From: Neoroseomonas soli
Lineage (GTDB): Bacteria > Pseudomonadota > Alphaproteobacteria > Acetobacterales > Acetobacteraceae
DNA: 64,000 nucleotides
Direction of reading: 5' to 3'
Assembly: GCF_018129065.1 (NCBI RefSeq)
Contig: NZ_JAAEDM010000008.1
Coordinates: forward strand, 1 to 64,000
A program made the position numbers and the translations under genes. Positions within the stretch are counted from its first letter, which is position 1. Every line of letters begins with the position of its first letter. The notes under the pieces were generated by a model. The model worked only from the letters and a program-made list of their open reading frames with translations. It was not told where the DNA came from and ran no database searches. Shown in pieces: positions 1-64,000 of this stretch.

Positions 1-30
1 GATTTCCACGCGCTCGATGGGCTTCGACAT
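1..30 (-). CDS. Start of an unidentified gene (cut by window edge)
   Basis: An ATG on the minus strand at position 30 opens a frame reading MSKPIERVEI to the window edge. It lies 58 bases downstream of the stop of the restriction-modification gene and on the same strand, so it could be the next gene of that operon. No clear Shine-Dalgarno sequence is visible and ten codons are too few to assign a function. Confidence 0.3.
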   Translation of the reverse strand, partial: MSKPIERVEI

Positions 31-88
31 AGACGCACGCCTAGGCTTACGCCCAGGCCCTCACGGTTGCGCCGCCTGTCCGGTCGAA

Positions 89-2731
89 TTAGGGGCCGCT
101 CCACATACGCTCGAACCTGTCAGCCGCATTTAACGAACGACGCGCTGCGGCGATTAGATCGTCAGGGGGCGTTGGCAGGCGCAGATCGGCAGCGTTCCCC
201 CACCGCACTCGGGTGCGCCCGATGCCTGTTGCAAGGAGGAGAAGATCAGCGCGAGCCTCCGGCGATCTGAGAAGCAGCCAGAGCACCTTCGGGTCGACAC
301 TTTCCTTTGCGCGGCAGACGGTGAACTCGCTGGTTACAACGCAGCCGTCGCACTCCTTAGGAACGACACACACCGCCCCGTGGATAGCGTTGATGTTGCT
401 GATAACGACATCACCTGCGTGAACGCGAACCAACACGGGCGACTTACTATCGGATGAAACGATCTCGTCGCCCCGCTCGGCAAAGCCATCGTAGCGTATC
501 CGCAGGTAGGTGACCGGCTCTGCGTCACCGTCACGGTCTATAATGTCCTCATCCGCCGGGTCTACCAACTCGAGCAGTGCCGAGAGCGGATAAACCTCCA
601 AGCCGTTCGCCTCCCAAAGGGGCACCAGCTTAGCCGGACGCTGCGAACAGCTCTTTACATCCATTCGGTCCGCGATCTTCTCCGGCTCGACCGTGTGATC
701 AGCCACAGCAGGATCACCGGCTTCAAAGAGACGGAAGAGATGCGCACACTCGGCAATCTCTTCCCGCGCACGCTGCCTGTTCAGCCGATCAACTGGCAAC
801 GTTCGCTTTCGCGCAGGATCATCGATGCCGACGTAACGACAGGCGTACATGAAGACCGGACCCTGTCGGTCCAGGTAGCCTTGCGGTTCGCAGATATCGG
901 CCTTTTCGAGCACGATGATCGACGTCTTTACACGCGCCTGCGATCTCTGAAAGGCATCGCCTGGCAGCGACACAACGGCCTTTACGATGAAACGGCTTCG
1001 GATGAACTCGCGTACCGGCGCATCGCTGTCGCCTCCGAGCACGCCATCATCGATCACGGCTATAACGCGCCCACCCGGCTTCAAGAGATCGTGGTAGCGC
1101 TCGAGAAACATAATGCTCGACGAGAGCGCTTTCGCTCTGAACTGCCCCCGCTTCGGCCTGAAAGCAGCAATCGCATACTCCTTCAGAATGGCAGCTTCAC
1201 GATCTGTGTGCAGGTCGTAGGTCTTTGCGAAAGGGGGATTGGTAAGGATCACGTCAAACTGCTCCTCATGGAGGAGCGTCCGCAGTTCGGATAAATCAGT
1301 CCGCAGGTTGACCGGGTCGGCAGGATCCTCGACCAGCGCTTTGTCGAGCGCATCAGCCTCGTAGATGCGGGACCCTCCGTCCCCGTGGAGATACATGTTC
1401 ATGCGCGCAATGCGCGCCATGTTCGGGTCACGACCGATGTCGATGCCGACCACGTGGCGGTTTGCAACAATGCTACGGAGGTCCTGCTTCTCTCGCGCAC
1501 TGAGTAGCCGATTTTCATCGATCTTTTTCCACAGATCGGCAAGCGCGGTAATAAGGAAGCCACCAGTACCGCAGCACGGGTCCAGCACTGTGTCACAGTG
1601 GTCTCGGCCGACTTTGAAGTTGGCCAGCGCCGTTCCGAGCTTAACTACGCTCTCCGGGGTAAAAAATTGTCCCAGATCCTTGCCGCGCATGGTAGCGCCA
1701 AGGAAAGTCTCGAATAGGCGGCCGTTGATATCTACATCGAGCGCAAGTAGATAGTATCGCTCTAGAGTCTCGACAACTTTGTATATTATCTCGGGCGACA
1801 GACGTATAGTGTCGTCAGATCGAAAAATACGCTTCTTTCTGCGTCGCTCAATCTCAACCTCAAATTCTGTTAGAAACTCTTTATATTGAATGGAAGAAAT
1901 TGGGTTAACAGTATCATTTCGGTCATCGATCCAGCGTCGGCTGAAACGAATGTCCTCTAGGGGGATGTCAAAGCGCTCTGCAGTGACAAGATTGGGATGA
2001 AGCTGACGAATGCGCTTATCGGAAAGCAGTTTAAGAAAGACGACCTTAACAAATTCTTCAAAGCCCGCCGCCTGACTGATATTGCCCTTATTGTAAATAT
2101 ATTGATGGCACCAAGAGAATTTATCTTTGATTTCCTCGACTGGTGCATTTCGCATAGTCAAAGTGGCACGTTGCTTGGTTCTGGCCACATTCAATTGGCG
2201 CTTGATCGCGCTAGCCGAGAGAAGCTGGGCGAAGTCTGCGTACCTTGGGGAAGATGGATCGAAGTCGTTGATACTCATTTCCAAAATCGGAGAATGGTTG
2301 TCCCACCTATAGACGCGTGTAAGCGCGCCGTTTGTAAGAACAAAATACTGCAAAGGGTTTTCTTCGTCAAACCCTCCGTTCACAAGTATTGAGTAGCTTG
2401 CACACTGAGCCACATAATCATCTAAATTCTCGTCGGGCGCCTTGGCATCAACAAGCCAACGAGGCCGACCGTCCGTGTTGACGATATAGTCTGGCTTATA
2501 TTGGACCTTTTTCCGACCTACCCTGACTTCACGACTGTCAATGCTTTGCTTTAGCTGCACATCGCTATCTGCGTACCCAAGTCGATTGAAAATAAGTCTG
2601 TTTACAAACAACGCTTCAACACTAGCCTCGTTCGTGAGATCTCTAAGGTTGCAGATGAGGTCTGGCTGGCGTGCTGCCTGACCAGTAGGCTTACGGCGGG
2701 AACGACCCCGGGGATTCGCAGATGCGCTCAT
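89..2731 (-). CDS. Single-chain restriction-modification protein (HsdR-N nuclease, N6-adenine methylase, recognition domain)
   Basis: About 880 residues with three parts. Positions here count from an upstream TTG at 2767, so subtract 12 for the ATG start chosen at 2731. Residues 40-190 look like the N-terminal nuclease domain of type I HsdR proteins, with a PD...DAK site (D93, D107, K109). Residues 210-640 are an HsdM-type N6-adenine methylase with the SAM motif DPCCGTGG (396-403) and the catalytic motif NPPF (510-513). The last 180 residues resemble one HsdS target-recognition half. No helicase part and no separate hsdR or hsdS gene is visible. The layout is therefore that of a type IIG-like enzyme that cuts and methylates in one chain, although a methylase-only role cannot be excluded. 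The ATG gives the more natural N-terminus, but neither start has a good ribosome-binding site. The 228 bases upstream (2768-2995) show nothing recognisable. Confidence 0.8.
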   Translation of the reverse strand: MSASANPRGRSRRKPTGQAARQPDLICNLRDLTNEASVEALFVNRLIFNRLGYADSDVQLKQSIDSREVRVGRKKVQYKPDYIVNTDGRPRWLVDAKAPDENLDDYVAQCASYSILVNGGFDEENPLQYFVLTNGALTRVYRWDNHSPILEMSINDFDPSSPRYADFAQLLSASAIKRQLNVARTKQRATLTMRNAPVEEIKDKFSWCHQYIYNKGNISQAAGFEEFVKVVFLKLLSDKRIRQLHPNLVTAERFDIPLEDIRFSRRWIDDRNDTVNPISSIQYKEFLTEFEVEIERRRKKRIFRSDDTIRLSPEIIYKVVETLERYYLLALDVDINGRLFETFLGATMRGKDLGQFFTPESVVKLGTALANFKVGRDHCDTVLDPCCGTGGFLITALADLWKKIDENRLLSAREKQDLRSIVANRHVVGIDIGRDPNMARIARMNMYLHGDGGSRIYEADALDKALVEDPADPVNLRTDLSELRTLLHEEQFDVILTNPPFAKTYDLHTDREAAILKEYAIAAFRPKRGQFRAKALSSSIMFLERYHDLLKPGGRVIAVIDDGVLGGDSDAPVREFIRSRFIVKAVVSLPGDAFQRSQARVKTSIIVLEKADICEPQGYLDRQGPVFMYACRYVGIDDPARKRTLPVDRLNRQRAREEIAECAHLFRLFEAGDPAVADHTVEPEKIADRMDVKSCSQRPAKLVPLWEANGLEVYPLSALLELVDPADEDIIDRDGDAEPVTYLRIRYDGFAERGDEIVSSDSKSPVLVRVHAGDVVISNINAIHGAVCVVPKECDGCVVTSEFTVCRAKESVDPKVLWLLLRSPEARADLLLLATGIGRTRVRWGNAADLRLPTPPDDLIAAARRSLNAADRFERMWSGP

Positions 2732-2995
2732 ACCCAGCAAAGTCTCGCGCGGAAGCTGTGCGCGCAAGGTGTCATCGTGCGCTGACGCACGGTGATCGCG
2801 GGGTTAAACCGCCCGTCGTGACGCATTCAGTTCGATAGGCAAGCCAAGGTGCAGTTCGCCATCCTCGTTCGAAGGCCGCTTCGCCATCACCTGATCAATG
2901 CGGTTCCTACGCAGATTTCCGGATAGTCTCCCTTGGTCGTGACACCGCGTCCCCCGCCGCCTTCTGGTGACTACGTCAGGTTGGGGCCCGGTAAG

Positions 2996-3385
2996 CTAGG
3001 CAGCACGGAGGGTGGCGCGCTGCTTCTCCCAGGCCGCACCGATGCCTGCGAAAAGGCGGGCGAGGTCCAGGTTCGACGTGTTCCGGCCATCCAGCAATGC
3101 CTCCACGATATCCGGCGCAAGCAGCGTCAGCCGCAGCAGCGTGCCGAGGTAGCCGCGTTCGATCCGCTCTGCCGCCGCCATCTCGCTGATGGAGGCGTAC
3201 CGCCCCTCGTCCAGCAGCCGCTGGTAGCGGAACGCCCGCGCCAATGCCTTCACCAGCGCCGGATCGGCGTGCGTCGGGAGGGGCGCCTCGCCGCCGTCCC
3301 GCAGCGGCGTGACAACCGTCTTCCGCCCCGGCCGCCGCCGGATCTTTAGCGGCACCCGGACCGTGATGCTGGTCGCCACCGTCAC
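2996..3385 (-). CDS. Small protein coupled to the serine recombinase
   Basis: This 129-residue protein has a basic N-terminus (KIRRRPGRK) followed by a helical stretch resembling the ParB-type helix-turn-helix (around residues 60-100, including SISEMAAAERIERGYLGTLL). It starts with GTG inside the stop codon of the recombinase gene (GTGA overlap), so the two are translated together. Proteins of this type accompany serine recombinases in alphaproteobacterial prophages. A role as a DNA-binding accessory or directionality factor is an inference. Confidence 0.7.
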   Translation of the reverse strand: MTVATSITVRVPLKIRRRPGRKTVVTPLRDGGEAPLPTHADPALVKALARAFRYQRLLDEGRYASISEMAAAERIERGYLGTLLRLTLLAPDIVEALLDGRNTSNLDLARLFAGIGAAWEKQRATLRAA

Positions 3386-4734
3386 GCCGCCACCTTCAGC
3401 GCCTCGGGTGCGATTGCCGTGAGGTCTCGGACGAGGCCGGCCAGCCCCTCTACGCGGAGGCAGATGTCGGCTCCCGCGGGTCCGACCACCACCCGCTCCA
3501 CCAGAGCGCGGACGATTCGCGCCTGCTCCGCCGGGAACAATTCACCCCACAGCGGGTCGAGCCGGGCCAGGGCCTCGCGGACTTCGCCCTCCTTCAGGTC
3601 CGGTGCCTCCTCCCGCGCCGCAAGCCAGGTGCCGACCACCACCTCGGGCTGGCGCAGCAAGGCGCGCACCTGGTCCACCACCGCCTCCTCGATCTCCGCG
3701 GCCGACACGCGCCGCACGATCTCGGAGCCCTGGGTATCGGCGTTGCGCAGCACCGCCTGCGCGACGTAGTACCGATACTGTCGCCCCTTCTTCACGCAGT
3801 ACGTCGGCGACAGCGCCCGCCCGTCCACCCCAAAGATCAGCCCCTTCAGCAGCGCCGGCGCATGCTGCCGGTTTTGCGCCGCCCTGGCGCGCGGGCTGAC
3901 CTGCAGGATGGCGTGCGCCCGAACCCACAGCTCCCGCGGCACGATCGCATGGTGCTCACCGCGGTATACATTGCCCTTGTGCGCGACCTCGCCGACGTAG
4001 GTCCGCAGGTTCAAGATCTTGTAGACATCGCCCTTATCGAGTGACCGGCCCGACCTCGCTGTGACGCCCTCCGCCTGCAGGCGGCGCACCGTCTCCACGC
4101 CGGAGCCGGTCTCGACGAAGAGCTCGAACACGCGCCGGACCCGCGCGGCCTCGGCTTCATTCACCACCAGCTTGCGGTTGGCGACGTCGTAGCCGAGCGG
4201 CACCTTGCCCCCCATCCACATGCCGCGGGCGCGGGAGGCGGCGAATTTGTCCCGGATGCGCTCGCCGATCACCTCCCGCTCGAACTGGGCAAAGCTCAGC
4301 AGTATGTTCAGCGTCAGCCGGCCCATGCTGGTCGTGGTGTTGAAGGACTGCGTGACGGACACGAAGGTCACGCCATGCGCGTCCATCACCTCCACCAGCT
4401 TGGCGAAATCCATCAGCGAGCGGCTGAGCCTGTCGATCTTGTAGACCACGATGACGTCGACTAGGTCGGCCTGGATGTCACGCAGCAGGCGCTGAAGCGC
4501 GGGCCGCTCCAGCGTGCCACCGGAGAACCCGCCGTCGTCGTAGCGGTCGCGCACCAGCACCCACCCCTCGGCGCGCTGGCTGGTGATATAGGCCTCGCAG
4601 GCGTCGCGCTGCGCGTCGAGGGTGTTGAACTCCTTCTCCAGCCCCTCGTCGGTGGACTTCCGCGTGTAGACCGCGCAGCGCAGCTTCTTCGTCGTGGCCG
4701 GCATGGCCGGCTCGACGCGGGCGCGGCGCGTCAT
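3382..4734 (-). CDS. Serine recombinase (phage integrase)
   Basis: A 450-residue large serine recombinase. The N-terminal resolvase domain carries the catalytic serine in YTRKST (S27) and the conserved DRLSRS motif (101-106). A Recombinase domain (from about 180, GKVPLGYD onward) follows, then a zinc-ribbon-like and coiled region (about 285-330). It would join phage and host attachment sites through a covalent serine-DNA intermediate, without a need for host factors. It overlaps the upstream DUF2924 gene by four bases (ATGA) and the downstream small gene by four (GTGA). It is the best integrase candidate of the prophage, since no tyrosine integrase is present. Confidence 0.9.
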   Translation of the reverse strand: MTRRARVEPAMPATTKKLRCAVYTRKSTDEGLEKEFNTLDAQRDACEAYITSQRAEGWVLVRDRYDDGGFSGGTLERPALQRLLRDIQADLVDVIVVYKIDRLSRSLMDFAKLVEVMDAHGVTFVSVTQSFNTTTSMGRLTLNILLSFAQFEREVIGERIRDKFAASRARGMWMGGKVPLGYDVANRKLVVNEAEAARVRRVFELFVETGSGVETVRRLQAEGVTARSGRSLDKGDVYKILNLRTYVGEVAHKGNVYRGEHHAIVPRELWVRAHAILQVSPRARAAQNRQHAPALLKGLIFGVDGRALSPTYCVKKGRQYRYYVAQAVLRNADTQGSEIVRRVSAAEIEEAVVDQVRALLRQPEVVVGTWLAAREEAPDLKEGEVREALARLDPLWGELFPAEQARIVRALVERVVVGPAGADICLRVEGLAGLVRDLTAIAPEALKVAA

Positions 4735-5228
4735 GCCTCACCCCGCGCACGCAGTCCGAAGAACGTCCAGCCGTTCCACCGCGTGCCGGTGATGTGGCGC
4801 GCGATGGCGGACAGCGACTGGTAGGGCCGCCCCTCGAATTCGAAATCGTTGACGCGCACGGTGACCACGTGCTGCACGCCCTGCCATTCGCGGATCAGGC
4901 GTGTGCCAGCCAGTGGGCGACTGTCGGCGCGAATGCGGCGCAGGACGACGTTGCCACCATCCAGTTGCTCACCGAGCGCTACCAGCCGGTCGACGGTCTC
5001 GGGCTTCAGGCCGCCATACGCGAGCTCCTGGATCCGATACGCCAGCCGGCTCTGGATGTAGGCGCGGTTCCAGGGTGGCGGTTCCTTGCCGAACAATTCG
5101 CGCCACTGCTGCTTCAGCGTGGCAGTCGGCGCCGCCTGTAGCGCGGTGAGCCGGCTCAGCACCTGCGTCGGCGGGATCTTCGGAATGGCCGGTGCCGGCG
5201 CGGGCGCGGCGGTGGATCGTCTGGTCAT
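4731..5228 (-). CDS. DUF2924 family protein
   Basis: A 165-residue protein starting MTRRSTAAPAP. It has a proline/alanine-rich leader and then the DUF2924 core (LKQQWRELFGKEPPPWNR, SRLAYRIQELAYGG). The C-terminal part contains SLSAIARHITGTRWNGWTFFGL, a pattern seen in small DNA-binding SAWADEE/DUF2924 proteins. This family is found almost always directly before a phage serine recombinase. The start at 5228 is preferred over the longer frame because it overlaps the stop of the upstream gene (ATGA). The exact function is unknown, and a role in recombination is inferred from the linkage. Confidence 0.75.
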   Translation of the reverse strand: MTRRSTAAPAPAPAIPKIPPTQVLSRLTALQAAPTATLKQQWRELFGKEPPPWNRAYIQSRLAYRIQELAYGGLKPETVDRLVALGEQLDGGNVVLRRIRADSRPLAGTRLIREWQGVQHVVTVRVNDFEFEGRPYQSLSAIARHITGTRWNGWTFFGLRARGEA

Positions 5229-5449
5229 GCGAGTCCCTTCCTGTTGGGGTTCGCATGCAGGCGCTGCCGGGCGGTAGAGTGTAGGCGAACCTCTCCCGAC
5301 TCGCGGGCCTCTTCGGCGTCGCGCGCGAGATCCTCGGCAGCGCGGCTGCGCAGCCGCAGCAGGCCGCGCGCCAGGATGTCGCAGACCTCGCGGAGGTGGG
5401 GCGCGAGATGGGCGCCGCTGGGCCGGTAGGATGGATTCGCCATCCCCAT
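5225..5449 (-). CDS. Small helical protein, first gene of the recombinase operon
   Basis: This 74-residue basic protein reads MGMANPSYRPSGAHLAPH and is followed by a predicted helix (REVCDILARGLLRLRSRAA). It overlaps the DUF2924 gene by four bases, so all four genes from 5449 to 2996 are translationally coupled. A gene of this size and sequence type often heads DUF2924-recombinase cassettes. It has no known function. The alternative start two codons in (position 5443) is possible. Confidence 0.6.
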   Translation of the reverse strand: MGMANPSYRPSGAHLAPHLREVCDILARGLLRLRSRAAEDLARDAEEARESGEVRLHSTARQRLHANPNRKGLA

Positions 5450-5571
5450 GATTACCTGGGCTGCGGTCGGAGTGTTTCAGCACCCAACCGCAGATTGGAT
5501 TCGACAGCCGGATACCTGATGATGTACCCGCTTCGTTCTCCCCCCCCATCCCCCCGACAGGACCGCGCTAC
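5450..5571. promoter_or_regulatory. Divergent intergenic region between integration and early genes
   Basis: These 122 bases separate the leftward recombinase operon from the rightward early operon and should hold both promoters and any lysogeny operators. A C-run (about 5540-5555) precedes the GTG start at 5572. An AGGA at 5560-5563 is the likely ribosome-binding site. No clear -35/-10 pair or inverted operator could be read. Confidence 0.35.
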
Positions 5572-6804
5572 GTGCAGAAGGACTTCACCAAGTTCGCCAA
5601 CCAGCGGTTCCTCAAGACCGTGAACTGGGAAGTCCTGGGCAAGCTGCTCACGGCGCACCGGGTCGGCCTCAAAGGCCTCGACCTGGACGTCCTGCTTGCT
5701 GACCAGATCGAGGGGCGGAAGCGGATCACCGAGTACCTGCTGGGCTCGAAGGATTCCTACCCGGAGGGCCTGATCCAGGACCTTCACCGCATCGTTCGCC
5801 TCGACAGCCCGACCGGGATGCGTTTGCTCCAGGAGGAGGCGGAGCGGCAGGGGGTTGTGATCATCGATCCGACCGAGTGCCCGACGGCGACCCCGCGCGA
5901 CTACGCCCTCGTCGCCTTTGTCGAGTTCCCGGACGTGTTCAAAGAGGCGGAGCATACGTCCGTCTTCATCGCTCCACCGAGCGTGACCGAGTTCGATGCG
6001 GGTGAGGACGGGATTGCGGCGAGCGTGACCAAGGAGGCGCTCGAGGCGCTCCGCGTCCGCGCGTCCGGAATTTTCGCCGCCGATCTCCGCGGGAAGTTCT
6101 GCCGCGTCCGCGACTACGTCGATGATGGCGAGCTTTGCATTGCCGTCCGCCACGGTGCTCCGCCGGTTTCGACGGAGGTCATTCGCGGCGAGGAGGACGA
6201 GGTCATCGGCTTCCAGGAGATCGACACCGCGGTCATCTCCTTCGTCGAAGCGACGGGCCGACTTACCGTGTGGGGCTGCGCGAAGAAGCGCCGCGGCGAC
6301 CTGGCGGAGGCATTTGCCACCGAGATCCTCGGGCGCCCTGGCGTGTTCAAGGCGGCCAGCTCGCAGAACCTCTACACACTGGCTCCGGTCGAGAAGTCGC
6401 ACGGCACCTTCGCTTTCCGCCTCGGTGACCTGGATCAGATCGACCGGGTCGAGATCACGGAAGCGCAGGCCAACCGGGTCGCCACCAATGTCCGAACCGG
6501 CCGCGAGAAGACCCTCTTCTCGGTGCGGGTGAAGGATTCGGAGGGCAGCGCGCTGCGCCGTCTTCATGAGAGCCGGACCGAAATCAGCTATGGCGACAAT
6601 GCGTGGCGCCTCGACCACATCATCGCACGCATCGTCCTGAAGACGCCAAGCGGCCGTGCGCCGACGATCAGCGTCACGATCAAGCCGCCCGGATCGGTCA
6701 GCTTTCCGAGGGTCCGGCACAAGAAGCTGGTCATGGCACTGCTCAAGCTGAACGCGCTGACGAATGACCGACAGCCTATCGTACCAGCTCTGGCGGCTGA
6801 GTGA
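5572..6804 (+). CDS. Unrecognised 410-residue protein, first early gene
   Basis: A soluble 410-residue protein with no signal peptide, membrane segment or recognised motif. The N-terminal 90 residues look helical (NWEVLGKLLTAHRVGL, RITEYLLGSKDSYPEGL). The middle is a mixed alpha/beta region and the C-terminal third ends in a beta-rich segment. It starts with GTG and overlaps the following winged-helix gene by 41 bases, so the two are co-expressed and probably work together. They occupy the place where a lysogeny control region or an immunity module would be expected. I cannot assign a function. Confidence 0.75.
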   Translation: MQKDFTKFANQRFLKTVNWEVLGKLLTAHRVGLKGLDLDVLLADQIEGRKRITEYLLGSKDSYPEGLIQDLHRIVRLDSPTGMRLLQEEAERQGVVIIDPTECPTATPRDYALVAFVEFPDVFKEAEHTSVFIAPPSVTEFDAGEDGIAASVTKEALEALRVRASGIFAADLRGKFCRVRDYVDDGELCIAVRHGAPPVSTEVIRGEEDEVIGFQEIDTAVISFVEATGRLTVWGCAKKRRGDLAEAFATEILGRPGVFKAASSQNLYTLAPVEKSHGTFAFRLGDLDQIDRVEITEAQANRVATNVRTGREKTLFSVRVKDSEGSALRRLHESRTEISYGDNAWRLDHIIARIVLKTPSGRAPTISVTIKPPGSVSFPRVRHKKLVMALLKLNALTNDRQPIVPALAAE

Positions 6805-7732
6805 GGCCGGCGAGCCGGTCGTCATGCTCGGCCGGCAGCATGGTGCGGAGGAGGAGGCCGCCTTCGAGCGTCTCCTCCAGCTCGGCATCCTCGTGCATCG
6901 CGGGCGCGAGGCATCCTGGGATGTCTGCCACGACTGCGACTGCGGCGCTGCGGAGCGTGCAATCGCATGGGACGGGGATATCGCCACCGCGAAATGCGCT
7001 GCCGATCACCGAAGGGATGAGCGCCTGCGCGCCGACGATGTGCGCAGTTTCACCGTGGTCCTGCCCGCCTTCATGGAAGGCGTCGCTGCGGCCATGGGAT
7101 TCGGCCGTCCGGACCTGATCGCGCCAGGGCTGTGGAGCCTCGGCATGCTGGCGGACGAGCGGATCATCGTGGCCGCACCCACCCGCGCCGGTATTCGGCA
7201 GCCTGGGTTGGTCGGCGCGGTCCGCCTCGCGCACAGGGAAGGCACGATCATCCTGGTCGGGCCAGAACTGCCCGCGCTGATGCGCGGCAACCTGGCCGAA
7301 CAAAACATCCATCATGTTCAGCCGATCCACGCCGTATTGCCGCTGATGGGCGATCTTCCCCTGGCTCTGGACGTCGCTCGACTGCCGGATGGGCGCGCCG
7401 GCCGGTATAGCCTCATTCTCACCGTTGAAACGCGGACGGTCCATATCGGCGGGAAAGCCGCGACACTGCCCCCGCGGCCATTCCAGATCCTCCACATCCT
7501 CGCGCGCCAGCACCGACGAGGAAAGCCGGTCGTGAGCCGGCATGCTCTCCTGGACGAGATCTTCACCCCAAGCACAGCCGAAGCCGCGGTCCGCGATCTG
7601 GTGTCCGAGACCCGCCGCCAGCTGAAGCGAGCCTTCGGTGATGCCGAGGAGGTCGCGCAGTTGATCACGACCCACACAACTGCCGGCTACGCCATCAACC
7701 TCCCACCGCTCACCGTCTCCGTGGTGGGATAG
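6764..7732 (+). CDS. Winged-helix DNA-binding protein with Cys-rich N-terminal part
   Basis: A 322-residue protein. Residues 215-318 form an OmpR/PhoB-type winged helix (LPPRPFQILHILARQ, VRDLVSETRRQLKRAF, TTAGYAINL) but no phosphoacceptor receiver domain precedes it. The N-terminal 200 residues carry a CHDCDCG cluster (around 53-59) and a further Cys-His pair (CAADH), which could bind metal. It overlaps the unknown 410-residue gene by 41 bases. As the only clear transcription-factor fold in the early region, it is the best candidate for the phage regulator, which is an inference from position. Confidence 0.7.
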   Translation: MTDSLSYQLWRLSEAGEPVVMLGRQHGAEEEAAFERLLQLGILVHRGREASWDVCHDCDCGAAERAIAWDGDIATAKCAADHRRDERLRADDVRSFTVVLPAFMEGVAAAMGFGRPDLIAPGLWSLGMLADERIIVAAPTRAGIRQPGLVGAVRLAHREGTIILVGPELPALMRGNLAEQNIHHVQPIHAVLPLMGDLPLALDVARLPDGRAGRYSLILTVETRTVHIGGKAATLPPRPFQILHILARQHRRGKPVVSRHALLDEIFTPSTAEAAVRDLVSETRRQLKRAFGDAEEVAQLITTHTTAGYAINLPPLTVSVVG

Positions 7733-7844
7733 GCGACGGGCCTAGGGAGGGCCGTTCCCACAGCCCTCCCACACCTGTCCCACCCCTGTGGGAAAGCAGT
7801 CCCGGCAGGTTCGGCTGGTCATCACCGACCAGCCGGAGCCGCCG

Positions 7845-8405
7845 ATGCCCTCGCTCACCTTCGCCGAATTCGAACCCCTGCACCGCATGGCCGTGCGCAT
7901 GTCGCGCGGCCTGTGCCGTCGCCTCGGGCTGCCCGCGCATGACGCCGAAGACTTCGCCCAGGACCTTCTGACCGACCTCCTCGCCCGCCTGCCTAGCTTC
8001 AACCCGGAGCATGGCGAACTGGGCGCCTTCGCGCTCACCTGCTTCCGACACCATGCCGCGCTGCTGGCGCATCGCACCCAGCGGCACCGGGCAATCCACC
8101 ACCCTACCTCCCTCGATGATCCTCTGCCGGGCGGCGCCACGGTCGGCGCCGTGCTGTCGGAGGCGGACGGCTACGGCGCGTGGGTGGGCCAGCCCGCCGA
8201 TGTTTTTGCCGCCGTCGAGCGCCGCATCGATCTGGAGCGCGCTGCCCCGGCTTTGACGGCGGAATACGTGCCGCTCTGCGCCGCCCTCGCCCGCGGCGAC
8301 CGTGATCCCGCGCGTCACGCCGGTCTGTCACGCACCACCGGCTTCCGGCGCGTTCGCGAACTGAGGCTGCATCTGCTGGCCGCCGGCCTGACCTCGGCAG
8401 CCTGA
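7845..8405 (+). CDS. Phage sigma-70-like protein (region 2)
   Basis: A protein of about 186 residues from the ATG at 7845 (the frame is open from 7788). The N-terminal half matches sigma region 2 of ECF-type factors: EPLHRMAVRMSRGLCRRLG, then DAEDFAQDLLTDLLARLPSF and an ALTCFRHHAALLAHR segment. The C-terminal half has a short helix-turn-helix-like end (GLSRTTGFRRVREL), as expected for region 4. It could direct host RNA polymerase to phage promoters. A degenerate, non-transcriptional relative is also possible. Thirteen bases of the upstream spacer show GGAGCC before the start. Confidence 0.6.
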   Translation: MPSLTFAEFEPLHRMAVRMSRGLCRRLGLPAHDAEDFAQDLLTDLLARLPSFNPEHGELGAFALTCFRHHAALLAHRTQRHRAIHHPTSLDDPLPGGATVGAVLSEADGYGAWVGQPADVFAAVERRIDLERAAPALTAEYVPLCAALARGDRDPARHAGLSRTTGFRRVRELRLHLLAAGLTSAA

Positions 8406-8432
8406 AACACATTGCCACCAGCCTCGGTAATC

Positions 8433-8777
8433 ATGGTCATGGACATCACGGACATCTCCCGCGCCTCGCAGGCGCCCCTCACCGAAGCGGCCCTGTGCCG
8501 CTGGCTCGGCGCCGCCGCCCCCGGCGACGCCATCACCTACTTCCGCGGCGCGCTGGCGCGCTCGCTGTGTCCTCAGCTCGCGCTGATCTCGCAGGACGAG
8601 CGGGTCAATCTCGCGCGGCTCGCAACGCGCGCCTGGAAGCTGGCGGAGGACGGGCTCGCCGATCTGGTGCAGCGGCGCCGGGGCTTCGAGGATTTCGAGT
8701 ATCTCCTCGTCGCCCGCCGCCGGCCGCGGCGCGTCTCGCCGAGCCTGCTACCGCAGATCCTGGCGGAGGCTGCCTGA
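8433..8777 (+). CDS. Small conserved phage protein
   Basis: A protein of about 114 residues, largely helical (ALCRWLGAAAPGDAITYFRG, VNLARLATRAWKLAEDGL) and ending in a basic stretch (RRRPRRVSP). Position and size fit a small early gene between the sigma-like gene and the recombination genes. ATGs at 8433 and 8439 are both possible, and the upstream TTG is unlikely. No function can be read. Confidence 0.6.
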   Translation: MVMDITDISRASQAPLTEAALCRWLGAAAPGDAITYFRGALARSLCPQLALISQDERVNLARLATRAWKLAEDGLADLVQRRRGFEDFEYLLVARRRPRRVSPSLLPQILAEAA

Positions 8778-8779
8778 TC

Positions 8780-9313
8780 ATGGCCGCACTTCCCAACCGC
8801 CCGACGCTCGATGCGCTGCGCCACATGCCGGTGAGCGACGTGATTGCGCTCCCCGCCGAGCACCTGGCGCTGCTGCAGACCGATGCGCGTGAGGCGCTGG
8901 ACGCCGCCAAACGCATGCAGGACTGGATCGAGGCCGCGATCAGGCTGCGCTACGAGCAACGCGCCATCGGCGCCCGTGCTGCCGCCGAAAAGGACACCGG
9001 CACGGTGCGCTTCATGGACGGCGCGGTCGAGATAGCCGCCGACCTCCCCAAGAAGGTGGAATGGGACCAGCGTCGCCTGGCCGCGCTCACCGAACAGATC
9101 CGTGCAGGTGGCGAAGACCCCGGTGAGTATGTCGAGGTCAGCTTCAAGGTGCCGGAGCGGGCCTATGCTGCCTGGCCCGAACGTATCCGCAATGCCTTCG
9201 AGCCGGCACGGACCGTGCGCACGGGCAAGCCCACCTACCGCCTGACCATCTGCACCGAGCGCGAGCTGCGGGACGGCGGCGTCGCTACCCCCTTCACCGG
9301 GGGGATCGGCTGA
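8780..9313 (+). CDS. Early phage protein of unknown function
   Basis: A 177-residue protein starting MAALPNRPTLDALRH, two bases after the upstream stop. The middle is a long helix that may form a coiled coil (LALLQTDAREALDAAKRMQD to YEQRAIG). The C-terminal part includes VEVSFKVPERAYAAWPERIR. Its last base is the first base of the ATPase start codon (TGATGG junction). A partner of the Sak4-like ATPase is plausible from this coupling, but no catalytic residues are visible. Confidence 0.65.
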   Translation: MAALPNRPTLDALRHMPVSDVIALPAEHLALLQTDAREALDAAKRMQDWIEAAIRLRYEQRAIGARAAAEKDTGTVRFMDGAVEIAADLPKKVEWDQRRLAALTEQIRAGGEDPGEYVEVSFKVPERAYAAWPERIRNAFEPARTVRTGKPTYRLTICTERELRDGGVATPFTGGIG

Positions 9314-10197
9314 TGGCGCTGCGCATCATCACAGCCGATGAACGGCAGGCCGAGGCACGCGGCATCAAGGCCGTGATCTTCGGCAAGAGCGGCATCGGCA
9401 AGACCTATCTCCTGCTGACGCTCGACGAAGGCGCGACGCTCTTCATCGACCTGGAGGCCGGCGATCTCGCCGTGCAGCACTGGCGCGGCGCATCCATCCG
9501 GCCGCGTACCTGGGAGGAATGCCGCGACCTGGCGCTGTTCCTCGCCGGCCCCAACCCCGCGCTTCGTGACGACCAGCCCTATTCCGCCGCGCAGTATGCC
9601 CGCGTCCTGCAGACCTATGGCGATCCGGCGCGCATGGACGGCTTCGCCACGATCTTCGTGGACAGCATCACGGTCGCCGGCCGGCTCTGCTTCCAGTGGT
9701 GCCGGGGCCAGCCGGAGGCGCATTCCGAGAAGACCGGCAAGCCCGACATTCGCGGCGCCTACGGCCTGCATGGCCGCGAGATGATCGCCTGGCTAACCCA
9801 TCTCCAACATGCGCGTGACCGCAACGTGATCTTCGTCGGAATCCTCGACGAGAAGCTCGACGACTTCAATCGCCGCGTCTTCGTGCCGCAGATCGACGGC
9901 AGCAAGACCGGGCTCGAGCTGCCCGGCATCGTCGATCAGGTCATGACGCTGGCCGAGATCAAGCCGGACGCCGCTCCTGGCCAGCCTGCTGTCGCATCCT
10001 TCCGCGGCCTGGTCTGCCAGACGCTGAATCCCTGGGGCTATCCCGCGAAGGATCGCAGCGGCCGGCTCGACATGCTGGAGCCGCCGCATCTCGGGCAGCT
10101 CTTCCAGAAAATCCGCAGCCCATCGCCGCCGATCGACGCGCACGGCGCGCACGGCGCGCCGTCGATCGCGCTGGTCGCCGCCACCCCCAACACCTGA
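9313..10197 (+). CDS. Phage nucleotide-binding ATPase (Sak4/AAA_24 type)
   Basis: A 294-residue RecA-like ATPase. The Walker A motif is GKSGIGKT (about 27-34) and the Walker B region is ATIFVDSITV (about 113-122). The segment FIDLEAGD and a later FVGILDEKLDDF fit the AAA_24 family of phage single-strand-annealing-associated ATPases (Sak4). Such proteins act in phage recombination together with a phage ssDNA-binding protein, and the next gene is a fitting candidate for that partner. Confidence 0.75.
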   Translation: MALRIITADERQAEARGIKAVIFGKSGIGKTYLLLTLDEGATLFIDLEAGDLAVQHWRGASIRPRTWEECRDLALFLAGPNPALRDDQPYSAAQYARVLQTYGDPARMDGFATIFVDSITVAGRLCFQWCRGQPEAHSEKTGKPDIRGAYGLHGREMIAWLTHLQHARDRNVIFVGILDEKLDDFNRRVFVPQIDGSKTGLELPGIVDQVMTLAEIKPDAAPGQPAVASFRGLVCQTLNPWGYPAKDRSGRLDMLEPPHLGQLFQKIRSPSPPIDAHGAHGAPSIALVAATPNT

Positions 10198-10213
10198 TCG
10201 GAGCAGAAGCACC

Positions 10214-10846
10214 ATGGCTGCCTGGAACGACTACAACGACGCCCAGTCCAACCCGAACCTGATCCCCAAGGGGACGCTCGCGAAGGTCCGCCTCACCATC
10301 CGCCCCGGCGGCTTCGACGATCCGAGCCAGGGCTGGACCGGCGGCTACGCGACGCGCGGCAGCACCGGCGCCGTCTATCTCAATGGCGAGTTCACGGTGC
10401 TGGAGGGACCCCACGCCAAGCGGAAGATCTTCACGCTGATCGGCCTCCACAGCCCGAAGGGGCCGGAGTGGGCGGGGATGGGCCGCAGCTTCCTGCGGGG
10501 GATGCTGAACTCCGCGCGCGGCATCTCCGACAAGGATGTCTCGCCCCAGGCGCAGGCCGCGCGTCGCATCGGCGGCTTCGCGGATCTCGATGGCCTCGAA
10601 TTCGTGGCGAAGATCGAACACGGCACCGACGCCGGCGGCGAGACGAAGAACGAAATCCGCATGGCGGTGACGCCGGACCATCGCGACTACGCCCAGGTGA
10701 TGGGGCGGCAGGTGGCGCCGGCGGGTTATGCACCGCCAGCCCAGGCCTACGCGCCGCCCGCGACGCCGGCCATCCCCCAGGGCGCCTTCCCGGCCGCCCA
10801 GCCCGCCGCCGCCGGCGCCGACCCGCGTCCCGCCTGGGCGCGCTGA
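10214..10846 (+). CDS. Probable phage single-stranded DNA-binding protein
   Basis: A 210-residue protein with a folded beta-rich N-terminal 150 residues (GTLAKVRLTIRPGGFDD, AVYLNGEFTVLEG, KRKIFTLIGLHS). A disordered Pro/Ala-rich tail follows (APPAQAYAPPATP). A beta core with a long flexible tail and a position right after the Sak4-like ATPase are typical of phage SSB-like or DUF669-type proteins. The usual acidic SSB tip is absent (the end is WAR), so the assignment is tentative. Confidence 0.55.
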   Translation: MAAWNDYNDAQSNPNLIPKGTLAKVRLTIRPGGFDDPSQGWTGGYATRGSTGAVYLNGEFTVLEGPHAKRKIFTLIGLHSPKGPEWAGMGRSFLRGMLNSARGISDKDVSPQAQAARRIGGFADLDGLEFVAKIEHGTDAGGETKNEIRMAVTPDHRDYAQVMGRQVAPAGYAPPAQAYAPPATPAIPQGAFPAAQPAAAGADPRPAWAR

Positions 10847-10863
10847 GGGAGGGCCGCACCAGC

Positions 10864-12540
10864 ATGATGCTCCGCCCCCGCCAGAAACTCTTCGTCGAGC
10901 GCAGCCTTCGTGCGCTCGGCGAGCGCGGCAACACCCTCGGCGTCGCCCCGACCGGCGCCGGCAAGACGATCATGCTGTCGGCGGCGGTGGGCGAGCATAT
11001 TGGCAGCAGCGCCGCCAAGGCCGCGGTCCTCGCGCATCGGGATGAGCTGACGGCGCAGAACCTGGCGAAGTTCCGTCGCGTGAATCCGGGCGTGACCACT
11101 TCGGTGGTGGATGCCGGCCAGAAATCCTGGGGCGGCCAGGTCACCTTCGCCATGGTGCCGACCCTGACGCGCGAGGCGAACCTCGAGGCGATGCCGGCGC
11201 TGGACCTGCTGGTGATCGACGAGGCGCACCACGCCGTCGCCGACAGCTATCGCCGGATCATCGATCGGGCGCTCGACCGCAACGCCGACTGCCGGATCTA
11301 CGGCGTCACCGCCACGCCGAACCGCGGCGACAAGGTCGGGCTGCGCCAGGTCTTCTCGAACGTCGCCGACCAGATCCGGCTCGGCGAACTGATAGCCTCC
11401 GGTCACCTGGTGCCGCCTCGGACCTTCATCATCGATGTCGGCGTGCAGGATGAACTCCTCGCTGTGCGCCGCAGCGGCGACGATTTCGACATGGGCGAGG
11501 TCGCTCGCGTCATGGACACGGTGCCGGTCACCGATACCGTCGTAAAGCACTGGCAGGAGAAGGCCGGCGGCCGCCAGACCGTGGCCTTCTGCTCCACCAT
11601 CGCCCATGCCGAACACGTCGCCGCCGCCTTCAATGCGGCCGGCGCCCCCACCGTCGTGGTGACCGGCGACATGCCGGAGGGCGAGCGGCGCTCCGTCCTG
11701 GCCGCCTATGCAAGGAGCGAGGCGCGTATCGTGGTGAATGTCGCGGTGCTGACGGAGGGCTGGGACCACCCGCCCACCTCCTGCGTCGTGCTGCTGCGGC
11801 CCAGCTCGTTCAAGTGCACGATGATCCAGATGGTGGGCCGCGGGCTGCGCATCGTCGACCCCACCGAGCATCCCGGCATCGTCAAGCGCGACTGCATCGT
11901 GCTCGACTTCGGCACATCCTCGCAGATCCACGGGTGCCTGGAGCAGGATGTAGATCTCGACAGCCAGCCCGGCGAAGGTGATCCGCCCACCAAGACCTGC
12001 CCCTCCTGCGAAGCGGAGGTGCCGATCGCGGTGATGGAGTGCCCGATCTGCGGCCACGCCTTCGAGCCCCGCGGGCGCGAGACGGCGCCGCTCAGCGACT
12101 TCATCATGACGGAGATCGACCTTCTGCGGCGGTCCGCCTTCCAGTGGTGCGACCTATTCGGTGATGACGCGGCATTGCTGGCCAACGGGTTCAACGGCTG
12201 GGCCGGCATCTTCTTCCTGAACGGCGCCTGGCACGCGGTCGGCGGCGCGAAGGAGGAGCGGCCGCGCCTGCTCTCCATCGGGGAGCGGCTGGTGGCGCTG
12301 GCCGCGGCGGATGACTGGCTGAACACCTACGAGACCGACGAGAGCGCCCACAAGAGCCGGCGTTGGCTGCGCGAGCCGCCGACGGAACGGCAGCTGATCC
12401 ACCTGCCCCCGGCAGTCCGGGCCGATCTCGGCATGACCCGCTACCAGGCCTCGGCGCTGCTGACCTTCAAGTTCAACCGCCAGGCCATCCAGCACCTCAT
12501 CCGCAGCGCCCAGCCCGCGGCGCTCGGGCAGGCCGCATGA
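10864..12540 (+). CDS. SF2 DEAD/DEAH-box helicase
   Basis: A 558-residue helicase. Motif I is PTGAGKT (about 28-34), motif II is DEAH (with VIDEAHHA), motif III is TATP, and motif VI is QMVGRGLRI. A small zinc-binding insertion CPSCEAEVP...CPICGH (about 378-400) follows the helicase core. It is the RecQ/XPB-like helicase commonly found in phage replication blocks and would unwind DNA for replication or recombination. ATGs at 10864 and 10867 are adjacent. The long upstream open frame is a shadow of the preceding gene. Confidence 0.85.
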   Translation: MMLRPRQKLFVERSLRALGERGNTLGVAPTGAGKTIMLSAAVGEHIGSSAAKAAVLAHRDELTAQNLAKFRRVNPGVTTSVVDAGQKSWGGQVTFAMVPTLTREANLEAMPALDLLVIDEAHHAVADSYRRIIDRALDRNADCRIYGVTATPNRGDKVGLRQVFSNVADQIRLGELIASGHLVPPRTFIIDVGVQDELLAVRRSGDDFDMGEVARVMDTVPVTDTVVKHWQEKAGGRQTVAFCSTIAHAEHVAAAFNAAGAPTVVVTGDMPEGERRSVLAAYARSEARIVVNVAVLTEGWDHPPTSCVVLLRPSSFKCTMIQMVGRGLRIVDPTEHPGIVKRDCIVLDFGTSSQIHGCLEQDVDLDSQPGEGDPPTKTCPSCEAEVPIAVMECPICGHAFEPRGRETAPLSDFIMTEIDLLRRSAFQWCDLFGDDAALLANGFNGWAGIFFLNGAWHAVGGAKEERPRLLSIGERLVALAAADDWLNTYETDESAHKSRRWLREPPTERQLIHLPPAVRADLGMTRYQASALLTFKFNRQAIQHLIRSAQPAALGQAA

Positions 12541-12543
12541 TCG

Positions 12544-12915
12544 ATGGCCCGCTCCCCCGAACCGCCCTGCGCCGTTTGCTCCCGCCCGGCGCGTGGCTTT
12601 GGTTGGTTCGACCCGGCGCCGCGGAAGAAGCCGCGGCCGTCGGTCTCCTTCTGCTGCATCGCCTGCCAGGGCTTCTGGTCGCGCTTGGCTGGGAGGTCGT
12701 CCGCCATGGTTGACCTCACCGAGCAGGAGAAGGCCGCGATGCGCGCCGCCATGCGCCGCGTCGCGGAGACGATGGCCGAGATCGGCTGGGGAACCCGCTT
12801 CCAGGAGCTGAGCGAGGCGCAGGTGCTGACGCTGATCGAGGTCGCCGTCGGCGGCTTCCAGGAGGGGATGCAGGCGATCGCGCGGCAGGACGCGGCGGCG
12901 GAGGTGCCCTTCTGA
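12544..12915 (+). CDS. DUF6511-like small phage protein
   Basis: A 123-residue protein. The N-terminal half has a possible zinc-binding set (CAVCSRPARGF and FCCIACQGFW). The C-terminal half is helical (KAAMRAAMRRVAETMAEIGW, LTLIEVAVGGFQEGMQ). This layout matches proteins annotated as DUF6511 in alphaproteobacterial phages. It starts four bases after the helicase stop and shares one base with the nuclease start. Its role is unknown, though its place among helicase and nuclease genes suggests DNA metabolism. Confidence 0.65.
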   Translation: MARSPEPPCAVCSRPARGFGWFDPAPRKKPRPSVSFCCIACQGFWSRLAGRSSAMVDLTEQEKAAMRAAMRRVAETMAEIGWGTRFQELSEAQVLTLIEVAVGGFQEGMQAIARQDAAAEVPF

Positions 12916-13682
12916 TGCTCGACTTCAACAGCCGCAGCCAGACCTCCGCGCATGTGAATGCCGCCATCGACGCGGCGCTGGTCGCGGCCAATCAGGCGAC
13001 GCCGCCGCGCAGCTACCTGGGCGGCTCGCGCCTCGGCCATGCCTGCGAGCGCGCGCTGCAGTTCGAGTTCGTGAAGGCCCCGAAGGACGAGGGCGCCGAC
13101 TTCGACGGACGGCTGCTGCGCATCTTCGGGATCGGCCACGCGCTGGAGCACGTCGCCGTCGCCTGGCTTCGGGGTGCCGGCTTCGATCTCTACACCCGCC
13201 GCGGCGGTGGCGACCATGGCGAGCAGTTCGGCTTCTCGGTCGCCGGCGGTCGCATCCGCGGCCATGTGGACGGCGTCTTCGCCGGCGGCCCGACCATCCC
13301 TGGCATGGCGTTCCCGGCGCTATGGGAATGCAAAACCATGAACGCCAAGGCCTGGCGCGAGACGTCGAGCAAGGGCGTCGCCGTGGCCAAGCCGATCTAC
13401 GCGGCGCAGATCGCCGTCTACCAGGCCTACATGGACGTCGCGATGCCGGGCGTGGCGGACAATCCGGCGCTTTTCACCGCCATTAACAAGGACACGGCGG
13501 AGCTGCACCATGAGCTGGTGCCGTTCAATGCGGAGCTGGCGCAACGCATGTCGGACCGGGCGGTGCGCATCCTGGCCGCGACCGATGCTGGCGAATTGCT
13601 GCCCCGCGTTGCCGCTCAGGCCGATCACTTCGAGTGCCGGTTCTGCCCCTGGGCCAAGCGCTGTTGGGCGCAGCCTGCATGA
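12915..13682 (+). CDS. Cas4-like PD-(D/E)XK exonuclease
   Basis: A 255-residue nuclease. The PD-(D/E)XK core is visible as RGHVDGVF (about residue 115) followed by LWECKTM (about 137-143) and a later YAAQIAVYQAYM (conserved Q/Y motif). A single cysteine near the N-terminus (LGHACERALQFEF) and a C-terminal trio CRFCPWAKRCW are placed as in the 4Fe-4S cluster of Cas4/AddB nucleases. It would resect DNA ends for phage recombination. It is coupled to the primase-ATPase gene by an ATGA overlap. Confidence 0.8.
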   Translation: MLDFNSRSQTSAHVNAAIDAALVAANQATPPRSYLGGSRLGHACERALQFEFVKAPKDEGADFDGRLLRIFGIGHALEHVAVAWLRGAGFDLYTRRGGGDHGEQFGFSVAGGRIRGHVDGVFAGGPTIPGMAFPALWECKTMNAKAWRETSSKGVAVAKPIYAAQIAVYQAYMDVAMPGVADNPALFTAINKDTAELHHELVPFNAELAQRMSDRAVRILAATDAGELLPRVAAQADHFECRFCPWAKRCWAQPA

Positions 13683-16051
13683 CGGAATGGGGCGACTTCA
13701 ACGATGCCGCGCCGCTGCCGGAGGATGGCGCGAGCGAGCTTCCCGGCGCTGGGCAGTCGATGTCGGCGGCCGATGGGCCCATCGCGCCGGACATCGAGCA
13801 GATCGCCGCCTTCCTCGACGTGGTGTTCGGCTATTGCGACGGGCTGATCCCGGTCCGCGGCTTCGTCGATCAGGGCCAGGGGCGCGACACCAAGCCGCAC
13901 AACATCTGGGTGCCGGCCGATCGGCACGCCGCCGTATCCCTCAGCGCCTATGCCACCTGGGCCGCGCGCGAAGGCAGCGCCGTCTATGTCATCCCCGGCA
14001 CTGTCGTCGAGCAGGGCCAGGCCCGCGCCGAACATGTGCTGCAGATGCAGACGGTGGTGGTCGATCTCGACGCCGGCGCCATCACCGCCAAGCTGGCGCA
14101 TCTGGTCCACCACCTGGGCGCGCCCACCCTCCTGGTCGAAAGCGGCGGCCGCACCGCCGAGGGTGCCGCCAAGCTCCATGCCTGGTGGCGGCTGACGGAG
14201 CCGGCCGAGGGCGAGGATCTGGCCCGCCTCTGCGCGCTGCGCGGCGAAATCGCGGAGAAGGTTGGCGGCGACCTTCACTTCCGCTCCGCGCACCAGCCGA
14301 TCCGCGTGCCCGGCACGGTCCACCAGAAGCATGGCGTGCAGCGGCGCGTCTCGATCCGGGAGCACCGCCCTAGGGTCGAGGTGGAGCTCCCCGACTTCGC
14401 CGCAGCGGTGGCAGCCATGCCCACCATGCCGGGCCTGGAGGCGCCCACCGCCACCGCAGGTGCCACCCGCCCCAGCCTCGATGCCGTCCTGACCACGCCA
14501 GTGCGGGAAGGCTCTCAGGACGCCTGGACCCGCTTCCAGGGCGCCAGCGCGGCCATCGGCCACTTCGTCCGGATGGTCCACGAGGGGCGCATGACCGGCG
14601 ACGAGGGCTGGGAGGCCATCTGCCAGTACAACGCCGCGTGCCTTCGGCCGGAATGGCCGCTGGACCGCCTCAAGGTCGAGGCCGATGCGATCTGGGCCCT
14701 CCATGTCGATCGGAACGGGCCGCCCCTTCTTCGTGCCGCCGCGGCCTCACCCAGCGCCATCCCCGCACACACTCTGGGCGCGCTGCTCGACGACACCTCG
14801 CCCATGCCCGACGACCTGATCGGACCTCGCCTGCTGACCCCGGGTGGGATGCTCGTCCTCGGCGGCGCGCCGAAGGTCGGCAAATCCGACTTTCTGATCA
14901 GCCTGCTCGTGCACGCCGCCGCCGGCGCGCCCTTCCTGCGCTTCACGGCACCACGCCCGCTGCGCGTGTTCTATCTCCAGGCCGAGATCCAGTACCACTA
15001 CCTCCGCGAGCGCCTGCAGCAACTCCGGCTCGATCCTTCGATCGTCGCCCGCGCGCGCGACACCCTCGTCGTCACCCCCAAGCTGCGCATGCTGCTCGAC
15101 GACCAGGGCGTGCCCCTCGTCGCGGCTGCCATCCGCGCTGCGTTCCCGGATGCGCCGCCGGACATCATCTGCATCGACCCCATCCGCAACCTCTTCGACG
15201 GCGGGCCCGCGGGCGAAGGTGAGAACGACAACGCGGCGATGATGTTCTTCCTGCAGAGCCGCGTGGAGGCGCTGCGCGACCAGGTCGCCCCCGAGGCCGG
15301 CATTATCTTCGCCCACCACACGAAGAAGCTCAGCAAGCAGCAGGTCAAGGACGATCCCTTCCTGTCGCTCTCGGGCGCCAGCGCGCTGCGCGGCTTCTAC
15401 ACCTCCGGCATGATCCTCTTCCGGCCCGACGAGGAGCAGACCGAACGCGAGCTGCATGTCGAACTCCGCAATGGCCCTGGCCTCGAGCCGATGCTGGTCG
15501 ACAAAATCGCGGGCCGCTGGGTGGAATTCGACCGGCGCGGCGAGCGCCTGGTCAGGCAGGACATCGGACGCAAACTCGATGCCGAACGGCTGCGCAAGCA
15601 GGATGTGATTCTCGGCATCCTGCTCGATGAGGCAGCTGAAGGCCGGCTCTATTCGACCATGCAACTGGCCGAGAAATTCGAAAACAAGGTCGGGCTCGGC
15701 AGCAAGCACACGATCCGCGAGCGGTTGAGCGTGCTCGCCACCAAGGGCTTCGTGAAGTTCCGCCGAGACGGCACCGAGTTCGGCCTTGGCGTCGTCCGGT
15801 CGCGGTTCGGGTACCTCTGCGTGGAGGGCATGACCTTCGGCCCCGAGGTCGAAACTGTTGATCCGCATACCGGTGAGGTGACCACCAGCGCCCGCCGCGT
15901 CCTGCCCAGCCACTTCAAATGCCCCCAATCCGGCAACTGCCTGGACGTCGAAAATCCGGAGGTGTGGGTCTACCCGGAAGGCGTCTTGGACGACCTCACT
16001 CCTGAGGAGTTAGGCCTAACTCCTCACTCCTCCCCGCGGACAACGCCATGA
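13679..16051 (+). CDS. Phage primase-helicase-like replication protein (RepA-type AAA_25 ATPase)
   Basis: A 790-residue protein. Residues 50-260 look like a primase-polymerase fold of the RepB type (QTVVVDLDAGAIT, LVESGGRTAEG, HQPIRVPGTVHQKHG). An AAA_25/RepA ATPase follows, with Walker A GGAPKVGKSD (about 395), Walker B IICIDPIRNLF and the sensor FAHHTKK. A C-terminal winged-helix-like part (KHTIRERLSVLATKGF) ends in an acidic tail. It is the likely replication initiator/helicase. The start at 13679 overlaps the nuclease stop (ATGA), so the longer frame is unlikely. Its last codons contain the first copies of an 11-mer repeat, which ties the gene to a candidate origin. Confidence 0.8.
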   Translation: MTEWGDFNDAAPLPEDGASELPGAGQSMSAADGPIAPDIEQIAAFLDVVFGYCDGLIPVRGFVDQGQGRDTKPHNIWVPADRHAAVSLSAYATWAAREGSAVYVIPGTVVEQGQARAEHVLQMQTVVVDLDAGAITAKLAHLVHHLGAPTLLVESGGRTAEGAAKLHAWWRLTEPAEGEDLARLCALRGEIAEKVGGDLHFRSAHQPIRVPGTVHQKHGVQRRVSIREHRPRVEVELPDFAAAVAAMPTMPGLEAPTATAGATRPSLDAVLTTPVREGSQDAWTRFQGASAAIGHFVRMVHEGRMTGDEGWEAICQYNAACLRPEWPLDRLKVEADAIWALHVDRNGPPLLRAAAASPSAIPAHTLGALLDDTSPMPDDLIGPRLLTPGGMLVLGGAPKVGKSDFLISLLVHAAAGAPFLRFTAPRPLRVFYLQAEIQYHYLRERLQQLRLDPSIVARARDTLVVTPKLRMLLDDQGVPLVAAAIRAAFPDAPPDIICIDPIRNLFDGGPAGEGENDNAAMMFFLQSRVEALRDQVAPEAGIIFAHHTKKLSKQQVKDDPFLSLSGASALRGFYTSGMILFRPDEEQTERELHVELRNGPGLEPMLVDKIAGRWVEFDRRGERLVRQDIGRKLDAERLRKQDVILGILLDEAAEGRLYSTMQLAEKFENKVGLGSKHTIRERLSVLATKGFVKFRRDGTEFGLGVVRSRFGYLCVEGMTFGPEVETVDPHTGEVTTSARRVLPSHFKCPQSGNCLDVENPEVWVYPEGVLDDLTPEELGLTPHSSPRTTP

Positions 16052-16163
16052 AATCAATGGCTTGGGAGGACAGAGGAGTTAGGTCCCTAACTCCTCCCGC
16101 TTCGCACCTAACTCCTCTTTTTCCATTCCATATCAATAGGTTGTACCCGGTGGAGGAGTTAGG
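16004..16163. repeat. Six copies of GAGGAGTTAGG in both orientations (candidate phage origin)
   Basis: Forward copies of GAGGAGTTAGG lie at 16004-16014, 16073-16083 and 16153-16163. Reverse copies (CCTAACTCCTC) lie at 16015-16025, 16086-16096 and 16107-16117. The first pair is a perfect 22-bp palindrome, the second is separated by two bases, and the last reverse and forward copies flank an AT-rich stretch (16117-16145). The cluster begins inside the 3' end of the primase-ATPase gene. Iteron-like sites beside an initiator and an AT-rich segment are the layout of a replication origin. An operator is the alternative. Confidence 0.7.
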
Positions 16164-16359
16164 TGTTGCTCCCACCCCCTACGGGGGTGTGCATGCGCGC
16201 CTCAACGGCGCGCGCACACCACACCTCGCGCGACCGGGTTGGGCGCGTGGGCCTCCCCCGCTGGGACCACCCCACCCGATGCCGGGCAGCGACGGCGAGC
16301 TCCGCCAAGAACCGCGCCGTCGCCGCCCTCACCAGGATCATCCCCTCTCGGAGACCACC
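16052..16359. other. Non-coding region between initiator and resolvase genes
   Basis: These 308 bases hold most of the 11-mer repeats and two adjacent hairpins: CACCCCC/GGGGGTG (16173-16179 and 16183-16189) and GCGCGCC/GGCGCGC (16195-16201 and 16207-16213). A frame open from 16048 runs through it, but its composition is not protein-like before the resolvase start. The rest (16214-16359) shows nothing further. Confidence 0.5.
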
Positions 16360-16908
16360 ATGGCAGTTGCGACTCTCACCATGCCCGCCGTCCATGCAAG
16401 CGGCCCGCCCATCGCCCTCCCGCCTGCGATCGGCCTGGCGCACCACGCCGTGCTCGCCCTTGATCTCGGCACCGGCACCGGATGGGCCCTGCGGTCGCGT
16501 GACGGCGGCATCACCTCCGGCACCATGACGTTCAGGCCAACCCGCTTCGAGGGCGGCGGGATGCGCTTTCTGCGCTTCCGGGGATGGCTGGCCGAGGTCG
16601 CCACCCTGTCCGGCGGCGTGGCGCGGGTGGTGTTCGAGGAAGTCCGCGCCCATGCAGGCACCGACGCGGCGCACGTCTACGGCGGCTTCCTCGGCACGCT
16701 GACCGCCTGGTGCGAGGAGCACGAGGTCCCGTACGAGGGCGTCCCGGTCGGCACGATCAAGCGCTACGCCACCGGCAAGGGCAATGCCGACAAGGCGAAG
16801 ATGGTCGCCGCCATCCAGGCACGCGGCTTCGCGCCGGCCGACGACAACGAGGCCGATGCCATCGCACTGCTGCTTTGGGCCACCGACCCCACGGGAGGCC
16901 GCGCATGA
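16360..16908 (+). CDS. RuvC-like Holliday junction resolvase
   Basis: A 182-residue protein with the RuvC/RNase H fold signature: ALDLGTGTGWA (first catalytic Asp), VVFEEVRAHAG (catalytic Glu) and the C-terminal DDNEADAIALLLWA (catalytic Asp pair). Phage members of this family resolve branched replication intermediates before packaging. The start ATG is preceded by GGAGACCACC, a leader also seen before other genes of this phage. It shares an ATGA overlap with the small gene downstream. Confidence 0.8.
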   Translation: MAVATLTMPAVHASGPPIALPPAIGLAHHAVLALDLGTGTGWALRSRDGGITSGTMTFRPTRFEGGGMRFLRFRGWLAEVATLSGGVARVVFEEVRAHAGTDAAHVYGGFLGTLTAWCEEHEVPYEGVPVGTIKRYATGKGNADKAKMVAAIQARGFAPADDNEADAIALLLWATDPTGGRA

Positions 16909-17135
16909 GCATGTACGGCGCACCACTGCCGCCCCGGTCCTGTCTCGACCGCGGGACGCGTAGCCCGACCAACGACAGCGAGGTGAACGCCATGCGCGCC
17001 GCCGCTTGGCATCAGCACGGCGTGGCCGCGCTGCCTGTCGCCGACATCACGGACGACTGGCTCCGTCAGGCCATCACCAACGAAGCCAACCGGCGCTGGG
17101 GGCGTCGCAACGGGGAGAACCACCATGGCCGGTAA
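16905..17135 (+). CDS. Small phage protein
   Basis: A 76-residue protein whose ATG overlaps the resolvase stop (ATGA) and whose 3' end overlaps the next gene by 11 bases. The C-terminal half has a helix with the pattern DITDDWLRQAITNEANRRWG. No function is recognised. The tight coupling on both sides supports it as a real gene. Confidence 0.55.
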   Translation: MSMYGAPLPPRSCLDRGTRSPTNDSEVNAMRAAAWHQHGVAALPVADITDDWLRQAITNEANRRWGRRNGENHHGR

Positions 17136-17679
17136 GCGCAAGTCCAAGGTGGCGAAGCCGCAGCTCGCCGATCTGGCGAAGCCGTCGAAGTGGCGGCTGC
17201 AGCATGGTTGCTTCTCGGATCCGATCCGGGAGGCGGACCCCGAGACAGGCACGCCTGTGCAGCATCGGCGTGCCGTGGACACGCTCGGGCTGATGCTGGC
17301 CAACGGCAACATCACGCCGCAGATGCACGAGGCGGGCTGCATCTTCCGCACGCTGTTCCGCAGCGCCGCGATCGACAGCATGTCCACGTCGCAGCTGATC
17401 CGTCTGCCAGCCTCGGCGGCAGACCGGCTGTCCAACCGCCAGCTCGACGCGCGCCGCCGTGTGCTTGCGGCGATGGATGCGCTGGGTGGGCATGACAGCC
17501 CGGCCGGCTCCTGCGCGTGGTTCGTCGTCGGGCTCGAGATGTCGGTTCGTGAATGGGCTGCGCGTCGAGGCTGGAGCGGCAAACCAGTGCCGCAGCCCAT
17601 CGCGGGCGGCATCCTGATCGCGGCGCTTGGCATTCTCGCGATGCACTTCGGACTGATGCCGCGGGAGCAAGCAGCGTGA
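17125..17679 (+). CDS. DUF6456-like helix-turn-helix phage protein
   Basis: A 184-residue protein with a Lys-rich start (MAGKRKSKVAKPQL). A central segment (GTPVQHRRAVDTLGLMLANG, MHEAGCIFRTLFRSAAID) resembles DUF6456, a family with a helical DNA-binding core. The C-terminal portion (GLEMSVREWAARRGWSG) looks like a second helix-turn-helix, ending in a hydrophobic stretch (GILIAALGILAMHFGL). A late or middle transcription regulator of the phage is possible but not shown. Confidence 0.6.
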   Translation: MAGKRKSKVAKPQLADLAKPSKWRLQHGCFSDPIREADPETGTPVQHRRAVDTLGLMLANGNITPQMHEAGCIFRTLFRSAAIDSMSTSQLIRLPASAADRLSNRQLDARRRVLAAMDALGGHDSPAGSCAWFVVGLEMSVREWAARRGWSGKPVPQPIAGGILIAALGILAMHFGLMPREQAA

Positions 17680-17849
17680 AACAATTCTGGGCGAGATCTG
17701 CAACAACGGTGGTCTCGAGCCAGGTCTTCGCTCACGGCTAGCGTCGGCTTGGAGCGGGAGGCTGCAGCTGTCTGAGTCGGAACACGAAGACTGACCGGAG
17801 TACCCGGCTCGACCCAGCGCTCGCCGAGACGCGCGACCGGGCGCCCGGG

Positions 17850-18389
17850 TTACTGATCAGCTTCGGGAGCGGTGCGGTGCTCGACGTCCTTGGCAGCGTC
17901 GGTCTTTTCAAGCTCGGACCAGTCCAGAGGAGGCTTCGAGAATATCCGCTCAAACAGGCTTTCTAGGTCTTGAGCTGAATCGACTTCTTGGTGGCTGATA
18001 AGGTGCGAGCTCGCGCGAAAGGTGACGATTGCCTTCTTGATCTCCTCGAGATCCGCCTGCCTATTCGTCCGCCCAGGAGCATTGAGGACCGCATCAATTG
18101 CCCCGTCGACATCATCAAGCGCAGCGCTGAGCCAAGTCAGTCGCCGCCGTAGTTTCTCACGAGCGCTAGCACGCGTGTTTTTCGCCGTCCGGTTGAACGT
18201 AGAATGTCTGGCTAGATCTCGGACGGTCTTCGCGTCGACTTCCTCACCGTACTCTTTCAGGATTTCTTCGTCAGTCACAGAATCGGGGTCAGATTGAATC
18301 CGCCTTTGGAACTCGACAATCGCCAAGATCGTCGCCAGCGGGTCGTCTAGAACGTCGTCAGTCTGGGGTACCGGGGCATTCTCAGTCAT
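17850..18389 (-). CDS. Unrecognised protein on the opposite strand (possible moron)
   Basis: A 179-residue acidic, helical protein starting MTENAPVPQTDD. It includes DPDSVTDEEILKEYGEE and ASAREKLRRRLTWLSAALDD, and has no recognised domain. It is the only minus-strand gene between the early and late blocks, and its base composition is lower in GC than its neighbours. It is flanked by non-coding gaps (17680-17849 and 18390-18868). This fits a separately expressed lysogenic (moron) gene acquired from elsewhere. The frame is open to 18485, but the ATG at 18389 gives the natural start. Confidence 0.6.
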   Translation of the reverse strand: MTENAPVPQTDDVLDDPLATILAIVEFQRRIQSDPDSVTDEEILKEYGEEVDAKTVRDLARHSTFNRTAKNTRASAREKLRRRLTWLSAALDDVDGAIDAVLNAPGRTNRQADLEEIKKAIVTFRASSHLISHQEVDSAQDLESLFERIFSKPPLDWSELEKTDAAKDVEHRTAPEADQ

Positions 18390-18868
18390 GTGCTCTCCTG
18401 ACGGCGCAAGATAGGCGTCTTGGCGAAGGCGGTTGCGTTGCGGATGTGAGGACCTGAGCACGCGCCGCAAACAGTGCCAATCCACGCGGCCTCGGAAGCG
18501 GAAGCGGCAGGCAATTCGGTTTACGACATCTCGATGTGCTCAAAGCCGCTGTTACAATACATCCCATGGCGGCGCACAAATCGAGTTGGCTATGATGGTG
18601 ACACGTCGAGAAGGTGCGTCGAGCACCGCGGCTCCCGAGCCACTCGCCCTCTGATCAGCCACTGTGGCTCTCGAGCCGCAGGGTCCTTCCTGGCCTCGCT
18701 GTATGCGGGGGGCGGAAGCGCGCAACATCGCTAGCGCCTGCTCCGAAACATGGTTCGCAGTTCGCACCCTTCGGCCCTGATCTCAATCGCTTAGCTGCGA
18801 ACCATGGCTGCGTCGGTTCGCAGCCGCGGTTCGCACGGTTCGCACCCACCCTGATTCCGGATGGCCCG
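18390..18868. other. Non-coding gap before the methylase genes
   Basis: These 479 bases between the divergent 17850-18389 gene and the first methylase have several short frames but no convincing gene. A TATGAT hexamer near 18590 could be a -10 element. The last 120 bases hold the GGTTCGCA repeat cluster described separately. Confidence 0.5.
18752..18844. repeat. GGTTCGCA octamer cluster upstream of the ParB-methylase genes
   Basis: Exact copies of GGTTCGCA lie at 18752-18759, 18815-18822, 18828-18835 and 18837-18844. One inverted copy (TGCGAACC) is at 18796-18803, and a one-mismatch copy (AGTTCGCA) is at 18759-18766. The array ends 24 bases before the start codon of the first methylase, so it probably covers the promoter or leader. 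It could be an operator or a binding site for the ParB-like domain encoded just downstream. Both are inferences. Confidence 0.6.
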
Positions 18869-20335
18869 ATGACGCTCCCCTGGATGGCAGCGAAGATCCT
18901 GCTACGCCCGGTGGCGGAGCTGCGTGCGCATCCCGGCAATGCGCGCGTGCACGGCGCCGCGCAGATCGAGCAGATCAAGGCCAGCATGCTGGCCTTCGGC
19001 TTCACCAATCCGCTGCTGGTGGACGATGCTGGCGTGCTGATCGCCGGCCATGGCCGGCTTGAGGCCGCCGTCGCGCTCGGCATCGAGAAGGTGCCGACGA
19101 TCGTGCTGCGGCATCTGTCTGCCGCGCAGAAGGAGGCGCTTCGGCTCGCCGACAATCGCATCGCGGAGAACGCGACCTGGGACCAGGCGCTGCTGCGCGA
19201 CGCGCTCGCCGCGGTGCAGGCCGCGCCTGACCTCGACCTCGCGGCACTCGGCTTCTCGGCCGCGGAGCTCGACGACATCCTCGCGGCGGCTGGAGAGGCC
19301 GTGTCCGATGGCGATGCGCCCGAGGCCCTGTCGGCACCCGCGATCCAGGGGGGCGGGGATGGCGCGGCGGAGACGGAAGCGCAGGCGGAAGATGATCCGG
19401 CCGACGCCGAACTGGCTCCGCCGCGCCAGGCCGTCACCCGGCCGGGCGATCTCTGGCTGCTCGGCGAGCACCGCCTGCTTTGCGGCGACAGCACCGATGC
19501 GGCGTCGGTCGCCCGCGCCATGGGCGGGGACCGCGCGGCGCTGCTCTTCACCTCCCCGCCCTACGGCAACCAGCGCGCCTACACCACGGGCGGCGTCTTG
19601 GACTGGGATGCGCTGATGCGCGGCGTCTTCGCTGTTGCCTCCGGCGCGTTGCGCGGCGACGGCCAGGTGCTGGTGAACCTCGGCCTGATCCACCGCGACG
19701 GAGAATGGCAGCCGTATTGGCAGGGCTGGCTCGACTGGATGCGGACACAGGGCTGGCGCCGCTTCGGGCTCTACGCCTGGGACCAGGGGCCCGGCCTGCC
19801 GGGGGATTGGAACGGCCGCCTCGCACCGGCCTTCGAGTTGGTCTTCCACTTCAACCGCGAGGCCCGCGCACCGAACAAGATTGTACCCTGCAAATGGGCC
19901 GGCACGCCGAACAAGGGCAGCGGCCTGCGCGCCGCCGACGGCGAGGTGAAAGCCTACACCCATATCGGCCTGCCGGTGCAGGAGATGCGCATTCCCGACA
20001 GCGTGCTGCGCATCACGCGCCACAAAGGGCGGGGGATCGAAACCGAGCACCCCGCGGTGTTCCCCGTGGCATTGCCGGAACTGCTTCTGCAGGCCTACGC
20101 CAATCTCGGCGATGCGGTGTTCGAGCCCTTCGCCGGTTCCGGCACGACGATCCTGGCCGGGCAGCGGACGGGCCGGAAGGTGCGGGCGATCGAGCTCGCG
20201 CCGGCCTATGTCGACCTCGCCATCGCGCGCTACCGCATGCTGTTCCCCGAGCTGAACGTCACGCTGGATGGCGACGGCCGAGGTTACGACGCCGTGGCTG
20301 CAGAGCGGGCGGAGGCGCTGTCCGATGCAGCCTGA
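18869..20335 (+). CDS. ParB-domain DNA methyltransferase (SPPY type)
   Basis: A 488-residue protein. Residues 10-100 form a ParB/Sulfiredoxin-like nuclease-type domain (VAELRAHPGNARVHG, VLIAGHGRLEAA, LRLADNRIAE). A linker rich in Ala and Asp leads to a beta-class methylase (catalytic motif before SAM motif): TSPPYGNQ and later FEPFAGSGTT. SPPY is common in N4-cytosine enzymes, but N6-adenine cannot be excluded. No restriction partner is nearby, so it likely protects or marks phage DNA. The start at 18869 was chosen because the upstream frame crosses the repeat cluster. It overlaps the next, similar gene by 11 bases. Confidence 0.8.
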   Translation: MTLPWMAAKILLRPVAELRAHPGNARVHGAAQIEQIKASMLAFGFTNPLLVDDAGVLIAGHGRLEAAVALGIEKVPTIVLRHLSAAQKEALRLADNRIAENATWDQALLRDALAAVQAAPDLDLAALGFSAAELDDILAAAGEAVSDGDAPEALSAPAIQGGGDGAAETEAQAEDDPADAELAPPRQAVTRPGDLWLLGEHRLLCGDSTDAASVARAMGGDRAALLFTSPPYGNQRAYTTGGVLDWDALMRGVFAVASGALRGDGQVLVNLGLIHRDGEWQPYWQGWLDWMRTQGWRRFGLYAWDQGPGLPGDWNGRLAPAFELVFHFNREARAPNKIVPCKWAGTPNKGSGLRAADGEVKAYTHIGLPVQEMRIPDSVLRITRHKGRGIETEHPAVFPVALPELLLQAYANLGDAVFEPFAGSGTTILAGQRTGRKVRAIELAPAYVDLAIARYRMLFPELNVTLDGDGRGYDAVAAERAEALSDAA

Positions 20336-21593
20336 GCTTCAGGTGACGACCGTCCCCGTCGCGGCGCTGGTCCCCTACGCGGAGAACGCGCGGACGCACT
20401 CCGATGACCAGGTGGCGCAGATCGCCGCCTCCATCGTCGAGTTCGGCTTCGTGAACCCCGTGCTGGTGGACGCCGCCGGCGTGCTGGTTGCGGGCCACGG
20501 TCGCGTCATGGCCGCGAAGCGCCTTGGGATGGCGGCGGTGCCGGCGATCCGCCTCGCGCACCTCACCGAGGCGCAGGCGCGGGCGCTGCGTCTCGCCGAC
20601 AACCAAATCGCGCTGAACTCCGGCTGGGACGAGGCGCTGCTCGCCGCCGAGATCGCCCGCATCCGCGACGAGGCGGTGGTTGACCTCGATGTGCTCGGCT
20701 TCTCCGGCATGGAGCTCGACCGACTGCTGGCCGCGGCTGATGCCGGCCTCGGCGACGACGCCGACGACGCTCCGCCGCCGCCCGTGGTGCCGATCACCCG
20801 GACCGGCGACCTCTGGCGCTGCGGCGTCCACCGGTTGCTGTGCGGCGACGCCACGAAAGCTGAGGACGTGCAGCGCGCGCTCGGCGCCGGCCACCTGGCC
20901 GACATGGGCTTCGTCGATCCACCCTATAATGTCGCTTACGAGGGCGGCACGGCTGCGCGCATGACCATCGCCAACGACGCACTCGGCGGCGGCTTCCCGG
21001 AGTTCCTCCGCCCCGCGCTGGCCAACCTGCTCTCGGTCACCAAGGGCGCCTGCTACGTCTGCATGTCCTCCTCGGAATGGCCAACGCTGCATCGCGTCTG
21101 GCAGGAGGCAGGCGGAAAATGGTCGAGCACCATCATCTGGGCGAAGAACACCTTCGCGCTCGGCCGCGCCGACTACCACCAGCAGTTCGAGGCGATGCTC
21201 TACGGCTGGAAGGCTGGCGCGCAGCATTACTGGTGCGGCGCGCGCGACCAGGGGAATGTCTGGCACTTCGACAAGCCGGCGCGGAACGACCTGCACCCCA
21301 CCATGAAGCCGGTGGCGCTGGTTGAGCGCGCCATCCGCAACAGCAGCAAGCCGCGCGACACGGTGCTGGACTGCTTCGGCGGTTCGGGCACGACCATGAT
21401 CGCAGCCGAGCGCACCGGGCGGCGCGCCGTGCTGCTGGAGATCGATCCAGCCTATGCCGACGTGATCGTCCGGCGCTGGCAGGAGACCACCGGCGAGGCC
21501 GCCGTGCTGGAGGGCGATGATCGCATCTTTGCCGACGTCGCTGCAGCTCGCGGCATCATCGATCATGATGTGATCCACACCGCCGAATCATAG
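20325..21593 (+). CDS. ParB-domain DNA methyltransferase (DPPY type)
   Basis: A 422-residue relative of the preceding gene with the same layout: ParB-like domain (LVPYAENARTHSDDQ, VLVAGHGRVMAA, LRLADNQIALN), then a beta-class methylase with FVDPPYNVAY and a later LDCFGGSGTTM. DPPY points to N6-adenine methylation, with HPTMKPV also typical of these enzymes. The two genes probably arose by duplication and then took different base or site specificities. The frame is open further upstream, but the ATG at 20325 fits the conserved ParB start. Confidence 0.8.
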   Translation: MQPELQVTTVPVAALVPYAENARTHSDDQVAQIAASIVEFGFVNPVLVDAAGVLVAGHGRVMAAKRLGMAAVPAIRLAHLTEAQARALRLADNQIALNSGWDEALLAAEIARIRDEAVVDLDVLGFSGMELDRLLAAADAGLGDDADDAPPPPVVPITRTGDLWRCGVHRLLCGDATKAEDVQRALGAGHLADMGFVDPPYNVAYEGGTAARMTIANDALGGGFPEFLRPALANLLSVTKGACYVCMSSSEWPTLHRVWQEAGGKWSSTIIWAKNTFALGRADYHQQFEAMLYGWKAGAQHYWCGARDQGNVWHFDKPARNDLHPTMKPVALVERAIRNSSKPRDTVLDCFGGSGTTMIAAERTGRRAVLLEIDPAYADVIVRRWQETTGEAAVLEGDDRIFADVAAARGIIDHDVIHTAES

Positions 21594-21690
21594 CAATTCC
21601 GCGCCGCTCCATCTTGCTTGGCTCGTGCGCGGCACAGCGCGAATGGTCCGTCACACGCAGGGGATGCCCTGCACCACGACGGAGACCAGC

Positions 21691-21927
21691 ATGACCGACC
21701 GCGAAGCCCGCGCCGCCCGCAACCAGGAAAGCAGCTTGGCCGCCTTCCTGGCGAAGAAGGCCGAATTCGACGCCCTCCTCGCCGAACTCCAGCAGGCCAG
21801 CGCGGACCATTTCGGCGCGGATCCCGAGACGGTGCTCTGGGGCGAAGCCGCCTGGCTTTCCGACGCCACCGCGAAGCTGAAGGACATCGCGGACCAGCAT
21901 TTCCGCCGCGGCGAATACGCCTGCTGA
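21691..21927 (+). CDS. Small phage protein
   Basis: A 78-residue protein starting MTDREARAARNQESS, with a helix (KKAEFDALLAELQQASADHF) and a C-terminal metal-like residue set (DQHFRRGEYAC). It follows GGAGACCAGC, a leader like those of other genes here. No function is recognised. Confidence 0.55.
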   Translation: MTDREARAARNQESSLAAFLAKKAEFDALLAELQQASADHFGADPETVLWGEAAWLSDATAKLKDIADQHFRRGEYAC

Positions 21928-22022
21928 AGCGGATCACTCCCGCACCGCCCCGACCGGCAGAGCCGGCGGGGCTCCCGGCAGTAGGGGCCGATGGTCGGCG
22001 CCCGGAACCGGAGACCACCACG

Positions 22023-22883
22023 ATGACCAAGCTTTCCGACAGCCAGCGCGTGATCCTGAGCGCCGCCGCGCAGCACGAGATGGGCCTCGCCCGCGCGCCG
22101 AAGACCCTGCCGGCCGCGGCACGCAACGCGGTGTTCCGCAGCCTGATCAAGAACAACCTGCTGACCGAGATCAACGCCCCGCGGGAGCATGTCGGGCTCG
22201 GCTGGCGGCAGGATGAGGACGGCACCTGGATCGTGGCGCGCATCACCGACGAGGGGCTGGGCGCCATCGGCATCGACCCGAACGAGGGCGACGCGGCGGC
22301 CGGCGAGCCCGACTGCTCGGGCATCGAGGGCAGCGTGCCCGACACGGCGCCCACGGTGGCGCCCGACGCCACGCCGCAGGACACCCCCGCGGCGAACCCG
22401 GAGGCCGCCCTCTACCCCGCCCTGCCGGCGGAGGCGGCCCTGCTGGACCAGGCCCTGGCGGCACGCACCGCCACGCCGCGGACCGGCCTGCGCGACGCCG
22501 CCGCGACGGTGCTCGCGGCCTGGGATGACGAAGCGAACCGCGACGGCGACATGATCGGCGCCCTCGACGCACCGATGGAAGCCCTGCGCACCCTGCTCGC
22601 CGGCAAGCCCGCCCGCACGCAGCGTGAGCCCGGCGCGCCGCGCAAGCCGCGCGAGGGCACCAAGCAGGAGACGGTGCTGGCGATGCTCCGCCGCGAGGAG
22701 GGCGCGACCATCGCGCAGATCTGCGAGGCCACCGGCTGGCAGCAGCACACGGTCCGCGGGTTCTTCGCTGGCCTGAAGAAGCGGCAGGGGATCGAGGTGC
22801 AGGTGCTGGAGCGCATCCGCCAGGTCGGCCCGAACAAGGAGGGCGCCCGCGGCAGCTACAGCATCTATCGCATCGCCGACTGA
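22023..22883 (+). CDS. DUF3489 domain protein (helix-turn-helix)
   Basis: A 286-residue protein. The N-terminal 80 residues (SDSQRVILSAAAQHEMGLAR, ITDEGLGAIGID) and the C-terminal 75 (REGTKQETVLAMLRREEGAT, ATGWQQHTVRGFF, GSYSIYRIAD) match the DUF3489 family. Its C-terminal part is a winged helix. A disordered Pro/Ala/Asp linker joins them. Members are frequent in alphaproteobacterial prophages and are thought to bind DNA. The ATG at 22023 follows GGAGACCACC. Confidence 0.75.
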   Translation: MTKLSDSQRVILSAAAQHEMGLARAPKTLPAAARNAVFRSLIKNNLLTEINAPREHVGLGWRQDEDGTWIVARITDEGLGAIGIDPNEGDAAAGEPDCSGIEGSVPDTAPTVAPDATPQDTPAANPEAALYPALPAEAALLDQALAARTATPRTGLRDAAATVLAAWDDEANRDGDMIGALDAPMEALRTLLAGKPARTQREPGAPRKPREGTKQETVLAMLRREEGATIAQICEATGWQQHTVRGFFAGLKKRQGIEVQVLERIRQVGPNKEGARGSYSIYRIAD

Positions 22884-22900
22884 CGCCGCCGGCGCCGCGA

Positions 22901-23167
22901 TCAGGGCCCGCCGCGCCGCGGCGGGTCCGCGTACTTCTCCCAGGGCTTCGGCTTGGGCTTCGGCGGATCAAGGGCAAGGATCAGCTCCTCGATTGTCCAT
23001 TTCTGGCGCTTCGCCGATTTGGCGACGTCCAGCAGCACCTTCCTGGCATCGTCGAGGTAGAGCTTCACCATGCGCGGTGTGCCGCAGCGATGTTCGGCGA
23101 GCGCCATCGCCTTCGCCGTCGCTTCGACCATCTTCTCGATGTCCTTCGGTGCGCTTGGCTGCAGCAT
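22901..23167 (-). CDS. Small minus-strand phage protein
   Basis: An 88-residue protein starting MLQPSAPKDIEKMVE, helical and basic, ending in a Pro-Lys tail (PPKPKPKPWEKY). It is convergent with the DUF3489 gene, and the hairpin at 22907-22925 lies in its last codons. No function is recognised, although size and charge fit a small DNA-binding protein. Confidence 0.5.
   Translation of the reverse strand: MLQPSAPKDIEKMVEATAKAMALAEHRCGTPRMVKLYLDDARKVLLDVAKSAKRQKWTIEELILALDPPKPKPKPWEKYADPPRRGGP
22907..22925. terminator. Hairpin between convergent genes
   Basis: CCCGCCGC (22907-22914) pairs perfectly with GCGGCGGG (22918-22925) around a three-base loop. It lies at the meeting point of the rightward DUF3489 gene and the leftward small gene, where a bidirectional terminator would be expected. 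There is no U-run on either side, so intrinsic termination is uncertain. Confidence 0.4.
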
Positions 23168-23344
23168 CTTCGTCGGCCCTCGATGGTCGAGGTGATGTCG
23201 CACAGCGCGACGCGGATTGCCCACAGAAATCCGCGCCCGAATGCTCGTCATTCACCTCGGTTGTGCGCACCGCAGCGCGAATGCTGACAGCGCGCGCGGC
23301 GCGCTGACCTATCCGACCACGCGCGCGGCGGGAGGTCCGCCGCC

Positions 23345-23860
23345 ATGCCCGAGTTGACCCCCTCCACGCGCGAGGCTGCGCGCCGCATCGGCGTCACCGA
23401 AACTGCGCTGCGCAAGGCCGAGCAGACCAGCCGCATCGCGCGCGAGCCGGATGGCCAGTGGGACATCGACAAGACCCGCCGTCGCCTGGTGGAGACCGCC
23501 GACCCCGCGCGCTCGCCCCTGGCCAGCGGTGCTGGGGCCGAGGGCACGCCCTTCGCCCGGCTGAAGGTCGCGCAGCTCGCCCTGAAGGTCGAAGCGCAGC
23601 GCCTCTCGCTGGATGAGACCAAGCGCCGCCTGGTCGATGTCACCGAGGCCAACGCCGCGCTCGATGAGATCGGCAGCACGATGCGCGACGCGCTGCTGAA
23701 CTGGCCGGCGCGCATCTCCGGCCTGATCGCCGCCGAGCTCGGCGTCGACCCGCATCTGCTGCAGACCATCCTGCAGAGCCACATCAACGACCTGCTGACG
23801 GAGGCGGCCGATCGCTTCGATCCAGCAGGCCTCGGAGGGGATCGGTCTCCGCAGCCGTGA
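23345..23860 (+). CDS. Terminase small subunit-like DNA packaging protein
   Basis: A 171-residue protein with an N-terminal MerR/Nu1-like winged helix (TPSTREAARRIGVTETALRK, EPDGQWDIDKTRRRL). A central coiled segment follows (RLKVAQLALKVEAQRLSLD), then a C-terminal helical part. Lambda Nu1-type subunits have the same order: DNA recognition, then assembly. It lies directly before the large terminase gene and would recognise the phage packaging site. Confidence 0.7.
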   Translation: MPELTPSTREAARRIGVTETALRKAEQTSRIAREPDGQWDIDKTRRRLVETADPARSPLASGAGAEGTPFARLKVAQLALKVEAQRLSLDETKRRLVDVTEANAALDEIGSTMRDALLNWPARISGLIAAELGVDPHLLQTILQSHINDLLTEAADRFDPAGLGGDRSPQP

Positions 23861-23864
23861 GCAT

Positions 23865-25820
23865 GTGCGCCGGCGCGTCGGCGCCATGCTGCGCCCGCCG
23901 CCGCAGCTCACCGTCTCGGAATGGGCCGAACGACACCGCATGCTCGGCAGCCGCGCCTCGGCCGAACCCGGCCCCTGGCGGACCGGCCGCACGCCGTATC
24001 TGAAGGACGTGATGGACGCGCTGTCGGCGGTGCATCCCGCCCGGCGCGTCGTCTTCATGAAGGGCGCCCAGGTTGGCGCCACGGAAAGCGGCAACAACTG
24101 GCTCGGCTACATCATGCACCATGTGCCAGCACCGGCACTGGCGGTGCAGCCGACCGTGGAACTGGCCAAGCGCTTCTCGCGCCAGCGCATCGACCCGCTG
24201 CTGGAGGAAACGCCCGCGCTGCGGGAGCGGGTTGCCCCGGCGCGGGCTCGCGACAGCGGCAACACCATGCTGTCGAAGGAATTCCCCGGCGGCATCCTGG
24301 TGCTGACCGGGGCCAACAGCGCGGTCGGGCTGCGGTCGATGACGGCGCGGTTCCTGTTCCTCGACGAGGTCGATGCCTATCCCGGCGACGTCGCCGGCGA
24401 AGGTGATCCGATCGCACTCGCCGAGGCCCGCGCCCGGACCTTTGGTTGGCGGCGCAAGGCCTTCCTGGTCTCGACGCCCACCATCGCCGGCCGCAGCCGG
24501 ATCGAGCGGGAGTACCTAGCCTCCGACCAGCGCCGGTTCTTCGTGCCGTGCCCCGCCTGCGGGGAGATGCAGTGGCTGCGCTTCGAGCGCCTGCTCTGGG
24601 ACAAGGGGGCGCCCGAGACAGCGCGGTATCACTGCACCGCCTGCGACCACCCGATGCAGGAGCACGACAAGACCGCGATGCTCGGCGGCGGGGAATGGCG
24701 CGCGACGGCTGAGGGCCAGGATCCGCACACGATCGGCTTCCACATCTCGGCGCTGTACTCGCCGGTGGGCTGGCTGTCCTGGGCGCAGATCGCCCGGGAT
24801 TGGGAGGCGGCCCAGGGCAAGCCCGAGGACATCAAGACCTTCAAGAACACGGTGCTCGGCGAGACCTGGCAGGAGCAGGGCGAGGCGCCGGATTGGGAAC
24901 GCCTGGTCGAGCGCCGCGAAGATTTTGCCATGGGCGTGGTGCCTACGGGCGCCCTCGTCCTCACCGCCGGCGTCGACGTCCAGGACGACCGCCTGGAGTG
25001 TGACGTCTGGGGCTGGGCGGAGGGGTTCTCCTCCTGGCTCGTTGACCACATGGTGATCCCGGGCAGCCCGCGCGACCGCGAGACCTGGGACGAACTGGCG
25101 AAGCTGCTCGCGCGCGACTGGCCGCGCCAAAGGGACGACAAAGGTAGCGGCGGTGCCATGCGCATCGCCCGCCTCTGCGTCGACACCGGCGGCCGCGACA
25201 CCGCCGCCGTCTATGGCCATCTGCGTCGGCTGCGCGATCCGCGCATCGCACCGACCAAGGGCGTCGATGGCTGGAACCGGGCGCAGCCCGTCCAGGGCCC
25301 GACGCCGGTGGATGCGCTGGTCGACGGCCGGAAGCTCCGGCGCGGCCTGAAGCTCTGGACCGTCTCCGTCTCCACCTGGAAGGCCGATCTATACCGCCGG
25401 CTGTGGCTCGGCCGCGGCGACGCGGAGGAGGTGCCGCCCGGCTGGGTGCATCTGCCCCGGGGCATCGAGGCGGAGTGGGTCAAGCAACTGGTCGCCGAGC
25501 AGCTGCGCACCACCAAGGATCGCCGCGGATTCGCGCGGCAGGAATGGGCAAAGCTCAGGGAACGCAATGAAGCGCTGGACTGCGCCGTGCTCGCCCGCGC
25601 CGCCCTCTGGCTGCTCGGCGCCGACCGCTACGGCGAGCGCTTCTGGCAGCAGCTGCGGGACCAGATCGCCGATGCCCCGCTGCGGCCGAGCGAGCTTCCC
25701 ACCGCTGGGAACGTCGCTCCGCCGTCGCCGCCGCGGGCCGAACTGACGACGCCCGCAACACCACCCAGCGCCCATCGCCCGCGTGGTTGGCTCGCCCCGC
25801 GCGCCGGCTGGCTGCGCTGA
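23865..25820 (+). CDS. Terminase large subunit (GpA family)
   Basis: A 651-residue packaging motor. The ATPase part has Walker A GAQVGATE (67-74) and Walker B FLFLDEVD (163-170). A zinc-ribbon (CPAC at 229-232, CTAC at 257-260) precedes the nuclease part with GVDVQDDRLE (about 370) and CVDTGGRD (about 440). GpA-type enzymes cut at cos sites, so cohesive ends are expected. The start is GTG at 23865, five bases after the small-subunit stop. An ATG two bases earlier is out of frame. Confidence 0.9.
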   Translation: MRRRVGAMLRPPPQLTVSEWAERHRMLGSRASAEPGPWRTGRTPYLKDVMDALSAVHPARRVVFMKGAQVGATESGNNWLGYIMHHVPAPALAVQPTVELAKRFSRQRIDPLLEETPALRERVAPARARDSGNTMLSKEFPGGILVLTGANSAVGLRSMTARFLFLDEVDAYPGDVAGEGDPIALAEARARTFGWRRKAFLVSTPTIAGRSRIEREYLASDQRRFFVPCPACGEMQWLRFERLLWDKGAPETARYHCTACDHPMQEHDKTAMLGGGEWRATAEGQDPHTIGFHISALYSPVGWLSWAQIARDWEAAQGKPEDIKTFKNTVLGETWQEQGEAPDWERLVERREDFAMGVVPTGALVLTAGVDVQDDRLECDVWGWAEGFSSWLVDHMVIPGSPRDRETWDELAKLLARDWPRQRDDKGSGGAMRIARLCVDTGGRDTAAVYGHLRRLRDPRIAPTKGVDGWNRAQPVQGPTPVDALVDGRKLRRGLKLWTVSVSTWKADLYRRLWLGRGDAEEVPPGWVHLPRGIEAEWVKQLVAEQLRTTKDRRGFARQEWAKLRERNEALDCAVLARAALWLLGADRYGERFWQQLRDQIADAPLRPSELPTAGNVAPPSPPRAELTTPATPPSAHRPRGWLAPRAGWLR

Positions 25821-25834
25821 ACCTGGAGATCTCC

Positions 25835-26188
25835 ATGACCGTCATCGTCCCGGTGCGCACCAGCATCGCCGCCGGCCAGGCGCTGAGCGGGCCCGTCGCC
25901 AGCGTCGGCTACGGCGTCTGCCTGCTGCTGCTGCCCGCCGCCTGGACCGATGCCCCGCTCACCCTGCAGGGCTCGCTCGACGAGGGCGAGCCTGCGGCCT
26001 GGACGGATCTCTACGACCATCTCGGCAATGAGGTGGTGCTGACGGTCGCTGCCGGTCGCGCGCTAACCCTTGCGCCGACGCTGCTGCTCGGCTGGCGCTG
26101 GCTGCGCCTGCGCTCGGGCCTTACCGCCGCGCCAGTGAACCAGGCGGCGGAACGCCTGATCACCCTCGGCATCCGGCCCCTCGCATGA
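25835..26188 (+). CDS. Phage structural-type protein
   Basis: A 117-residue beta-rich protein (MTVIVPVRTSIAAGQALSG, LPAAWTDAPLTLQGSLD, LRLRSGLTAAPVNQAAER). The pattern resembles small jelly-roll-like proteins encoded in many tailed phages and often predicted to be virion components. It overlaps the next gene by four bases (ATGA). The exact role is unknown. Confidence 0.6.
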   Translation: MTVIVPVRTSIAAGQALSGPVASVGYGVCLLLLPAAWTDAPLTLQGSLDEGEPAAWTDLYDHLGNEVVLTVAAGRALTLAPTLLLGWRWLRLRSGLTAAPVNQAAERLITLGIRPLA

Positions 26189-26796
26189 CCGCTCTGTTCC
26201 AGCACTACCTGCTGCCGCCGGCGCCGGCGATGCTGCCCTACGTGTCGGGGCGGTTCTACGCCTCGCAGCATGCGCGCGCGGTCGGCGGCGCCGTCGCCAT
26301 GGCCGCGAGCCGGCTCTACTGCGTGCCCTACGTGCTGGCGCGGCCGGGGCTGTTCTCGGCCATGGCGATCAGCGTGACGACCGGCGCAGCGGGCCTTCTG
26401 CGCATGGCCTTGGCTGTCGACGATGGAACGGGGCGTCCCGGGCGCCTCATCGAAGAGCCGACAGCGGACGCCGATACGACTGCGGCCGGCAACGCACTCT
26501 GCCCCTTCGCGCAGCCGCGCTGGATCCCGGCCGGCATCTGGTGGCTGCTGCTGTGTTTTTCCGGGGCGCCCTCGGTGCGCGGTACCTCCACCCAGGCCTT
26601 CAGCGGTGGCAACGCGCTGCTGCTCGGCTCGGCCGCGGCGGATGGTGGCGCCGGAGGCGGCACCACCGGCAGCGAGAACGGGTTCTTCGCGTCGCTGAGC
26701 CACCAGGCCGGTCTGCCGATCATGCCGAACCCGCCGGGCGGGCTGTCCTATCTGGTGAACGCCGCGGCACCCCTGCCGACGCTCAGGGCCGCGTGA
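26185..26796 (+). CDS. Phage structural-type protein
   Basis: A 203-residue protein rich in Ala and Gly with a beta-type pattern (MLPYVSGRFYASQHARAVGG, LFSAMAISVTTGAAGLLRMA). A Gly-rich loop (GGAGGGTTGSEN) sits near the C-terminus. It shares four bases with the preceding and one with the following gene. It accompanies the 117-residue protein and may form a surface or fibre component with it. That is inference from the pairing. Confidence 0.55.
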   Translation: MTALFQHYLLPPAPAMLPYVSGRFYASQHARAVGGAVAMAASRLYCVPYVLARPGLFSAMAISVTTGAAGLLRMALAVDDGTGRPGRLIEEPTADADTTAAGNALCPFAQPRWIPAGIWWLLLCFSGAPSVRGTSTQAFSGGNALLLGSAAADGGAGGGTTGSENGFFASLSHQAGLPIMPNPPGGLSYLVNAAAPLPTLRAA

Positions 26797-27032
26797 TGGA
26801 CCCGGCCGTTCTCGCCTGGGCGCTGGCGCAGCCGGCCGGCAGCCGCGCGGCAGTGCTGGCCGCGGCGTATACGGGTGGCACCACGCGCGTCGCCTTCGAC
26901 GGCCGCACAGTCGAATACCGCTCGCTGGATGAAATCGGGCGGGCGCTGGCGGTGCTGCACGCGGCGGAGAACAGCGCCGTGCGCCGCCCCAGCGTCACCT
27001 TCGCCAGCTTCTCGCGCGAGGGAAGCAGGTGA
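26796..27032 (+). CDS. gpW-like head-tail joining protein
   Basis: A 78-residue protein starting MDPAVLAWALAQPAGSRAA, with a beta-hairpin core (GGTTRVAFDGRTVEYRS) followed by LDEIGRALAVL. The alpha-beta-beta-alpha order, size and position just before the portal gene match lambda gpW, which completes the head vertex. Stop and start codons overlap on both sides. Confidence 0.65.
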   Translation: MDPAVLAWALAQPAGSRAAVLAAAYTGGTTRVAFDGRTVEYRSLDEIGRALAVLHAAENSAVRRPSVTFASFSREGSR

Positions 27033-28516
27033 TGGGCCGTCTCCGTGATGCATGGAATGTCCTGCGTGGCTACGCCGCCGCGCAGGACCACCGCGCCTCG
27101 GCCTGGGCGCCCTCCGGTGGCAGCGCCAACGCCGAGGTCGGCATGGCCGCGGCGACCGTCGCGCGGCGGGCCCGCGATGCCGTCCGCAACGATCCCTATG
27201 CCAGCCGCATCGTCGACCTGTGGACCGGCAACGCCGTCGGTGCCGGCATCACCACCCGCTGGCCCGACGATGCGCACGGCCGGGCGTGGCAGCGCTGGGC
27301 GGAGAGCACCGCCTGTGATGCCGAGGGGCGGCTGGATCTCTACGGCCTGCAGGCGCTGGCCATGCGTGCCGTTGTCGAGAGCGGCGAATGCTTCGTCCGC
27401 TTCCACATGGTGCAGCCCTCACCGGCGAACCCGATCGGGCTGCGGCTGCAGGTGCTGGAGAGCGACCACCTAGACGCGGCACGGAACGGCATGGTCGACG
27501 GCGCCGTGACCATCCAGGGCATCGCCCTCGGCGAGGCCGGCGAGCCGATCGGCTATTGGCTGCACCGCGTGCACCCCGGCGCCGCCTGGATCCTGCCGGG
27601 CGCCACCTGGCAGAGCAGCGAGCGGATCCCCGCGTCAGAGGTGCTCCACGTCTATCGCAAGCGCAGGCCCGGCCAGTTGCGCGACGTCTCCTGGCTCGCC
27701 CCAGTGCTGCTCCGCCTGCGCGACCTCGGCGACTACGAGGCTGCGCTGCTGATGAAGGCGAAGATCGAGGCGTGCCTTGCCGCGGTCGTCACCGAGGAAG
27801 GCGACGAGGCGCTGACCGGCGCCGCCGCCGGCCTGCTCCGCGACGCGCAGGGTCGCGCGGTGGAGAGCTTCGAGCCGGGGATGATCCTCTATCGTCGCGG
27901 CATGGGCTCGGTGGAGGTGGTGAACCCGAGTGGGGGAGGATCGCACACCGCCTTCGCCCGCCGTGCGCTCGAGGCGGCGGCTGTGGGCGCGGGCCTGACC
28001 TACGACCAGGTCTCGGGCGATCTCACCCAGGCGAACTACTCCTCGCTCCGCGCCGGCAAGATCGAGTTCCGCCGGCTCTGCGAGCAGGTGCAGTACGGCA
28101 TGCTCATCCCGATGCTGGTGCGGCCCATCGCGGAGCGCTTCCACCAGCAGGGCGCGCTGCTCGGGCTGTGGGGTGCCGACATGCTGGACGGCGTCAGCCA
28201 CGTCCCGCCGGCGCACGAGATGATCGACCCGCTGAAGGACACCACCGCCCTGATCGCCCAGGTCCGCGCCGGCTTCGTGCCGCAGCCGGAGGCGGCGGGG
28301 GCCTTCGGCTACGACTTCCGCGCGGCGGTGGAGATGATCCGCGAGGCCAACGCCCTGCTCGACGAGGCAGGCATTTCCCTCGACACCGATCCGCGCCGGG
28401 TTGCGAAGTCCGGCGCGGCGCAGGACGCGGCGCAGCTGGCCGCGATCGAGATCGCAGCGACAGGCGCGGCAGCTCCACTGCGGGAGGCACCCGTGAGCCA
28501 GGCGGCGCGGGGCTGA
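27032..28516 (+). CDS. Portal protein (lambda gpB family)
   Basis: A 494-residue protein. Family landmarks include RARDAVRNDPYASRIVDLW near the N-terminus, ESGECFVRF, a YDQVSGDLTQANYSSLRAG segment typical of lambda-type portals, and a charged C-terminus. It forms the dodecameric ring through which DNA is packaged and the tail is joined. GTG at 27029 and ATG at 27032 are adjacent. The ATG overlapping the gpW-like stop was chosen. Confidence 0.9.
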   Translation: MGRLRDAWNVLRGYAAAQDHRASAWAPSGGSANAEVGMAAATVARRARDAVRNDPYASRIVDLWTGNAVGAGITTRWPDDAHGRAWQRWAESTACDAEGRLDLYGLQALAMRAVVESGECFVRFHMVQPSPANPIGLRLQVLESDHLDAARNGMVDGAVTIQGIALGEAGEPIGYWLHRVHPGAAWILPGATWQSSERIPASEVLHVYRKRRPGQLRDVSWLAPVLLRLRDLGDYEAALLMKAKIEACLAAVVTEEGDEALTGAAAGLLRDAQGRAVESFEPGMILYRRGMGSVEVVNPSGGGSHTAFARRALEAAAVGAGLTYDQVSGDLTQANYSSLRAGKIEFRRLCEQVQYGMLIPMLVRPIAERFHQQGALLGLWGADMLDGVSHVPPAHEMIDPLKDTTALIAQVRAGFVPQPEAAGAFGYDFRAAVEMIREANALLDEAGISLDTDPRRVAKSGAAQDAAQLAAIEIAATGAAAPLREAPVSQAARG

Positions 28517-28565
28517 GCGCCGCTCATCCACAGATCATCCCGACCTTTTCCCCAGGGATATCCAC

Positions 28566-30653
28566 ATGACTGAGGTTATCGAACCGGGCGGCAGCGATGC
28601 CGCGCCGGAGCACGCTGCTGCGCCGGATCGACTTCCCACCGCTGGGCAGTCGATCGTCGCCCAGCGCGCCATCACCACGCCGGCCACCGTCGATCGCGCC
28701 GCGCGCACCGTCGAGGTGGTGTGGAGCACCGGCGCGCGCGCCCGCAACTTCGTGCCCGCTCTCGGCCTGATCACCGAGGAGCTGGAGATGTCGCCGAACG
28801 CGGTGCGGATGGATGCGCTCCGCTCCGGCCGCGCCCCGGTGCTCGACACGCATCGCCGCGGCGGTGCCAGGGATGTGCTGGGGCGGGTGGTCGCCGCCCG
28901 CCTCGAGCGCGGCCGCGGCTATGCCACGCTGCAGTTCTCGGCCGCCGCCGACGTCGAGCCGATCTGGCAGCGCATCGCCGATGGCACGCTGCGGGCGGTG
29001 AGCGTCGGCTATCGCGTCCACCGCTACGAGCCGCGGCCCGATGCCGCCACCGGCGAGACCGTCCATCGCGCGGTGGATTGGGAGCCCTTCGAGATCTCCG
29101 TCGTGCCGGTCCCGGTGGACCGCGATGCGGCGGTGCGTGGTGAGGCGCCGCAGGGCGCGCCCGCCATCGCAATCGAACCCGCCCTGCCTGACGAGGACAC
29201 CACCATGCCCGAGACGACGCCGGAGACCCCGGCCGCGCCGGCGCCGTCCGCGCCGCCCGCCACCCCGCCCCAGGAGCCGCCCACCGTGACTACCACGCCC
29301 GAGCCCACCCGCGCCGCGCCCGATCTCGATGCCGTGCGCGCGGAAGCCCAGCGCGCGGAGCGCGAGCGCATCGCCGGCATCGATGCCGCGGTCGAGGCGG
29401 CCCGCGCGCTGCTGCCGGCCGAGCGCATCACCCCAATCCGTGCCGAGGCCATCGCCCAGGGCTGGACCGGCGACCAGGCCCGTCGCGCCCTGTTCGACGC
29501 CTTGGTGACGCAGGGCCCGCGTCCTTCCATCCCCGCCCGCCCCGAAACCGGCCCGGGCCACGACGACCCGGCGCAGATCCTCGACGCCATGGCCGAGGCA
29601 CTCGCCGCCCGCGCCATGCCGGGCTACCAGCCCCAAGGGGAGAATGGTCGTTCGGGCCGCCACGCCGAGTTCATGGGCTGGCGCCCCTCCGACATGATCG
29701 GCGAACTGCTGCGGGCTCGCGGCGAGCGGGCCGTGCCCCGCAACCCGACGCTCCTGGCCGAGCGCGCCTTCCACACCAGCTCGGACTTCCCGCTGCTACT
29801 CGCGGCGGCGGCCAACAAGATGCTGCTCGCCGCCTACCAGCCGGCGCAGCCGACCTATCGCCAGATCTTCCTGCGCCGCGACTTCCGCGACTTCAAGCCG
29901 CACCGGCACCTGCGCATCGGCGACTTCCCGACCCTGCTGCCCCTCGCCGAGAACGGCGAGATCCAGGTCGGCACCATGTCCGAGAGCCAGGAGATCGTCC
30001 TGCTGCAGACCTTCGCGCGGCGTATCCGCGTCACGCGGCCGATGCTGGTCAACGACGACCTCGGCGCGTTCACGGACTTCGCCGCCGCCATCGGCCGGCG
30101 CGTCGCCGAGTTCGAGAACGCCACGGCCTACCAGCTGGTGAACAGCGCCAATGGCGACGGCCCGACGCTGACCACCGGCAGCGCGCCCGTGTTCGCCACC
30201 GGTGTGGCACGCGCCAACAAGGCCAGCACCGGCACGGTGCTCGACACCTCGACCATCGGCGCTGGTCGCACCGCCATCATGAAGCAGCGCACGCTGGATG
30301 GCCTGCCGATCTCCATGGGCCAGACCATGCGGCTGCTGGTCGGGCCGAACCTCGAACTCGCCGCCCGCCAGGCGACGGTGGTGGTGCAGGCGAGCGAAAT
30401 CGGCAAAGCGAACGTCTTTGCCGGCTTTGTGCAGCCGATCCTCGAGCCGCTGATCCAGGCGAACCGCTGGTACCTGTTCTCCGACCCGGTCGCTGCACCG
30501 GTCTATGTCTACGGCTATCTCAATGGGGCGGAGGGGCCGCAGGTGACCACCGGCCCGGTACAGGGCGCGGACGGCGTCGAGGTCAGCGTGATCTTCGACT
30601 TCGGCGTCGGCGCCATCGACTGGCGCGGCGCCTGGTTCAACCCGGGCACCTGA
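28566..30653 (+). CDS. Prohead protease-major capsid fusion protein
   Basis: A 695-residue protein. Residues 30-200 are an HK97-type prohead protease (RAPVLDTHRRGGARDVLGRV, LRAVSVGYRVHRYE, VDWEPFEISVVPVPVDRDA), with the catalytic His in DTHRR and Ser in AVSVGY. A Pro/Thr/Ala-rich, then charged, linker (about 210-300) fits a scaffold-like segment. Residues 350-695 form the HK97-fold major capsid protein. The fusion is known in this phage group and lets protease, scaffold and shell assemble from one chain that is then cleaved. Confidence 0.85.
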   Translation: MTEVIEPGGSDAAPEHAAAPDRLPTAGQSIVAQRAITTPATVDRAARTVEVVWSTGARARNFVPALGLITEELEMSPNAVRMDALRSGRAPVLDTHRRGGARDVLGRVVAARLERGRGYATLQFSAAADVEPIWQRIADGTLRAVSVGYRVHRYEPRPDAATGETVHRAVDWEPFEISVVPVPVDRDAAVRGEAPQGAPAIAIEPALPDEDTTMPETTPETPAAPAPSAPPATPPQEPPTVTTTPEPTRAAPDLDAVRAEAQRAERERIAGIDAAVEAARALLPAERITPIRAEAIAQGWTGDQARRALFDALVTQGPRPSIPARPETGPGHDDPAQILDAMAEALAARAMPGYQPQGENGRSGRHAEFMGWRPSDMIGELLRARGERAVPRNPTLLAERAFHTSSDFPLLLAAAANKMLLAAYQPAQPTYRQIFLRRDFRDFKPHRHLRIGDFPTLLPLAENGEIQVGTMSESQEIVLLQTFARRIRVTRPMLVNDDLGAFTDFAAAIGRRVAEFENATAYQLVNSANGDGPTLTTGSAPVFATGVARANKASTGTVLDTSTIGAGRTAIMKQRTLDGLPISMGQTMRLLVGPNLELAARQATVVVQASEIGKANVFAGFVQPILEPLIQANRWYLFSDPVAAPVYVYGYLNGAEGPQVTTGPVQGADGVEVSVIFDFGVGAIDWRGAWFNPGT

Positions 30654-30681
30654 TCCTTCCCACCACGCAGCAGCTCCGTCG

Positions 30682-30703
30682 AGGGCGCCCTGCGGGGCGC
30701 CTT
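30682..30703 (+). terminator. Stem-loop between capsid and decoration genes
   Basis: GGCGCC (30684-30689) pairs with GGCGCC (30696-30701), extended by C90-G95 inside and A82-T703 with a wobble pair outside. It lies in the 72-base gap after the capsid gene. Without a U-run it is more likely an RNA-processing or partial attenuation element than a full terminator. Confidence 0.35.
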
Positions 30704-30725
30704 CGGCGTTTCAGGAGACCCTCTC

Positions 30726-31076
30726 ATGCGCAACTGCATCCGCCCCGACGCGCGCTCCATCCCGATGGTGGTGCCCTATGCCGGCGGGATCTTCTCCGGC
30801 CAGGGCATGCTGGTCGGCGCCTTCTTCGGCGTCGCGGCCTCCGACGCCGCGCAGAACGCCAGCGTCGAGTGCGAGACCCGCGGCGAGTTCGAGCTGACCA
30901 AGGAGCCCGCGCTCGCCATCAGCCAGGGTGTGCGGGTGTTCTGGGACAATACCAACCGCCGCATCACCACCACCGCGACCGGCAACTTCCAGGTCGGGCT
31001 CTGCACCGTCGCCGCACTGGCGGCCGATGCCACGGTGCGGGTGATGCTGGCCCGCGTTCCGGCGAGCGGCGCATGA
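30726..31076 (+). CDS. DUF2190 capsid decoration-like protein
   Basis: A 116-residue protein with the DUF2190 pattern: IPMVVPYAGGIFSGQGMLVG, then FFGVAASDAA, then VECETRGEFELTK and VRVFWDN. The family members are small virion proteins next to the major capsid gene, thought to stabilise the shell. It overlaps the endolysin-like gene by four bases. Confidence 0.75.
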   Translation: MRNCIRPDARSIPMVVPYAGGIFSGQGMLVGAFFGVAASDAAQNASVECETRGEFELTKEPALAISQGVRVFWDNTNRRITTTATGNFQVGLCTVAALAADATVRVMLARVPASGA

Positions 31077-31714
31077 GCCGCATCGATCCCAAGGCCACAC
31101 GGGGCTATCGCAACCGCAACCCCGGCAATATCGAGCATGTCCCTGCCAACAAATGGCAGGGGCTCGCCGAACCGCCCTCGGACGGGCGCTTCTGCCGGTT
31201 CGTCAGCCACGAGCATGGCATCCGCGCCCTGGCCGCCCTGCTCACCACCTACCACGACCGCCATGGCCTGCGCACGGTACGGCGGATCATCGACCGTTGG
31301 GCACCACCCCGGGAGAACGACACCGGCGCCTATGTCGCGGTGGTGGCGGGGCGCGTGGGGGTCGGCGCCGACGATCCGGTCGACCTGCACCGGCACGACC
31401 AGCTCCGCCCCATGGTCGAGGCCATCATCGCCCATGAATGCGCCGGGCTCGCCTATCCGGCCGGCGTCATCGACCGCGCCCTGACCCTGGCTGGCGTGCC
31501 GCCGCCCGCTCCGGCGACGCTGCGGCAGGTCGCCACCACCACCGGCACCGGCCGTGGAGCCATGGCCGTCGGTGTGGCCGGCATGGCGACCGTCGCCGCC
31601 CAGGCGGCACCCGCCATCCAGGCGCTCGGCGGCCTGGCGCCGATGGTCGCCATCGCGGTGATCCTCGCCGCCATCCTCGGCGTTCTGCTCTGGCGCCTGC
31701 GGCAGCCCGCATGA
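31073..31714 (+). CDS. Lysozyme-like virion/endolysin protein with C-terminal membrane segment
   Basis: A 213-residue protein. The start (GYRNRNPGNIEHVPANKWQG, then GRFCRFVSHEHGIRALAALL) matches the structural protein P5/lytic transglycosylase-like family, whose pattern is RNxNPGNIR...W.G...F.....G.RA. Near the C-terminus is a hydrophobic helix (MVAIAVILAAILGVLLW), which could anchor it or act as a signal-arrest-release element. The spanin-like genes directly follow, so it is the likely cell-wall hydrolase of the phage. Catalytic residues were not identified. Confidence 0.65.
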   Translation: MSRIDPKATRGYRNRNPGNIEHVPANKWQGLAEPPSDGRFCRFVSHEHGIRALAALLTTYHDRHGLRTVRRIIDRWAPPRENDTGAYVAVVAGRVGVGADDPVDLHRHDQLRPMVEAIIAHECAGLAYPAGVIDRALTLAGVPPPAPATLRQVATTTGTGRGAMAVGVAGMATVAAQAAPAIQALGGLAPMVAIAVILAAILGVLLWRLRQPA

Positions 31715-31944
31715 CCGCGCTGTTCGCCGCCCTGTGGTCCCGCATGGGCGGCTGGGTCGCGGCCGCCCTCGCGGGCGCCGGCGCGGTGCTCGCCCTGCTG
31801 GCCGTCGGCCGACGGCGGGGTCGCGCCGAGGCGGAACAGCAGGCAGCACGCGATGCCCTGCAGGCAAGGGAGAGAGCCGATGCGGCATCTGCCGAGTATC
31901 GCGCTGATGGCGCTGCTGACCGCCTGCGCTCCGGTCGGTTCTGA
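31711..31944 (+). CDS. Rz-like inner-membrane spanin
   Basis: A 77-residue protein with one N-terminal transmembrane helix (WVAAALAGAGAVLALLAVG). A charged coiled-coil tail follows (RGRAEAEQQAARDALQAR). This is the layout of i-spanins. The lipoprotein gene that follows starts inside it in the +1 frame, as Rz1 does in Rz. It overlaps the endolysin-like gene by four bases (ATGA). Confidence 0.65.
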   Translation: MTALFAALWSRMGGWVAAALAGAGAVLALLAVGRRRGRAEAEQQAARDALQARERADAASAEYRADGAADRLRSGRF

Positions 31945-32098
31945 GCCGGCCTGCTTCGCGCTGGTGCCGTATTCCCCTGCTGTGCAGGTTCAGGCCGCGG
32001 AGGAACTGACGGCGCTGCCCACTGGATCGGTCCTGGCGCGCATGATCGACGACTATGGCGATCTGCGCGCCCGCATCCGCGGAGCCTGCGGGCGATGA
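31880..32098 (+). CDS. Rz1-like outer-membrane lipoprotein spanin
   Basis: A 72-residue lipoprotein whose signal ends in the lipobox LLTAC (MRHLPSIALMALLTAC). Its first 65 bases overlap the i-spanin gene in another frame. It is less proline-rich than classic Rz1, but the size, lipobox and overlap fit an o-spanin that would bridge to the inner-membrane partner and fuse the membranes at lysis. Confidence 0.6.
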   Translation: MRHLPSIALMALLTACAPVGSEPACFALVPYSPAVQVQAAEELTALPTGSVLARMIDDYGDLRARIRGACGR

Positions 32099-32403
32099 GC
32101 GCCTTCGCCGACGCGATGGGGGCGCTGGTCGCCGATGCGAACCTTGGGGTCGACGCCGTCTATCAGCAGGGCGGCACGGGAGCGCCAGTCAGTATCCGCG
32201 TCCTGCGCTCCTCGCCCGACCGTGTCGCCGACGCCTTCGGTACCGAGATCCTTGCCGCGACTGACATCCTTTCAGTCGCCATCGCCGCCCTGCCCGACGT
32301 CGCCGCCGGCGACAGCTTCGGCCTTGGCCCGGATCTGCTCACCGTCAGCCACGCCGAGCGCGACGCCTCCGGCACCGCCTGGCGCGTGCTCTGCCAGCGA
32401 TAG
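32095..32403 (+). CDS. Head-tail joining protein
   Basis: A 102-residue protein starting MSAFADAMGALVADAN. The pattern AVYQQGGTGAPVSIRVLR and DVAAGDSFGLG, then LTVSHAERDASGTAWRVLC, fits the gpFII/ATP-binding sugar-transporter-like head-tail joining family. It overlaps the spanin gene by four bases. In lambda-like phages a protein of this kind docks the tail to the head. Confidence 0.65.
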   Translation: MSAFADAMGALVADANLGVDAVYQQGGTGAPVSIRVLRSSPDRVADAFGTEILAATDILSVAIAALPDVAAGDSFGLGPDLLTVSHAERDASGTAWRVLCQR

Positions 32404-32415
32404 GAGCCCCACCCC

Positions 32416-32736
32416 ATGCCGCAGAATGCTCTCACCCTGCTGGAGATCCTGCGCGACCTGCTGCTCGGCGCCGCGGCCGGCCTCGCCGGCGGGTTCGTGC
32501 GCTGGAACAACCCGGAGCGCCGCCGCTTCGGCTGGTGCCTCGCCTGGGAGGTGCCCTCCGCCGCGCTGGTCGGCAGCGCAGGTTATGCCCTCGGCGGCTT
32601 CCTCGAGTTCAATGAGTACGGCCGGTTCCTCTTTGCCTTCGTGTTCGGCTACCTCGGTCAGGCTGCGCTGCATGACCTGGCCGTGGCGATCATCCGCCAT
32701 CGCACCGGCCTGCCGCCCGGCAGCGGCACCCCGTGA
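32416..32736 (+). CDS. Holin-like membrane protein
   Basis: A 106-residue protein with about three membrane helices (LLEILRDLLLGAAAGLAGGF, EVPSAALVGSAGYALGGFL, FLFAFVFGYLGQAALHDLAV) and a short basic C-terminus. Its size, topology and neighbouring lysis genes make a holin the best call. It starts 12 bases after the joining gene and shares a GTGA overlap with the next gene. Confidence 0.6.
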   Translation: MPQNALTLLEILRDLLLGAAAGLAGGFVRWNNPERRRFGWCLAWEVPSAALVGSAGYALGGFLEFNEYGRFLFAFVFGYLGQAALHDLAVAIIRHRTGLPPGSGTP

Positions 32737-33461
32737 GGCTCGCCGCCCGCATCGTCGGCGATCTGCGCCAGGTCCTTGCGGCCGAGGTCCGTGCCGGCGA
32801 GCGCGCGGCGATGACGGCGATCCGCGCCGAGACCGAGCAGGTCAAGCAGGAGCTGCGGCGGCAGGTCACCAGCAGCTTCGGCGGCAATGCGCGGGGGATC
32901 GCCCATGCCTGGCGCTCGCAGGTGTTTCCGCGCTCGGGGCAGTCGCTCCGCCCCGCCGGGCTCGTCTGGACCAAGGTGCCCAACGTCATCGACGCCTTCG
33001 AGCGCGGCGCACTGATCCGCGCCAAGGGCGGGCGAAAGTTCCTGGCGATCCCGACCGGCTTCAATGCGGCACGGGGACGCAGGGGTCGCGGCGAGAAGGG
33101 CCTGCGGGTGACGCCGATGCAGATGGTCGCCTCCGGCCAGGCATTCCTACGGCCGTTCCAGTCGGGACGGGGCTTCCTGTGGTGCCTACCGCTGCGGCAG
33201 GGCGAGCAGGCCGGCCGGCGTCGGCGGACGCGCCTCGTCGCCGGCGGCCTCACCGAGATCGGCACCGGCAATCGCAAGGGCCGCGAGGCCTGGGCGCGCG
33301 GCATGCTCGCCCGCGGCATGGTGCCGATGTTCCTGCTCCTGCCGCAGGTGAAGCTCGCCAAGCGGCTGGACGTGAAGGGTGCGGCGGAGCGCGGCCTGCG
33401 CCGGCTGCCGGGGCGCTTCGTCGCGGCCTGGGAGCGCGAGAGCGGGAGGGCGGCGCCATGA
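32733..33461 (+). CDS. DUF6441-like tail/neck protein
   Basis: A 242-residue basic protein (many Arg/Lys, e.g. RRRRTRLVAGG) starting with GTG inside the upstream stop. The central part includes VWTKVPNVIDAFERGALIRA and a phage tail-completion-like pattern. It resembles DUF6441 proteins found at this position in alphaproteobacterial siphophages, where minor head-tail proteins lie. The function is not established. Confidence 0.6.
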   Translation: MRLAARIVGDLRQVLAAEVRAGERAAMTAIRAETEQVKQELRRQVTSSFGGNARGIAHAWRSQVFPRSGQSLRPAGLVWTKVPNVIDAFERGALIRAKGGRKFLAIPTGFNAARGRRGRGEKGLRVTPMQMVASGQAFLRPFQSGRGFLWCLPLRQGEQAGRRRRTRLVAGGLTEIGTGNRKGREAWARGMLARGMVPMFLLLPQVKLAKRLDVKGAAERGLRRLPGRFVAAWERESGRAAP

Positions 33462-33904
33462 GCGTGCGGGAGGCTGCCATCGCGGCGCTGCACGGCCAGC
33501 TCACCACAGCCTTGGCCGGCAGGAATCCAGCGCCGCTGCTCCTGCGCGGCGAGACCTTGCCGCAGCGCCTGCCGCCGGGCGGGCTGGTCGTCATCCGCGA
33601 CGGCGAGACGGTCGAGGAGACGGCGATCCTGTCGCCGCTCGCCTGGGCGATCGAGCATCGCGCCGAGGTCGAGGTCACCGTCGCCGGTGCGACGCCAGCA
33701 GCAAGGAACGCTCAGCTTGACGCCCTGCTGGTGGCGATCGCCGCCGCGATCACCGCCGACCGCACCCTCGGCGGCGCGGTGGAATGGGCGCAGCCCGGTG
33801 CGCCCGGCTTCGAGGACGTCGAGTTCGAGGGTGGCGCCGCGGCCCGCGCTGCCTCGGTCCCTGTCACGCTGTTCTTCACTGTCGCCGGCTCACCGCTGGC
33901 CTGA
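33458..33904 (+). CDS. Tail terminator-like protein
   Basis: A 148-residue protein (MSVREAAIAALHGQLTTAL, LAWAIEHRAEVEVTVAG, LDALLVAIAAAITADRTLGG). The alpha/beta order, size and position before the tail-tube gene match tail terminators such as lambda gpU, which cap the tube and set its length with the tape measure. It overlaps the previous gene by four bases. Confidence 0.6.
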   Translation: MSVREAAIAALHGQLTTALAGRNPAPLLLRGETLPQRLPPGGLVVIRDGETVEETAILSPLAWAIEHRAEVEVTVAGATPAARNAQLDALLVAIAAAITADRTLGGAVEWAQPGAPGFEDVEFEGGAAARAASVPVTLFFTVAGSPLA

Positions 33905-33938
33905 CGCTTCCTCCTCTCGCTGATCCCGGAGATCCCCG

Positions 33939-34895
33939 ATGCCCCGTGCCATCGGCGCCAATTGCCGTCTGCTCATGATCCCCGAGGCGACCTACGGCAC
34001 CGCGCCCGCGGGGGACTGGCTGCGCATGCCGTTCCTGTCCTGCGACCTTGGCGCCGAGCAGCCACTGCTCGATGCTGACGTCATCGGCGTCGGCAGCAGC
34101 CGCGATCCGGCCGCCCCCTTCCTCGACACCGTCACCGTGCAGGGTCAGGCGGTTGTGCCGGTCGACCTCAACAACATCGGCCACTGGCTGCGCCTGCTGC
34201 TCGGTGCGCCGACCACCACCGGCACCAGCCCGAACTTCATCCACAGCTTTGGCTCGGGCGCCGCCGCACTGCCGTCCAACAGCATCGAGATCGGCTACCC
34301 CGACGTGCCGAACTACGACCTCTGCACCGGGGTGCGGGCCGACACGCTGGAGATCGATTTCTCGCCCACCGGCCCTGCCACCGCGACCTTCGGGTTGATG
34401 GGGCAGGGCTCGACGCGCGGTGCCGCGAGCGCGGGCGGCACGCCGACCAGCGCCGCCTACACCGCCTTCAACAAGGCGCAGGGGGCGGTCACCCGCAACG
34501 GCTCCGCGCTCGCCCAGGTGACGGGCGCACGGCTGACCTACGCCAACGGCATGGAGATGGTGCGCACCATCCGCGCCGATCGAAAGGTGGAGGGCGTGGA
34601 TCCCGGCATTGCGCGCGCCACCGGCCAGATCACCGCGCGCTTCGCGGACACCACACTGCTCACCCAGGCGCAGGACAACGCGCCGGCGGAGTTCGCCTTC
34701 AGCTATGCGATTGACGCCAATCGCAGCCTGACCTTCACGCTGCACGAGGTCTACCTGGCGCTCGCCAAGACGCCGGTCGAAGGGCCGGGAGGGGTCGAGG
34801 CGAGCTTCGAGTTCCGCGCGACCTTCAATGCGACGGCGACGCGCATGATGACGGCCGTGCTCAAGAACCAACAGGCCGCAGCCGGATACGCGTGA
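33939..34895 (+). CDS. Major tail tube protein
   Basis: A 318-residue protein with a beta-rich pattern and LLMIPEATYGTAPAGDWLRM near its start, a signature of phage tail tube proteins of the DUF6246/tail-tube type. Late segments (EGVDPGIARATGQITARFAD, SFEFRATFNATATRMMTAVL) fit a tube fold. Copies of it stack to form the tail, whose length is set by the tape measure downstream. The intervening genes at 34899-35595 are a toxin-antitoxin insertion on the other strand. Confidence 0.75.
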   Translation: MPRAIGANCRLLMIPEATYGTAPAGDWLRMPFLSCDLGAEQPLLDADVIGVGSSRDPAAPFLDTVTVQGQAVVPVDLNNIGHWLRLLLGAPTTTGTSPNFIHSFGSGAAALPSNSIEIGYPDVPNYDLCTGVRADTLEIDFSPTGPATATFGLMGQGSTRGAASAGGTPTSAAYTAFNKAQGAVTRNGSALAQVTGARLTYANGMEMVRTIRADRKVEGVDPGIARATGQITARFADTTLLTQAQDNAPAEFAFSYAIDANRSLTFTLHEVYLALAKTPVEGPGGVEASFEFRATFNATATRMMTAVLKNQQAAAGYA

Positions 34896-34898
34896 CGG

Positions 34899-35342
34899 CT
34901 ATTCCGTGCGCCGGATCGTTCGCGCACCTTTCCGGGCGCGCCACGCCGCAAAGGCCTGCCGGATCGTCGCCATCAGCGCATGCGGCAGGCTACCATAGAC
35001 GAAATCATTCTCGCCGGTGTCCGGGCGACGGAGATCCGGCCCCGGCCAGGCAAAGACGTTCGCCTCTGTCACCACCACCCAGCACGGCTCCGATTGCAGC
35101 CCGAGCCGCGCTCGGGTGGCAGCTGGGATCTCGACACCGGCTCCGTCCTCGACGGGCGCCGTCGAGGTGATGGGGAACACCACCACTTCGTCACGACCGT
35201 TCTCGCCGCGCAGCAGGGCGACCACGGCCGCCGGCCGATCCTTGCTGCCCTCTTCGCGACCGGCCGCGTGCTCGTGGCTCCACAGATACGCGTAACGGAT
35301 CACATCGCCGATAACCGGCAGCGTCGGCTTATCGGACCTCAT
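34899..35342 (-). CDS. PemK/MazF-family toxin
   Basis: A 147-residue protein of the PemK/MazF fold: a start with GDVIRYAYLWSHE, then DRPAAVVALLRG and VVVFPITSTAP, and a C-terminal helix (ALMATIRQAFAAWRARKG). Such toxins are sequence-specific mRNA ribonucleases. Its start overlaps the stop of the antitoxin gene by 14 bases, a normal arrangement. It is on the minus strand between the tail-tube and chaperone genes. Confidence 0.75.
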   Translation of the reverse strand: MRSDKPTLPVIGDVIRYAYLWSHEHAAGREEGSKDRPAAVVALLRGENGRDEVVVFPITSTAPVEDGAGVEIPAATRARLGLQSEPCWVVVTEANVFAWPGPDLRRPDTGENDFVYGSLPHALMATIRQAFAAWRARKGARTIRRTE

Positions 35343-35595
35343 GATCGAACCGCTTGCTCTCCTCCGGCGGTTCGGCCTTCAGGATCGCCTCGGCCAGATC
35401 CTGCGGCATGTCCTCGCTGCGCATCACCTCGCGGTCGCGGCGCTTGAGGCGCTCATATTCCTCGATGGAGAGCAGCACGGTGCGCGGCCGCCCGTTCCGG
35501 GTGATGGCGACCGGCTGGGTGAGAGCCTTGTCCTGATAGAGGCCGAAGTTCCGCTGCGCCTCGGCCGCCGGGACCTTGAGCATGGGCTCGGTCAT
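35329..35595 (-). CDS. Phd/YefM-family antitoxin
   Basis: An 88-residue protein with the Phd/YefM pattern (KVPAAEAQRNFGLYQDKAL, VAITRNGRPRTVLLSIEEYE) and a charged C-terminal tail that would wrap the toxin. It would bind the operon promoter, in the 54 bases before the chaperone gene on the other strand. Starts at 35595 and 35583 are possible. The pairing of a Phd-type antitoxin with a MazF-type toxin is a mixed but known combination. Confidence 0.75.
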   Translation of the reverse strand: MTEPMLKVPAAEAQRNFGLYQDKALTQPVAITRNGRPRTVLLSIEEYERLKRRDREVMRSEDMPQDLAEAILKAEPPEESKRFDHEVR

Positions 35596-35649
35596 CGGGG
35601 AGCTCCTTGGTTTCTGCAAAATACATAACCCATGGAGGGGTAAATTTCC

Positions 35650-36027
35650 ATGCTCACCCTCGACCTGCCGGCCGAGCCGTACTGGCTCGACCTCCCCCGC
35701 GGCGTGCGCGTCGAGATCCGGCCCGTGACCACGGCGGTCATGGCCGCCGCGCAGGCCGCCGCCGCGCGTCGCGTCGCCGCAACTCGCATCGCCGACCCGG
35801 ACCTCGACCCCGACATGTCGCGCGGCCTGTCCTTCGCCTTCCTGGTCAAGGCGCTCGCCCGCCACGCCGTCACCGCCTGGGAGGGCGTCGGCGACAGTGC
35901 GGGCAAGCCGCTGCCGCTGTCACCCGAAGCGGTCGAGCGCCTGATGGACCTCGACGACATCGCCGCTGCCTTCTGGGACCGCGCCACCGCCCCCGTCGCT
36001 GCGGTGGCCGCCGAGGGAAACGGCTGA
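35650..36027 (+). CDS. Tail assembly chaperone (gpG-like)
   Basis: A 125-residue protein starting MLTLDLPAEPYWLDLPRG, with a helical core (VMAAAQAAAARRVAA, SFAFLVKALARHAVTAW, VERLMDLDDIAAAFW). It sits between tail tube and tape measure, as lambda gpG does. Its last codons carry the slippery heptamer GGGAAAC, and ribosomes that slip by -1 continue into the extension described separately. The shorter product assists tail assembly around the tape measure. Confidence 0.8.
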   Translation: MLTLDLPAEPYWLDLPRGVRVEIRPVTTAVMAAAQAAAARRVAATRIADPDLDPDMSRGLSFAFLVKALARHAVTAWEGVGDSAGKPLPLSPEAVERLMDLDDIAAAFWDRATAPVAAVAAEGNG

Positions 36028-36062
36028 GGGCCCGCGCCGCCTGGCACTTCGGCCGCGGGCCC
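36015..36062 (+). other. Programmed -1 frameshift signal (G-GGA-AAC plus stem-loop)
   Basis: The heptamer GGGAAAC (36015-36021) lies in the correct phase (G GGA AAC) for tandem -1 slippage, giving GGG AAA. After a six-base spacer, GGGCCCGCG (36028-36036) pairs perfectly with CGCGGGCCC (36054-36062), a 9-bp GC stem with a 17-base loop. Slippery site, spacer and stem have the textbook layout. The product runs through to the stop at 36350. Confidence 0.85.
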
Positions 36063-36350
36063 GACTACTGCCGCGGCTGCGCCGCCCTGGCGCGCGACTG
36101 CGCCGACGCCTGCCCCTACGCAGCCCACGCCCCCACCAGCCTCGAAGGCCACGCCTGTTGGGCCGCCGGCATCGCCTGCGCCGAGGCGACGATGTCCGGC
36201 CTGACGCTCGATACCGCCGGCGCGCTCGCCGCCGCGCGCGAGATGGGCGCGGCAGGCTGGGCCAGCGCCGAGTTGCTGCTCGCCATCCGCATCGGCATGG
36301 CCGAGGGCGCCGCCGTTCACCGAGACGGGGAGGGAAAGCCGAATGGCTGA
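36021..36350 (+). CDS. gpGT-type frameshift extension of the tail chaperone
   Basis: About 109 residues in the -1 frame, read only by fusion to the chaperone (positions 35650-36020). It begins RLRARAAWHFGRGPDYCRGC and ends at the stop that overlaps the tape-measure start. It holds a cysteine cluster spaced C-x2-C-x6-C-x3-C (CRGCAALARDCADAC), then an Ala-rich helical part (LDTAGALAAAREMGAAGW). In lambda, the GT extension binds the tape measure. There is no start codon of its own near the frameshift. Confidence 0.75.
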   Translation, partial: RLRARAAWHFGRGPDYCRGCAALARDCADACPYAAHAPTSLEGHACWAAGIACAEATMSGLTLDTAGALAAAREMGAAGWASAELLLAIRIGMAEGAAVHRDGEGKPNG

Positions 36351-38517
36351 TGCCACCCGCCGCGTCTCGGTCCGCCTCTCGCTGGACGATGCTGCCCGGG
36401 TCAAGGCCGGGCTGCGCGAGGTCGGCGAGACCGGCCAGCGCTCCCTCGACCAGATCAAGGGCGGCGCCGAACGCGCCTCTCGTTCCCTCGACCTGCTGGA
36501 CGTCGCCGTCCGCGGGATCCAGATCGCCGGCGCGGCGGTGGCCGCGCGCGCCCTGGTCCAGGCCGGCGACGCGCTCACCCAGAGCCTGTCCCGGCTGCAG
36601 AACGCGACAGGCTCGGTCGAGCGCGCCGGCCAGGTATACGAGGCGCTCTACCGCAACGCGCTCTCCACCGGCGTCGCGGTGTCGGAGAGCGTCGACGCCT
36701 TCCAGCGCTTCTCGATCGCCGCGCGCGAGATCGGCGCCACCTCCGATCAGGTGGTCCGCCTCGTCGGCGGCCTGCAGCGCGTCGCCATCGTCTCCGGCGC
36801 GTCGACCCAGGAGATCTCCTCCGCCACGCTGCAACTCGCCCAGGCGCTGGCCTCCGGCGTGCTGCAGGGCGACGAGCTGCGCTCCATCCTCGAGGCCATG
36901 CCGCTGCTGGCCGAGGGGCTGGCCAAGGAACTCGGCGTCTCCATCGGCGAGCTCCGCAAGCTCGGCTCCGAGGGCAAGCTCACCGCCGAGCGGGTCTTTC
37001 CGGCGCTGCTGCGCGCCACCGAGCGCCTCGGTGCCGAGCTCGACCGCGCCCCGCTCTCCCTTGGGCGGGCCTTCGGGCAGCTGACGGCGGCGACTGAGAA
37101 TTTTCTGGGCCAGCTCGACCGCGCCATCGGCCTGTCCAACGCCCTGGCCCGTGCGCTCTCGGCTGCCGCCCGCGCGGTGGACGGCGTCCGCCAGGGCGCC
37201 GGCATGCTCAGCGAGGAGGAACGCTTCGCCGGCATGCGCCGCCAGGCCGAGGCGCTGGCCGCCCAGATCGCCCGGCTGGAGAGCGCGAATGACGGCCGGC
37301 CCAGCCTCACCGCGCCGGTCCGCCGCGGCAGCATCCGCCCGGGCTTGGTCGGCACTGCCGAGCAGCAGGCCGGGGTCGACCGTGCCGCCCGGCTGGAGGA
37401 GTTGCGCCGGCAATACACGGAGCTCCAGGCCGAGATCACCCGCGGCGAGCAGGCCGCCGGCGAGCGCCAGCGGACGGAGCAGGAGACCGCCGCCAATGCC
37501 GCGGCCGAGGCTCGGCGCCGCCGCGCCACGCAGGACGTCCAGGACCTCACCCGCGACCTCGACGACCGCTTCCGGATCAATCGGGAGTACGAGGAGCGCG
37601 TCCGCCGGCTCCGGGAGGCCGAGGCGGCCGGCGGGGTCACCGCCGCCGAGCGCACCCGCCTTGAGACCCTCGCACTTCAGGAGCGCGACGAGGCGCTGCG
37701 GCGCCTTGAGCCCCGCGTCGCCGCGGTCCGCCGCGCCAGCACCGAGGGTGCCAGGGAGGCCCGCGAGGCCGAGCGGGAGCTGAACGAGCTGCAGCGCGAG
37801 CGCGAGCGGCTGATCCAGCAGAACGAGACCGCCTATGAACGCTACCAGCGCCGCCTCGCCACCTTGTCCAGCCTGGTGGAGCGCGCCGAACGGGCCGGCC
37901 GGGCGGTCCCCGACGAGACCATCCAGCGCGAGGCGGTCGCGGCGATGGAGGAGCTGGAACGGGCGGAGCGCCGTGTCGAGGAGGGGGCGTCCCGCACCTC
38001 GGACGTGGTGCGCGAGTTGGGGCTGACCTTCTCCAGCGCTTTCGAGGACGCCATCGTCAAAGGCGAGAAGTTCTCCTCGGTGTTGGAGGGGCTGCTGCAG
38101 GACATCACCCGCATCCTCGCCCGCAAGGTCATCACCGAGCCGCTGGGCAATGCCGTCACGGCGGGTCTGTCGGGCATCTCCTTCGACAGCCTGTTCACCG
38201 ATGTCGGCTCCTGGCTCGGCGGGCTGTTCCGCGCCGAGGGCGGACCGGTCGCTGCTGGCCAGCCCTACATCGTCGGCGAGCGTGGGCCGGAATGGTTCGT
38301 CCCACGCCAGGCCGGGACCGTGCTGCCGAATGGGATCGCTCCGGGCGGGGCCGGCCCGACCATCCACACCAGCATCACGATCGACGCCCGCGGCGCCGAT
38401 GCCGGCGTCGAGGCGCGGCTGCGGCTGCTGGCGGGGCAGATCGCGCGCCAGGCCTCGGCGATGACGCTGGACGCGATCCGCCGCGGCGGCGCGGCCTACG
38501 ACACGGTCCGCGGGTAG
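36343..38517 (+). CDS. Tail tape measure protein
   Basis: A 724-residue protein with the tape-measure N-terminal domain (AALVQAGDALTQSLSRLQNATG style, VSESVDAFQRFSIAAREIGA, GDELRSILEAMPLLAEGLAK, LTAERVFPALL). Long coiled coils (around 280-560, e.g. RRQYTELQAEITRGEQAAGE) and a C-terminal Gly/Ala part with EGGPVAAGQPYIVGERGPEW follow. Tape-measure length sets tail length. At about 1.5 angstroms per residue, it predicts a tail near 110 nm. It overlaps the chaperone extension by eight bases. Confidence 0.85.
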   Translation: MADATRRVSVRLSLDDAARVKAGLREVGETGQRSLDQIKGGAERASRSLDLLDVAVRGIQIAGAAVAARALVQAGDALTQSLSRLQNATGSVERAGQVYEALYRNALSTGVAVSESVDAFQRFSIAAREIGATSDQVVRLVGGLQRVAIVSGASTQEISSATLQLAQALASGVLQGDELRSILEAMPLLAEGLAKELGVSIGELRKLGSEGKLTAERVFPALLRATERLGAELDRAPLSLGRAFGQLTAATENFLGQLDRAIGLSNALARALSAAARAVDGVRQGAGMLSEEERFAGMRRQAEALAAQIARLESANDGRPSLTAPVRRGSIRPGLVGTAEQQAGVDRAARLEELRRQYTELQAEITRGEQAAGERQRTEQETAANAAAEARRRRATQDVQDLTRDLDDRFRINREYEERVRRLREAEAAGGVTAAERTRLETLALQERDEALRRLEPRVAAVRRASTEGAREAREAERELNELQRERERLIQQNETAYERYQRRLATLSSLVERAERAGRAVPDETIQREAVAAMEELERAERRVEEGASRTSDVVRELGLTFSSAFEDAIVKGEKFSSVLEGLLQDITRILARKVITEPLGNAVTAGLSGISFDSLFTDVGSWLGGLFRAEGGPVAAGQPYIVGERGPEWFVPRQAGTVLPNGIAPGGAGPTIHTSITIDARGADAGVEARLRLLAGQIARQASAMTLDAIRRGGAAYDTVRG

Positions 38518-38536
38518 CAGGGAGGAAAAGGGCGCC

Positions 38537-39226
38537 ATGACCGAATACGCCTGGCCCGCCTCGCTGCGGCCGTCGCGGCTGAGCTTCTACCTGCAGCACA
38601 ACACGCTGCGCTTCGTCTCGCCGGTCAGCCGCGCCACCCAGGTGCTGCGGCGCGATGGCGCGCGCTGGATCGCCGAGGCCAGCTTCGATCCGCTCAACCG
38701 CACCCAGGCGGGCGTGCTGGAGGGGCTGCTCGCCGCGCTCGCCGGCTCCGCCAACACCGTCCGCATCTGGGACTGGCGGCGCGAGTACCGCACCGGCGAT
38801 CCCCGGAGCCAGGGGGAGGTCCCGAGCGGACCGTATTCCTTCTCGGACGCGACGATCTTCACCGATGGGACGGGGCTGGTGGTGGGCAGCGGCACGCCGT
38901 CACTGGCCGCGGGCGCCACCCGCGGGGCGCTGGCCATCCAGACGCAGGGCTGGTGGCCCAACGCTATCGCGGTCGGCGCCGGCGATCATATCGGCCTCGC
39001 CGGCCGGCTCTACATGGCGACCGAGACGGTCACTGCCTCCGGCACCGGCACCGCCACCATCCCGATCGCTCCGCCGCTGCGCGCCGCGGCCCCGCTCGCC
39101 GAGCCGCTGGTGCTGACCACGCCGACCGTCGCCATGCGCCTCGCCTCCGATGACGAGGGGATGAACCCGACCCGGCCGGGGCGCTTCACCGCCATCACCA
39201 TCCGCCTGGAGGAGGTGCTGCCATGA
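38537..39226 (+). CDS. Distal tail-type protein
   Basis: A 229-residue beta-rich protein directly after the tape measure (MTEYAWPASLRPSRLSFYL, VLRRDGARWIAEASFDPLNR, TVRIWDWRREYRTG). The pattern of short beta strands, position and size fit the minor tail proteins that form the distal tail ring (lambda gpM-like). It shares a start/stop overlap with the next gene. It has no named family that I can assign with confidence. Confidence 0.65.
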   Translation: MTEYAWPASLRPSRLSFYLQHNTLRFVSPVSRATQVLRRDGARWIAEASFDPLNRTQAGVLEGLLAALAGSANTVRIWDWRREYRTGDPRSQGEVPSGPYSFSDATIFTDGTGLVVGSGTPSLAAGATRGALAIQTQGWWPNAIAVGAGDHIGLAGRLYMATETVTASGTGTATIPIAPPLRAAAPLAEPLVLTTPTVAMRLASDDEGMNPTRPGRFTAITIRLEEVLP

Positions 39227-39801
39227 CCGACGGCGTCACCGCCACGCCGCGCCTGTCGCCCCAGGCCGCGGCGGCGGCGACCGCACCGGTCGCCACCCCT
39301 GTCGTCCTGGTCGAGCTCGACTTCGCGTCGGGCCCCATCCGCGCCTGGACCGGGCTCGGGCCGCTCCATTGGGCCGGGACAGTCTACGAGGGCATGGGCA
39401 CCATCGGCGCCGTCTCCGACATCGAGGAGACCGCGGAACTCAGGGCGGTGCGCATCACGCTCACCCTCTCGCCGGTGCCGCAGGAGGTGGTGGACATCGC
39501 CCTCGCCGAGCAATCCTTCCGGCTGCGCCCGGCGCGGCTGTGGGGCGCGCTGCTCGATGCCGAGGGCGCCTTCGTCGCCGATCCGTTTCCGCTCTGGGCC
39601 GGGCTGATGGACACCATGCAGGTGGTCGACGGCGCCGAGCCACGCATCTCGCTCACCTGCGAAAGCCGGCTGGTCGACCTCGAGCGCGCCGAGGTGCGGC
39701 GCTACACCGACGCGGACCAGCAGGCCGAGTATCCGGGGGATCGCTTCTTCGAGTTCGTCCCCGCCCTGCAGGAGGCGGAGATCCGGCTGCCAGCCAACTG
39801 A
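39223..39801 (+). CDS. Minor tail protein (hub-associated)
   Basis: A 192-residue protein with the phage baseplate/tail-hub pattern PVVLVELDFASGPIRAWTGL, GTIGAVSDIEET and SLTCESRLVDLERAEVRRYT. The pattern and position between distal-tail and tail-tip genes match the gpL-type region. It overlaps the previous gene by four bases and shares one base with the next. DUF2163-type tail proteins look similar. Confidence 0.65.
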   Translation: MTDGVTATPRLSPQAAAAATAPVATPVVLVELDFASGPIRAWTGLGPLHWAGTVYEGMGTIGAVSDIEETAELRAVRITLTLSPVPQEVVDIALAEQSFRLRPARLWGALLDAEGAFVADPFPLWAGLMDTMQVVDGAEPRISLTCESRLVDLERAEVRRYTDADQQAEYPGDRFFEFVPALQEAEIRLPAN

Positions 39802-40154
39802 TGGCCCGGCTGCCGGATTGGCACGCGCGGCTGGCAGCGCTGCTGGCTGCGACCGCGACGCGTCCCTTCGAGGCCCATCGCTGGAACTGCGGGCGGTTTG
39901 CCTTGGCCGCAGTGCGCGCCAGCACGGGTCGGATTCCTGCCTGGCGTAGCCTGCCCTCGCTGGAGGCTACGGCCGACAGCGCCGGCTTTCCGCGCATCCC
40001 ACCCGTCTTCGCGCGCGCAGGGGACGTCGTCCTCGCCGGTGATCCGCCCCGCCTCGGCGTGGTGGTGGATGGCGGCCGTGCTGCCTTCGTCGGCCCCCGC
40101 GGCCTGGTCCGTGCCCCGCTCACCACCTGCACCATCGCCTGGCGCATCGACTGA
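39801..40154 (+). CDS. NlpC/P60-like tail protein (DUF6950 type)
   Basis: A 117-residue protein with HRWNCGRFALAAV (about 26-38), where Cys of an NlpC/P60-type active site would lie. VFARAGDVVLAGDPPRLGVV (about 70-90) follows, where such proteins have the G-D-V strand, but no clear catalytic His is seen. In lambda-like tails the gpK protein has an NlpC domain that cuts peptidoglycan on DNA entry. This protein could be a reduced relative. Confidence 0.65.
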   Translation: MARLPDWHARLAALLAATATRPFEAHRWNCGRFALAAVRASTGRIPAWRSLPSLEATADSAGFPRIPPVFARAGDVVLAGDPPRLGVVVDGGRAAFVGPRGLVRAPLTTCTIAWRID

Positions 40155-40175
40155 CGCCTCGGAGGACCGCGCCCG

Positions 40176-42182
40176 ATGCCTGCCGCTGTCCCCCTCATCG
40201 CCGTCGCCGCGGCCGGCATCGCCTCCGCCGCGGTCGGCGGCGGCATCATCGGCGCGGTGGTCGGCGCCGGCGCCGCCTTCATCGTCTCGGCCATCGGCCA
40301 GTCAGTCTTTCCGCAGAAGCAGAAAAGGCAGGCGAGCCTCAGCCCGCAGGCGGCTGCGATCGCCGGCTTCGACGCCGGCCAGCCCGGCGCCGGCCGCACC
40401 CAGGCCTTCCGCCAGCCGGTCACCGAGCACCAGATCGTCCTCGGCCGCTGCAAGGTGTCGGGGCCGATCGTCTTCCTGCACTCGGCGACCGACGATGAGG
40501 GCCGCGTGGATGGCTACTTCTACTCGGTGGTGGTGCTCGCCGCGCACCGGGTGCGCGCCATTGGCGAGGTGTTCCTCGGCGACAAGCTGGAGAGCGACGG
40601 CTCCCTCGCCGGCCTGGTCCGCATCGATCGGCATCTCGGCGGCCCCGACCAGACGGCCAACGCTAACCTGATCGCCGAGACCGGCGACCAGTGGACCAGC
40701 GCGCATCGCGGCCGCGGCCGCGCCTATATCGCCGTCCGGCTGAAACTCACCGCCGAGGCCTTCCCCGCCGGCCCGCCCAACATCGCCGCCATCGTTGAGG
40801 GCGCGGACACCATCCTGGACCCGCGCACCGGCGTGGTGGGCTGGTCCGACAACCCGGCCCTGCTGCTTGCCTGGTACCTCACCGCGCCCTTCGGCTGGCG
40901 GGCCGCCTGGGCCGATATCGACATCCCCGCCCTGATGGCGGCGGCCAACATCTGCGACGAGCTGGTCGGCACCCGGGCCGGGATCTACGAGCGCCGCTAC
41001 ACCGCCAACGGCGTGCTGTCCCTCGCCGAGGGCAAGATCGCCATCACCCGCAAGCTCGCCGCCGCCATGGCCGGGGCATTGGTCGTGAGTGGGGGGCGGT
41101 TCTTCATCCACGCCGGGGCGCCGGCGTTGCCGGCGGCCACCCTGACCTCCGACGACCTCCGCGGCGACGTCACCATCCAGGGCGCGCGGCCGCGGCGGGA
41201 TCTCTTCAACGGGGTGAGGGCGGTCTATGTCGAGCCGGCCGCCAACTGGCAGCCGACCGATGCGCCGCCGCTGCTCGCCAGCAACTACGTCGCCCAGGAT
41301 GGCGGCGAGATGATCTATCGCGACCTCGAATTCCCGCTCACCACCTCGGTCAGCACGGTGCAGCGGCTGATGAAGGTCGAGCTGGAGCGCAACCGCCGCC
41401 AGCGCACCGTGGCCTTCCCCGCCAACCTCTCCGCGCTGCGGCTCAGGCCCTGGGAGGCAGCGACGGTCGCCCTCGACCGGCTGACGCCCTTCCCGGCGCG
41501 GGTCACCGCCTGGTCGCTCGCCGCCGAGGGCGGTGTGGATCTCACCCTGGAGGAGGAGGACGCCGCGGTGTGGGACTGGAACCCGGCGGTGGATGAGCGC
41601 GCGACAGGGAGCAATCCCGCCGTGGTGCTGCCGAACCCGGGCGTCATCGCAGCCCCCGCCAGCATCGCGGTGGAGACGCCGCAGGCGACGGCCTTCGCCG
41701 TGCTCTCCCTGTCCTGGGCGGCGGTCGGCTCCTCCCATCTCGCCGGCTACCAGGTCGAGTTCCTGCCGGCCTCGGTGGCGGCCTGGCAGGGCTATGGCGG
41801 CTCGTTGGGCGCTACCGCGGCCGCCATCCCCACCGCCGAGCCGACCGGCTTCCGGGTGCGCGCGGTGGCGCGCAGCGGCGCCGTGTCGGGCTGGCGGCAG
41901 GCCCTCGTCCCGGCCGCCGTGGCGGCGCCGACGGCGACGGGGATTGCCGGCGGCGTGCGGCTGTCGGGTGGCTTGCCGCCCGAGGCCGTGCGGCTGCAGG
42001 TGTTCGAGGCCAGCAGCGACAGCCTGGCCGCCGCCGTGAAGCTGCCCACCGAGCCGACCAGCCTCTTCTGGGACCGCACCGGCCTCACTGCCGGCGACAC
42101 CCGCTGGTACTGGCTTCGCGCCGTCTCGGCCGAGGGCAACGTCTCGGCCTTGGCCGGCCCGGTCTCCGCCACTGCCCTCTGA
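40176..42182 (+). CDS. Tail tip host-specificity protein (gpJ-like)
   Basis: A 668-residue protein. It starts with a hydrophobic segment (AVAAAGIASAAVGGGIIGAV), as in other tail tip proteins. The central part (GRTQAFRQPVTEHQIVLGRC, YVEPAANWQPTDAPP, LTTSVSTVQRLMKVELERNR) matches the phage tail tip/TIGR-like fold. Residues 480-580 resemble a fibronectin type III repeat (VETPQATAFAVLSLSWAAVG, HLAGYQVEFLPASVAAWQGY). It forms the tail tip that contacts the host surface and carries the spike gene product next to it. Confidence 0.8.
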   Translation: MPAAVPLIAVAAAGIASAAVGGGIIGAVVGAGAAFIVSAIGQSVFPQKQKRQASLSPQAAAIAGFDAGQPGAGRTQAFRQPVTEHQIVLGRCKVSGPIVFLHSATDDEGRVDGYFYSVVVLAAHRVRAIGEVFLGDKLESDGSLAGLVRIDRHLGGPDQTANANLIAETGDQWTSAHRGRGRAYIAVRLKLTAEAFPAGPPNIAAIVEGADTILDPRTGVVGWSDNPALLLAWYLTAPFGWRAAWADIDIPALMAAANICDELVGTRAGIYERRYTANGVLSLAEGKIAITRKLAAAMAGALVVSGGRFFIHAGAPALPAATLTSDDLRGDVTIQGARPRRDLFNGVRAVYVEPAANWQPTDAPPLLASNYVAQDGGEMIYRDLEFPLTTSVSTVQRLMKVELERNRRQRTVAFPANLSALRLRPWEAATVALDRLTPFPARVTAWSLAAEGGVDLTLEEEDAAVWDWNPAVDERATGSNPAVVLPNPGVIAAPASIAVETPQATAFAVLSLSWAAVGSSHLAGYQVEFLPASVAAWQGYGGSLGATAAAIPTAEPTGFRVRAVARSGAVSGWRQALVPAAVAAPTATGIAGGVRLSGGLPPEAVRLQVFEASSDSLAAAVKLPTEPTSLFWDRTGLTAGDTRWYWLRAVSAEGNVSALAGPVSATAL

Positions 42183-42193
42183 TCGGAGGCCCC

Positions 42194-44020
42194 ATGCCCG
42201 CTCGCATTGACGACCTGCTGGTGCTCGACACCGCGGTCAGTAAGACCGATCTCGCCAAGTATCTGCGCGACCGCGAGACCGTACTGCCCTCCGACTTCGG
42301 CGCGCTGGGCGATGGCGTCGCCGACGACCGCGCCGCCATCCAGACGGCCTTCGATCGCGCCGCGGTCGACCAGAAGTTCGCGGTCATCCCGCCCGGCACC
42401 TGGAACGTCTCCGCCGGTGTGGTCCTCGGCGGCGGCGCCCGTGGCCTCATCATGCATGGCGTCATCCGCTACACCGGTACCGCCCCGGCGACCGTGCTGA
42501 CGCTCGGTGACGGCGGCACCACCCGCAACGGCGAGAAGCACTATGCCGGGCTGCAGGTCGTCCGGCAGACCCAGTCCGACTGGCTCGATGAGGCCGACAT
42601 CGGCATCCTGGTGCGCAACATCGACGCCTCGGTGGTCGAGCTGCGCTTGGTTTCGGGCTTCACCATCGGCCTGCGCACGTTGGGCGACGGCCGCGGCGTC
42701 GAGGACAGCACCTTCCATCTCGGCCGCATCCTCAACAACCGCATCGGCCTCGACATCCGCTGCGCCACCGCGACCGCCTGGAACACGTCTGTCCGCTACT
42801 ATGGCGGCCACTTCGCGGTGGCGACGGGGATCAATCCCTCGATCGACCGCTTTGGGATCCGGCTGTCCAAGGCGGATGGTGCCTATTCCAACCACAACCG
42901 GCACGTCTTCGATGCGCCGAACTTCGAGCTGCGCCAGCTCGATCCCAACGTCGCCATCCCGTTCCTCAACGAGACCAGCGGCTCGGCGATCATCGGCCGG
43001 GCACTGCGCATGGAGGCCTGCTCGCCGATCGTCGCCCGGCACACCGCCGCGGCGCAGGACTGCGAGTACGAGGTCGCCTGGTCCAACACCTACCAGGTCG
43101 GCGTCGACTACACCGCGACCGCGACCCGCTGCGGCAACACCGTGCTCAACCGGCATCGGGCGCCAGCGTCGCGGCATCTACGCCTGCTGGGATCCGTGCC
43201 CAATGTGCGGGCCCAGGCCTTCCGCCACAGCGCGACGGAGATCGGTGTCGAGGGGCTGGCGGTGGTCGCCACCTCCACGACCTCGGCCACGACGCTGGCC
43301 GGGCTGTCCTTCAATGGCCTGGACGATATCACGCCGACCGCGCGCGGGCTGCTGCTCGCGGCGCAGCGGGGGTTGGCCTTCGTGGTGGAGTGCTCCCAGG
43401 CGAAGGAATTCGCGCTGGTCCATTCCCTCGTCGGCGGTGCCGATGGCGGGCGGATCTTCGTGCGCTGCTTCGATGCGGCGATGAACGTGCGCGAGAACGT
43501 CGCCGGCGACGCGCTGGCGTCGATCACCACGCTGCTGTGGAACGTCCCGTCCAAGGCGTGGACCGGCGGTGCCGCCATGGCCGACGCCTCGCTGAACAAG
43601 CGCATGACGGTGCGGCTCGGCGCCGGGGTCGCCTTCGCGCAGATCGGCATCGTGGGCTTCGACGGGCAGATCGAGGTTGAGGCGCTGCGCCTGTACGGGC
43701 TGCCCGAGGCGGCGCCGGCGCTGCTCTGTGGCGCGCCGGCCCTGCCGGTGGGCCAGCGGGAGTTTGCGGCGGAGGTGGCGTGGGACCTGCCGAGCCTGGC
43801 GCCAGGGGCGACCGGCCTGCTCGACGTCACCGTCACCGGCGCGCGGCAGGGGGATCTTGCCCATGCGGCGCTGATATCCTCGACGCGTTTCATCGAGCTC
43901 GACGCCGCGGCCTGGTCCAGCAACACCGTGCGCGTCATGGCCAGGAACATCTCACCGGCCACCTTCGATCTCGGCTCCGCGACGCTGTCTGTGCAGGTGA
44001 GGAAGCGAAGGTTGCCGTGA
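42194..44020 (+). CDS. Tail spike protein with pectate-lyase-like beta-helix
   Basis: A 608-residue protein. Residues 30-70 carry the Pectate_lyase_3 start DFGALGDGVADDRAAIQTAF. Residues 75-330 have short repeating strands of a right-handed beta-helix (GARGLIMHGVIRY, NRIGLDIRCATATAW). The C-terminal 250 residues look like jelly-roll receptor-binding modules. It is the probable receptor-binding protein of the phage and may degrade a surface polysaccharide. The enzyme activity is not shown. Confidence 0.75.
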   Translation: MPARIDDLLVLDTAVSKTDLAKYLRDRETVLPSDFGALGDGVADDRAAIQTAFDRAAVDQKFAVIPPGTWNVSAGVVLGGGARGLIMHGVIRYTGTAPATVLTLGDGGTTRNGEKHYAGLQVVRQTQSDWLDEADIGILVRNIDASVVELRLVSGFTIGLRTLGDGRGVEDSTFHLGRILNNRIGLDIRCATATAWNTSVRYYGGHFAVATGINPSIDRFGIRLSKADGAYSNHNRHVFDAPNFELRQLDPNVAIPFLNETSGSAIIGRALRMEACSPIVARHTAAAQDCEYEVAWSNTYQVGVDYTATATRCGNTVLNRHRAPASRHLRLLGSVPNVRAQAFRHSATEIGVEGLAVVATSTTSATTLAGLSFNGLDDITPTARGLLLAAQRGLAFVVECSQAKEFALVHSLVGGADGGRIFVRCFDAAMNVRENVAGDALASITTLLWNVPSKAWTGGAAMADASLNKRMTVRLGAGVAFAQIGIVGFDGQIEVEALRLYGLPEAAPALLCGAPALPVGQREFAAEVAWDLPSLAPGATGLLDVTVTGARQGDLAHAALISSTRFIELDAAAWSSNTVRVMARNISPATFDLGSATLSVQVRKRRLP

Positions 44021-44214
44021 GCCGGATGGCGGGTGCGGCACCCATCGCCTCCGCACCCGCCTCCAACCATGCGGCCGGCCCTATGACGGCCGGCCTGGTG
44101 GGCACCAGCGGGTCCGCCGCCATCCCCACCACCGCCCTCGATCTGCCCCACCGTGCAGCGTCTCCGGCGGTCCCCGCGCTTTCGGGGCCGGGTCCCCGTC
44201 TCCATGAACGCTAG
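44017..44214 (+). CDS. Possible short protein after the tail spike
   Basis: A 65-codon frame starts with GTG inside the tail-spike stop (GTGA). The product (MSRMAGAAPIASAPAS, then PLSGP-like Pro/Ala-rich sequence) has no fold signature. The coupling is like that of real genes in this phage, but the composition may simply reflect GC-rich DNA. It marks the approximate right end of the prophage. Confidence 0.3.
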   Translation: MSRMAGAAPIASAPASNHAAGPMTAGLVGTSGSAAIPTTALDLPHRAASPAVPALSGPGPRLHER

Positions 44215-44397
44215 CGCCGACCAGTGCACATCGCAGCGAAATTGTCCGTTGAGAAGATCCATCGGCCCCATGAGAGGGAGCGCTCGACGCAGGGGGTGCG
44301 GCATCCAGCGACATCATCACGACGAACGCTTGGCATCTGTCGAGGGAATGGAATCATCCAGCGCGAGGGCGTCAGCCTTGGTTGCCCTCACGACAGC

Positions 44398-45156
44398 GTG
44401 CCCTGTAAGGATAAGAGACGTCGCAATCAGCATGAAGGGCGAGTCGTTCTGCGGTCGGCAATCACTCTTTTCGCATGCGTGCTGCTCGCCGGCTGTTCAC
44501 TGCCGCCCAATACTGCGTTGCGGGACTGGGCGCGCCTTGCCAGCGTGCTCGCAGACCAGCCGAGCGCCGCGCAAGCACCTGTGCCGGACGAGCGCGACGG
44601 GCTGCTCGCGCAGCAGGAAGCGCTCGCCATCTACCTCTATGCGCTGTCGGTACTCGCGCAGGAGGAGAGCACGCTCACCTTCCGCGCCGAGGCCTTTGCC
44701 CCGCTGGTGCCGCGCGCCGCGTCGGCCGACCCCGCCGCGGGACCTGCGGTCGCCGAGATCGGCCGCCTGTTGGACGCCGCCCGGGCGGGCAACCTTGCAC
44801 CCGGGGCGCGCGCGAGCAGCGCCGGGTCGTCGACGGTGATCGAGGATTTGCGCCTGCGGCCGCTGATCCGCGCCGCCGATCCGCCGGCGCAGGTGCTGGT
44901 CGGCACGCTGTCGCGCGCCACGGTCGGCGCGCCGGGATCGGACCAGGACACCTACCGCCAGCTGCTGGCGGCCATCGGGGAGGGCCACGCCTTGCTGAAG
45001 GCACGCGCGTCCAACATCCGGCAGCGCGAGGTGGAGCGCGAGATCCATGCCCAGGAGGACCGGCTGCGCCGCCTGATGCTGATCCTCGCGCCCGATCCCG
45101 CGGTGGGGCTGCGGCCTGGCGCGGCCGGGATGGTTGGCGCCGTGGTGCAGCCGTGA
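44398..45156 (+). CDS. Lipoprotein of unknown function (first of two paralogues)
   Basis: About 252 residues with a signal peptide ending in the lipobox LLAGC (FACVLLAGCSLPPN). The mature part is helical (RDWARLASVLADQPSAAQAP, EALAIYLYALSVLAQEES) and ends EDRLRRLMLILAPDP. It shares conserved blocks with the next gene: RDWAR, HALL.RAS.I and EDRLRR.ML. The GTG at 44398 is the only sensible start I found, and no clear ribosome-binding site is seen, so the start is uncertain. It overlaps the next gene by one base. Confidence 0.65.
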   Translation: MPCKDKRRRNQHEGRVVLRSAITLFACVLLAGCSLPPNTALRDWARLASVLADQPSAAQAPVPDERDGLLAQQEALAIYLYALSVLAQEESTLTFRAEAFAPLVPRAASADPAAGPAVAEIGRLLDAARAGNLAPGARASSAGSSTVIEDLRLRPLIRAADPPAQVLVGTLSRATVGAPGSDQDTYRQLLAAIGEGHALLKARASNIRQREVEREIHAQEDRLRRLMLILAPDPAVGLRPGAAGMVGAVVQP

Positions 45157-45815
45157 TGCGGCGCCTCGTGTTCGCCGTCTTGGCGGCGCTGCCGGCCGCC
45201 TGCAGCGCGCCCGACTATACGCCGGTGCGCGATTGGGCTCGTACCGCCAGTCTCGCCGCCGATTTCCCCGCCGGGCGCCTGCCGCCGCCGGTCTCGGAGG
45301 ATGTACGGGAAGGTGCGCTGGCGATGCGCGAGGCGCTGGCCACCTACCTCGCCGCGCTCGGGCGCATGGCCGATGACGGCGTGCTGCCCTATCCGGAGAA
45401 CCCCTTCGTCGAACTGGCCCCGCAGGCCGGGCGCGCGGGCACTGGCGGCGAGCAGCCGGTCGCAGCCCTCGGCGCCGTCCTGCGGCGCGCGACCAGGCAG
45501 AACTGGCGCGCACCGCAACTGCGCGGCGCGATCGGCGAGACCGATCCGTCCGTGCAGGCGCTGGTGCAGGCGCTGACGGCGGCAATCGGCCGTAATGCCG
45601 ATCCGAACGAGCCCCCCGCCATCGCGACGGCGCGCGCGCAGTATTCGGCCATCATCGTGCGCATCGGCGAGGATCACGCGCTGCTCCGGGTCCGCGCCTC
45701 CGACATCACCGACCAGGACGTGGTGGAACTGGTCCGCGCCGCGGAGGATCGCCTGCGCCGCGCCATGCTCGCCCTGCCGCGGCCATCCATCCCCGCGGCC
45801 GGGCCGGCGCCGTGA
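45156..45815 (+). CDS. Lipoprotein of unknown function (second paralogue)
   Basis: 219 residues with the lipobox LPAAC (MRRLVFAVLAALPAAC). It shares RDWARTASLAADFP, EDHALLRVRASDI and EDRLRRAMLAL with its upstream neighbour, so the pair looks duplicated and since diverged. The start overlaps the stop before it, and its end overlaps the outer-membrane barrel gene by four bases. The trio is probably one operon acting at the outer membrane. Its function is unknown. Confidence 0.7.
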   Translation: MRRLVFAVLAALPAACSAPDYTPVRDWARTASLAADFPAGRLPPPVSEDVREGALAMREALATYLAALGRMADDGVLPYPENPFVELAPQAGRAGTGGEQPVAALGAVLRRATRQNWRAPQLRGAIGETDPSVQALVQALTAAIGRNADPNEPPAIATARAQYSAIIVRIGEDHALLRVRASDITDQDVVELVRAAEDRLRRAMLALPRPSIPAAGPAP

Positions 45816-46822
45816 TCGGCTTGCGGCGGATCGCACGTGCTCTGGCCGTCGCGGCGATGGTGGGCCCGCCCGCGATCGCAGCGGCCCAGCCGACCGGGGA
45901 GCGGGTCGAGGCGATCCTCGATCGCATCGATGCCATCCGCGACCAGATCCGGATACGCCCTGGCGGCGTGCTCGGCATCATGGGCTACAACATGTCGCCC
46001 GATGGCTCGGCGAATGCGCTGCAGATTAATCGCAGCACAGTGAGCGCCGACGAGGGCGCCTCGACCTTCACGCTCAGCCAGTTCGGCTTCGGCTTCACCT
46101 GGAGCGAGAGCTTCCCGCTGTTCACCGAGGCCTATGTCGGCACCGCGCGCTACGACCCGCGCGCGGTGTTCACCAATCTCGGCACTCGGCGCTCGCCCCT
46201 GCGGTGGAACAACATCGCGGCGACGCTGGGCGTGGGCTACGACATCCGCATCGGGGAGTATCTCTGGCTGCGGCCGATCCTGAATGTCTCGGGCGGCTAT
46301 GCGGCGTCCGATGCCTCGCTGTTCGGGCAGTTCATCCAGTACCGCACGGACCGCGACATCTCGGCGCTGACCGACCAGCACGTGAATGTCGGGGGCCTCG
46401 GCGGGTCGCTGATGCTCGCCTACTACGACTACCGCCCGGCGCGCGACATCGATGTCGAGCTGCGCTACACGCAGATCCAGCTGCAAACCTTAGGCGACAC
46501 GATCCGCGCGGCGCGGGGCAGGTCCACCGCGCAGACCGCCAGCCTCTGGACGCGGTATCGCTGGCCGACCGGCTGGGAGGCTTTCGGCCGGCCGGTGCGC
46601 TGGGTGCTCGACGGGTCGTTCAGCTACTACCTCGGCGACCAGGCCGACATCATGGGGTTCACCTGGTCGGCCAAGGTCGGTGGCGGCATCGAGATCGACG
46701 TGGGCCGCCAGGAGTTCGGCGCCCTCGGGCTCAACCTGTCCCGGGTGCGCCTGGTCGCGCGGTACTTCATCGGCGACAACAACATCACCGGCACGTCGGT
46801 CGGCCTTGGCTTCAGTTTCTGA
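45812..46822 (+). CDS. Outer-membrane beta-barrel protein
   Basis: A 336-residue protein with a signal peptide (RRIARALAVAAMVGPPAIAA), a helical stretch (GERVEAILDRIDAIRDQIR) and a run of amphipathic beta strands. These end in the aromatic C-terminal motif SVGLGFSF, which is the assembly signal of outer-membrane barrels. It starts with GTG overlapping the upstream lipoprotein stop. With two lipoproteins before it, a complex at the outer membrane is plausible but not shown. Confidence 0.7.
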   Translation: MIGLRRIARALAVAAMVGPPAIAAAQPTGERVEAILDRIDAIRDQIRIRPGGVLGIMGYNMSPDGSANALQINRSTVSADEGASTFTLSQFGFGFTWSESFPLFTEAYVGTARYDPRAVFTNLGTRRSPLRWNNIAATLGVGYDIRIGEYLWLRPILNVSGGYAASDASLFGQFIQYRTDRDISALTDQHVNVGGLGGSLMLAYYDYRPARDIDVELRYTQIQLQTLGDTIRAARGRSTAQTASLWTRYRWPTGWEAFGRPVRWVLDGSFSYYLGDQADIMGFTWSAKVGGGIEIDVGRQEFGALGLNLSRVRLVARYFIGDNNITGTSVGLGFSF

Positions 46823-47088
46823 CTGGCCTCACGACACCTTGCGCCACCTGCCGGACCGTCGTTTGCTGCGATCCAGGCGCAGCATGTCCCGCTGTTGGTC
46901 GGGCAGCAGCATGTCGGGGCTGCACCTGAAATTCGGCACACACAATGCTGCAGCCGCACAGGCGGCACGGGCCACCCGCGGCATCGCAGGCCTCGTTCAG
47001 GCCGGCTGCCGTTCTTGCTGGGTGCATCGCTCGTTCGCCGTGCGGTGCAGGCGTCAGACGCCCCGCGCGCAATGGACGCGGGAGAATC
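46823..47088. other. Intergenic region upstream of the DUF2252 gene
   Basis: No gene or repeat was seen in these 266 bases after the barrel gene. The sequence carries short frames on both strands without protein-like features. The regulatory box of the downstream gene begins at 47089. Confidence 0.4.
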
Positions 47089-47102
47089 TTGACGCACATC
47101 AA
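47089..47102. promoter_or_regulatory. Crp/Fnr-type box upstream of DUF2252
   Basis: TTGACGCACATCAA (47089-47102) matches the consensus TTGAY-N4-ATCAA of Crp/Fnr-family regulators. Its centre is about 73 bases upstream of the DUF2252 start codon at 47168. If bound, it could activate the DUF2252-AraC operon in response to oxygen or another signal. A match by chance cannot be excluded. Confidence 0.45.
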
Positions 47103-47167
47103 CGCGCGAAACGACAGTCTGATGCCCTCATGACAATGGTATCAAAGCGGCGACAAAAGGTCAGGCG

Positions 47168-48601
47168 ATGAAGAAGACCGGCAAGAAGTCAGATCAGAAG
47201 CCCCAACCGGTGGTGGCGGCCGAACAGTCTCCTAGAGTCGTCGATCCACACGGGCCCTCGGTCGCCGAGCGCATGGAGGCCGGAAAGGCGCTGCGCACAA
47301 GGGTTCCCCGCGCCGCGCATGCCGAATGGAAACGGACGGCGCAGCGGCAGGATCCGGTCGCGCTGCTGCAGGCATCGGATGCCGAGCGGCTGCCGGAGCT
47401 CGTGCCGATCCGTTACGGGCGGATGCTGGCCTCGCCCTTCGCCTTCTTCCGCGGGTCAGCCGCCGTGATGGCCGCGGACCTAGTGGGTACGCCGGCCACG
47501 GGCATCCGGGTGCAGGCATGCGGCGATTGCCACCTGGCGAACTTTGGCGGCTTCGCCACGCCGGAGCGCAACATCATCTTCGACATCAACGATTTCGACG
47601 AGACACTGCCGGCGCCCTGGGAATGGGATGTGAAGCGGCTCGCCGCGTCCTTCGTGCTCGCCGCGCGCTCCATCGGCCTGTCGGACGGCAAGGGGCGGGA
47701 CGCGGCGGTCTCCGCGGCGCGCGCCTATCGCAAGCGCCTTCGCGAATTCGCCGGGATGCATCCGCTCGAGGTCTGGTACGCGCGCGTCACGGCCGAGGAC
47801 GTCCTCACCATGGTGCCCGCGGCGCGCGTGGCGGCTCTCAAGGCGCGTATCGACAAGGCGCTGTCGGGCAGCGGGTCGGAACTCGACTTCCCGAAGCTCG
47901 CCGGCGTGGTGGGCGGCCGCACGGCGATCCGCGACACGCCGCCGCTGATCTTCCATCCCGACTTCGCCCGATCGAAAGAGTTCGACGAGGTCCTGACCCA
48001 GATCTTCGCCGCCTATCGCGAGACGCTGAGCGACGACCGGCGCGTGCTGCTCGATCGCTACCGCGTGGTCGACGCGGCAATCAAGGTGGTGGGCGTGGGC
48101 AGTGTCGGGCGTCGCTGCTGGATCGTCCTGATGATGTCCGCCTCGAACGATCCGCTGTTTCTCCAGTTCAAGGAGGCGGTGGCCTCCGTCCTCGAACCCT
48201 TCGCGGGCGCCAGCGCCTATGCCCATCACGGGCAGCGCGTCGTGGTCGGGCAGCGGCTGATGCAGCCGGCCTCCGACCTGTTCCTGGGCTGGGTCACGGG
48301 CGTGAACGGCAAGCAGTTCTACGTCCGCCAGCTCCGCGACGCGAAGATCAAGCCGCTGATCGAGACCTTCGACGGCGAGATGCTGGAACTCTACGCGCGG
48401 ATCTGCGGCTGGTCGCTCGCGCGCGCCCACGCCAAGAGTTCGGAGGTGGCCGGCATCGCGGGCTATCTCGGTTCGGGTGACGCCTTCGATGACGCCGTTG
48501 GGGACTTCGCCCTCGCCTATGCCGATCAGGCGGAACGCGACCATGCCGCGCTGAAGGCTGCGGTGCGGCGCGGCGCGGTCACCGTGCACCTGGAAGCGTA
48601 G
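47168..48601 (+). CDS. DUF2252 family protein
   Basis: A 477-residue protein with the DUF2252 landmarks: MLASPFAFFRGSAAVMAADL, then ACGDCHLANFGGFATPERN, then FDINDFDETLPAPWEWDVKR, and GRRCWIVLM later. The pattern HxxNFG...DxNDFDE resembles a kinase-like (aminoglycoside phosphotransferase) fold. The family has no established function. It is preceded by AGGTCAGGCG, a possible ribosome-binding site, and is followed 21 bases later by the AraC regulator. Confidence 0.85.
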   Translation: MKKTGKKSDQKPQPVVAAEQSPRVVDPHGPSVAERMEAGKALRTRVPRAAHAEWKRTAQRQDPVALLQASDAERLPELVPIRYGRMLASPFAFFRGSAAVMAADLVGTPATGIRVQACGDCHLANFGGFATPERNIIFDINDFDETLPAPWEWDVKRLAASFVLAARSIGLSDGKGRDAAVSAARAYRKRLREFAGMHPLEVWYARVTAEDVLTMVPAARVAALKARIDKALSGSGSELDFPKLAGVVGGRTAIRDTPPLIFHPDFARSKEFDEVLTQIFAAYRETLSDDRRVLLDRYRVVDAAIKVVGVGSVGRRCWIVLMMSASNDPLFLQFKEAVASVLEPFAGASAYAHHGQRVVVGQRLMQPASDLFLGWVTGVNGKQFYVRQLRDAKIKPLIETFDGEMLELYARICGWSLARAHAKSSEVAGIAGYLGSGDAFDDAVGDFALAYADQAERDHAALKAAVRRGAVTVHLEA

Positions 48602-48622
48602 GCACGAAGGAGGCGCCTGACC

Positions 48623-49651
48623 ATGACCGTGATGGCCGCTCCAGCCGACACATCGCAGGCCATGGGCCTCACACGCCGCTTCAATGAGGCAGGCGCCTTC
48701 GCGAGCGCGTTGCTGGGCGGCCAGTTCGATTGCCTGCCGGTGCGGCAGCAGCCCTTTGCGGCGACGCTGCGGGTACTGCGCGTCGGCGAAATGGTCGTGC
48801 AGCAGGCCACAACCGCGGCGCATGTCACGCGGGGCGGCATCGCCCCCGGCATCGCGGTGCTGATGATGAACCTGGAGGCACCGCAGCGCCCGGCGCGGGT
48901 TAATGGCGCCGAGGTCGGCACCGCGGAGGCGATCCTGGCGCTCGGCGGTGCCGAGATCACGTCCAACAACCCGCGTTGCCTTGACTGGGCGGCGCTCGCG
49001 CTGCCGCTGCCGCAGCTCGAGGAACTGGCCGAGCTCGCGCCGCCGCAGATGCGTGTCAGGGGCACGGTCAGCCTGCTGGCGCTGCTCCCTGAACGGGCGG
49101 CGCGCCTGGCTGGCTCGCTGTCGGCGTCACGCCAGCTTGCAGACGACCCGTCGGTGCTACTGGATAGTCCCGACGCTGCTGGCAGTCTGGCCATGTCGCT
49201 GCGCGAAGAGGTCGCTGCGGCCCTGACTGCCGAGGCCGAGTTCAGGCCACGCCCGCGTGCCGTCGGCCAGGCACTGCGCATCGTCGCCGCGGCCGAGGCC
49301 TTCATGGAGGCGCAGGTGGAACGGCCGGTCTACACGGAAGAACTCTGCACGGCACTCGGCGTCTCTGCCCGCCGGCTACACGACGCCTTCCGGGCGGCGC
49401 TGGGCATGAGCCCGCACGCCTACCTCAAGTCCCGCCGGCTGATGCTGGTGCACCGAGCATTGCTCGGCCAGCTGGACACCCCGGACCTGGTGAAGTCGGT
49501 CGCACTCGCGCATGGCTTCTGGCATCTCGGTCACTTCGCGCGCGACTACAGGGCACTGTTCGGCAGGCTGCCGTCGGAGACACTCGCGAGGCGCGCCACG
49601 AGCGGCGGCGGCCAGGCCCGGCCGCTAAGCCGAGGCATGCCGGCCATGTAA
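48623..49651 (+). CDS. AraC-family transcriptional regulator
   Basis: A 342-residue regulator. The C-terminal 100 residues form the AraC double helix-turn-helix (YTEELCTALGVSARRLHDAF, then LGMSPHAYLKSRRLMLVHRA and VALAHGFWHLGHFARDYRAL). The N-terminal part is a ligand-binding or regulatory domain. A strong AAGGAGG ribosome-binding site (48607-48613) precedes the ATG. It lies just before the first arylsulfatase gene, whose promoter region carries a 16-bp element repeated before the second sulfatase, so it may control both. Confidence 0.85.
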   Translation: MTVMAAPADTSQAMGLTRRFNEAGAFASALLGGQFDCLPVRQQPFAATLRVLRVGEMVVQQATTAAHVTRGGIAPGIAVLMMNLEAPQRPARVNGAEVGTAEAILALGGAEITSNNPRCLDWAALALPLPQLEELAELAPPQMRVRGTVSLLALLPERAARLAGSLSASRQLADDPSVLLDSPDAAGSLAMSLREEVAAALTAEAEFRPRPRAVGQALRIVAAAEAFMEAQVERPVYTEELCTALGVSARRLHDAFRAALGMSPHAYLKSRRLMLVHRALLGQLDTPDLVKSVALAHGFWHLGHFARDYRALFGRLPSETLARRATSGGGQARPLSRGMPAM

Positions 49652-49691
49652 CGGGATGCGGACCCAGCCTGTCCGCGCTCCCCAGGGCGAA

Positions 49692-49707
49692 TGCCGATTT
49701 TGGATAG
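49692..49707 (+). promoter_or_regulatory. Shared upstream element TGCCGATTTTGGATAG (copy 1)
   Basis: The 16-bp sequence TGCCGATTTTGGATAG lies 126 bases before the start codon of the first arylsulfatase and recurs exactly at 58273 before the second. The matching further downstream includes TTCTGGC (50 and 43 bases later) and a CCG-TATG box. Its conservation suggests a common regulatory site. The adjacent AraC protein is a candidate to bind it. Confidence 0.55.
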
Positions 49708-49817
49708 CGTCTTGCGGCGAGACCACGAGACGCGGCGATTGTTCTGGCGCTTAATGGCGTGCTTGGGCCGGTATGCGCGCGCGCGTTCCACGTGGGTTCC
49801 TTTCTGGAGGCAGGTCG

Positions 49818-52262
49818 ATGAGGGTTCTTGGCGCACTCGCAACCGGGATCGTGGTCACGACGCTGGTCTTCGGGCTCGCCACGTCCCCCGCCGCGGCGCA
49901 GCAACTGCGCGGCACGCCGGGGGCGCCGAACGCGGTTGAGTTCCCCAACTCCCGCGTCCTGCCGGTGCCGCCCGGCCGCTTCGAAGGCAGCATCGCGCCG
50001 TCTGCGCGGGACAGCACGCCCGCCTGGCCGCCCACGCTTGGCGCGCCCGAGAATGCGCCGAACGTCCTGCTGATCCTCACCGACGATGTCGGCTACGGCG
50101 CGCCCTCCACCTTCGGCGGCATCATCGAGACGCCGGCGCTGGAGCGCGTGGCCAATGCCGGGCTGCGCTACACGCAGTTCCACACCACCGCGCTGTGCTC
50201 GCCGACCCGCGCCTCGCTCATCACGGGCCGCAACCCGCATTCGGTCGGCTTCGGCGTGATCTCGGAACTCTCCACCGGCTACCCCGGCTACAATGCCATC
50301 ATCCCGGCCGACACCGCGACGATCGCCGAGACGCTGCGGCAGAACGGCTACGGCACCTCCTGGTTCGGCAAGAACCACAACGTGCCGCCCTGGGAGGCGA
50401 GCCCGGCCGGCCCCTTCACCCGCTGGCCGCAGGGCATGGGCTTCGACTACTTCTACGGCTTCGTCGGCGGCGATACGAGCCAGTGGCAGCCCGGCAACCT
50501 GTTCCGCAACACGACGCGCATCCACCCCTTCCTCGGGCAGCCGGGCTGGAACCTTTCCACCGCCATGGCGGACGAGGCGATCGCCTACATCCGCAACCAG
50601 CAGGAAGCAGCACCCGGCCGGCCCTGGTTCATCAATTACGCGCCTGCCGGCACGCATGCCCCGCACCAGCCGCCTCCCGAATGGATCGAGCGCTTCCGCG
50701 GCCGCTTCGACATGGGCTGGGAGGCGCTGCGCGAACGCATCTTCGAGAACCAGCGCCGCATGGGCGTGCTGCCGCCCAACGCGATGCTGACGCCTTGGCC
50801 GGAACAACTGCCGCGCTGGGCCAGCCTCTCGACCGATGAGCGCCGGCTCTTCATCCGCCAGGTCGAGGTCTACGCCGCCTTCCTCGCGTACACCGACCAC
50901 GAGATCGGCCGCGTCATCCAGGCGGTCGAGGATGCCGGGCAGATCGACAACACGCTGATCATCTACATCAGCGGCGACAACGGGGCCTCGAGCGAGGGGC
51001 AGCTGCGCGGCACGCCGAACGAGGTCGCCTACTTCAACGGCATCGAGACGCCGGTTGCCCGGCAGCTCGAACTCATGGACGCCTGGGGCAGCGACCGCAC
51101 CTACAACCACATGGCGGCCGGATGGGCCTGGGCCTTCAGCACGCCCTACCGCTGGGTGAAGCAGGTCGGGTCGCATTTCGGCGGCACGCGCAACGGCATG
51201 GCGATTTCCTGGCCGCGGCGCATCGCCGACCGCGGCGGCATCCGCCACCAGTTCCATCATGTGATCGACATGGTGCCGACCATCCTGGACGCAATCGGCA
51301 TCCCGGAACCGCAGATGGTGAACGGCGTGCCGCAGCGCCCGATCGAAGGCGTCAGCATGGCCTACACCTTCGACCGCGCGAACGCGCAGGCGCCGACGCG
51401 TCGACGCACGCAGCATTTCGAGATGTTCGGCCACCGCGGCATCTACCACGATGGATGGTACGCCAACACGACGCCGCCGAACCCGCCCTGGGACAGCGCC
51501 ACACAGCCGCCGGCCGACGTGGTGAACGGCTACGCCTGGGAACTCTACAACCTGGTGGAGGACCCGACGCAGTCGCGCGACCTCGCGGCGCAGCACCCGG
51601 AAAGGCTGCGCGACCTGCAGCAGCTGTTCCTGGTGGAGGCGACGCGCTACGGCGTCCTGCCGATGGACAATTCGGTGCTGACCCGCCTGTTGGTGCAGCG
51701 GCCTGGCTTCTCGGCCGGCCGTACGGAGTTCACCTATCGCGGCACCGGCATCGGCCTGACCTCGGACAGTTCCCCGCCGGTCCTCAACCGCGCCTACCGC
51801 GTGACGGCGGAGATCGAGGTGCCGCAGGGCGGCGCGAACGGCATGCTGGTCACCCAGGGCGGCCGCTTCGGCGGCTATGGCTTCTACCTGCGGGAGGGTC
51901 GCCCTGTCTGGACCTGGAACTTCCTCGACATCGAGCGGGTGAAGTGGGAGGGAACCGCGGCGTTGCCGCCCGGCCGCCACAGCATCGTCTTCGAATGGCG
52001 GCCCGATGCCTCCGGCCCGCCGATTGGGCGCGGCGGTGTGGGCACGCTCTCGGTCAACGGCCAGCAGGTGGCGGAACGCCGGATGGAGCGCAGCATCCCC
52101 TTCTATATGCAGTGGGATGAGCCCTTCGATGTCGGGCAGGATACCGGCACGCCGGTCGATGACCGGGACTACCAGGTGCCTTTCGCCTTCACCGGCACGC
52201 TGCGCAGCGTGCAGTTCAACCTCGGCGCCAGCACCATCCCGCAGGCCGCGACGCGGAACTGA
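49818..52262 (+). CDS. Secreted arylsulfatase
   Basis: An 814-residue sulfatase. A signal peptide (residues 1-27, AAAQQ cleavage site) leads to the alkaline-phosphatase-like core with metal ligands DD (89-90) and the sulfatase signature CSPTR (127-131). That Cys is converted to formylglycine to attack sulfate esters. The C-terminal 160 residues form a beta-rich part. A strong GGAGG site (49806-49810) sits seven bases before the ATG, so the upstream ATG is not used. No maturation enzyme is in the window. The substrate is unknown. Confidence 0.9.
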   Translation: MRVLGALATGIVVTTLVFGLATSPAAAQQLRGTPGAPNAVEFPNSRVLPVPPGRFEGSIAPSARDSTPAWPPTLGAPENAPNVLLILTDDVGYGAPSTFGGIIETPALERVANAGLRYTQFHTTALCSPTRASLITGRNPHSVGFGVISELSTGYPGYNAIIPADTATIAETLRQNGYGTSWFGKNHNVPPWEASPAGPFTRWPQGMGFDYFYGFVGGDTSQWQPGNLFRNTTRIHPFLGQPGWNLSTAMADEAIAYIRNQQEAAPGRPWFINYAPAGTHAPHQPPPEWIERFRGRFDMGWEALRERIFENQRRMGVLPPNAMLTPWPEQLPRWASLSTDERRLFIRQVEVYAAFLAYTDHEIGRVIQAVEDAGQIDNTLIIYISGDNGASSEGQLRGTPNEVAYFNGIETPVARQLELMDAWGSDRTYNHMAAGWAWAFSTPYRWVKQVGSHFGGTRNGMAISWPRRIADRGGIRHQFHHVIDMVPTILDAIGIPEPQMVNGVPQRPIEGVSMAYTFDRANAQAPTRRRTQHFEMFGHRGIYHDGWYANTTPPNPPWDSATQPPADVVNGYAWELYNLVEDPTQSRDLAAQHPERLRDLQQLFLVEATRYGVLPMDNSVLTRLLVQRPGFSAGRTEFTYRGTGIGLTSDSSPPVLNRAYRVTAEIEVPQGGANGMLVTQGGRFGGYGFYLREGRPVWTWNFLDIERVKWEGTAALPPGRHSIVFEWRPDASGPPIGRGGVGTLSVNGQQVAERRMERSIPFYMQWDEPFDVGQDTGTPVDDRDYQVPFAFTGTLRSVQFNLGASTIPQAATRN

Positions 52263-52279
52263 CGCGGCACTCGTCATGG

Positions 52280-52311
52280 CGCGGCCCTGCATGAAAACGA
52301 GCGGGGCCGCG
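52280..52311 (+). terminator. Hairpin after the first arylsulfatase
   Basis: C52280 plus GCGGCCC (52281-52287) pairs with GGGCCGC (52304-52310) and G52311, and TGC/GCG extends it inward to 11 pairs with a ten-base loop (52291-52300). It begins 18 bases after the sulfatase stop. There is no T-run after the stem, so it may stop transcription only partly. The rest of the 311-base gap (52263-52573) shows nothing recognisable. Confidence 0.4.
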
Positions 52312-52573
52312 GTCGCTATCCCGCGCAGGTCCGGTTTGCCACGGCGTCATGATGTGGCGGCGGAGCGCGTGACGATTTCTCGCCTGGCCGGTGCGAGGCG
52401 CCACGGTCGTTCAACCTGTCATTTGCCTTCAGTGCCTTAGCCCAGATGAACCTCACGCCCATCAGCCCGGGAATGCGTTTCCGGCGAGCGAAGGGTTGGT
52501 GGTCCTACCGCCTTGCGCCGCAGCCTTCCCTTTTCGCTGTTCGTTCCGCTCGCCTGCTCCGAAAGGGCTCCCG

Positions 52574-53776
52574 ATGAACTCCGATGCAGAAGCCGGTCTT
52601 CAGCAAAGGAACGCGGAGGATTTCTCGCTTTTCCTCGGCGGCCCCCTGTTCCAGCTATTGCGCCGGACCCGCCTCACCGATGACGCACTGCAACTCGCGC
52701 GCAGGCGGGTCATCGCAATCACCTTGTTCACCTGGCTGCCGCTGCTCGTGCTATCGACCTTGGAAGGACGTGCGCTGCATGGGGTCGCGGTGCCGTTTCT
52801 CTTCGACGCGGAAGTCCATGTCCGGTTCCTTGTCGCGATACCGCTGCTGATTGCCGCGGAGTTGCTCGTGCAGGATCGGATTGGCTCGGTTCCGCGGATG
52901 TTCCTCGAAAGGCATCTGATCCCCGAAGCCGACATGCCGCGCTTCAAGGCCGCCGTCGCTTCGGCCTATCGCTTGCGCAATTCCGTTGTCGCCGAGGTGC
53001 TGCTCATCGTCGCCGTCTATGCCGTCGGCGTCCTGTTGGTCTGGCGGCATTACGTCGCGATGGACGCCGCCACCTGGTACTCCACCCGGACAGACCAGGG
53101 TACGCAGCTTTCGCTTGCTGGTATCTGGCTCGGCTATTTCAGCCTCCCGGTCTTTCAGTTTCTGATTTGCCGTTGGTATTTTCGTATTTTCATCTGGGCG
53201 CGGTTTCTCTGGCAGGTGTCGCGCATTCAACTCAAGCTGATCCCGACGCATCCGGACAGGGTCGGCGGCCTTGGCTTCCTGTCGCTAGCAGTCCAGGGCT
53301 TTACCGTGCTTGCCGCGGCGCTCGGCGCGTTGCTGTCCGCCTTCCTGGCGGACCGCATCCTCCATCTCGGGGCGCCATTGACGAATTTCATGTTCGAGAT
53401 CGGCGGGATGGTCGTCTTCGTCCAGTGCCTCGCGCTCGGTCCGCTTCTGGTGTTCGCGCCGCAACTCGCGGCGGCGAAGCGGGTAGGAACGCGCGAATAC
53501 GGCACGCTGGCCGAGAGCTACGTGCGCGCGTTCGACACCAAGTGGCTGCGCGGCGGCGCCGCACCGGGCGAAGAGTTGCTCGGCAGCGGCGACATCCAGT
53601 CGCTTGCCGACCTCGGCAACAGCCTGGAAGTCGTGAAGGGCATGCGGATCGTGCCTGTCACGCGGGATGACGTTGTCCGCTTGGCGATCGTGACGCTCGC
53701 GCCGGTCGCACCGCTTCTTCTGACCATGATGCCGCTGGAGGAACTGATCCGCAGGCTCTTGGGGGTCGTGTTCTGA
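52574..53776 (+). CDS. Multi-pass membrane protein
   Basis: A 400-residue integral membrane protein with about six or seven hydrophobic helices, including VIAITLFTWLPLLVLST, VRFLVAIPLLIAAELLV, VVAEVLLIVAVYAVGVLLV, SLPVFQFLICRWYFRIF and FTVLAAALGALLSAFLAD. No transporter or enzyme motif is recognised. The frame is open from 52391, but the ATG at 52574 begins the natural N-terminus (MNSDAEAGLQQRNAEDF). It sits between the first sulfatase and the cytochrome gene. Confidence 0.7.
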   Translation: MNSDAEAGLQQRNAEDFSLFLGGPLFQLLRRTRLTDDALQLARRRVIAITLFTWLPLLVLSTLEGRALHGVAVPFLFDAEVHVRFLVAIPLLIAAELLVQDRIGSVPRMFLERHLIPEADMPRFKAAVASAYRLRNSVVAEVLLIVAVYAVGVLLVWRHYVAMDAATWYSTRTDQGTQLSLAGIWLGYFSLPVFQFLICRWYFRIFIWARFLWQVSRIQLKLIPTHPDRVGGLGFLSLAVQGFTVLAAALGALLSAFLADRILHLGAPLTNFMFEIGGMVVFVQCLALGPLLVFAPQLAAAKRVGTREYGTLAESYVRAFDTKWLRGGAAPGEELLGSGDIQSLADLGNSLEVVKGMRIVPVTRDDVVRLAIVTLAPVAPLLLTMMPLEELIRRLLGVVF

Positions 53777-53998
53777 CGGTTCAGCGTCCATTCGAGCCGG
53801 TTGGAATATCGCCGCCGTCATTCTGGGGGAGAGGATCGCCTGCCCGTGCGCCCCGCGGCACGTGCGCCCCGGCCTCTTCGTTCGTCGATGCGGGCACCAT
53901 CCGCACGGACCCGCCGTCCGGAATGGACGCCGCGCTCGCCACGGGACGGTTTCGCGTGGAAACATCCGGGCCCGTGATCGCCTGCGGTGCCGTAGCCC

Positions 53999-56353
53999 AT
54001 GAAGGTTGACCTGCCACTGATGCTCCGTCGCGCAACCATGCTCGCTGCGCTGATTGCATTGCCTTTCGTGCTTGCTGCCCTGCTGGTCTCTCCCCCGGCG
54101 CCGCACGCGGCGGAACGCGCCCGCCAGGGCTTCGTCGGCTCAACCACCTGCGCGTCGTGCCACGCGTCGGAAGCCGCCGCGTGGCGCGATAGCGACCACG
54201 CGCGCGCCATGGCGGCGGCGACACCCGCCAACGTGCTTGGTGATTTCTCCGGCGTGACCGCCACCGATGGCCGACACACCGCGTCCTTCCGACGCGAGGG
54301 CGATCGCTACGTGATCCGCACCGACGGGCCCGGTGGCGCCGTCGCAGACTTCACCATCACCGAGACCTTCGGCGTCGATCCCCTGCAGCAGTATCTGGTC
54401 CTGTTCCCCGATGGCCGCCGGCAGGCCTTGCCCTGGGCGTGGGACAGCCGGCCCCGCGAGGAGGGCGGGCAGCGCTGGTTCCACCTCATGGCGCAGGACC
54501 CGCTGCCTGCGACCGACCCGCTGCATTGGACCGAACGCGAGCAGACCTGGAACTTCATGTGCGCCTCCTGCCACTCGACGGGGCTGGTGCGCGGTTATGA
54601 CGCGGCGACGGATCGCTACGACACTACCTGGACCGAGATCAGCGTCGGCTGCGAGAGCTGCCACGGGCCCGGCGCCGCGCATGTCGCCTGGGCGCAATCG
54701 GGCGCACGCGGCGAGGACCCGCATCGCGGCCTCACCGTGAACCTCCGCGACCGGTCCGGCGGCGCCTGGCGCATCGCGGCCGACGACCCGCGCGGCATCG
54801 CGCGCTGGGACGGCCCGCCGCGCCAATCGAGCGCCGCGCAGGTCGAGACCTGCGCGCCCTGCCATGCCCGCGCCCGCCCGCTGGTCGCCGACCCGTCGCC
54901 CGGGCAGCGCTTCCTCGACACCCACGCGCCGCTGCTGCTGGAGCGCGGCGAGTACCACGCCGATGGCCAGATCCAGGGTGAGGTCTTCGAATGGGGATCC
55001 TTCGCGCAGTCACGCATGAGCCGTGCGGGCGTGGTCTGCGCCGATTGCCACGACCCGCATCGCGGCACGCTTCGCGCGGAAGGCAACGCGGTCTGCGCGC
55101 AATGCCACCTGCCCGCGCGCTTCGACACGGCCGAGCACCACCGTCACGCGCCGGGCACGCCGGGCGCGCAATGCGTGTCCTGCCACATGCCCGCGGTGAC
55201 CTACATGGGCGTGGACCGGCGACGCGATCACGCCTTCAGCATCCCGCGCCCCGATGTCGCGGCGCAGGTCGGGGCGCCCGACACCTGCACGTCCTGCCAC
55301 ACGGACCGCCCGCAATCCTGGGCGGCACGGCAGATCGTGGAATGGTTCGGGCCGCGGCGGCGCGACGATCCGTACCCCGCGCTCGCCATCGCCGCCGGAC
55401 GCGAAGGGCGGCCCGGCGCGGACGCCCTGCTTGCCGCCGTGGCGACCGATCGCGCGCAGGCGCCGATCCTGCGCGCGACCGCTGTCTCGCTGCTGCCCAT
55501 GCCGCCCTCTCCGGCCACGGCGCAGGCGATCGGCGCGACGCTGCTCGACCCCGATCCGCTGGTGCGCGCCGCGGCGCTGCGCATGCTCGAAGTCCTGCAC
55601 CCGCGCAACCGCCTGCACGCGGCGCGCTTCCTGACCGACGAGACGCGGCTCGTGCGCATCGAGGCGGCACGCGCCCTGGCGCCTGTGCCGGTCGCCGCCC
55701 TGCCCGAGGCGGCGCGCTCCGCCTTCGCCCGCGCCTGGGAGGAGTTGCTGGCGAGCGAGCGCGTCGCCGCCGAGCGGCCGGAGGCGCATGTGAACATCGC
55801 TGCCCTGCTCGCCGCGCGCGGCGACATGGTCGGCGCCGAGGCCGCCTATCGCGACGCGCTGGCGCGCGACGCGACGCATCTCGGCGCGCTGGTGAACCTC
55901 GCGGATTTCGAGGCGCAGCGGGGGCGGCACGAGGCGGCCGAGGCTGCGCTGCGCCGCGCCGTCGCCGCGCATCCGGGCGAGGCAGAGGCGCATCACGCGC
56001 TGGCGCTGGCGCTGGCCCGCCAAGGGCGGACGGCCGATGCGCTGGCCCCGCTTGCCGAGGCCGCCAGGCTACGGCCCGAGGAACCGCGCTACGGCTACGT
56101 CCAGGCGATCGCGCTGAACCAATTGCGTCGGACCGAGGACGCCGTCGCCGTGCTGCGCGCGAACCTGGAACGCCACCCGCGCCACCGCGACAGCCTGATG
56201 GCGCTCGCGACGATCGAGCGCGACCGTTCGAATTTCAGCGAAGCAGAGAGGCTCGCCGCCGCGGCCGTGGCGCTGGATGCGTCGGATCGCGAGGCCGCCG
56301 CGCTGCTCGCGCAGTTGCGGGGGCTGCGCCAGCGGCTTCCGGGCATCCGATAG
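53999..56353 (+). CDS. Multiheme c-type cytochrome with TPR repeats
   Basis: A 784-residue periplasmic protein. A signal anchor (residues 11-36) precedes eight CxxCH heme motifs: CASCH (51), CASCH, CESCH, CAPCH, CADCH, CAQCH, CVSCH and CTSCH. The first 430 residues form the heme domain, similar to cytochrome c554/nitrite-reductase-like multiheme proteins. A helical, possibly HEAT-type segment and TPRs (about 580-780) follow. It would carry electrons in the periplasm. Heme attachment genes are not in the window. Confidence 0.8.
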   Translation: MKVDLPLMLRRATMLAALIALPFVLAALLVSPPAPHAAERARQGFVGSTTCASCHASEAAAWRDSDHARAMAAATPANVLGDFSGVTATDGRHTASFRREGDRYVIRTDGPGGAVADFTITETFGVDPLQQYLVLFPDGRRQALPWAWDSRPREEGGQRWFHLMAQDPLPATDPLHWTEREQTWNFMCASCHSTGLVRGYDAATDRYDTTWTEISVGCESCHGPGAAHVAWAQSGARGEDPHRGLTVNLRDRSGGAWRIAADDPRGIARWDGPPRQSSAAQVETCAPCHARARPLVADPSPGQRFLDTHAPLLLERGEYHADGQIQGEVFEWGSFAQSRMSRAGVVCADCHDPHRGTLRAEGNAVCAQCHLPARFDTAEHHRHAPGTPGAQCVSCHMPAVTYMGVDRRRDHAFSIPRPDVAAQVGAPDTCTSCHTDRPQSWAARQIVEWFGPRRRDDPYPALAIAAGREGRPGADALLAAVATDRAQAPILRATAVSLLPMPPSPATAQAIGATLLDPDPLVRAAALRMLEVLHPRNRLHAARFLTDETRLVRIEAARALAPVPVAALPEAARSAFARAWEELLASERVAAERPEAHVNIAALLAARGDMVGAEAAYRDALARDATHLGALVNLADFEAQRGRHEAAEAALRRAVAAHPGEAEAHHALALALARQGRTADALAPLAEAARLRPEEPRYGYVQAIALNQLRRTEDAVAVLRANLERHPRHRDSLMALATIERDRSNFSEAERLAAAAVALDASDREAAALLAQLRGLRQRLPGIR

Positions 56354-56370
56354 GCGTGCGCGGCGCGCCG

Positions 56371-56835
56371 TCAGTCGAGTTCGATCAGGAGCCCGTCCGC
56401 ACCGATCTGCAGCGCAACGCCTGTGCGCTGCGGACGGAGCTGGATGGTGACGCCCGCCGGATTCTGCAGCCACACGCCACCGCGCATCGCGGTGGAGCCC
56501 GCGACCGCGCCCGCGCGCGCCGTGCCGTAGAGGCCCGGGAAGTCGGCGAGCCGCGACAGCCCGTAGACGTCGCCATTGGCCCGGAGTTCGGAGATGCCGA
56601 CCCCGCCGACGCCGAGACCCCGGACGCGGAACCGATGCGCGTGCCCCTGGAAGGTCAGGGTGCCGCTTCCCCAGGACACGCTGCCGAGCAGGCTGACCTG
56701 GGTCTGGGTGATGGTGACTTGCCCCACCGGTCGGGCGGGCTCGGCGCCTTCCGTCCGCGCCGCGAAGCCCGCGGCGAGGAAGGTGGCGAAGCCAAGCCGG
56801 CCGGCGGCGCGGCGGGTATGGTGGCGGGTCGGCAT
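56371..56835 (-). CDS. Secreted beta-rich protein of unknown function
   Basis: A 154-residue protein with a signal peptide (RRAAGRLGFATFLAAGFAA). The mature part has regular beta strands (VGQVTITQTQVSLLGSVSWG, GTLTFQGHAHRFRVRGLGVG, VYGLSRLADFPGLY), with some similarity to the small periplasmic EipA/DUF1134 type. That assignment is tentative. It is on the minus strand, convergent with the cytochrome gene. Confidence 0.5.
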   Translation of the reverse strand: MPTRHHTRRAAGRLGFATFLAAGFAARTEGAEPARPVGQVTITQTQVSLLGSVSWGSGTLTFQGHAHRFRVRGLGVGGVGISELRANGDVYGLSRLADFPGLYGTARAGAVAGSTAMRGGVWLQNPAGVTIQLRPQRTGVALQIGADGLLIELD

Positions 56836-56977
56836 GTCGGGGTCTTCCGTGCGGGAAGGGGCGGCTTCCTCGGCCGGCGATTGCGTCTACGCCTTCGCGT
56901 GTCCGGGCAGTTCGCGGGTGGCGGGCGTGAGCCGCTTGCGTCGCGACACGGCCGCGCCGGCAAGGCGGGTGGTCTCC

Positions 56978-57340
56978 TCAGCGTGCGGATCGCGGATCGA
57001 ACGGTCCACGCGGATCGAGCGGGCCCCGCGGGTCCAGCGGGCCGCGTGGATCGAGGGGGCCTCGCGGGTCCAGCGGACCTCGGGGATCGGCCAGGCCACG
57101 CGGATCGGCGGCGCCGCGCGGATCGAGAGGCCCGCGTGGGTCGAGCGGTCCCCGGGGATCGGCCAATCCACGCGGATCCGCCGCACCGCGCGGGTTGGCG
57201 GGCAAGCGATGCCGAGGTGCCTGGGCAGCCGCGCGGCGCGGCGCGAAGAGCGCGAGCAGAGCGAGCCCGCCTGACGCGGCGAGGCGCGCGCATGTCCGTC
57301 GATGCACCGGACGATCGTCCTTCGCGGCGCGGTCTGCCAT
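56978..57340 (-). CDS. Secreted hexapeptide-repeat protein (DPRGxx)
   Basis: A 120-residue protein starting MADRAAKDDRP. A twin-arginine-like signal (VHRRTCARLAASGGLALLA, ending RRAAAQAP) precedes 12 tandem hexapeptides, mostly DPRGPL with variants DPRGLA, DPRGAA and DPRGPF (repeat DNA 56981-57196). A GGAG site (57347-57351) and the ATG at 57340 fix the start. The repeats are encoded by an 18-base minisatellite, so length variation is likely. The function is unknown. Confidence 0.6.
   Translation of the reverse strand: MADRAAKDDRPVHRRTCARLAASGGLALLALFAPRRAAAQAPRHRLPANPRGAADPRGLADPRGPLDPRGPLDPRGAADPRGLADPRGPLDPRGPLDPRGPLDPRGPLDPRGPFDPRSAR
56981..57196 (-). repeat. 18-bp minisatellite, 12 units
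   Basis: The 216-base stretch is 12 near-identical 18-base units that encode hexapeptides of the form DPRGxx. It is GC-rich and also opens long frames on other frames, which are shadows. Such arrays change in copy number by slippage or recombination. Confidence 0.75.
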
Positions 57341-57404
57341 GTCGTCCTCCATGCGCTCGGATTCGTTCCTCGTGCCTCGCAACGGAAGCGGAGCTGCGCC
57401 GCGC

Positions 57405-58166
57405 TCAGAAGCGCAGGCTTGCGCCGATGATCGGCCCGGCCATGTCGAGCGAGATGTCCGAGCGGCCCTTGTCGTAGTCGATGTGGATCCAGCGATAGCC
57501 GACCGACGCGCTGATGTTCGCGGTGATCTGCCAGTCCAGCGTAGCCATCAGTTGGTAGGTCAGTTGCGATCCGGCACCGAAGCCGCCGATATCCCCATAG
57601 CCGGTGATGGCGAGGCTGTCGTTCAGGCGGACCACGCCGCGCGCGGCGATGACCGGATCGACCCAGCTCACCGAGTTGTCCACGCTGCGCCCGGGCAGGC
57701 GCCCGGCATCGAGCGTAAGCTCGGTGTCGAACCACCAGGCGCGCACGCCGCCGCCGAGCTCGAACCGCCCGCCCTGTCCCTGCGCGACGGTATAGAGGCC
57801 GATCGCGGATACCTCCGCCGATTGGGTCCGCGCGCTGGCGCCGCTGAAGGCCCCGTGCCCCGGGACGGGCACACCCTGCTGCAGGTTGAGGTAGAGCGTA
57901 TCGACGACGAGGCTGAAATTCCCGCGCCGCGCCTCGAACAGGCCCATCGCAGAGAACTTCATGGTGCCGAAGATGTCGCCGAAATCAGCCGCGAAACTCT
58001 CCGATCCCGCCGCCGTCGTGACCTCGCCGCCAAGGCCCGAGAACCAGACATAGGGCGACAGGGTGAAGGTCCATTCGTCCGGCGCCGCGGCGGGCTGCTG
58101 CGCCCGCGCAGGCGCGGCCGGGAGCGCGAGAGCAACGAGCGCGCAGAGCAGCGTATTCGCCTTCAT
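57405..58166 (-). CDS. Outer-membrane protein
   Basis: A 253-residue protein with a clean signal peptide (MKANTLLCALVALALPAAPARA). The barrel-like sequence of alternating strands (WTFTLSPYVWFSGLGGEV, FELGGGVRAWWFDTELTLD, SASVGYRWIHIDY) ends in the aromatic motif GASLRF. The preceding in-frame ATG at 58187 is also possible. It is divergent from the second sulfatase, and the gap between them (58167-58380) contains the shared regulatory element. It may import or anchor at the outer membrane. Confidence 0.75.
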   Translation of the reverse strand: MKANTLLCALVALALPAAPARAQQPAAAPDEWTFTLSPYVWFSGLGGEVTTAAGSESFAADFGDIFGTMKFSAMGLFEARRGNFSLVVDTLYLNLQQGVPVPGHGAFSGASARTQSAEVSAIGLYTVAQGQGGRFELGGGVRAWWFDTELTLDAGRLPGRSVDNSVSWVDPVIAARGVVRLNDSLAITGYGDIGGFGAGSQLTYQLMATLDWQITANISASVGYRWIHIDYDKGRSDISLDMAGPIIGASLRF

Positions 58167-58272
58167 CCGACCTGCGGGACAACCCATGCTTTGCTCTCTC
58201 ACTTTTGCCTTGGCATGCAGATCAATAGGATACGTTGCCCCGCATCTCGATGTCGATGCTTGCCGGACGGTC

Positions 58273-58288
58273 TGCCGATTTTGGATAG
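58273..58288 (+). promoter_or_regulatory. Shared upstream element TGCCGATTTTGGATAG (copy 2)
   Basis: An exact copy of the element found at 49692, here 108 bases before the second arylsulfatase start and inside the divergent gap. TTCTGGC follows at 58316-58322, as at 49742-49748, and a CCGTATG sequence lies further on. The same regulator probably controls both sulfatase genes, and may also affect the divergent outer-membrane protein gene. Confidence 0.55.
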
Positions 58289-58380
58289 AGGATGAGCGTC
58301 GACGCTTACGGTTCATTCTGGCACGCCGATATCATCGGCTCCGTCGCCTCCCGACCGTATGTGAAATGAAGGATCGCGCC

Positions 58381-60876
58381 ATGATCTTCAGACCGGGCCA
58401 TCGCGCATCGTCGGTCGTCCTTGTGCCGACGCTGCGCGGCCGCGGCGCGCCCGCGGCGATCGGCGCGGCACTGCTTCTCCTGACGCTTGCCTTCGTCGCG
58501 CGCGAGGCGCCGGCGCAGGACCTCCGCGGCACGCCGGGCTCCGCCACCGCTATCGAGTTCCCGAACTCCCGGATCCTGCCGCAGCCGCCCGCTCCCTTCG
58601 CGGGCACCATCAATCCTTCCGCGCGGGAGAGCACGCCGGCTTGGCCGCCTACGCTCGGCGCGCCCGAGAACGCACCGAACGTCCTGCTGATCATCACCGA
58701 CGATGTCGGCTACGGCGCGCCCTCCACCTTCGGCGGCATCATCGAGACGCCGGCGCTGGAACGCGTGGCCCAGGCCGGGCTGCGCTACACGCAGTTCCAC
58801 ACCACCGCGCTCTGCTCGCCGACGCGCGCCTCCCTGCTGACAGGGCGCAATCCCCATTCGGTCGGCTTCGGCGCTGTTGCGGAGCTCTCGACCGGCTTCC
58901 CCGGCTACAACGCGATCATCGGCGCCGACACGGCGACGATCGCCGAGACGCTGCGCCGGAACGGCTATTCGACCGCCTGGTTCGGCAAGAACCACAACAC
59001 GCCGCCCTGGGAGATCAGCCCCGCCGGCCCCTTCGACCGCTGGCCCACCGGCCTCGGCTTCGACCTCTTCTACGGCTTCATGGGCGGCGAGACGAACCAG
59101 TGGGAGCCGGGCAACCTCTACCGCAACACGACGCGCATCCTGCCCTTCGAAGGCCGCCCGGGCTGGAACCTCACGACCGCCATGGCCGACGAGGCCGTCG
59201 AGCGCATCCGCGAACTGAACGAGGTCGCGCCGGGCCGCCCCTGGTTCATCCACTACGCGCCGGGCGGCGCGCATGCCCCGCATCATCCGACGCCCGAATG
59301 GATCGCCCGCTTCCGCGGCCAGTTCGACGAGGGGTGGGAGGTGATCCGCGAGCGCATCTTCGCCAACCAGCAGCGCCTCGGCGTGCTGCCGCCGAACGCG
59401 GTGCTGCCGCCCTGGCCGGACACGCTGCCGCGCTGGTCGAGCCTCTCGGCCGATCAGCGGCGACTCTATGCGCGGCAGGCGGAAGTCTTCGCGGCCTACC
59501 TAGCCTATACAGACCATGAAATCGGCCGCGTCATCCAGGCGGTGCGCGACGCCGGGCAGATCGACAACACGCTGGTCATCTACATCAGCGGCGACAACGG
59601 CGGCAGCGCCGAAGGCCAGGTGCACGGCACGCCGAACGAATTCGCCTTCTTCAACGGCGTCGAGATCCCGGTCGAGCAGCAGCTACCCTTCATCGACGAA
59701 TGGGGCGGGGAGAGGACCTATCCGAACCTCGCGGTCGGCTGGACCTGGGCCTTCGGCACGCCGTACCAGTGGACGAAGCAGGTCGCCTCCCATTTCGGCG
59801 GCACGCGCAACGGCATGGCCATCTCCTGGCCGCGGCGCATCGCGGACCGCGGCAGCATTCGCCACCAGTTCCACCACGTGCTCGACATCGCGCCGACGAT
59901 CCTGGAAGCGATCGGCATCCCCGAGCCGCGTTCGGTCAACGGCGTGGCGCAGCGGCCGATCGAGGGCATCAGCATGCTCTACACCTTCGGCGCCGCGAAT
60001 GCCGTCGCGCCGTCGCGCCGTCGCACGCAGCATTTCGAGATGCTCGCCCATCGCGGCATCTACCACGATGGCTGGTACGCCAACACGACGCCACCGACGC
60101 TGCCCTGGCAGAGTTCCGGCCACGCGCCGGAGGATGTCGTCAACGGCTATGCCTGGGAACTGTACAACCTCGCCGAGGATCCGACGCAGAGCCGGAACCT
60201 CGCCGCGCAATACCCCGACCGGCTGCGCGACCTGCAGCAGCTCTTCCTGGTCGAGGCGGCGCGCTACCGCGTCCTGCCGCTCGACAATTCCAGCCTGCCG
60301 CGGCTGATTGCGCCGCGGCCGGGCCCGTCGGCCGGGCGGCAGGAATTCATCTATCGCGGGGCGGGGACCAGCCTGCAGGCCAGCGTGGCGCCATCGCTGC
60401 TGAACCGCGCCTATCGCCTGGTGGCCGAGATCGAGGTGCCGGCCGGTGGCGCGAGCGGCGTCATCGCGACGCATGGCGGGCGCTTCGCGGGCTGGGGCTT
60501 CTACCTGCTTGCCGGCCGGCCGGTCTTCACCTGGAACCTGCTCGACATGGAGCGGGTGAAGTGGGAGGCGCCGGCCGCCCTGCCGCCCGGCCGGCACAGC
60601 ATCGCCTTCGAGTTCCAGCCGGATGCCGCCGGCGCGCCGGTGGGGCGCGGTGGAACGGGGATCCTGTCGGTCAACGGGCAGGTGGTGGCGCGACGGACGA
60701 TGGCGCGGACGCTGCCCTTCGCCGTGCAGAGCGACGAGACCTTCGATGTCGGCCTCGACACGGGGTCGTCCGTCTACGACCGGGACTATCGGACACCCTT
60801 CGCGTTCACGGGCCGGCTGGAGCGGATCGTGGTGACGCTGGGCGAGTCCACCCTGCCGAGGTCGCCGGCGCGATGA
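58381..60876 (+). CDS. Secreted arylsulfatase (second copy)
   Basis: An 831-residue paralogue of the sulfatase at 49818, with the same order: signal peptide (LLLLTLAFVAREAPAQ), the leader RGTPG...EFPNSR, metal ligands DD (107-108) and CSPTR (145-149), and the C-terminal beta part. An AAGGA (58368-58372) eight bases before the ATG at 58381 supports this start over the upstream ATG at 58366. It shares the upstream 16-bp element with the first copy. The substrate is unknown. Confidence 0.9.
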   Translation: MIFRPGHRASSVVLVPTLRGRGAPAAIGAALLLLTLAFVAREAPAQDLRGTPGSATAIEFPNSRILPQPPAPFAGTINPSARESTPAWPPTLGAPENAPNVLLIITDDVGYGAPSTFGGIIETPALERVAQAGLRYTQFHTTALCSPTRASLLTGRNPHSVGFGAVAELSTGFPGYNAIIGADTATIAETLRRNGYSTAWFGKNHNTPPWEISPAGPFDRWPTGLGFDLFYGFMGGETNQWEPGNLYRNTTRILPFEGRPGWNLTTAMADEAVERIRELNEVAPGRPWFIHYAPGGAHAPHHPTPEWIARFRGQFDEGWEVIRERIFANQQRLGVLPPNAVLPPWPDTLPRWSSLSADQRRLYARQAEVFAAYLAYTDHEIGRVIQAVRDAGQIDNTLVIYISGDNGGSAEGQVHGTPNEFAFFNGVEIPVEQQLPFIDEWGGERTYPNLAVGWTWAFGTPYQWTKQVASHFGGTRNGMAISWPRRIADRGSIRHQFHHVLDIAPTILEAIGIPEPRSVNGVAQRPIEGISMLYTFGAANAVAPSRRRTQHFEMLAHRGIYHDGWYANTTPPTLPWQSSGHAPEDVVNGYAWELYNLAEDPTQSRNLAAQYPDRLRDLQQLFLVEAARYRVLPLDNSSLPRLIAPRPGPSAGRQEFIYRGAGTSLQASVAPSLLNRAYRLVAEIEVPAGGASGVIATHGGRFAGWGFYLLAGRPVFTWNLLDMERVKWEAPAALPPGRHSIAFEFQPDAAGAPVGRGGTGILSVNGQVVARRTMARTLPFAVQSDETFDVGLDTGSSVYDRDYRTPFAFTGRLERIVVTLGESTLPRSPAR

Positions 60877-61478
60877 GGCCGACCGAGAGGCAGTAGGTGC
60901 CGCCACGGAAAGACCTGGGCGCCATATGGTCCGCGGGGCCGCCTGTTTGTCTCCGGAAGCCCCGCGAGCCATCGACGGTACGAGGAGTTCTTTCATGAGG
61001 GACAGGGCATAGATAGGCAGCATCGGAAGCAGGAAGGCGATCGCCTTCACTTCGCAGGCGAGCCGTCACGTTCGCTATCCCGACCAAGCCGACGCGCTTT
61101 TTCCTCCCCAGAGAATTTCATTCCCCGGTTCCTACCGCTGCTCCAGTCTTCTCTCTCACAACTCGTCTCTCCTGGTCAGGGCACCGCGCTGAGGCGCAGG
61201 TTTGGACGAGGTTTGTGCGCGGACCTTGATGGTTCGAGGGCGCAACCACCACCAAATTTGGGCCGGAGAGGGCGGAGAGTCTCCGAACCTTGAGGGTAGG
61301 CCAATTCTACCCTCAAGGTTAACCCATTGATATTAGGTGGATTTTTCTCGGCGTGACCGAGAGCTTTCAGTAACCCGATCGCTCCGCAACGCTTGGTTAA
61401 TGCAAACTGTTGATCCGCCCCAATCATACGATCAACGAATTGCAGCATCGCCGCAGGTATTTCAGAGACCGGATCGAC
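60877..61478. other. Intergenic region with a perfect hairpin
   Basis: These 602 bases have no convincing gene. A minus-strand frame crosses 61176-61763, but its composition is not protein-like. The only structure is a perfect 14-bp hairpin at 61286-61320. The GC content falls towards 61350-61460, upstream of the AT-hook gene. Confidence 0.5.
61286..61320. repeat. Perfect 14-bp inverted repeat (hairpin)
   Basis: AACCTTGAGGGTAG (61286-61299) pairs perfectly with CTACCCTCAAGGTT (61307-61320) around a seven-base loop. It lies between the second sulfatase and the AT-hook gene. It is too long for a random palindrome and could be a terminator, the end of a small element or an RNA structure. No U-run follows. 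Confidence 0.6.
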
Positions 61479-62003
61479 ATGGACGATAAAGACCACGTCT
61501 TCGCCCGCTTCAAGGACGACAAGCCGGCGTCGGCCGATCGACGCGAGACGCTGACCATCCCCCGACGCGCCGGAGTGCCGGGAAGCAGGTCGGTCGAAGT
61601 GGTGCATGTGCGATCGGGTGGCGCCGTGAGGGACAGGCAACAGCGCCAGGATCAACATGTTCGTGCGGCTTCGTGGGACGGCGGCTTCCCGACGAAGCAA
61701 ACGCCCCGCACGTCTATGCCGATCGAGCATGCGACCCCTGAAGCCGCAGAGCCGGTCACCCACGTCATGCCAGCCTGGGAGCCAGCGGCGACGGAGGCTG
61801 ATGCGGCCCCTGCTGAGGAGCTTGTCGCTGCGCCACGTCGTGGCCGAGGGCGACCTCGCAAACGGCCGACCAGCGCGCCGACAAGGCGCGTCGCCGACCC
61901 GTTCAACGCATCAGATGGTGGCGCAAACTGCATGCGGTGCGGCTATGCGATCGAGCCTGCGCGCGAACGTCGCGGGCTGATGACGTGCGCGGACTGCGGT
62001 TAG
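61479..62003 (+). CDS. AT-hook and zinc-ribbon protein
   Basis: A 174-residue protein starting MDDKDHVFARFKDDKPAS. The middle has an AT-hook (RRGRGRPRKRP, about 120-130) and the C-terminus a short zinc ribbon (CMRCGYAIEPARERR, CADCG). Both parts are DNA- or nucleic-acid-binding features, so a small nucleoid or regulatory protein is likely. It is upstream of, and convergent with, the ATPase gene. The frame is open from 61410. The ATG at 61479 gives the natural start. Confidence 0.55.
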   Translation: MDDKDHVFARFKDDKPASADRRETLTIPRRAGVPGSRSVEVVHVRSGGAVRDRQQRQDQHVRAASWDGGFPTKQTPRTSMPIEHATPEAAEPVTHVMPAWEPAATEADAAPAEELVAAPRRGRGRPRKRPTSAPTRRVADPFNASDGGANCMRCGYAIEPARERRGLMTCADCG

Positions 62004-62168
62004 GGCCAGCCTGCGTCGGACGCAGCACTTCCCGAGCATAGCGAGCGATGGGAAGCAGATATGCTGCGCAGCGCGTGCGGGCCTGGGTGTCGCGACGGAG
62101 CGCCTGCATCGGTTAGCCGAACCGCGGGTGACTTGCAGATCATGTGACCGGGGTGATTGGCATGATGT

Positions 62169-63851
62169 CTAGAGCACCATCCGGGTCAGAAACGGCATGA
62201 TGTGGGCCGCTACGTCGTCGTAGGCCTCCTCGCTTAGTAGGCGGTTCCTCCCCTGCCCGACGCGGACGATGGTCGCCTCCTCACCGGACACACCGACCGC
62301 CTCTTCCACGGCCAGGATGAGCTGGCTGTCGTTCGGACGGTCCCTGACCAGGAACTGGATCATCGCCGGGAGGTGCTCTCGGTCCTGGCCCTGCTGGTTG
62401 GGCGCATCGACCACGATGGGGCAGAACGTCGCCGAGCCGTACTCGCGCGCGGTGTGGAGGAACGCGTAGTAGTAGGCCGCCAGGCCGCGAGGCCCCTCGC
62501 TGCCGCGCGCCCGGGGCGGCAAGGTGATCGAACTGCCACTGTGCAGCCCGACGTCGAGCCGCTGTGCCGCGCGACTGAGGTGGCTGGCGAAGCAGGCCTC
62601 GATCGACCGGGAGCGCTTCCGGTCCAGCGCCCGGTTCATCTCGGCGACCATCTCGTCGATCCGCGCCGTGAGCTGCCCGATCTGGGTCTCAGCCTCCTCG
62701 ATCCGCCGGCGAAGGATGCGGGTCGCCGAGTTCCGGCCCTCGGCCGCGACGACGTCGCCCAGGCTGATGTCGCGGCGCCTCACCGAGAGCACGGCCTGCA
62801 CGCGCGTGATCGCCTCGGCGACCGCGGCGACGTTCGACTGCACCTTTTCGATCTCGGTGCTCGTCTTGCGGATCTCCTCCTGCGCCTTCTGCGCCACCGC
62901 CGTTAGAGTGTCGCCATCGGACGCGATCTTGAAGCGCGCTGCGATGTCGTTGGAGTAGTGCTCGCCGCAGCTCGGGCATTCCACGTCGACCGGCTGATGC
63001 GTCGCGCTGGCGAACACCTCGTCCAGCTCGGCTAGCGCCGCCTTGGCGACGGCGAGCTGCGCCGACCAGAGCGAGCGCACATCGGCAAGCTCGGCCAGCT
63101 TCTCCCGATGCTCGACCTCGCGCTCGTGCAGGCGTTGGCTCTCGGCCACCAAGCGTGCCGTCTCATCTGCAAAGTCGTCCAGCGTCAGGTGTAGCCCCGC
63201 ATCGGGACTCGCCTGCTCAAGGTGGGACACGGCGTCAACTAGGCCGCGCCGGCGCTGCTGCACTTCGCCGAGTTCCCGCTTCGTCTTCTCGCGCTCGGCC
63301 AGGGCCACGTAGTATTCGTTTGGCTTGAGGCCGGAGTGGTAATCCGCCAGGACCCGCGCCGAATCCGAGAGGTACATGCCTTTGAACGGCGTCCAGGCGG
63401 AGTTCCAGCTCTTGTCCTGGTCGACGTAGTACGGCGCGAAGGCATAAGCCGGAGGGGGCACGACAACGTCGTCGCGCTTGTCGGTCATTAGCAGGCGGAA
63501 ATCGAGCAGCTCGGCCAGGTGTGGCGCCAGCTCCGATGAGACCGAGCTGGTCTGGAAATGTCCGGGGCCCGCCCCGTCGAAGATCGCGTACGTGCCGGCG
63601 GACTTCACGATGGTCCGCACCACGCCATCGATGGCGAACTCGACCGCCGAGACCACCCGCTCCGACTTCCAGTTGTCGTCGATGCGATGCGGCTCCGCGC
63701 CGAAGGTGTCATACAGGCTTTTCAGGAGCGCGGACTTGCCGAACCCGTTCGGGGCTTGGATCACCGTCGCGCCCGGATTGAACTCCATCGTCAGGGCCCG
63801 GCGTCTCTCGCGTGAGAGAAGAAAGACCTTTTGAAACTTCATCGTGCGCAC
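62169..63851 (-). CDS. SMC/Rad50-like ATPase with zinc hook
   Basis: A 560-residue protein. The N-terminal Walker A is APNGFGKSA (33-41), with a central coiled coil (about 180-280 and 300-400), a CPSCGEHY zinc-hook motif (C292, C295) and a C-terminal ATPase half with Walker B/D-loop-like IVVDAPNQQGQD. The order matches Rad50/SMC-type and related ATPases, but it is only about half the usual length. A GGGGGA site seven bases before the GTG at 63851 supports this start. It is coupled to a further gene whose 3' end enters the window, which suggests a two-gene system, possibly DNA repair or phage defence. Neither is shown. Confidence 0.75.
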   Translation of the reverse strand: MRTMKFQKVFLLSRERRRALTMEFNPGATVIQAPNGFGKSALLKSLYDTFGAEPHRIDDNWKSERVVSAVEFAIDGVVRTIVKSAGTYAIFDGAGPGHFQTSSVSSELAPHLAELLDFRLLMTDKRDDVVVPPPAYAFAPYYVDQDKSWNSAWTPFKGMYLSDSARVLADYHSGLKPNEYYVALAEREKTKRELGEVQQRRRGLVDAVSHLEQASPDAGLHLTLDDFADETARLVAESQRLHEREVEHREKLAELADVRSLWSAQLAVAKAALAELDEVFASATHQPVDVECPSCGEHYSNDIAARFKIASDGDTLTAVAQKAQEEIRKTSTEIEKVQSNVAAVAEAITRVQAVLSVRRRDISLGDVVAAEGRNSATRILRRRIEEAETQIGQLTARIDEMVAEMNRALDRKRSRSIEACFASHLSRAAQRLDVGLHSGSSITLPPRARGSEGPRGLAAYYYAFLHTAREYGSATFCPIVVDAPNQQGQDREHLPAMIQFLVRDRPNDSQLILAVEEAVGVSGEEATIVRVGQGRNRLLSEEAYDDVAAHIMPFLTRMVL

Positions 63852-63901
63852 GACGCCGTCCCCCGAGGCTTAGCAACAACCGCCGCAGGCCATAATCGCG
63901 G

Positions 63902-64000
63902 TCACTGGCCATTCACTGCATCGAACGCTTCGACGAGAAGCGCCGCCTCCCACGTCAGATCATCGTAAGCCGCCTTGAGGTCGGGATCCACTTGGCCGGC
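63902..64000 (-). CDS. 3' end of an unidentified gene (cut by window edge)
   Basis: The last 32 codons of a minus-strand gene enter at the right edge (AGQVDPDLKAAYDDLTWEAA, then LLVEAFDAVNGQ) and stop 51 bases before the ATPase start. It is the likely partner of the ATPase in an operon. Too little is visible to name it. Confidence 0.5.
   Translation of the reverse strand, partial: AGQVDPDLKAAYDDLTWEAALLVEAFDAVNGQ

Follow-up and report, generated by a model that had tools for sequence, protein, structure and literature searches.

What is the function of a compact array of short inverted repeats at the end of a prophage primase-helicase gene, and which protein would read it? The question is raised by a stretch of 64,000 nucleotides from Neoroseomonas soli (contig NZ_JAAEDM010000008.1, positions 1 to 64,000; hereafter the window). 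Here, the initial annotation had reported six copies of an 11-mer that begin inside the 3' end of a primase-ATPase gene, include a perfect 22-bp palindrome and a pair with a 2-bp gap, and are followed by two hairpins. All of these were recovered from the sequence. The 11-mer GAGGAGTTAGG is present in six exact copies within 16004-16163, three per strand, with the palindrome at 16004-16025 and the gapped pair at 16073-16096; two copies lie inside the 3' end of the initiator gene, since its stop is at 16051; and both hairpins are in place (Table 1). A search of the whole genome (5,241,929 bases) found the exact 11-mer at those six sites only, and the reversed control pattern gave 0 matches. A degenerate copy with two mismatches is on the minus strand at 15994. 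Multiple short repeats that adjoin an initiator gene are a general mark of iteron origins.

Table 1. Features of the initiator gene and of the adjoining repeat array in the window.
Feature	Position	Strand	Description or evidence
Initiator gene, 790 aa; PrimPol/AEP primase, RecA-type (SF4-like, AAA_25) helicase, C-terminal winged helix (predicted)	13679..16051	+	Pfam, PHROG, AlphaFold/Foldseek
C-terminal specificity domain (predicted), residues 616-765, winged helix and beta extension	15524..15973	+	Domain model; repeat type tracks only this segment
Iteron 1 (GAGGAGTTAGG)	16004..16014	+	Exact copy, within initiator gene
Iteron 2	16015..16025	-	Exact copy, palindromic partner of iteron 1
Degenerate iteron GAGGAGTGAGG	16022..16032	-	One mismatch; kept in most class A relatives with intact array
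IHF-consensus site 1, AATCAATGGCTTG	16052..16064	+	Full match to WATCAANNNNTTR
Iteron 3	16073..16083	+	Exact copy
Iteron 4	16086..16096	-	Exact copy
Iteron 5	16107..16117	-	Exact copy
IHF-consensus site 2, TATCAATAGGTTG	16131..16143	+	Full match to WATCAANNNNTTR; in AT-rich stretch 16117-16145, 79 bp from site 1
Iteron 6	16153..16163	+	Exact copy
Two adjacent hairpins	16173..16213	+	CACCCCC-TAC-GGGGGTG (16173-16189); GCGCGCC-TCAAC-GGCGCGC (16195-16213)

The gene that the array overlaps is predicted from structural models to encode a PrimPol primase, a RecA-type helicase and a winged helix in one chain. Its sole match in Pfam is AAA_25 (E 3e-20), and its PHROG matches are DNA primase/helicase. 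According to AlphaFold models compared by Foldseek, of moderate confidence overall (pTM 0.38 over the full chain, and 0.76 when the C-terminal domain is modelled by itself), the N-terminus has a PrimPol/AEP fold (S-2L PrimPol 6zp9, TMt 0.84) and the middle part a RecA-type helicase fold (KaiC, RadA, DnaB, RSF1010 RepA 1nlf). The DxD and SxH motifs of AEP domains are present as DLD (129-131) and SAH (203-205), with D129, D131, S203 and H205 invariant among 55 relatives; equally invariant in these is the Walker A motif of a RecA-type ATPase (GAPKVGKSD region). In the model of the C-terminal domain (pLDDT 85.5), helices are found at residues 627-653, 660-667 and 679-689 and a wing at about 698-712. 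This domain resembles winged helices by VIA-align with a Z of about 6, a generic similarity only; alone, it gave nothing in Foldseek at E below 0.001, and a PDB sequence search using the family profile gave no match. The neighbouring genes form a replication/recombination module, with a Sak4-like annealing protein, a helicase, a Cas4-like exonuclease and a RuvC-like resolvase.

Relatives of the initiator gene, all found by similarity to this protein in IMG/VR and GTDB, number about 140, and almost all have a repeat array at the equivalent position. As with SaPI/PICI-type origins, the array is immediately 3' of the initiator gene, both in the window and at most of these loci. Close relatives belong to Falsiroseomonas, Roseomonas and Siccirubricoccus, and the nearest have the identical 11-mer at nearly unchanged offsets. 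Each array is built from one shared unit, and the units vary between arrays: at least 14 kinds occur among the relatives, e.g. GCAGTTTCGG, CAAGTTCCGCA and CAGTTGCCA, further CAAGTTGGGA, CTCATATGAG, GAGGACGAA and more. Judged by eye, many units have an AGTT core in common and differ in its flanks. At a few loci, L065, L079 and L151 among them, simple repeat counts found weak arrays or none. The same genome contains another prophage relative (L173, G000:C10:37968-40217), which encodes an initiator that is 76% identical but has a different repeat type, GCAGATTCG/GCAGTTTCG.

The initial annotation had read the AT-rich stretch at 16117-16145 as an unwinding element. The stretch is there, but at least part of it is an IHF-consensus site, paired at a fixed distance with a second one that the initial annotation had not reported, and it is thus poor evidence for a melting site. 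Two predicted sites in the array match the core of the IHF consensus WATCAANNNNTTR exactly (PMC10380432), and the genome encodes both IhfA and IhfB (ihfA, ihfB; above curated cut-offs). IHF-like sites that score at least 12 of 13 are present at 103 of 114 loci, 73 of which have two; of 75 spacings between successive sites, 71 are 79-82 bp, and this holds across repeat types. Arrays contain 178 such matches in 51 kb (one strand), compared to 9 in 239 kb of gene-body control (both strands). The usual order is a minus-strand repeat, about 15-30 bp, an IHF site, about 4-13 bp and a plus-strand repeat. In the window, this gives two putative half-origins, in each of which inverted iterons enclose an IHF-consensus site.

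With a probability of roughly 85%, judged from sequence comparison and structural models, we take the array to be the replication origin of the prophage, bound by the initiator's C-terminal domain, bent by IHF at its half-origins, and swapped together with that domain as a cassette. An origin made of iteron-like sites beside the product of 13679-16051 was the proposal of the initial annotation, and comparison of the relatives supports it. In the mechanism that we propose, the winged-helix C-terminus of the PrimPol-helicase encoded just upstream would bind the 11-bp iterons, and host IHF would bind the two sites, which are spaced by 79 bp and each have a minus-strand iteron upstream and a plus-strand iteron downstream. 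By bending each half-origin, IHF would allow the flanking initiators to meet; the initiator would then open the DNA, its RecA-type helicase domain would load itself, and the PrimPol domain would make the first primers. At the array, GC skew along the window has no turn, and as evidence for an origin it was uninformative.

An unlikely alternative is that the same winged helix binds the repeats as an operator that controls the initiator gene or downstream genes, with no origin involved. Initiators of iteron plasmids often autoregulate, and binding evidence alone cannot tell an operator from an origin. Against an operator, the array follows the gene and overlaps its 3' end, the protein is a primase-helicase, and two IHF sites at a fixed 79-82 bp with inverted flanking repeats exceed what an operator needs.

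An origin recognized by its initiator is further suggested by the way in which repeat type follows the C-terminal domain. Among pairs of initiators with 90% or more identity in residues 1-560, residues 620-760 are 96% identical where the repeats match, i.e. have k-mers in common (n = 288), and 57% identical where they do not (n = 431). The DNA of the window is about 90% identical to that of three relatives (L100, L022 and L099) on either flank, and identity drops to about 45-70% only between about -500 and +150/+200 of the stop codon. Changes of repeat type were counted by parsimony on FastTree trees made from 100-residue windows of 114 sequences, with types assigned by signature words. For these reasons the exact counts are approximate, though the step is large: 48-53 changes on trees of residues 1-580, 40 for residues 521-620, 23 for 561-660, and 14-16 from residue 600 on (600-760), where the minimum possible is 13. 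Shuffled type labels gave about 74 changes, and the downstream resolvase DNA (+350 to +900) gave 44. Residues most tied to repeat type are 661, 671, 677, 684, 699-709 and 754; apart from 754, all map to helix 2, helix 3 or the wing of the model, or are adjacent to one of these. The pattern is one of initiator-iteron specificity, as judged by comparative sequence only. The initial annotation had named lack of repeat conservation beside homologous initiators as a refutation of its proposal. The comparison came out in favour of the proposal, and more strongly than expected: what is kept is place and layout, and the repeat sequence co-varies with the C-terminal winged-helix domain.

Part of this association is explained by linkage, because the C-terminal domain and the array adjoin and crossovers flank both together. 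That linkage is the whole explanation, with a variable DNA block that moves with the C-terminus by recombination and without recognition, seems very improbable. Recognition is argued for by the profile of type changes, which is flat over residues 1-540 and drops sharply by 600 with no decay with distance, and by the use of one unit within each array and different units between arrays; the type-linked residues, moreover, lie in the DNA-binding fold. Binding of the iterons by the C-terminal winged helix is supported by both the comparison and the model. Comparison of phages otherwise about 90% identical in flanking DNA shows a single cassette, in which a change of the iteron sequence comes with a change of the winged helix. 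In a draft genome (L205, G241:C183), a truncated initiator gene keeps only the C-terminal domain together with an intact type A array, and is probably a deletion remnant or an assembly chimera. Apart from this truncated gene, no stand-alone copies of the winged helix, which could be potential initiator mimics, were found in the searched genomes.

In lambda cosB, inverted short repeats flank an IHF site, and the array has a similar look. A packaging site of this kind, with winged helices of the terminase small subunit on the repeats, is nevertheless a remote prospect, as the terminase genes start at a distance of about 7 kb, with that of the large subunit at 23865, and the repeats track the primase-helicase C-terminus. 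Arm-type repeats are found together with IHF sites in lambda attP also, but an attP would be split to both ends of an integrated prophage, whereas the array lies unsplit among the replication genes and shows no covariation with an integrase, so that this reading can practically be dismissed.

Most relatives have hairpins after the array. Their position and layout are alike, their sequence takes at least two forms, and they might possibly be priming sites or single-strand structures. A three-arm layout with differing sequences is seen in the window (16173-16213), in L053 (4312-4380) and in L120 and L144; pairing of the middle arm is possible with the arm on either side, e.g. CCCATAC / CGTATGGG / CCCATACG, and there is no T-run. 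Rfam gave no match above the curated threshold. Further downstream, an inverted repeat GGGCAGCGACGGCG ... CGCCGTCGCCGCCC (16284-16328) with CCGCCAAG in its loop is located just before the RuvC-like gene, and many relatives whose arrays are of other types have a similar CCGCCAAG hairpin at the equivalent position.

A search of phage records for relatives yielded Wolbachia phage WO only. In WOVitB (L167), all eight copies of AAG[AT]TGGCA in the 7.8-kb locus fall within 5333-5541 (array region 5333-5545), near the RepA stop at 5352 and beyond it; the IHF-like AATCAATAGCTTA stands between them. The same layout follows position 5100 of a viral contig (L203), whose RepA is 77% identical. These two WO-type loci, 37-50% identical in protein, retain the layout. 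Viral contigs searched with WO RepA as the query yielded two loci only. In other WO variants (L168-L171), whose ATPase genes are shorter, no such arrangement follows these genes. Three of them (L169:1456, L170:533, L171:536) have an IHF-like TATCAATAGRTTA flanked by TGTATTATT/CAGTATTATT repeats on the upstream side of the replication genes instead. In some variants of phage WO, the array after RepA is a candidate for the replication origin; the accessible part of a WO genomics paper discusses the chromosomal origin only (PMC9203015).

More tentatively, and with the odds somewhat against it, these loci could represent a widespread alphaproteobacterial prophage family, reaching phage WO, with an undescribed type of origin, in which the winged-helix-plus-iteron cassette has been repeatedly exchanged under diversifying selection to give at least 14 specificities. 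The driver might be, for example, escape from initiator-mimicking nucleases or satellites, by analogy with the PLE/ICP1 arms race. It was considered whether co-resident prophages avoid the same repeat type. This was unsupported (5 of 25 pairs shared a type, 7.1 expected, P 0.24), and as no avoidance is seen there is no signal of incompatibility. The origin reading offers a precise, testable origin for a common prophage group, and the relatives are a natural set of matched pairs of winged helix and DNA word in near-identical backgrounds, of use for learning the rules of DNA reading by winged helices. Why origin specificity should change so often is a question that follows. A literature search found no description of this origin, which is weak evidence of absence as subscription papers were largely outside its coverage.

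Several known systems share parts of this arrangement. In lambda and Stx phages, the replication module has its iterons next to the initiator gene or within it (PMC7466680), but lambda O is neither helicase nor primase, and the O gene contains the lambda iterons as direct repeats of about 19 bp. In pRN1, a single protein combines a PrimPol, a helicase and a winged helix, and an essential region is just 3' of its gene (PMC4234260); there, a 100-nt stem-loop is needed, no iterons are recognised, and the helicase is SF3. The domain make-up of the initiator fits the PrimPol-PV1 supergroup (PrimQH-like) proteins with a RepA-type helicase and WH. In the accessible part of the account of these proteins (PMC5862659), which join an AEP to a RepA/DnaB-type ATPase, the WH is suggested to recognise the origin, and no origin is described for those with the RepA-type helicase.

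By analogy, the putative origin would work like those of SaPI/PICI and Vibrio PLE, with another initiator family. In SaPI/PICI, the ori is directly 3' of the Rep/Pri-Rep gene and the helicase C-terminal domain binds the repeats (PMC6092414), and in SCCmec the C-terminal domain of the helicase Cch2 binds repeats just after its own gene (PMC7581432). The likeness would consist of an origin just 3' of the initiator gene, with two sets of short iterons on either side of an AT-rich part. The SaPI and Cch2 helicases are DUF927 or D5/Primase_Cterm proteins, whereas here Pfam gives AAA_25 only, in a RecA/DnaB/RepA-like fold fused to PrimPol; unlike them, the prophages are full-size, with two IHF-consensus sites at fixed spacing. 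Exchange of RepA/ori modules, demonstrated at the bench for Vibrio PLE (PMC8263062), is the same phenomenon as the exchange deduced here by comparing loci. PLE RepA, however, has an N-terminal RepA_N domain, iterons of about 30 bp and two specificity groups, in contrast to the C-terminal winged helix, the iterons of about 11 bp and the at least 14 unit types of the prophage family.
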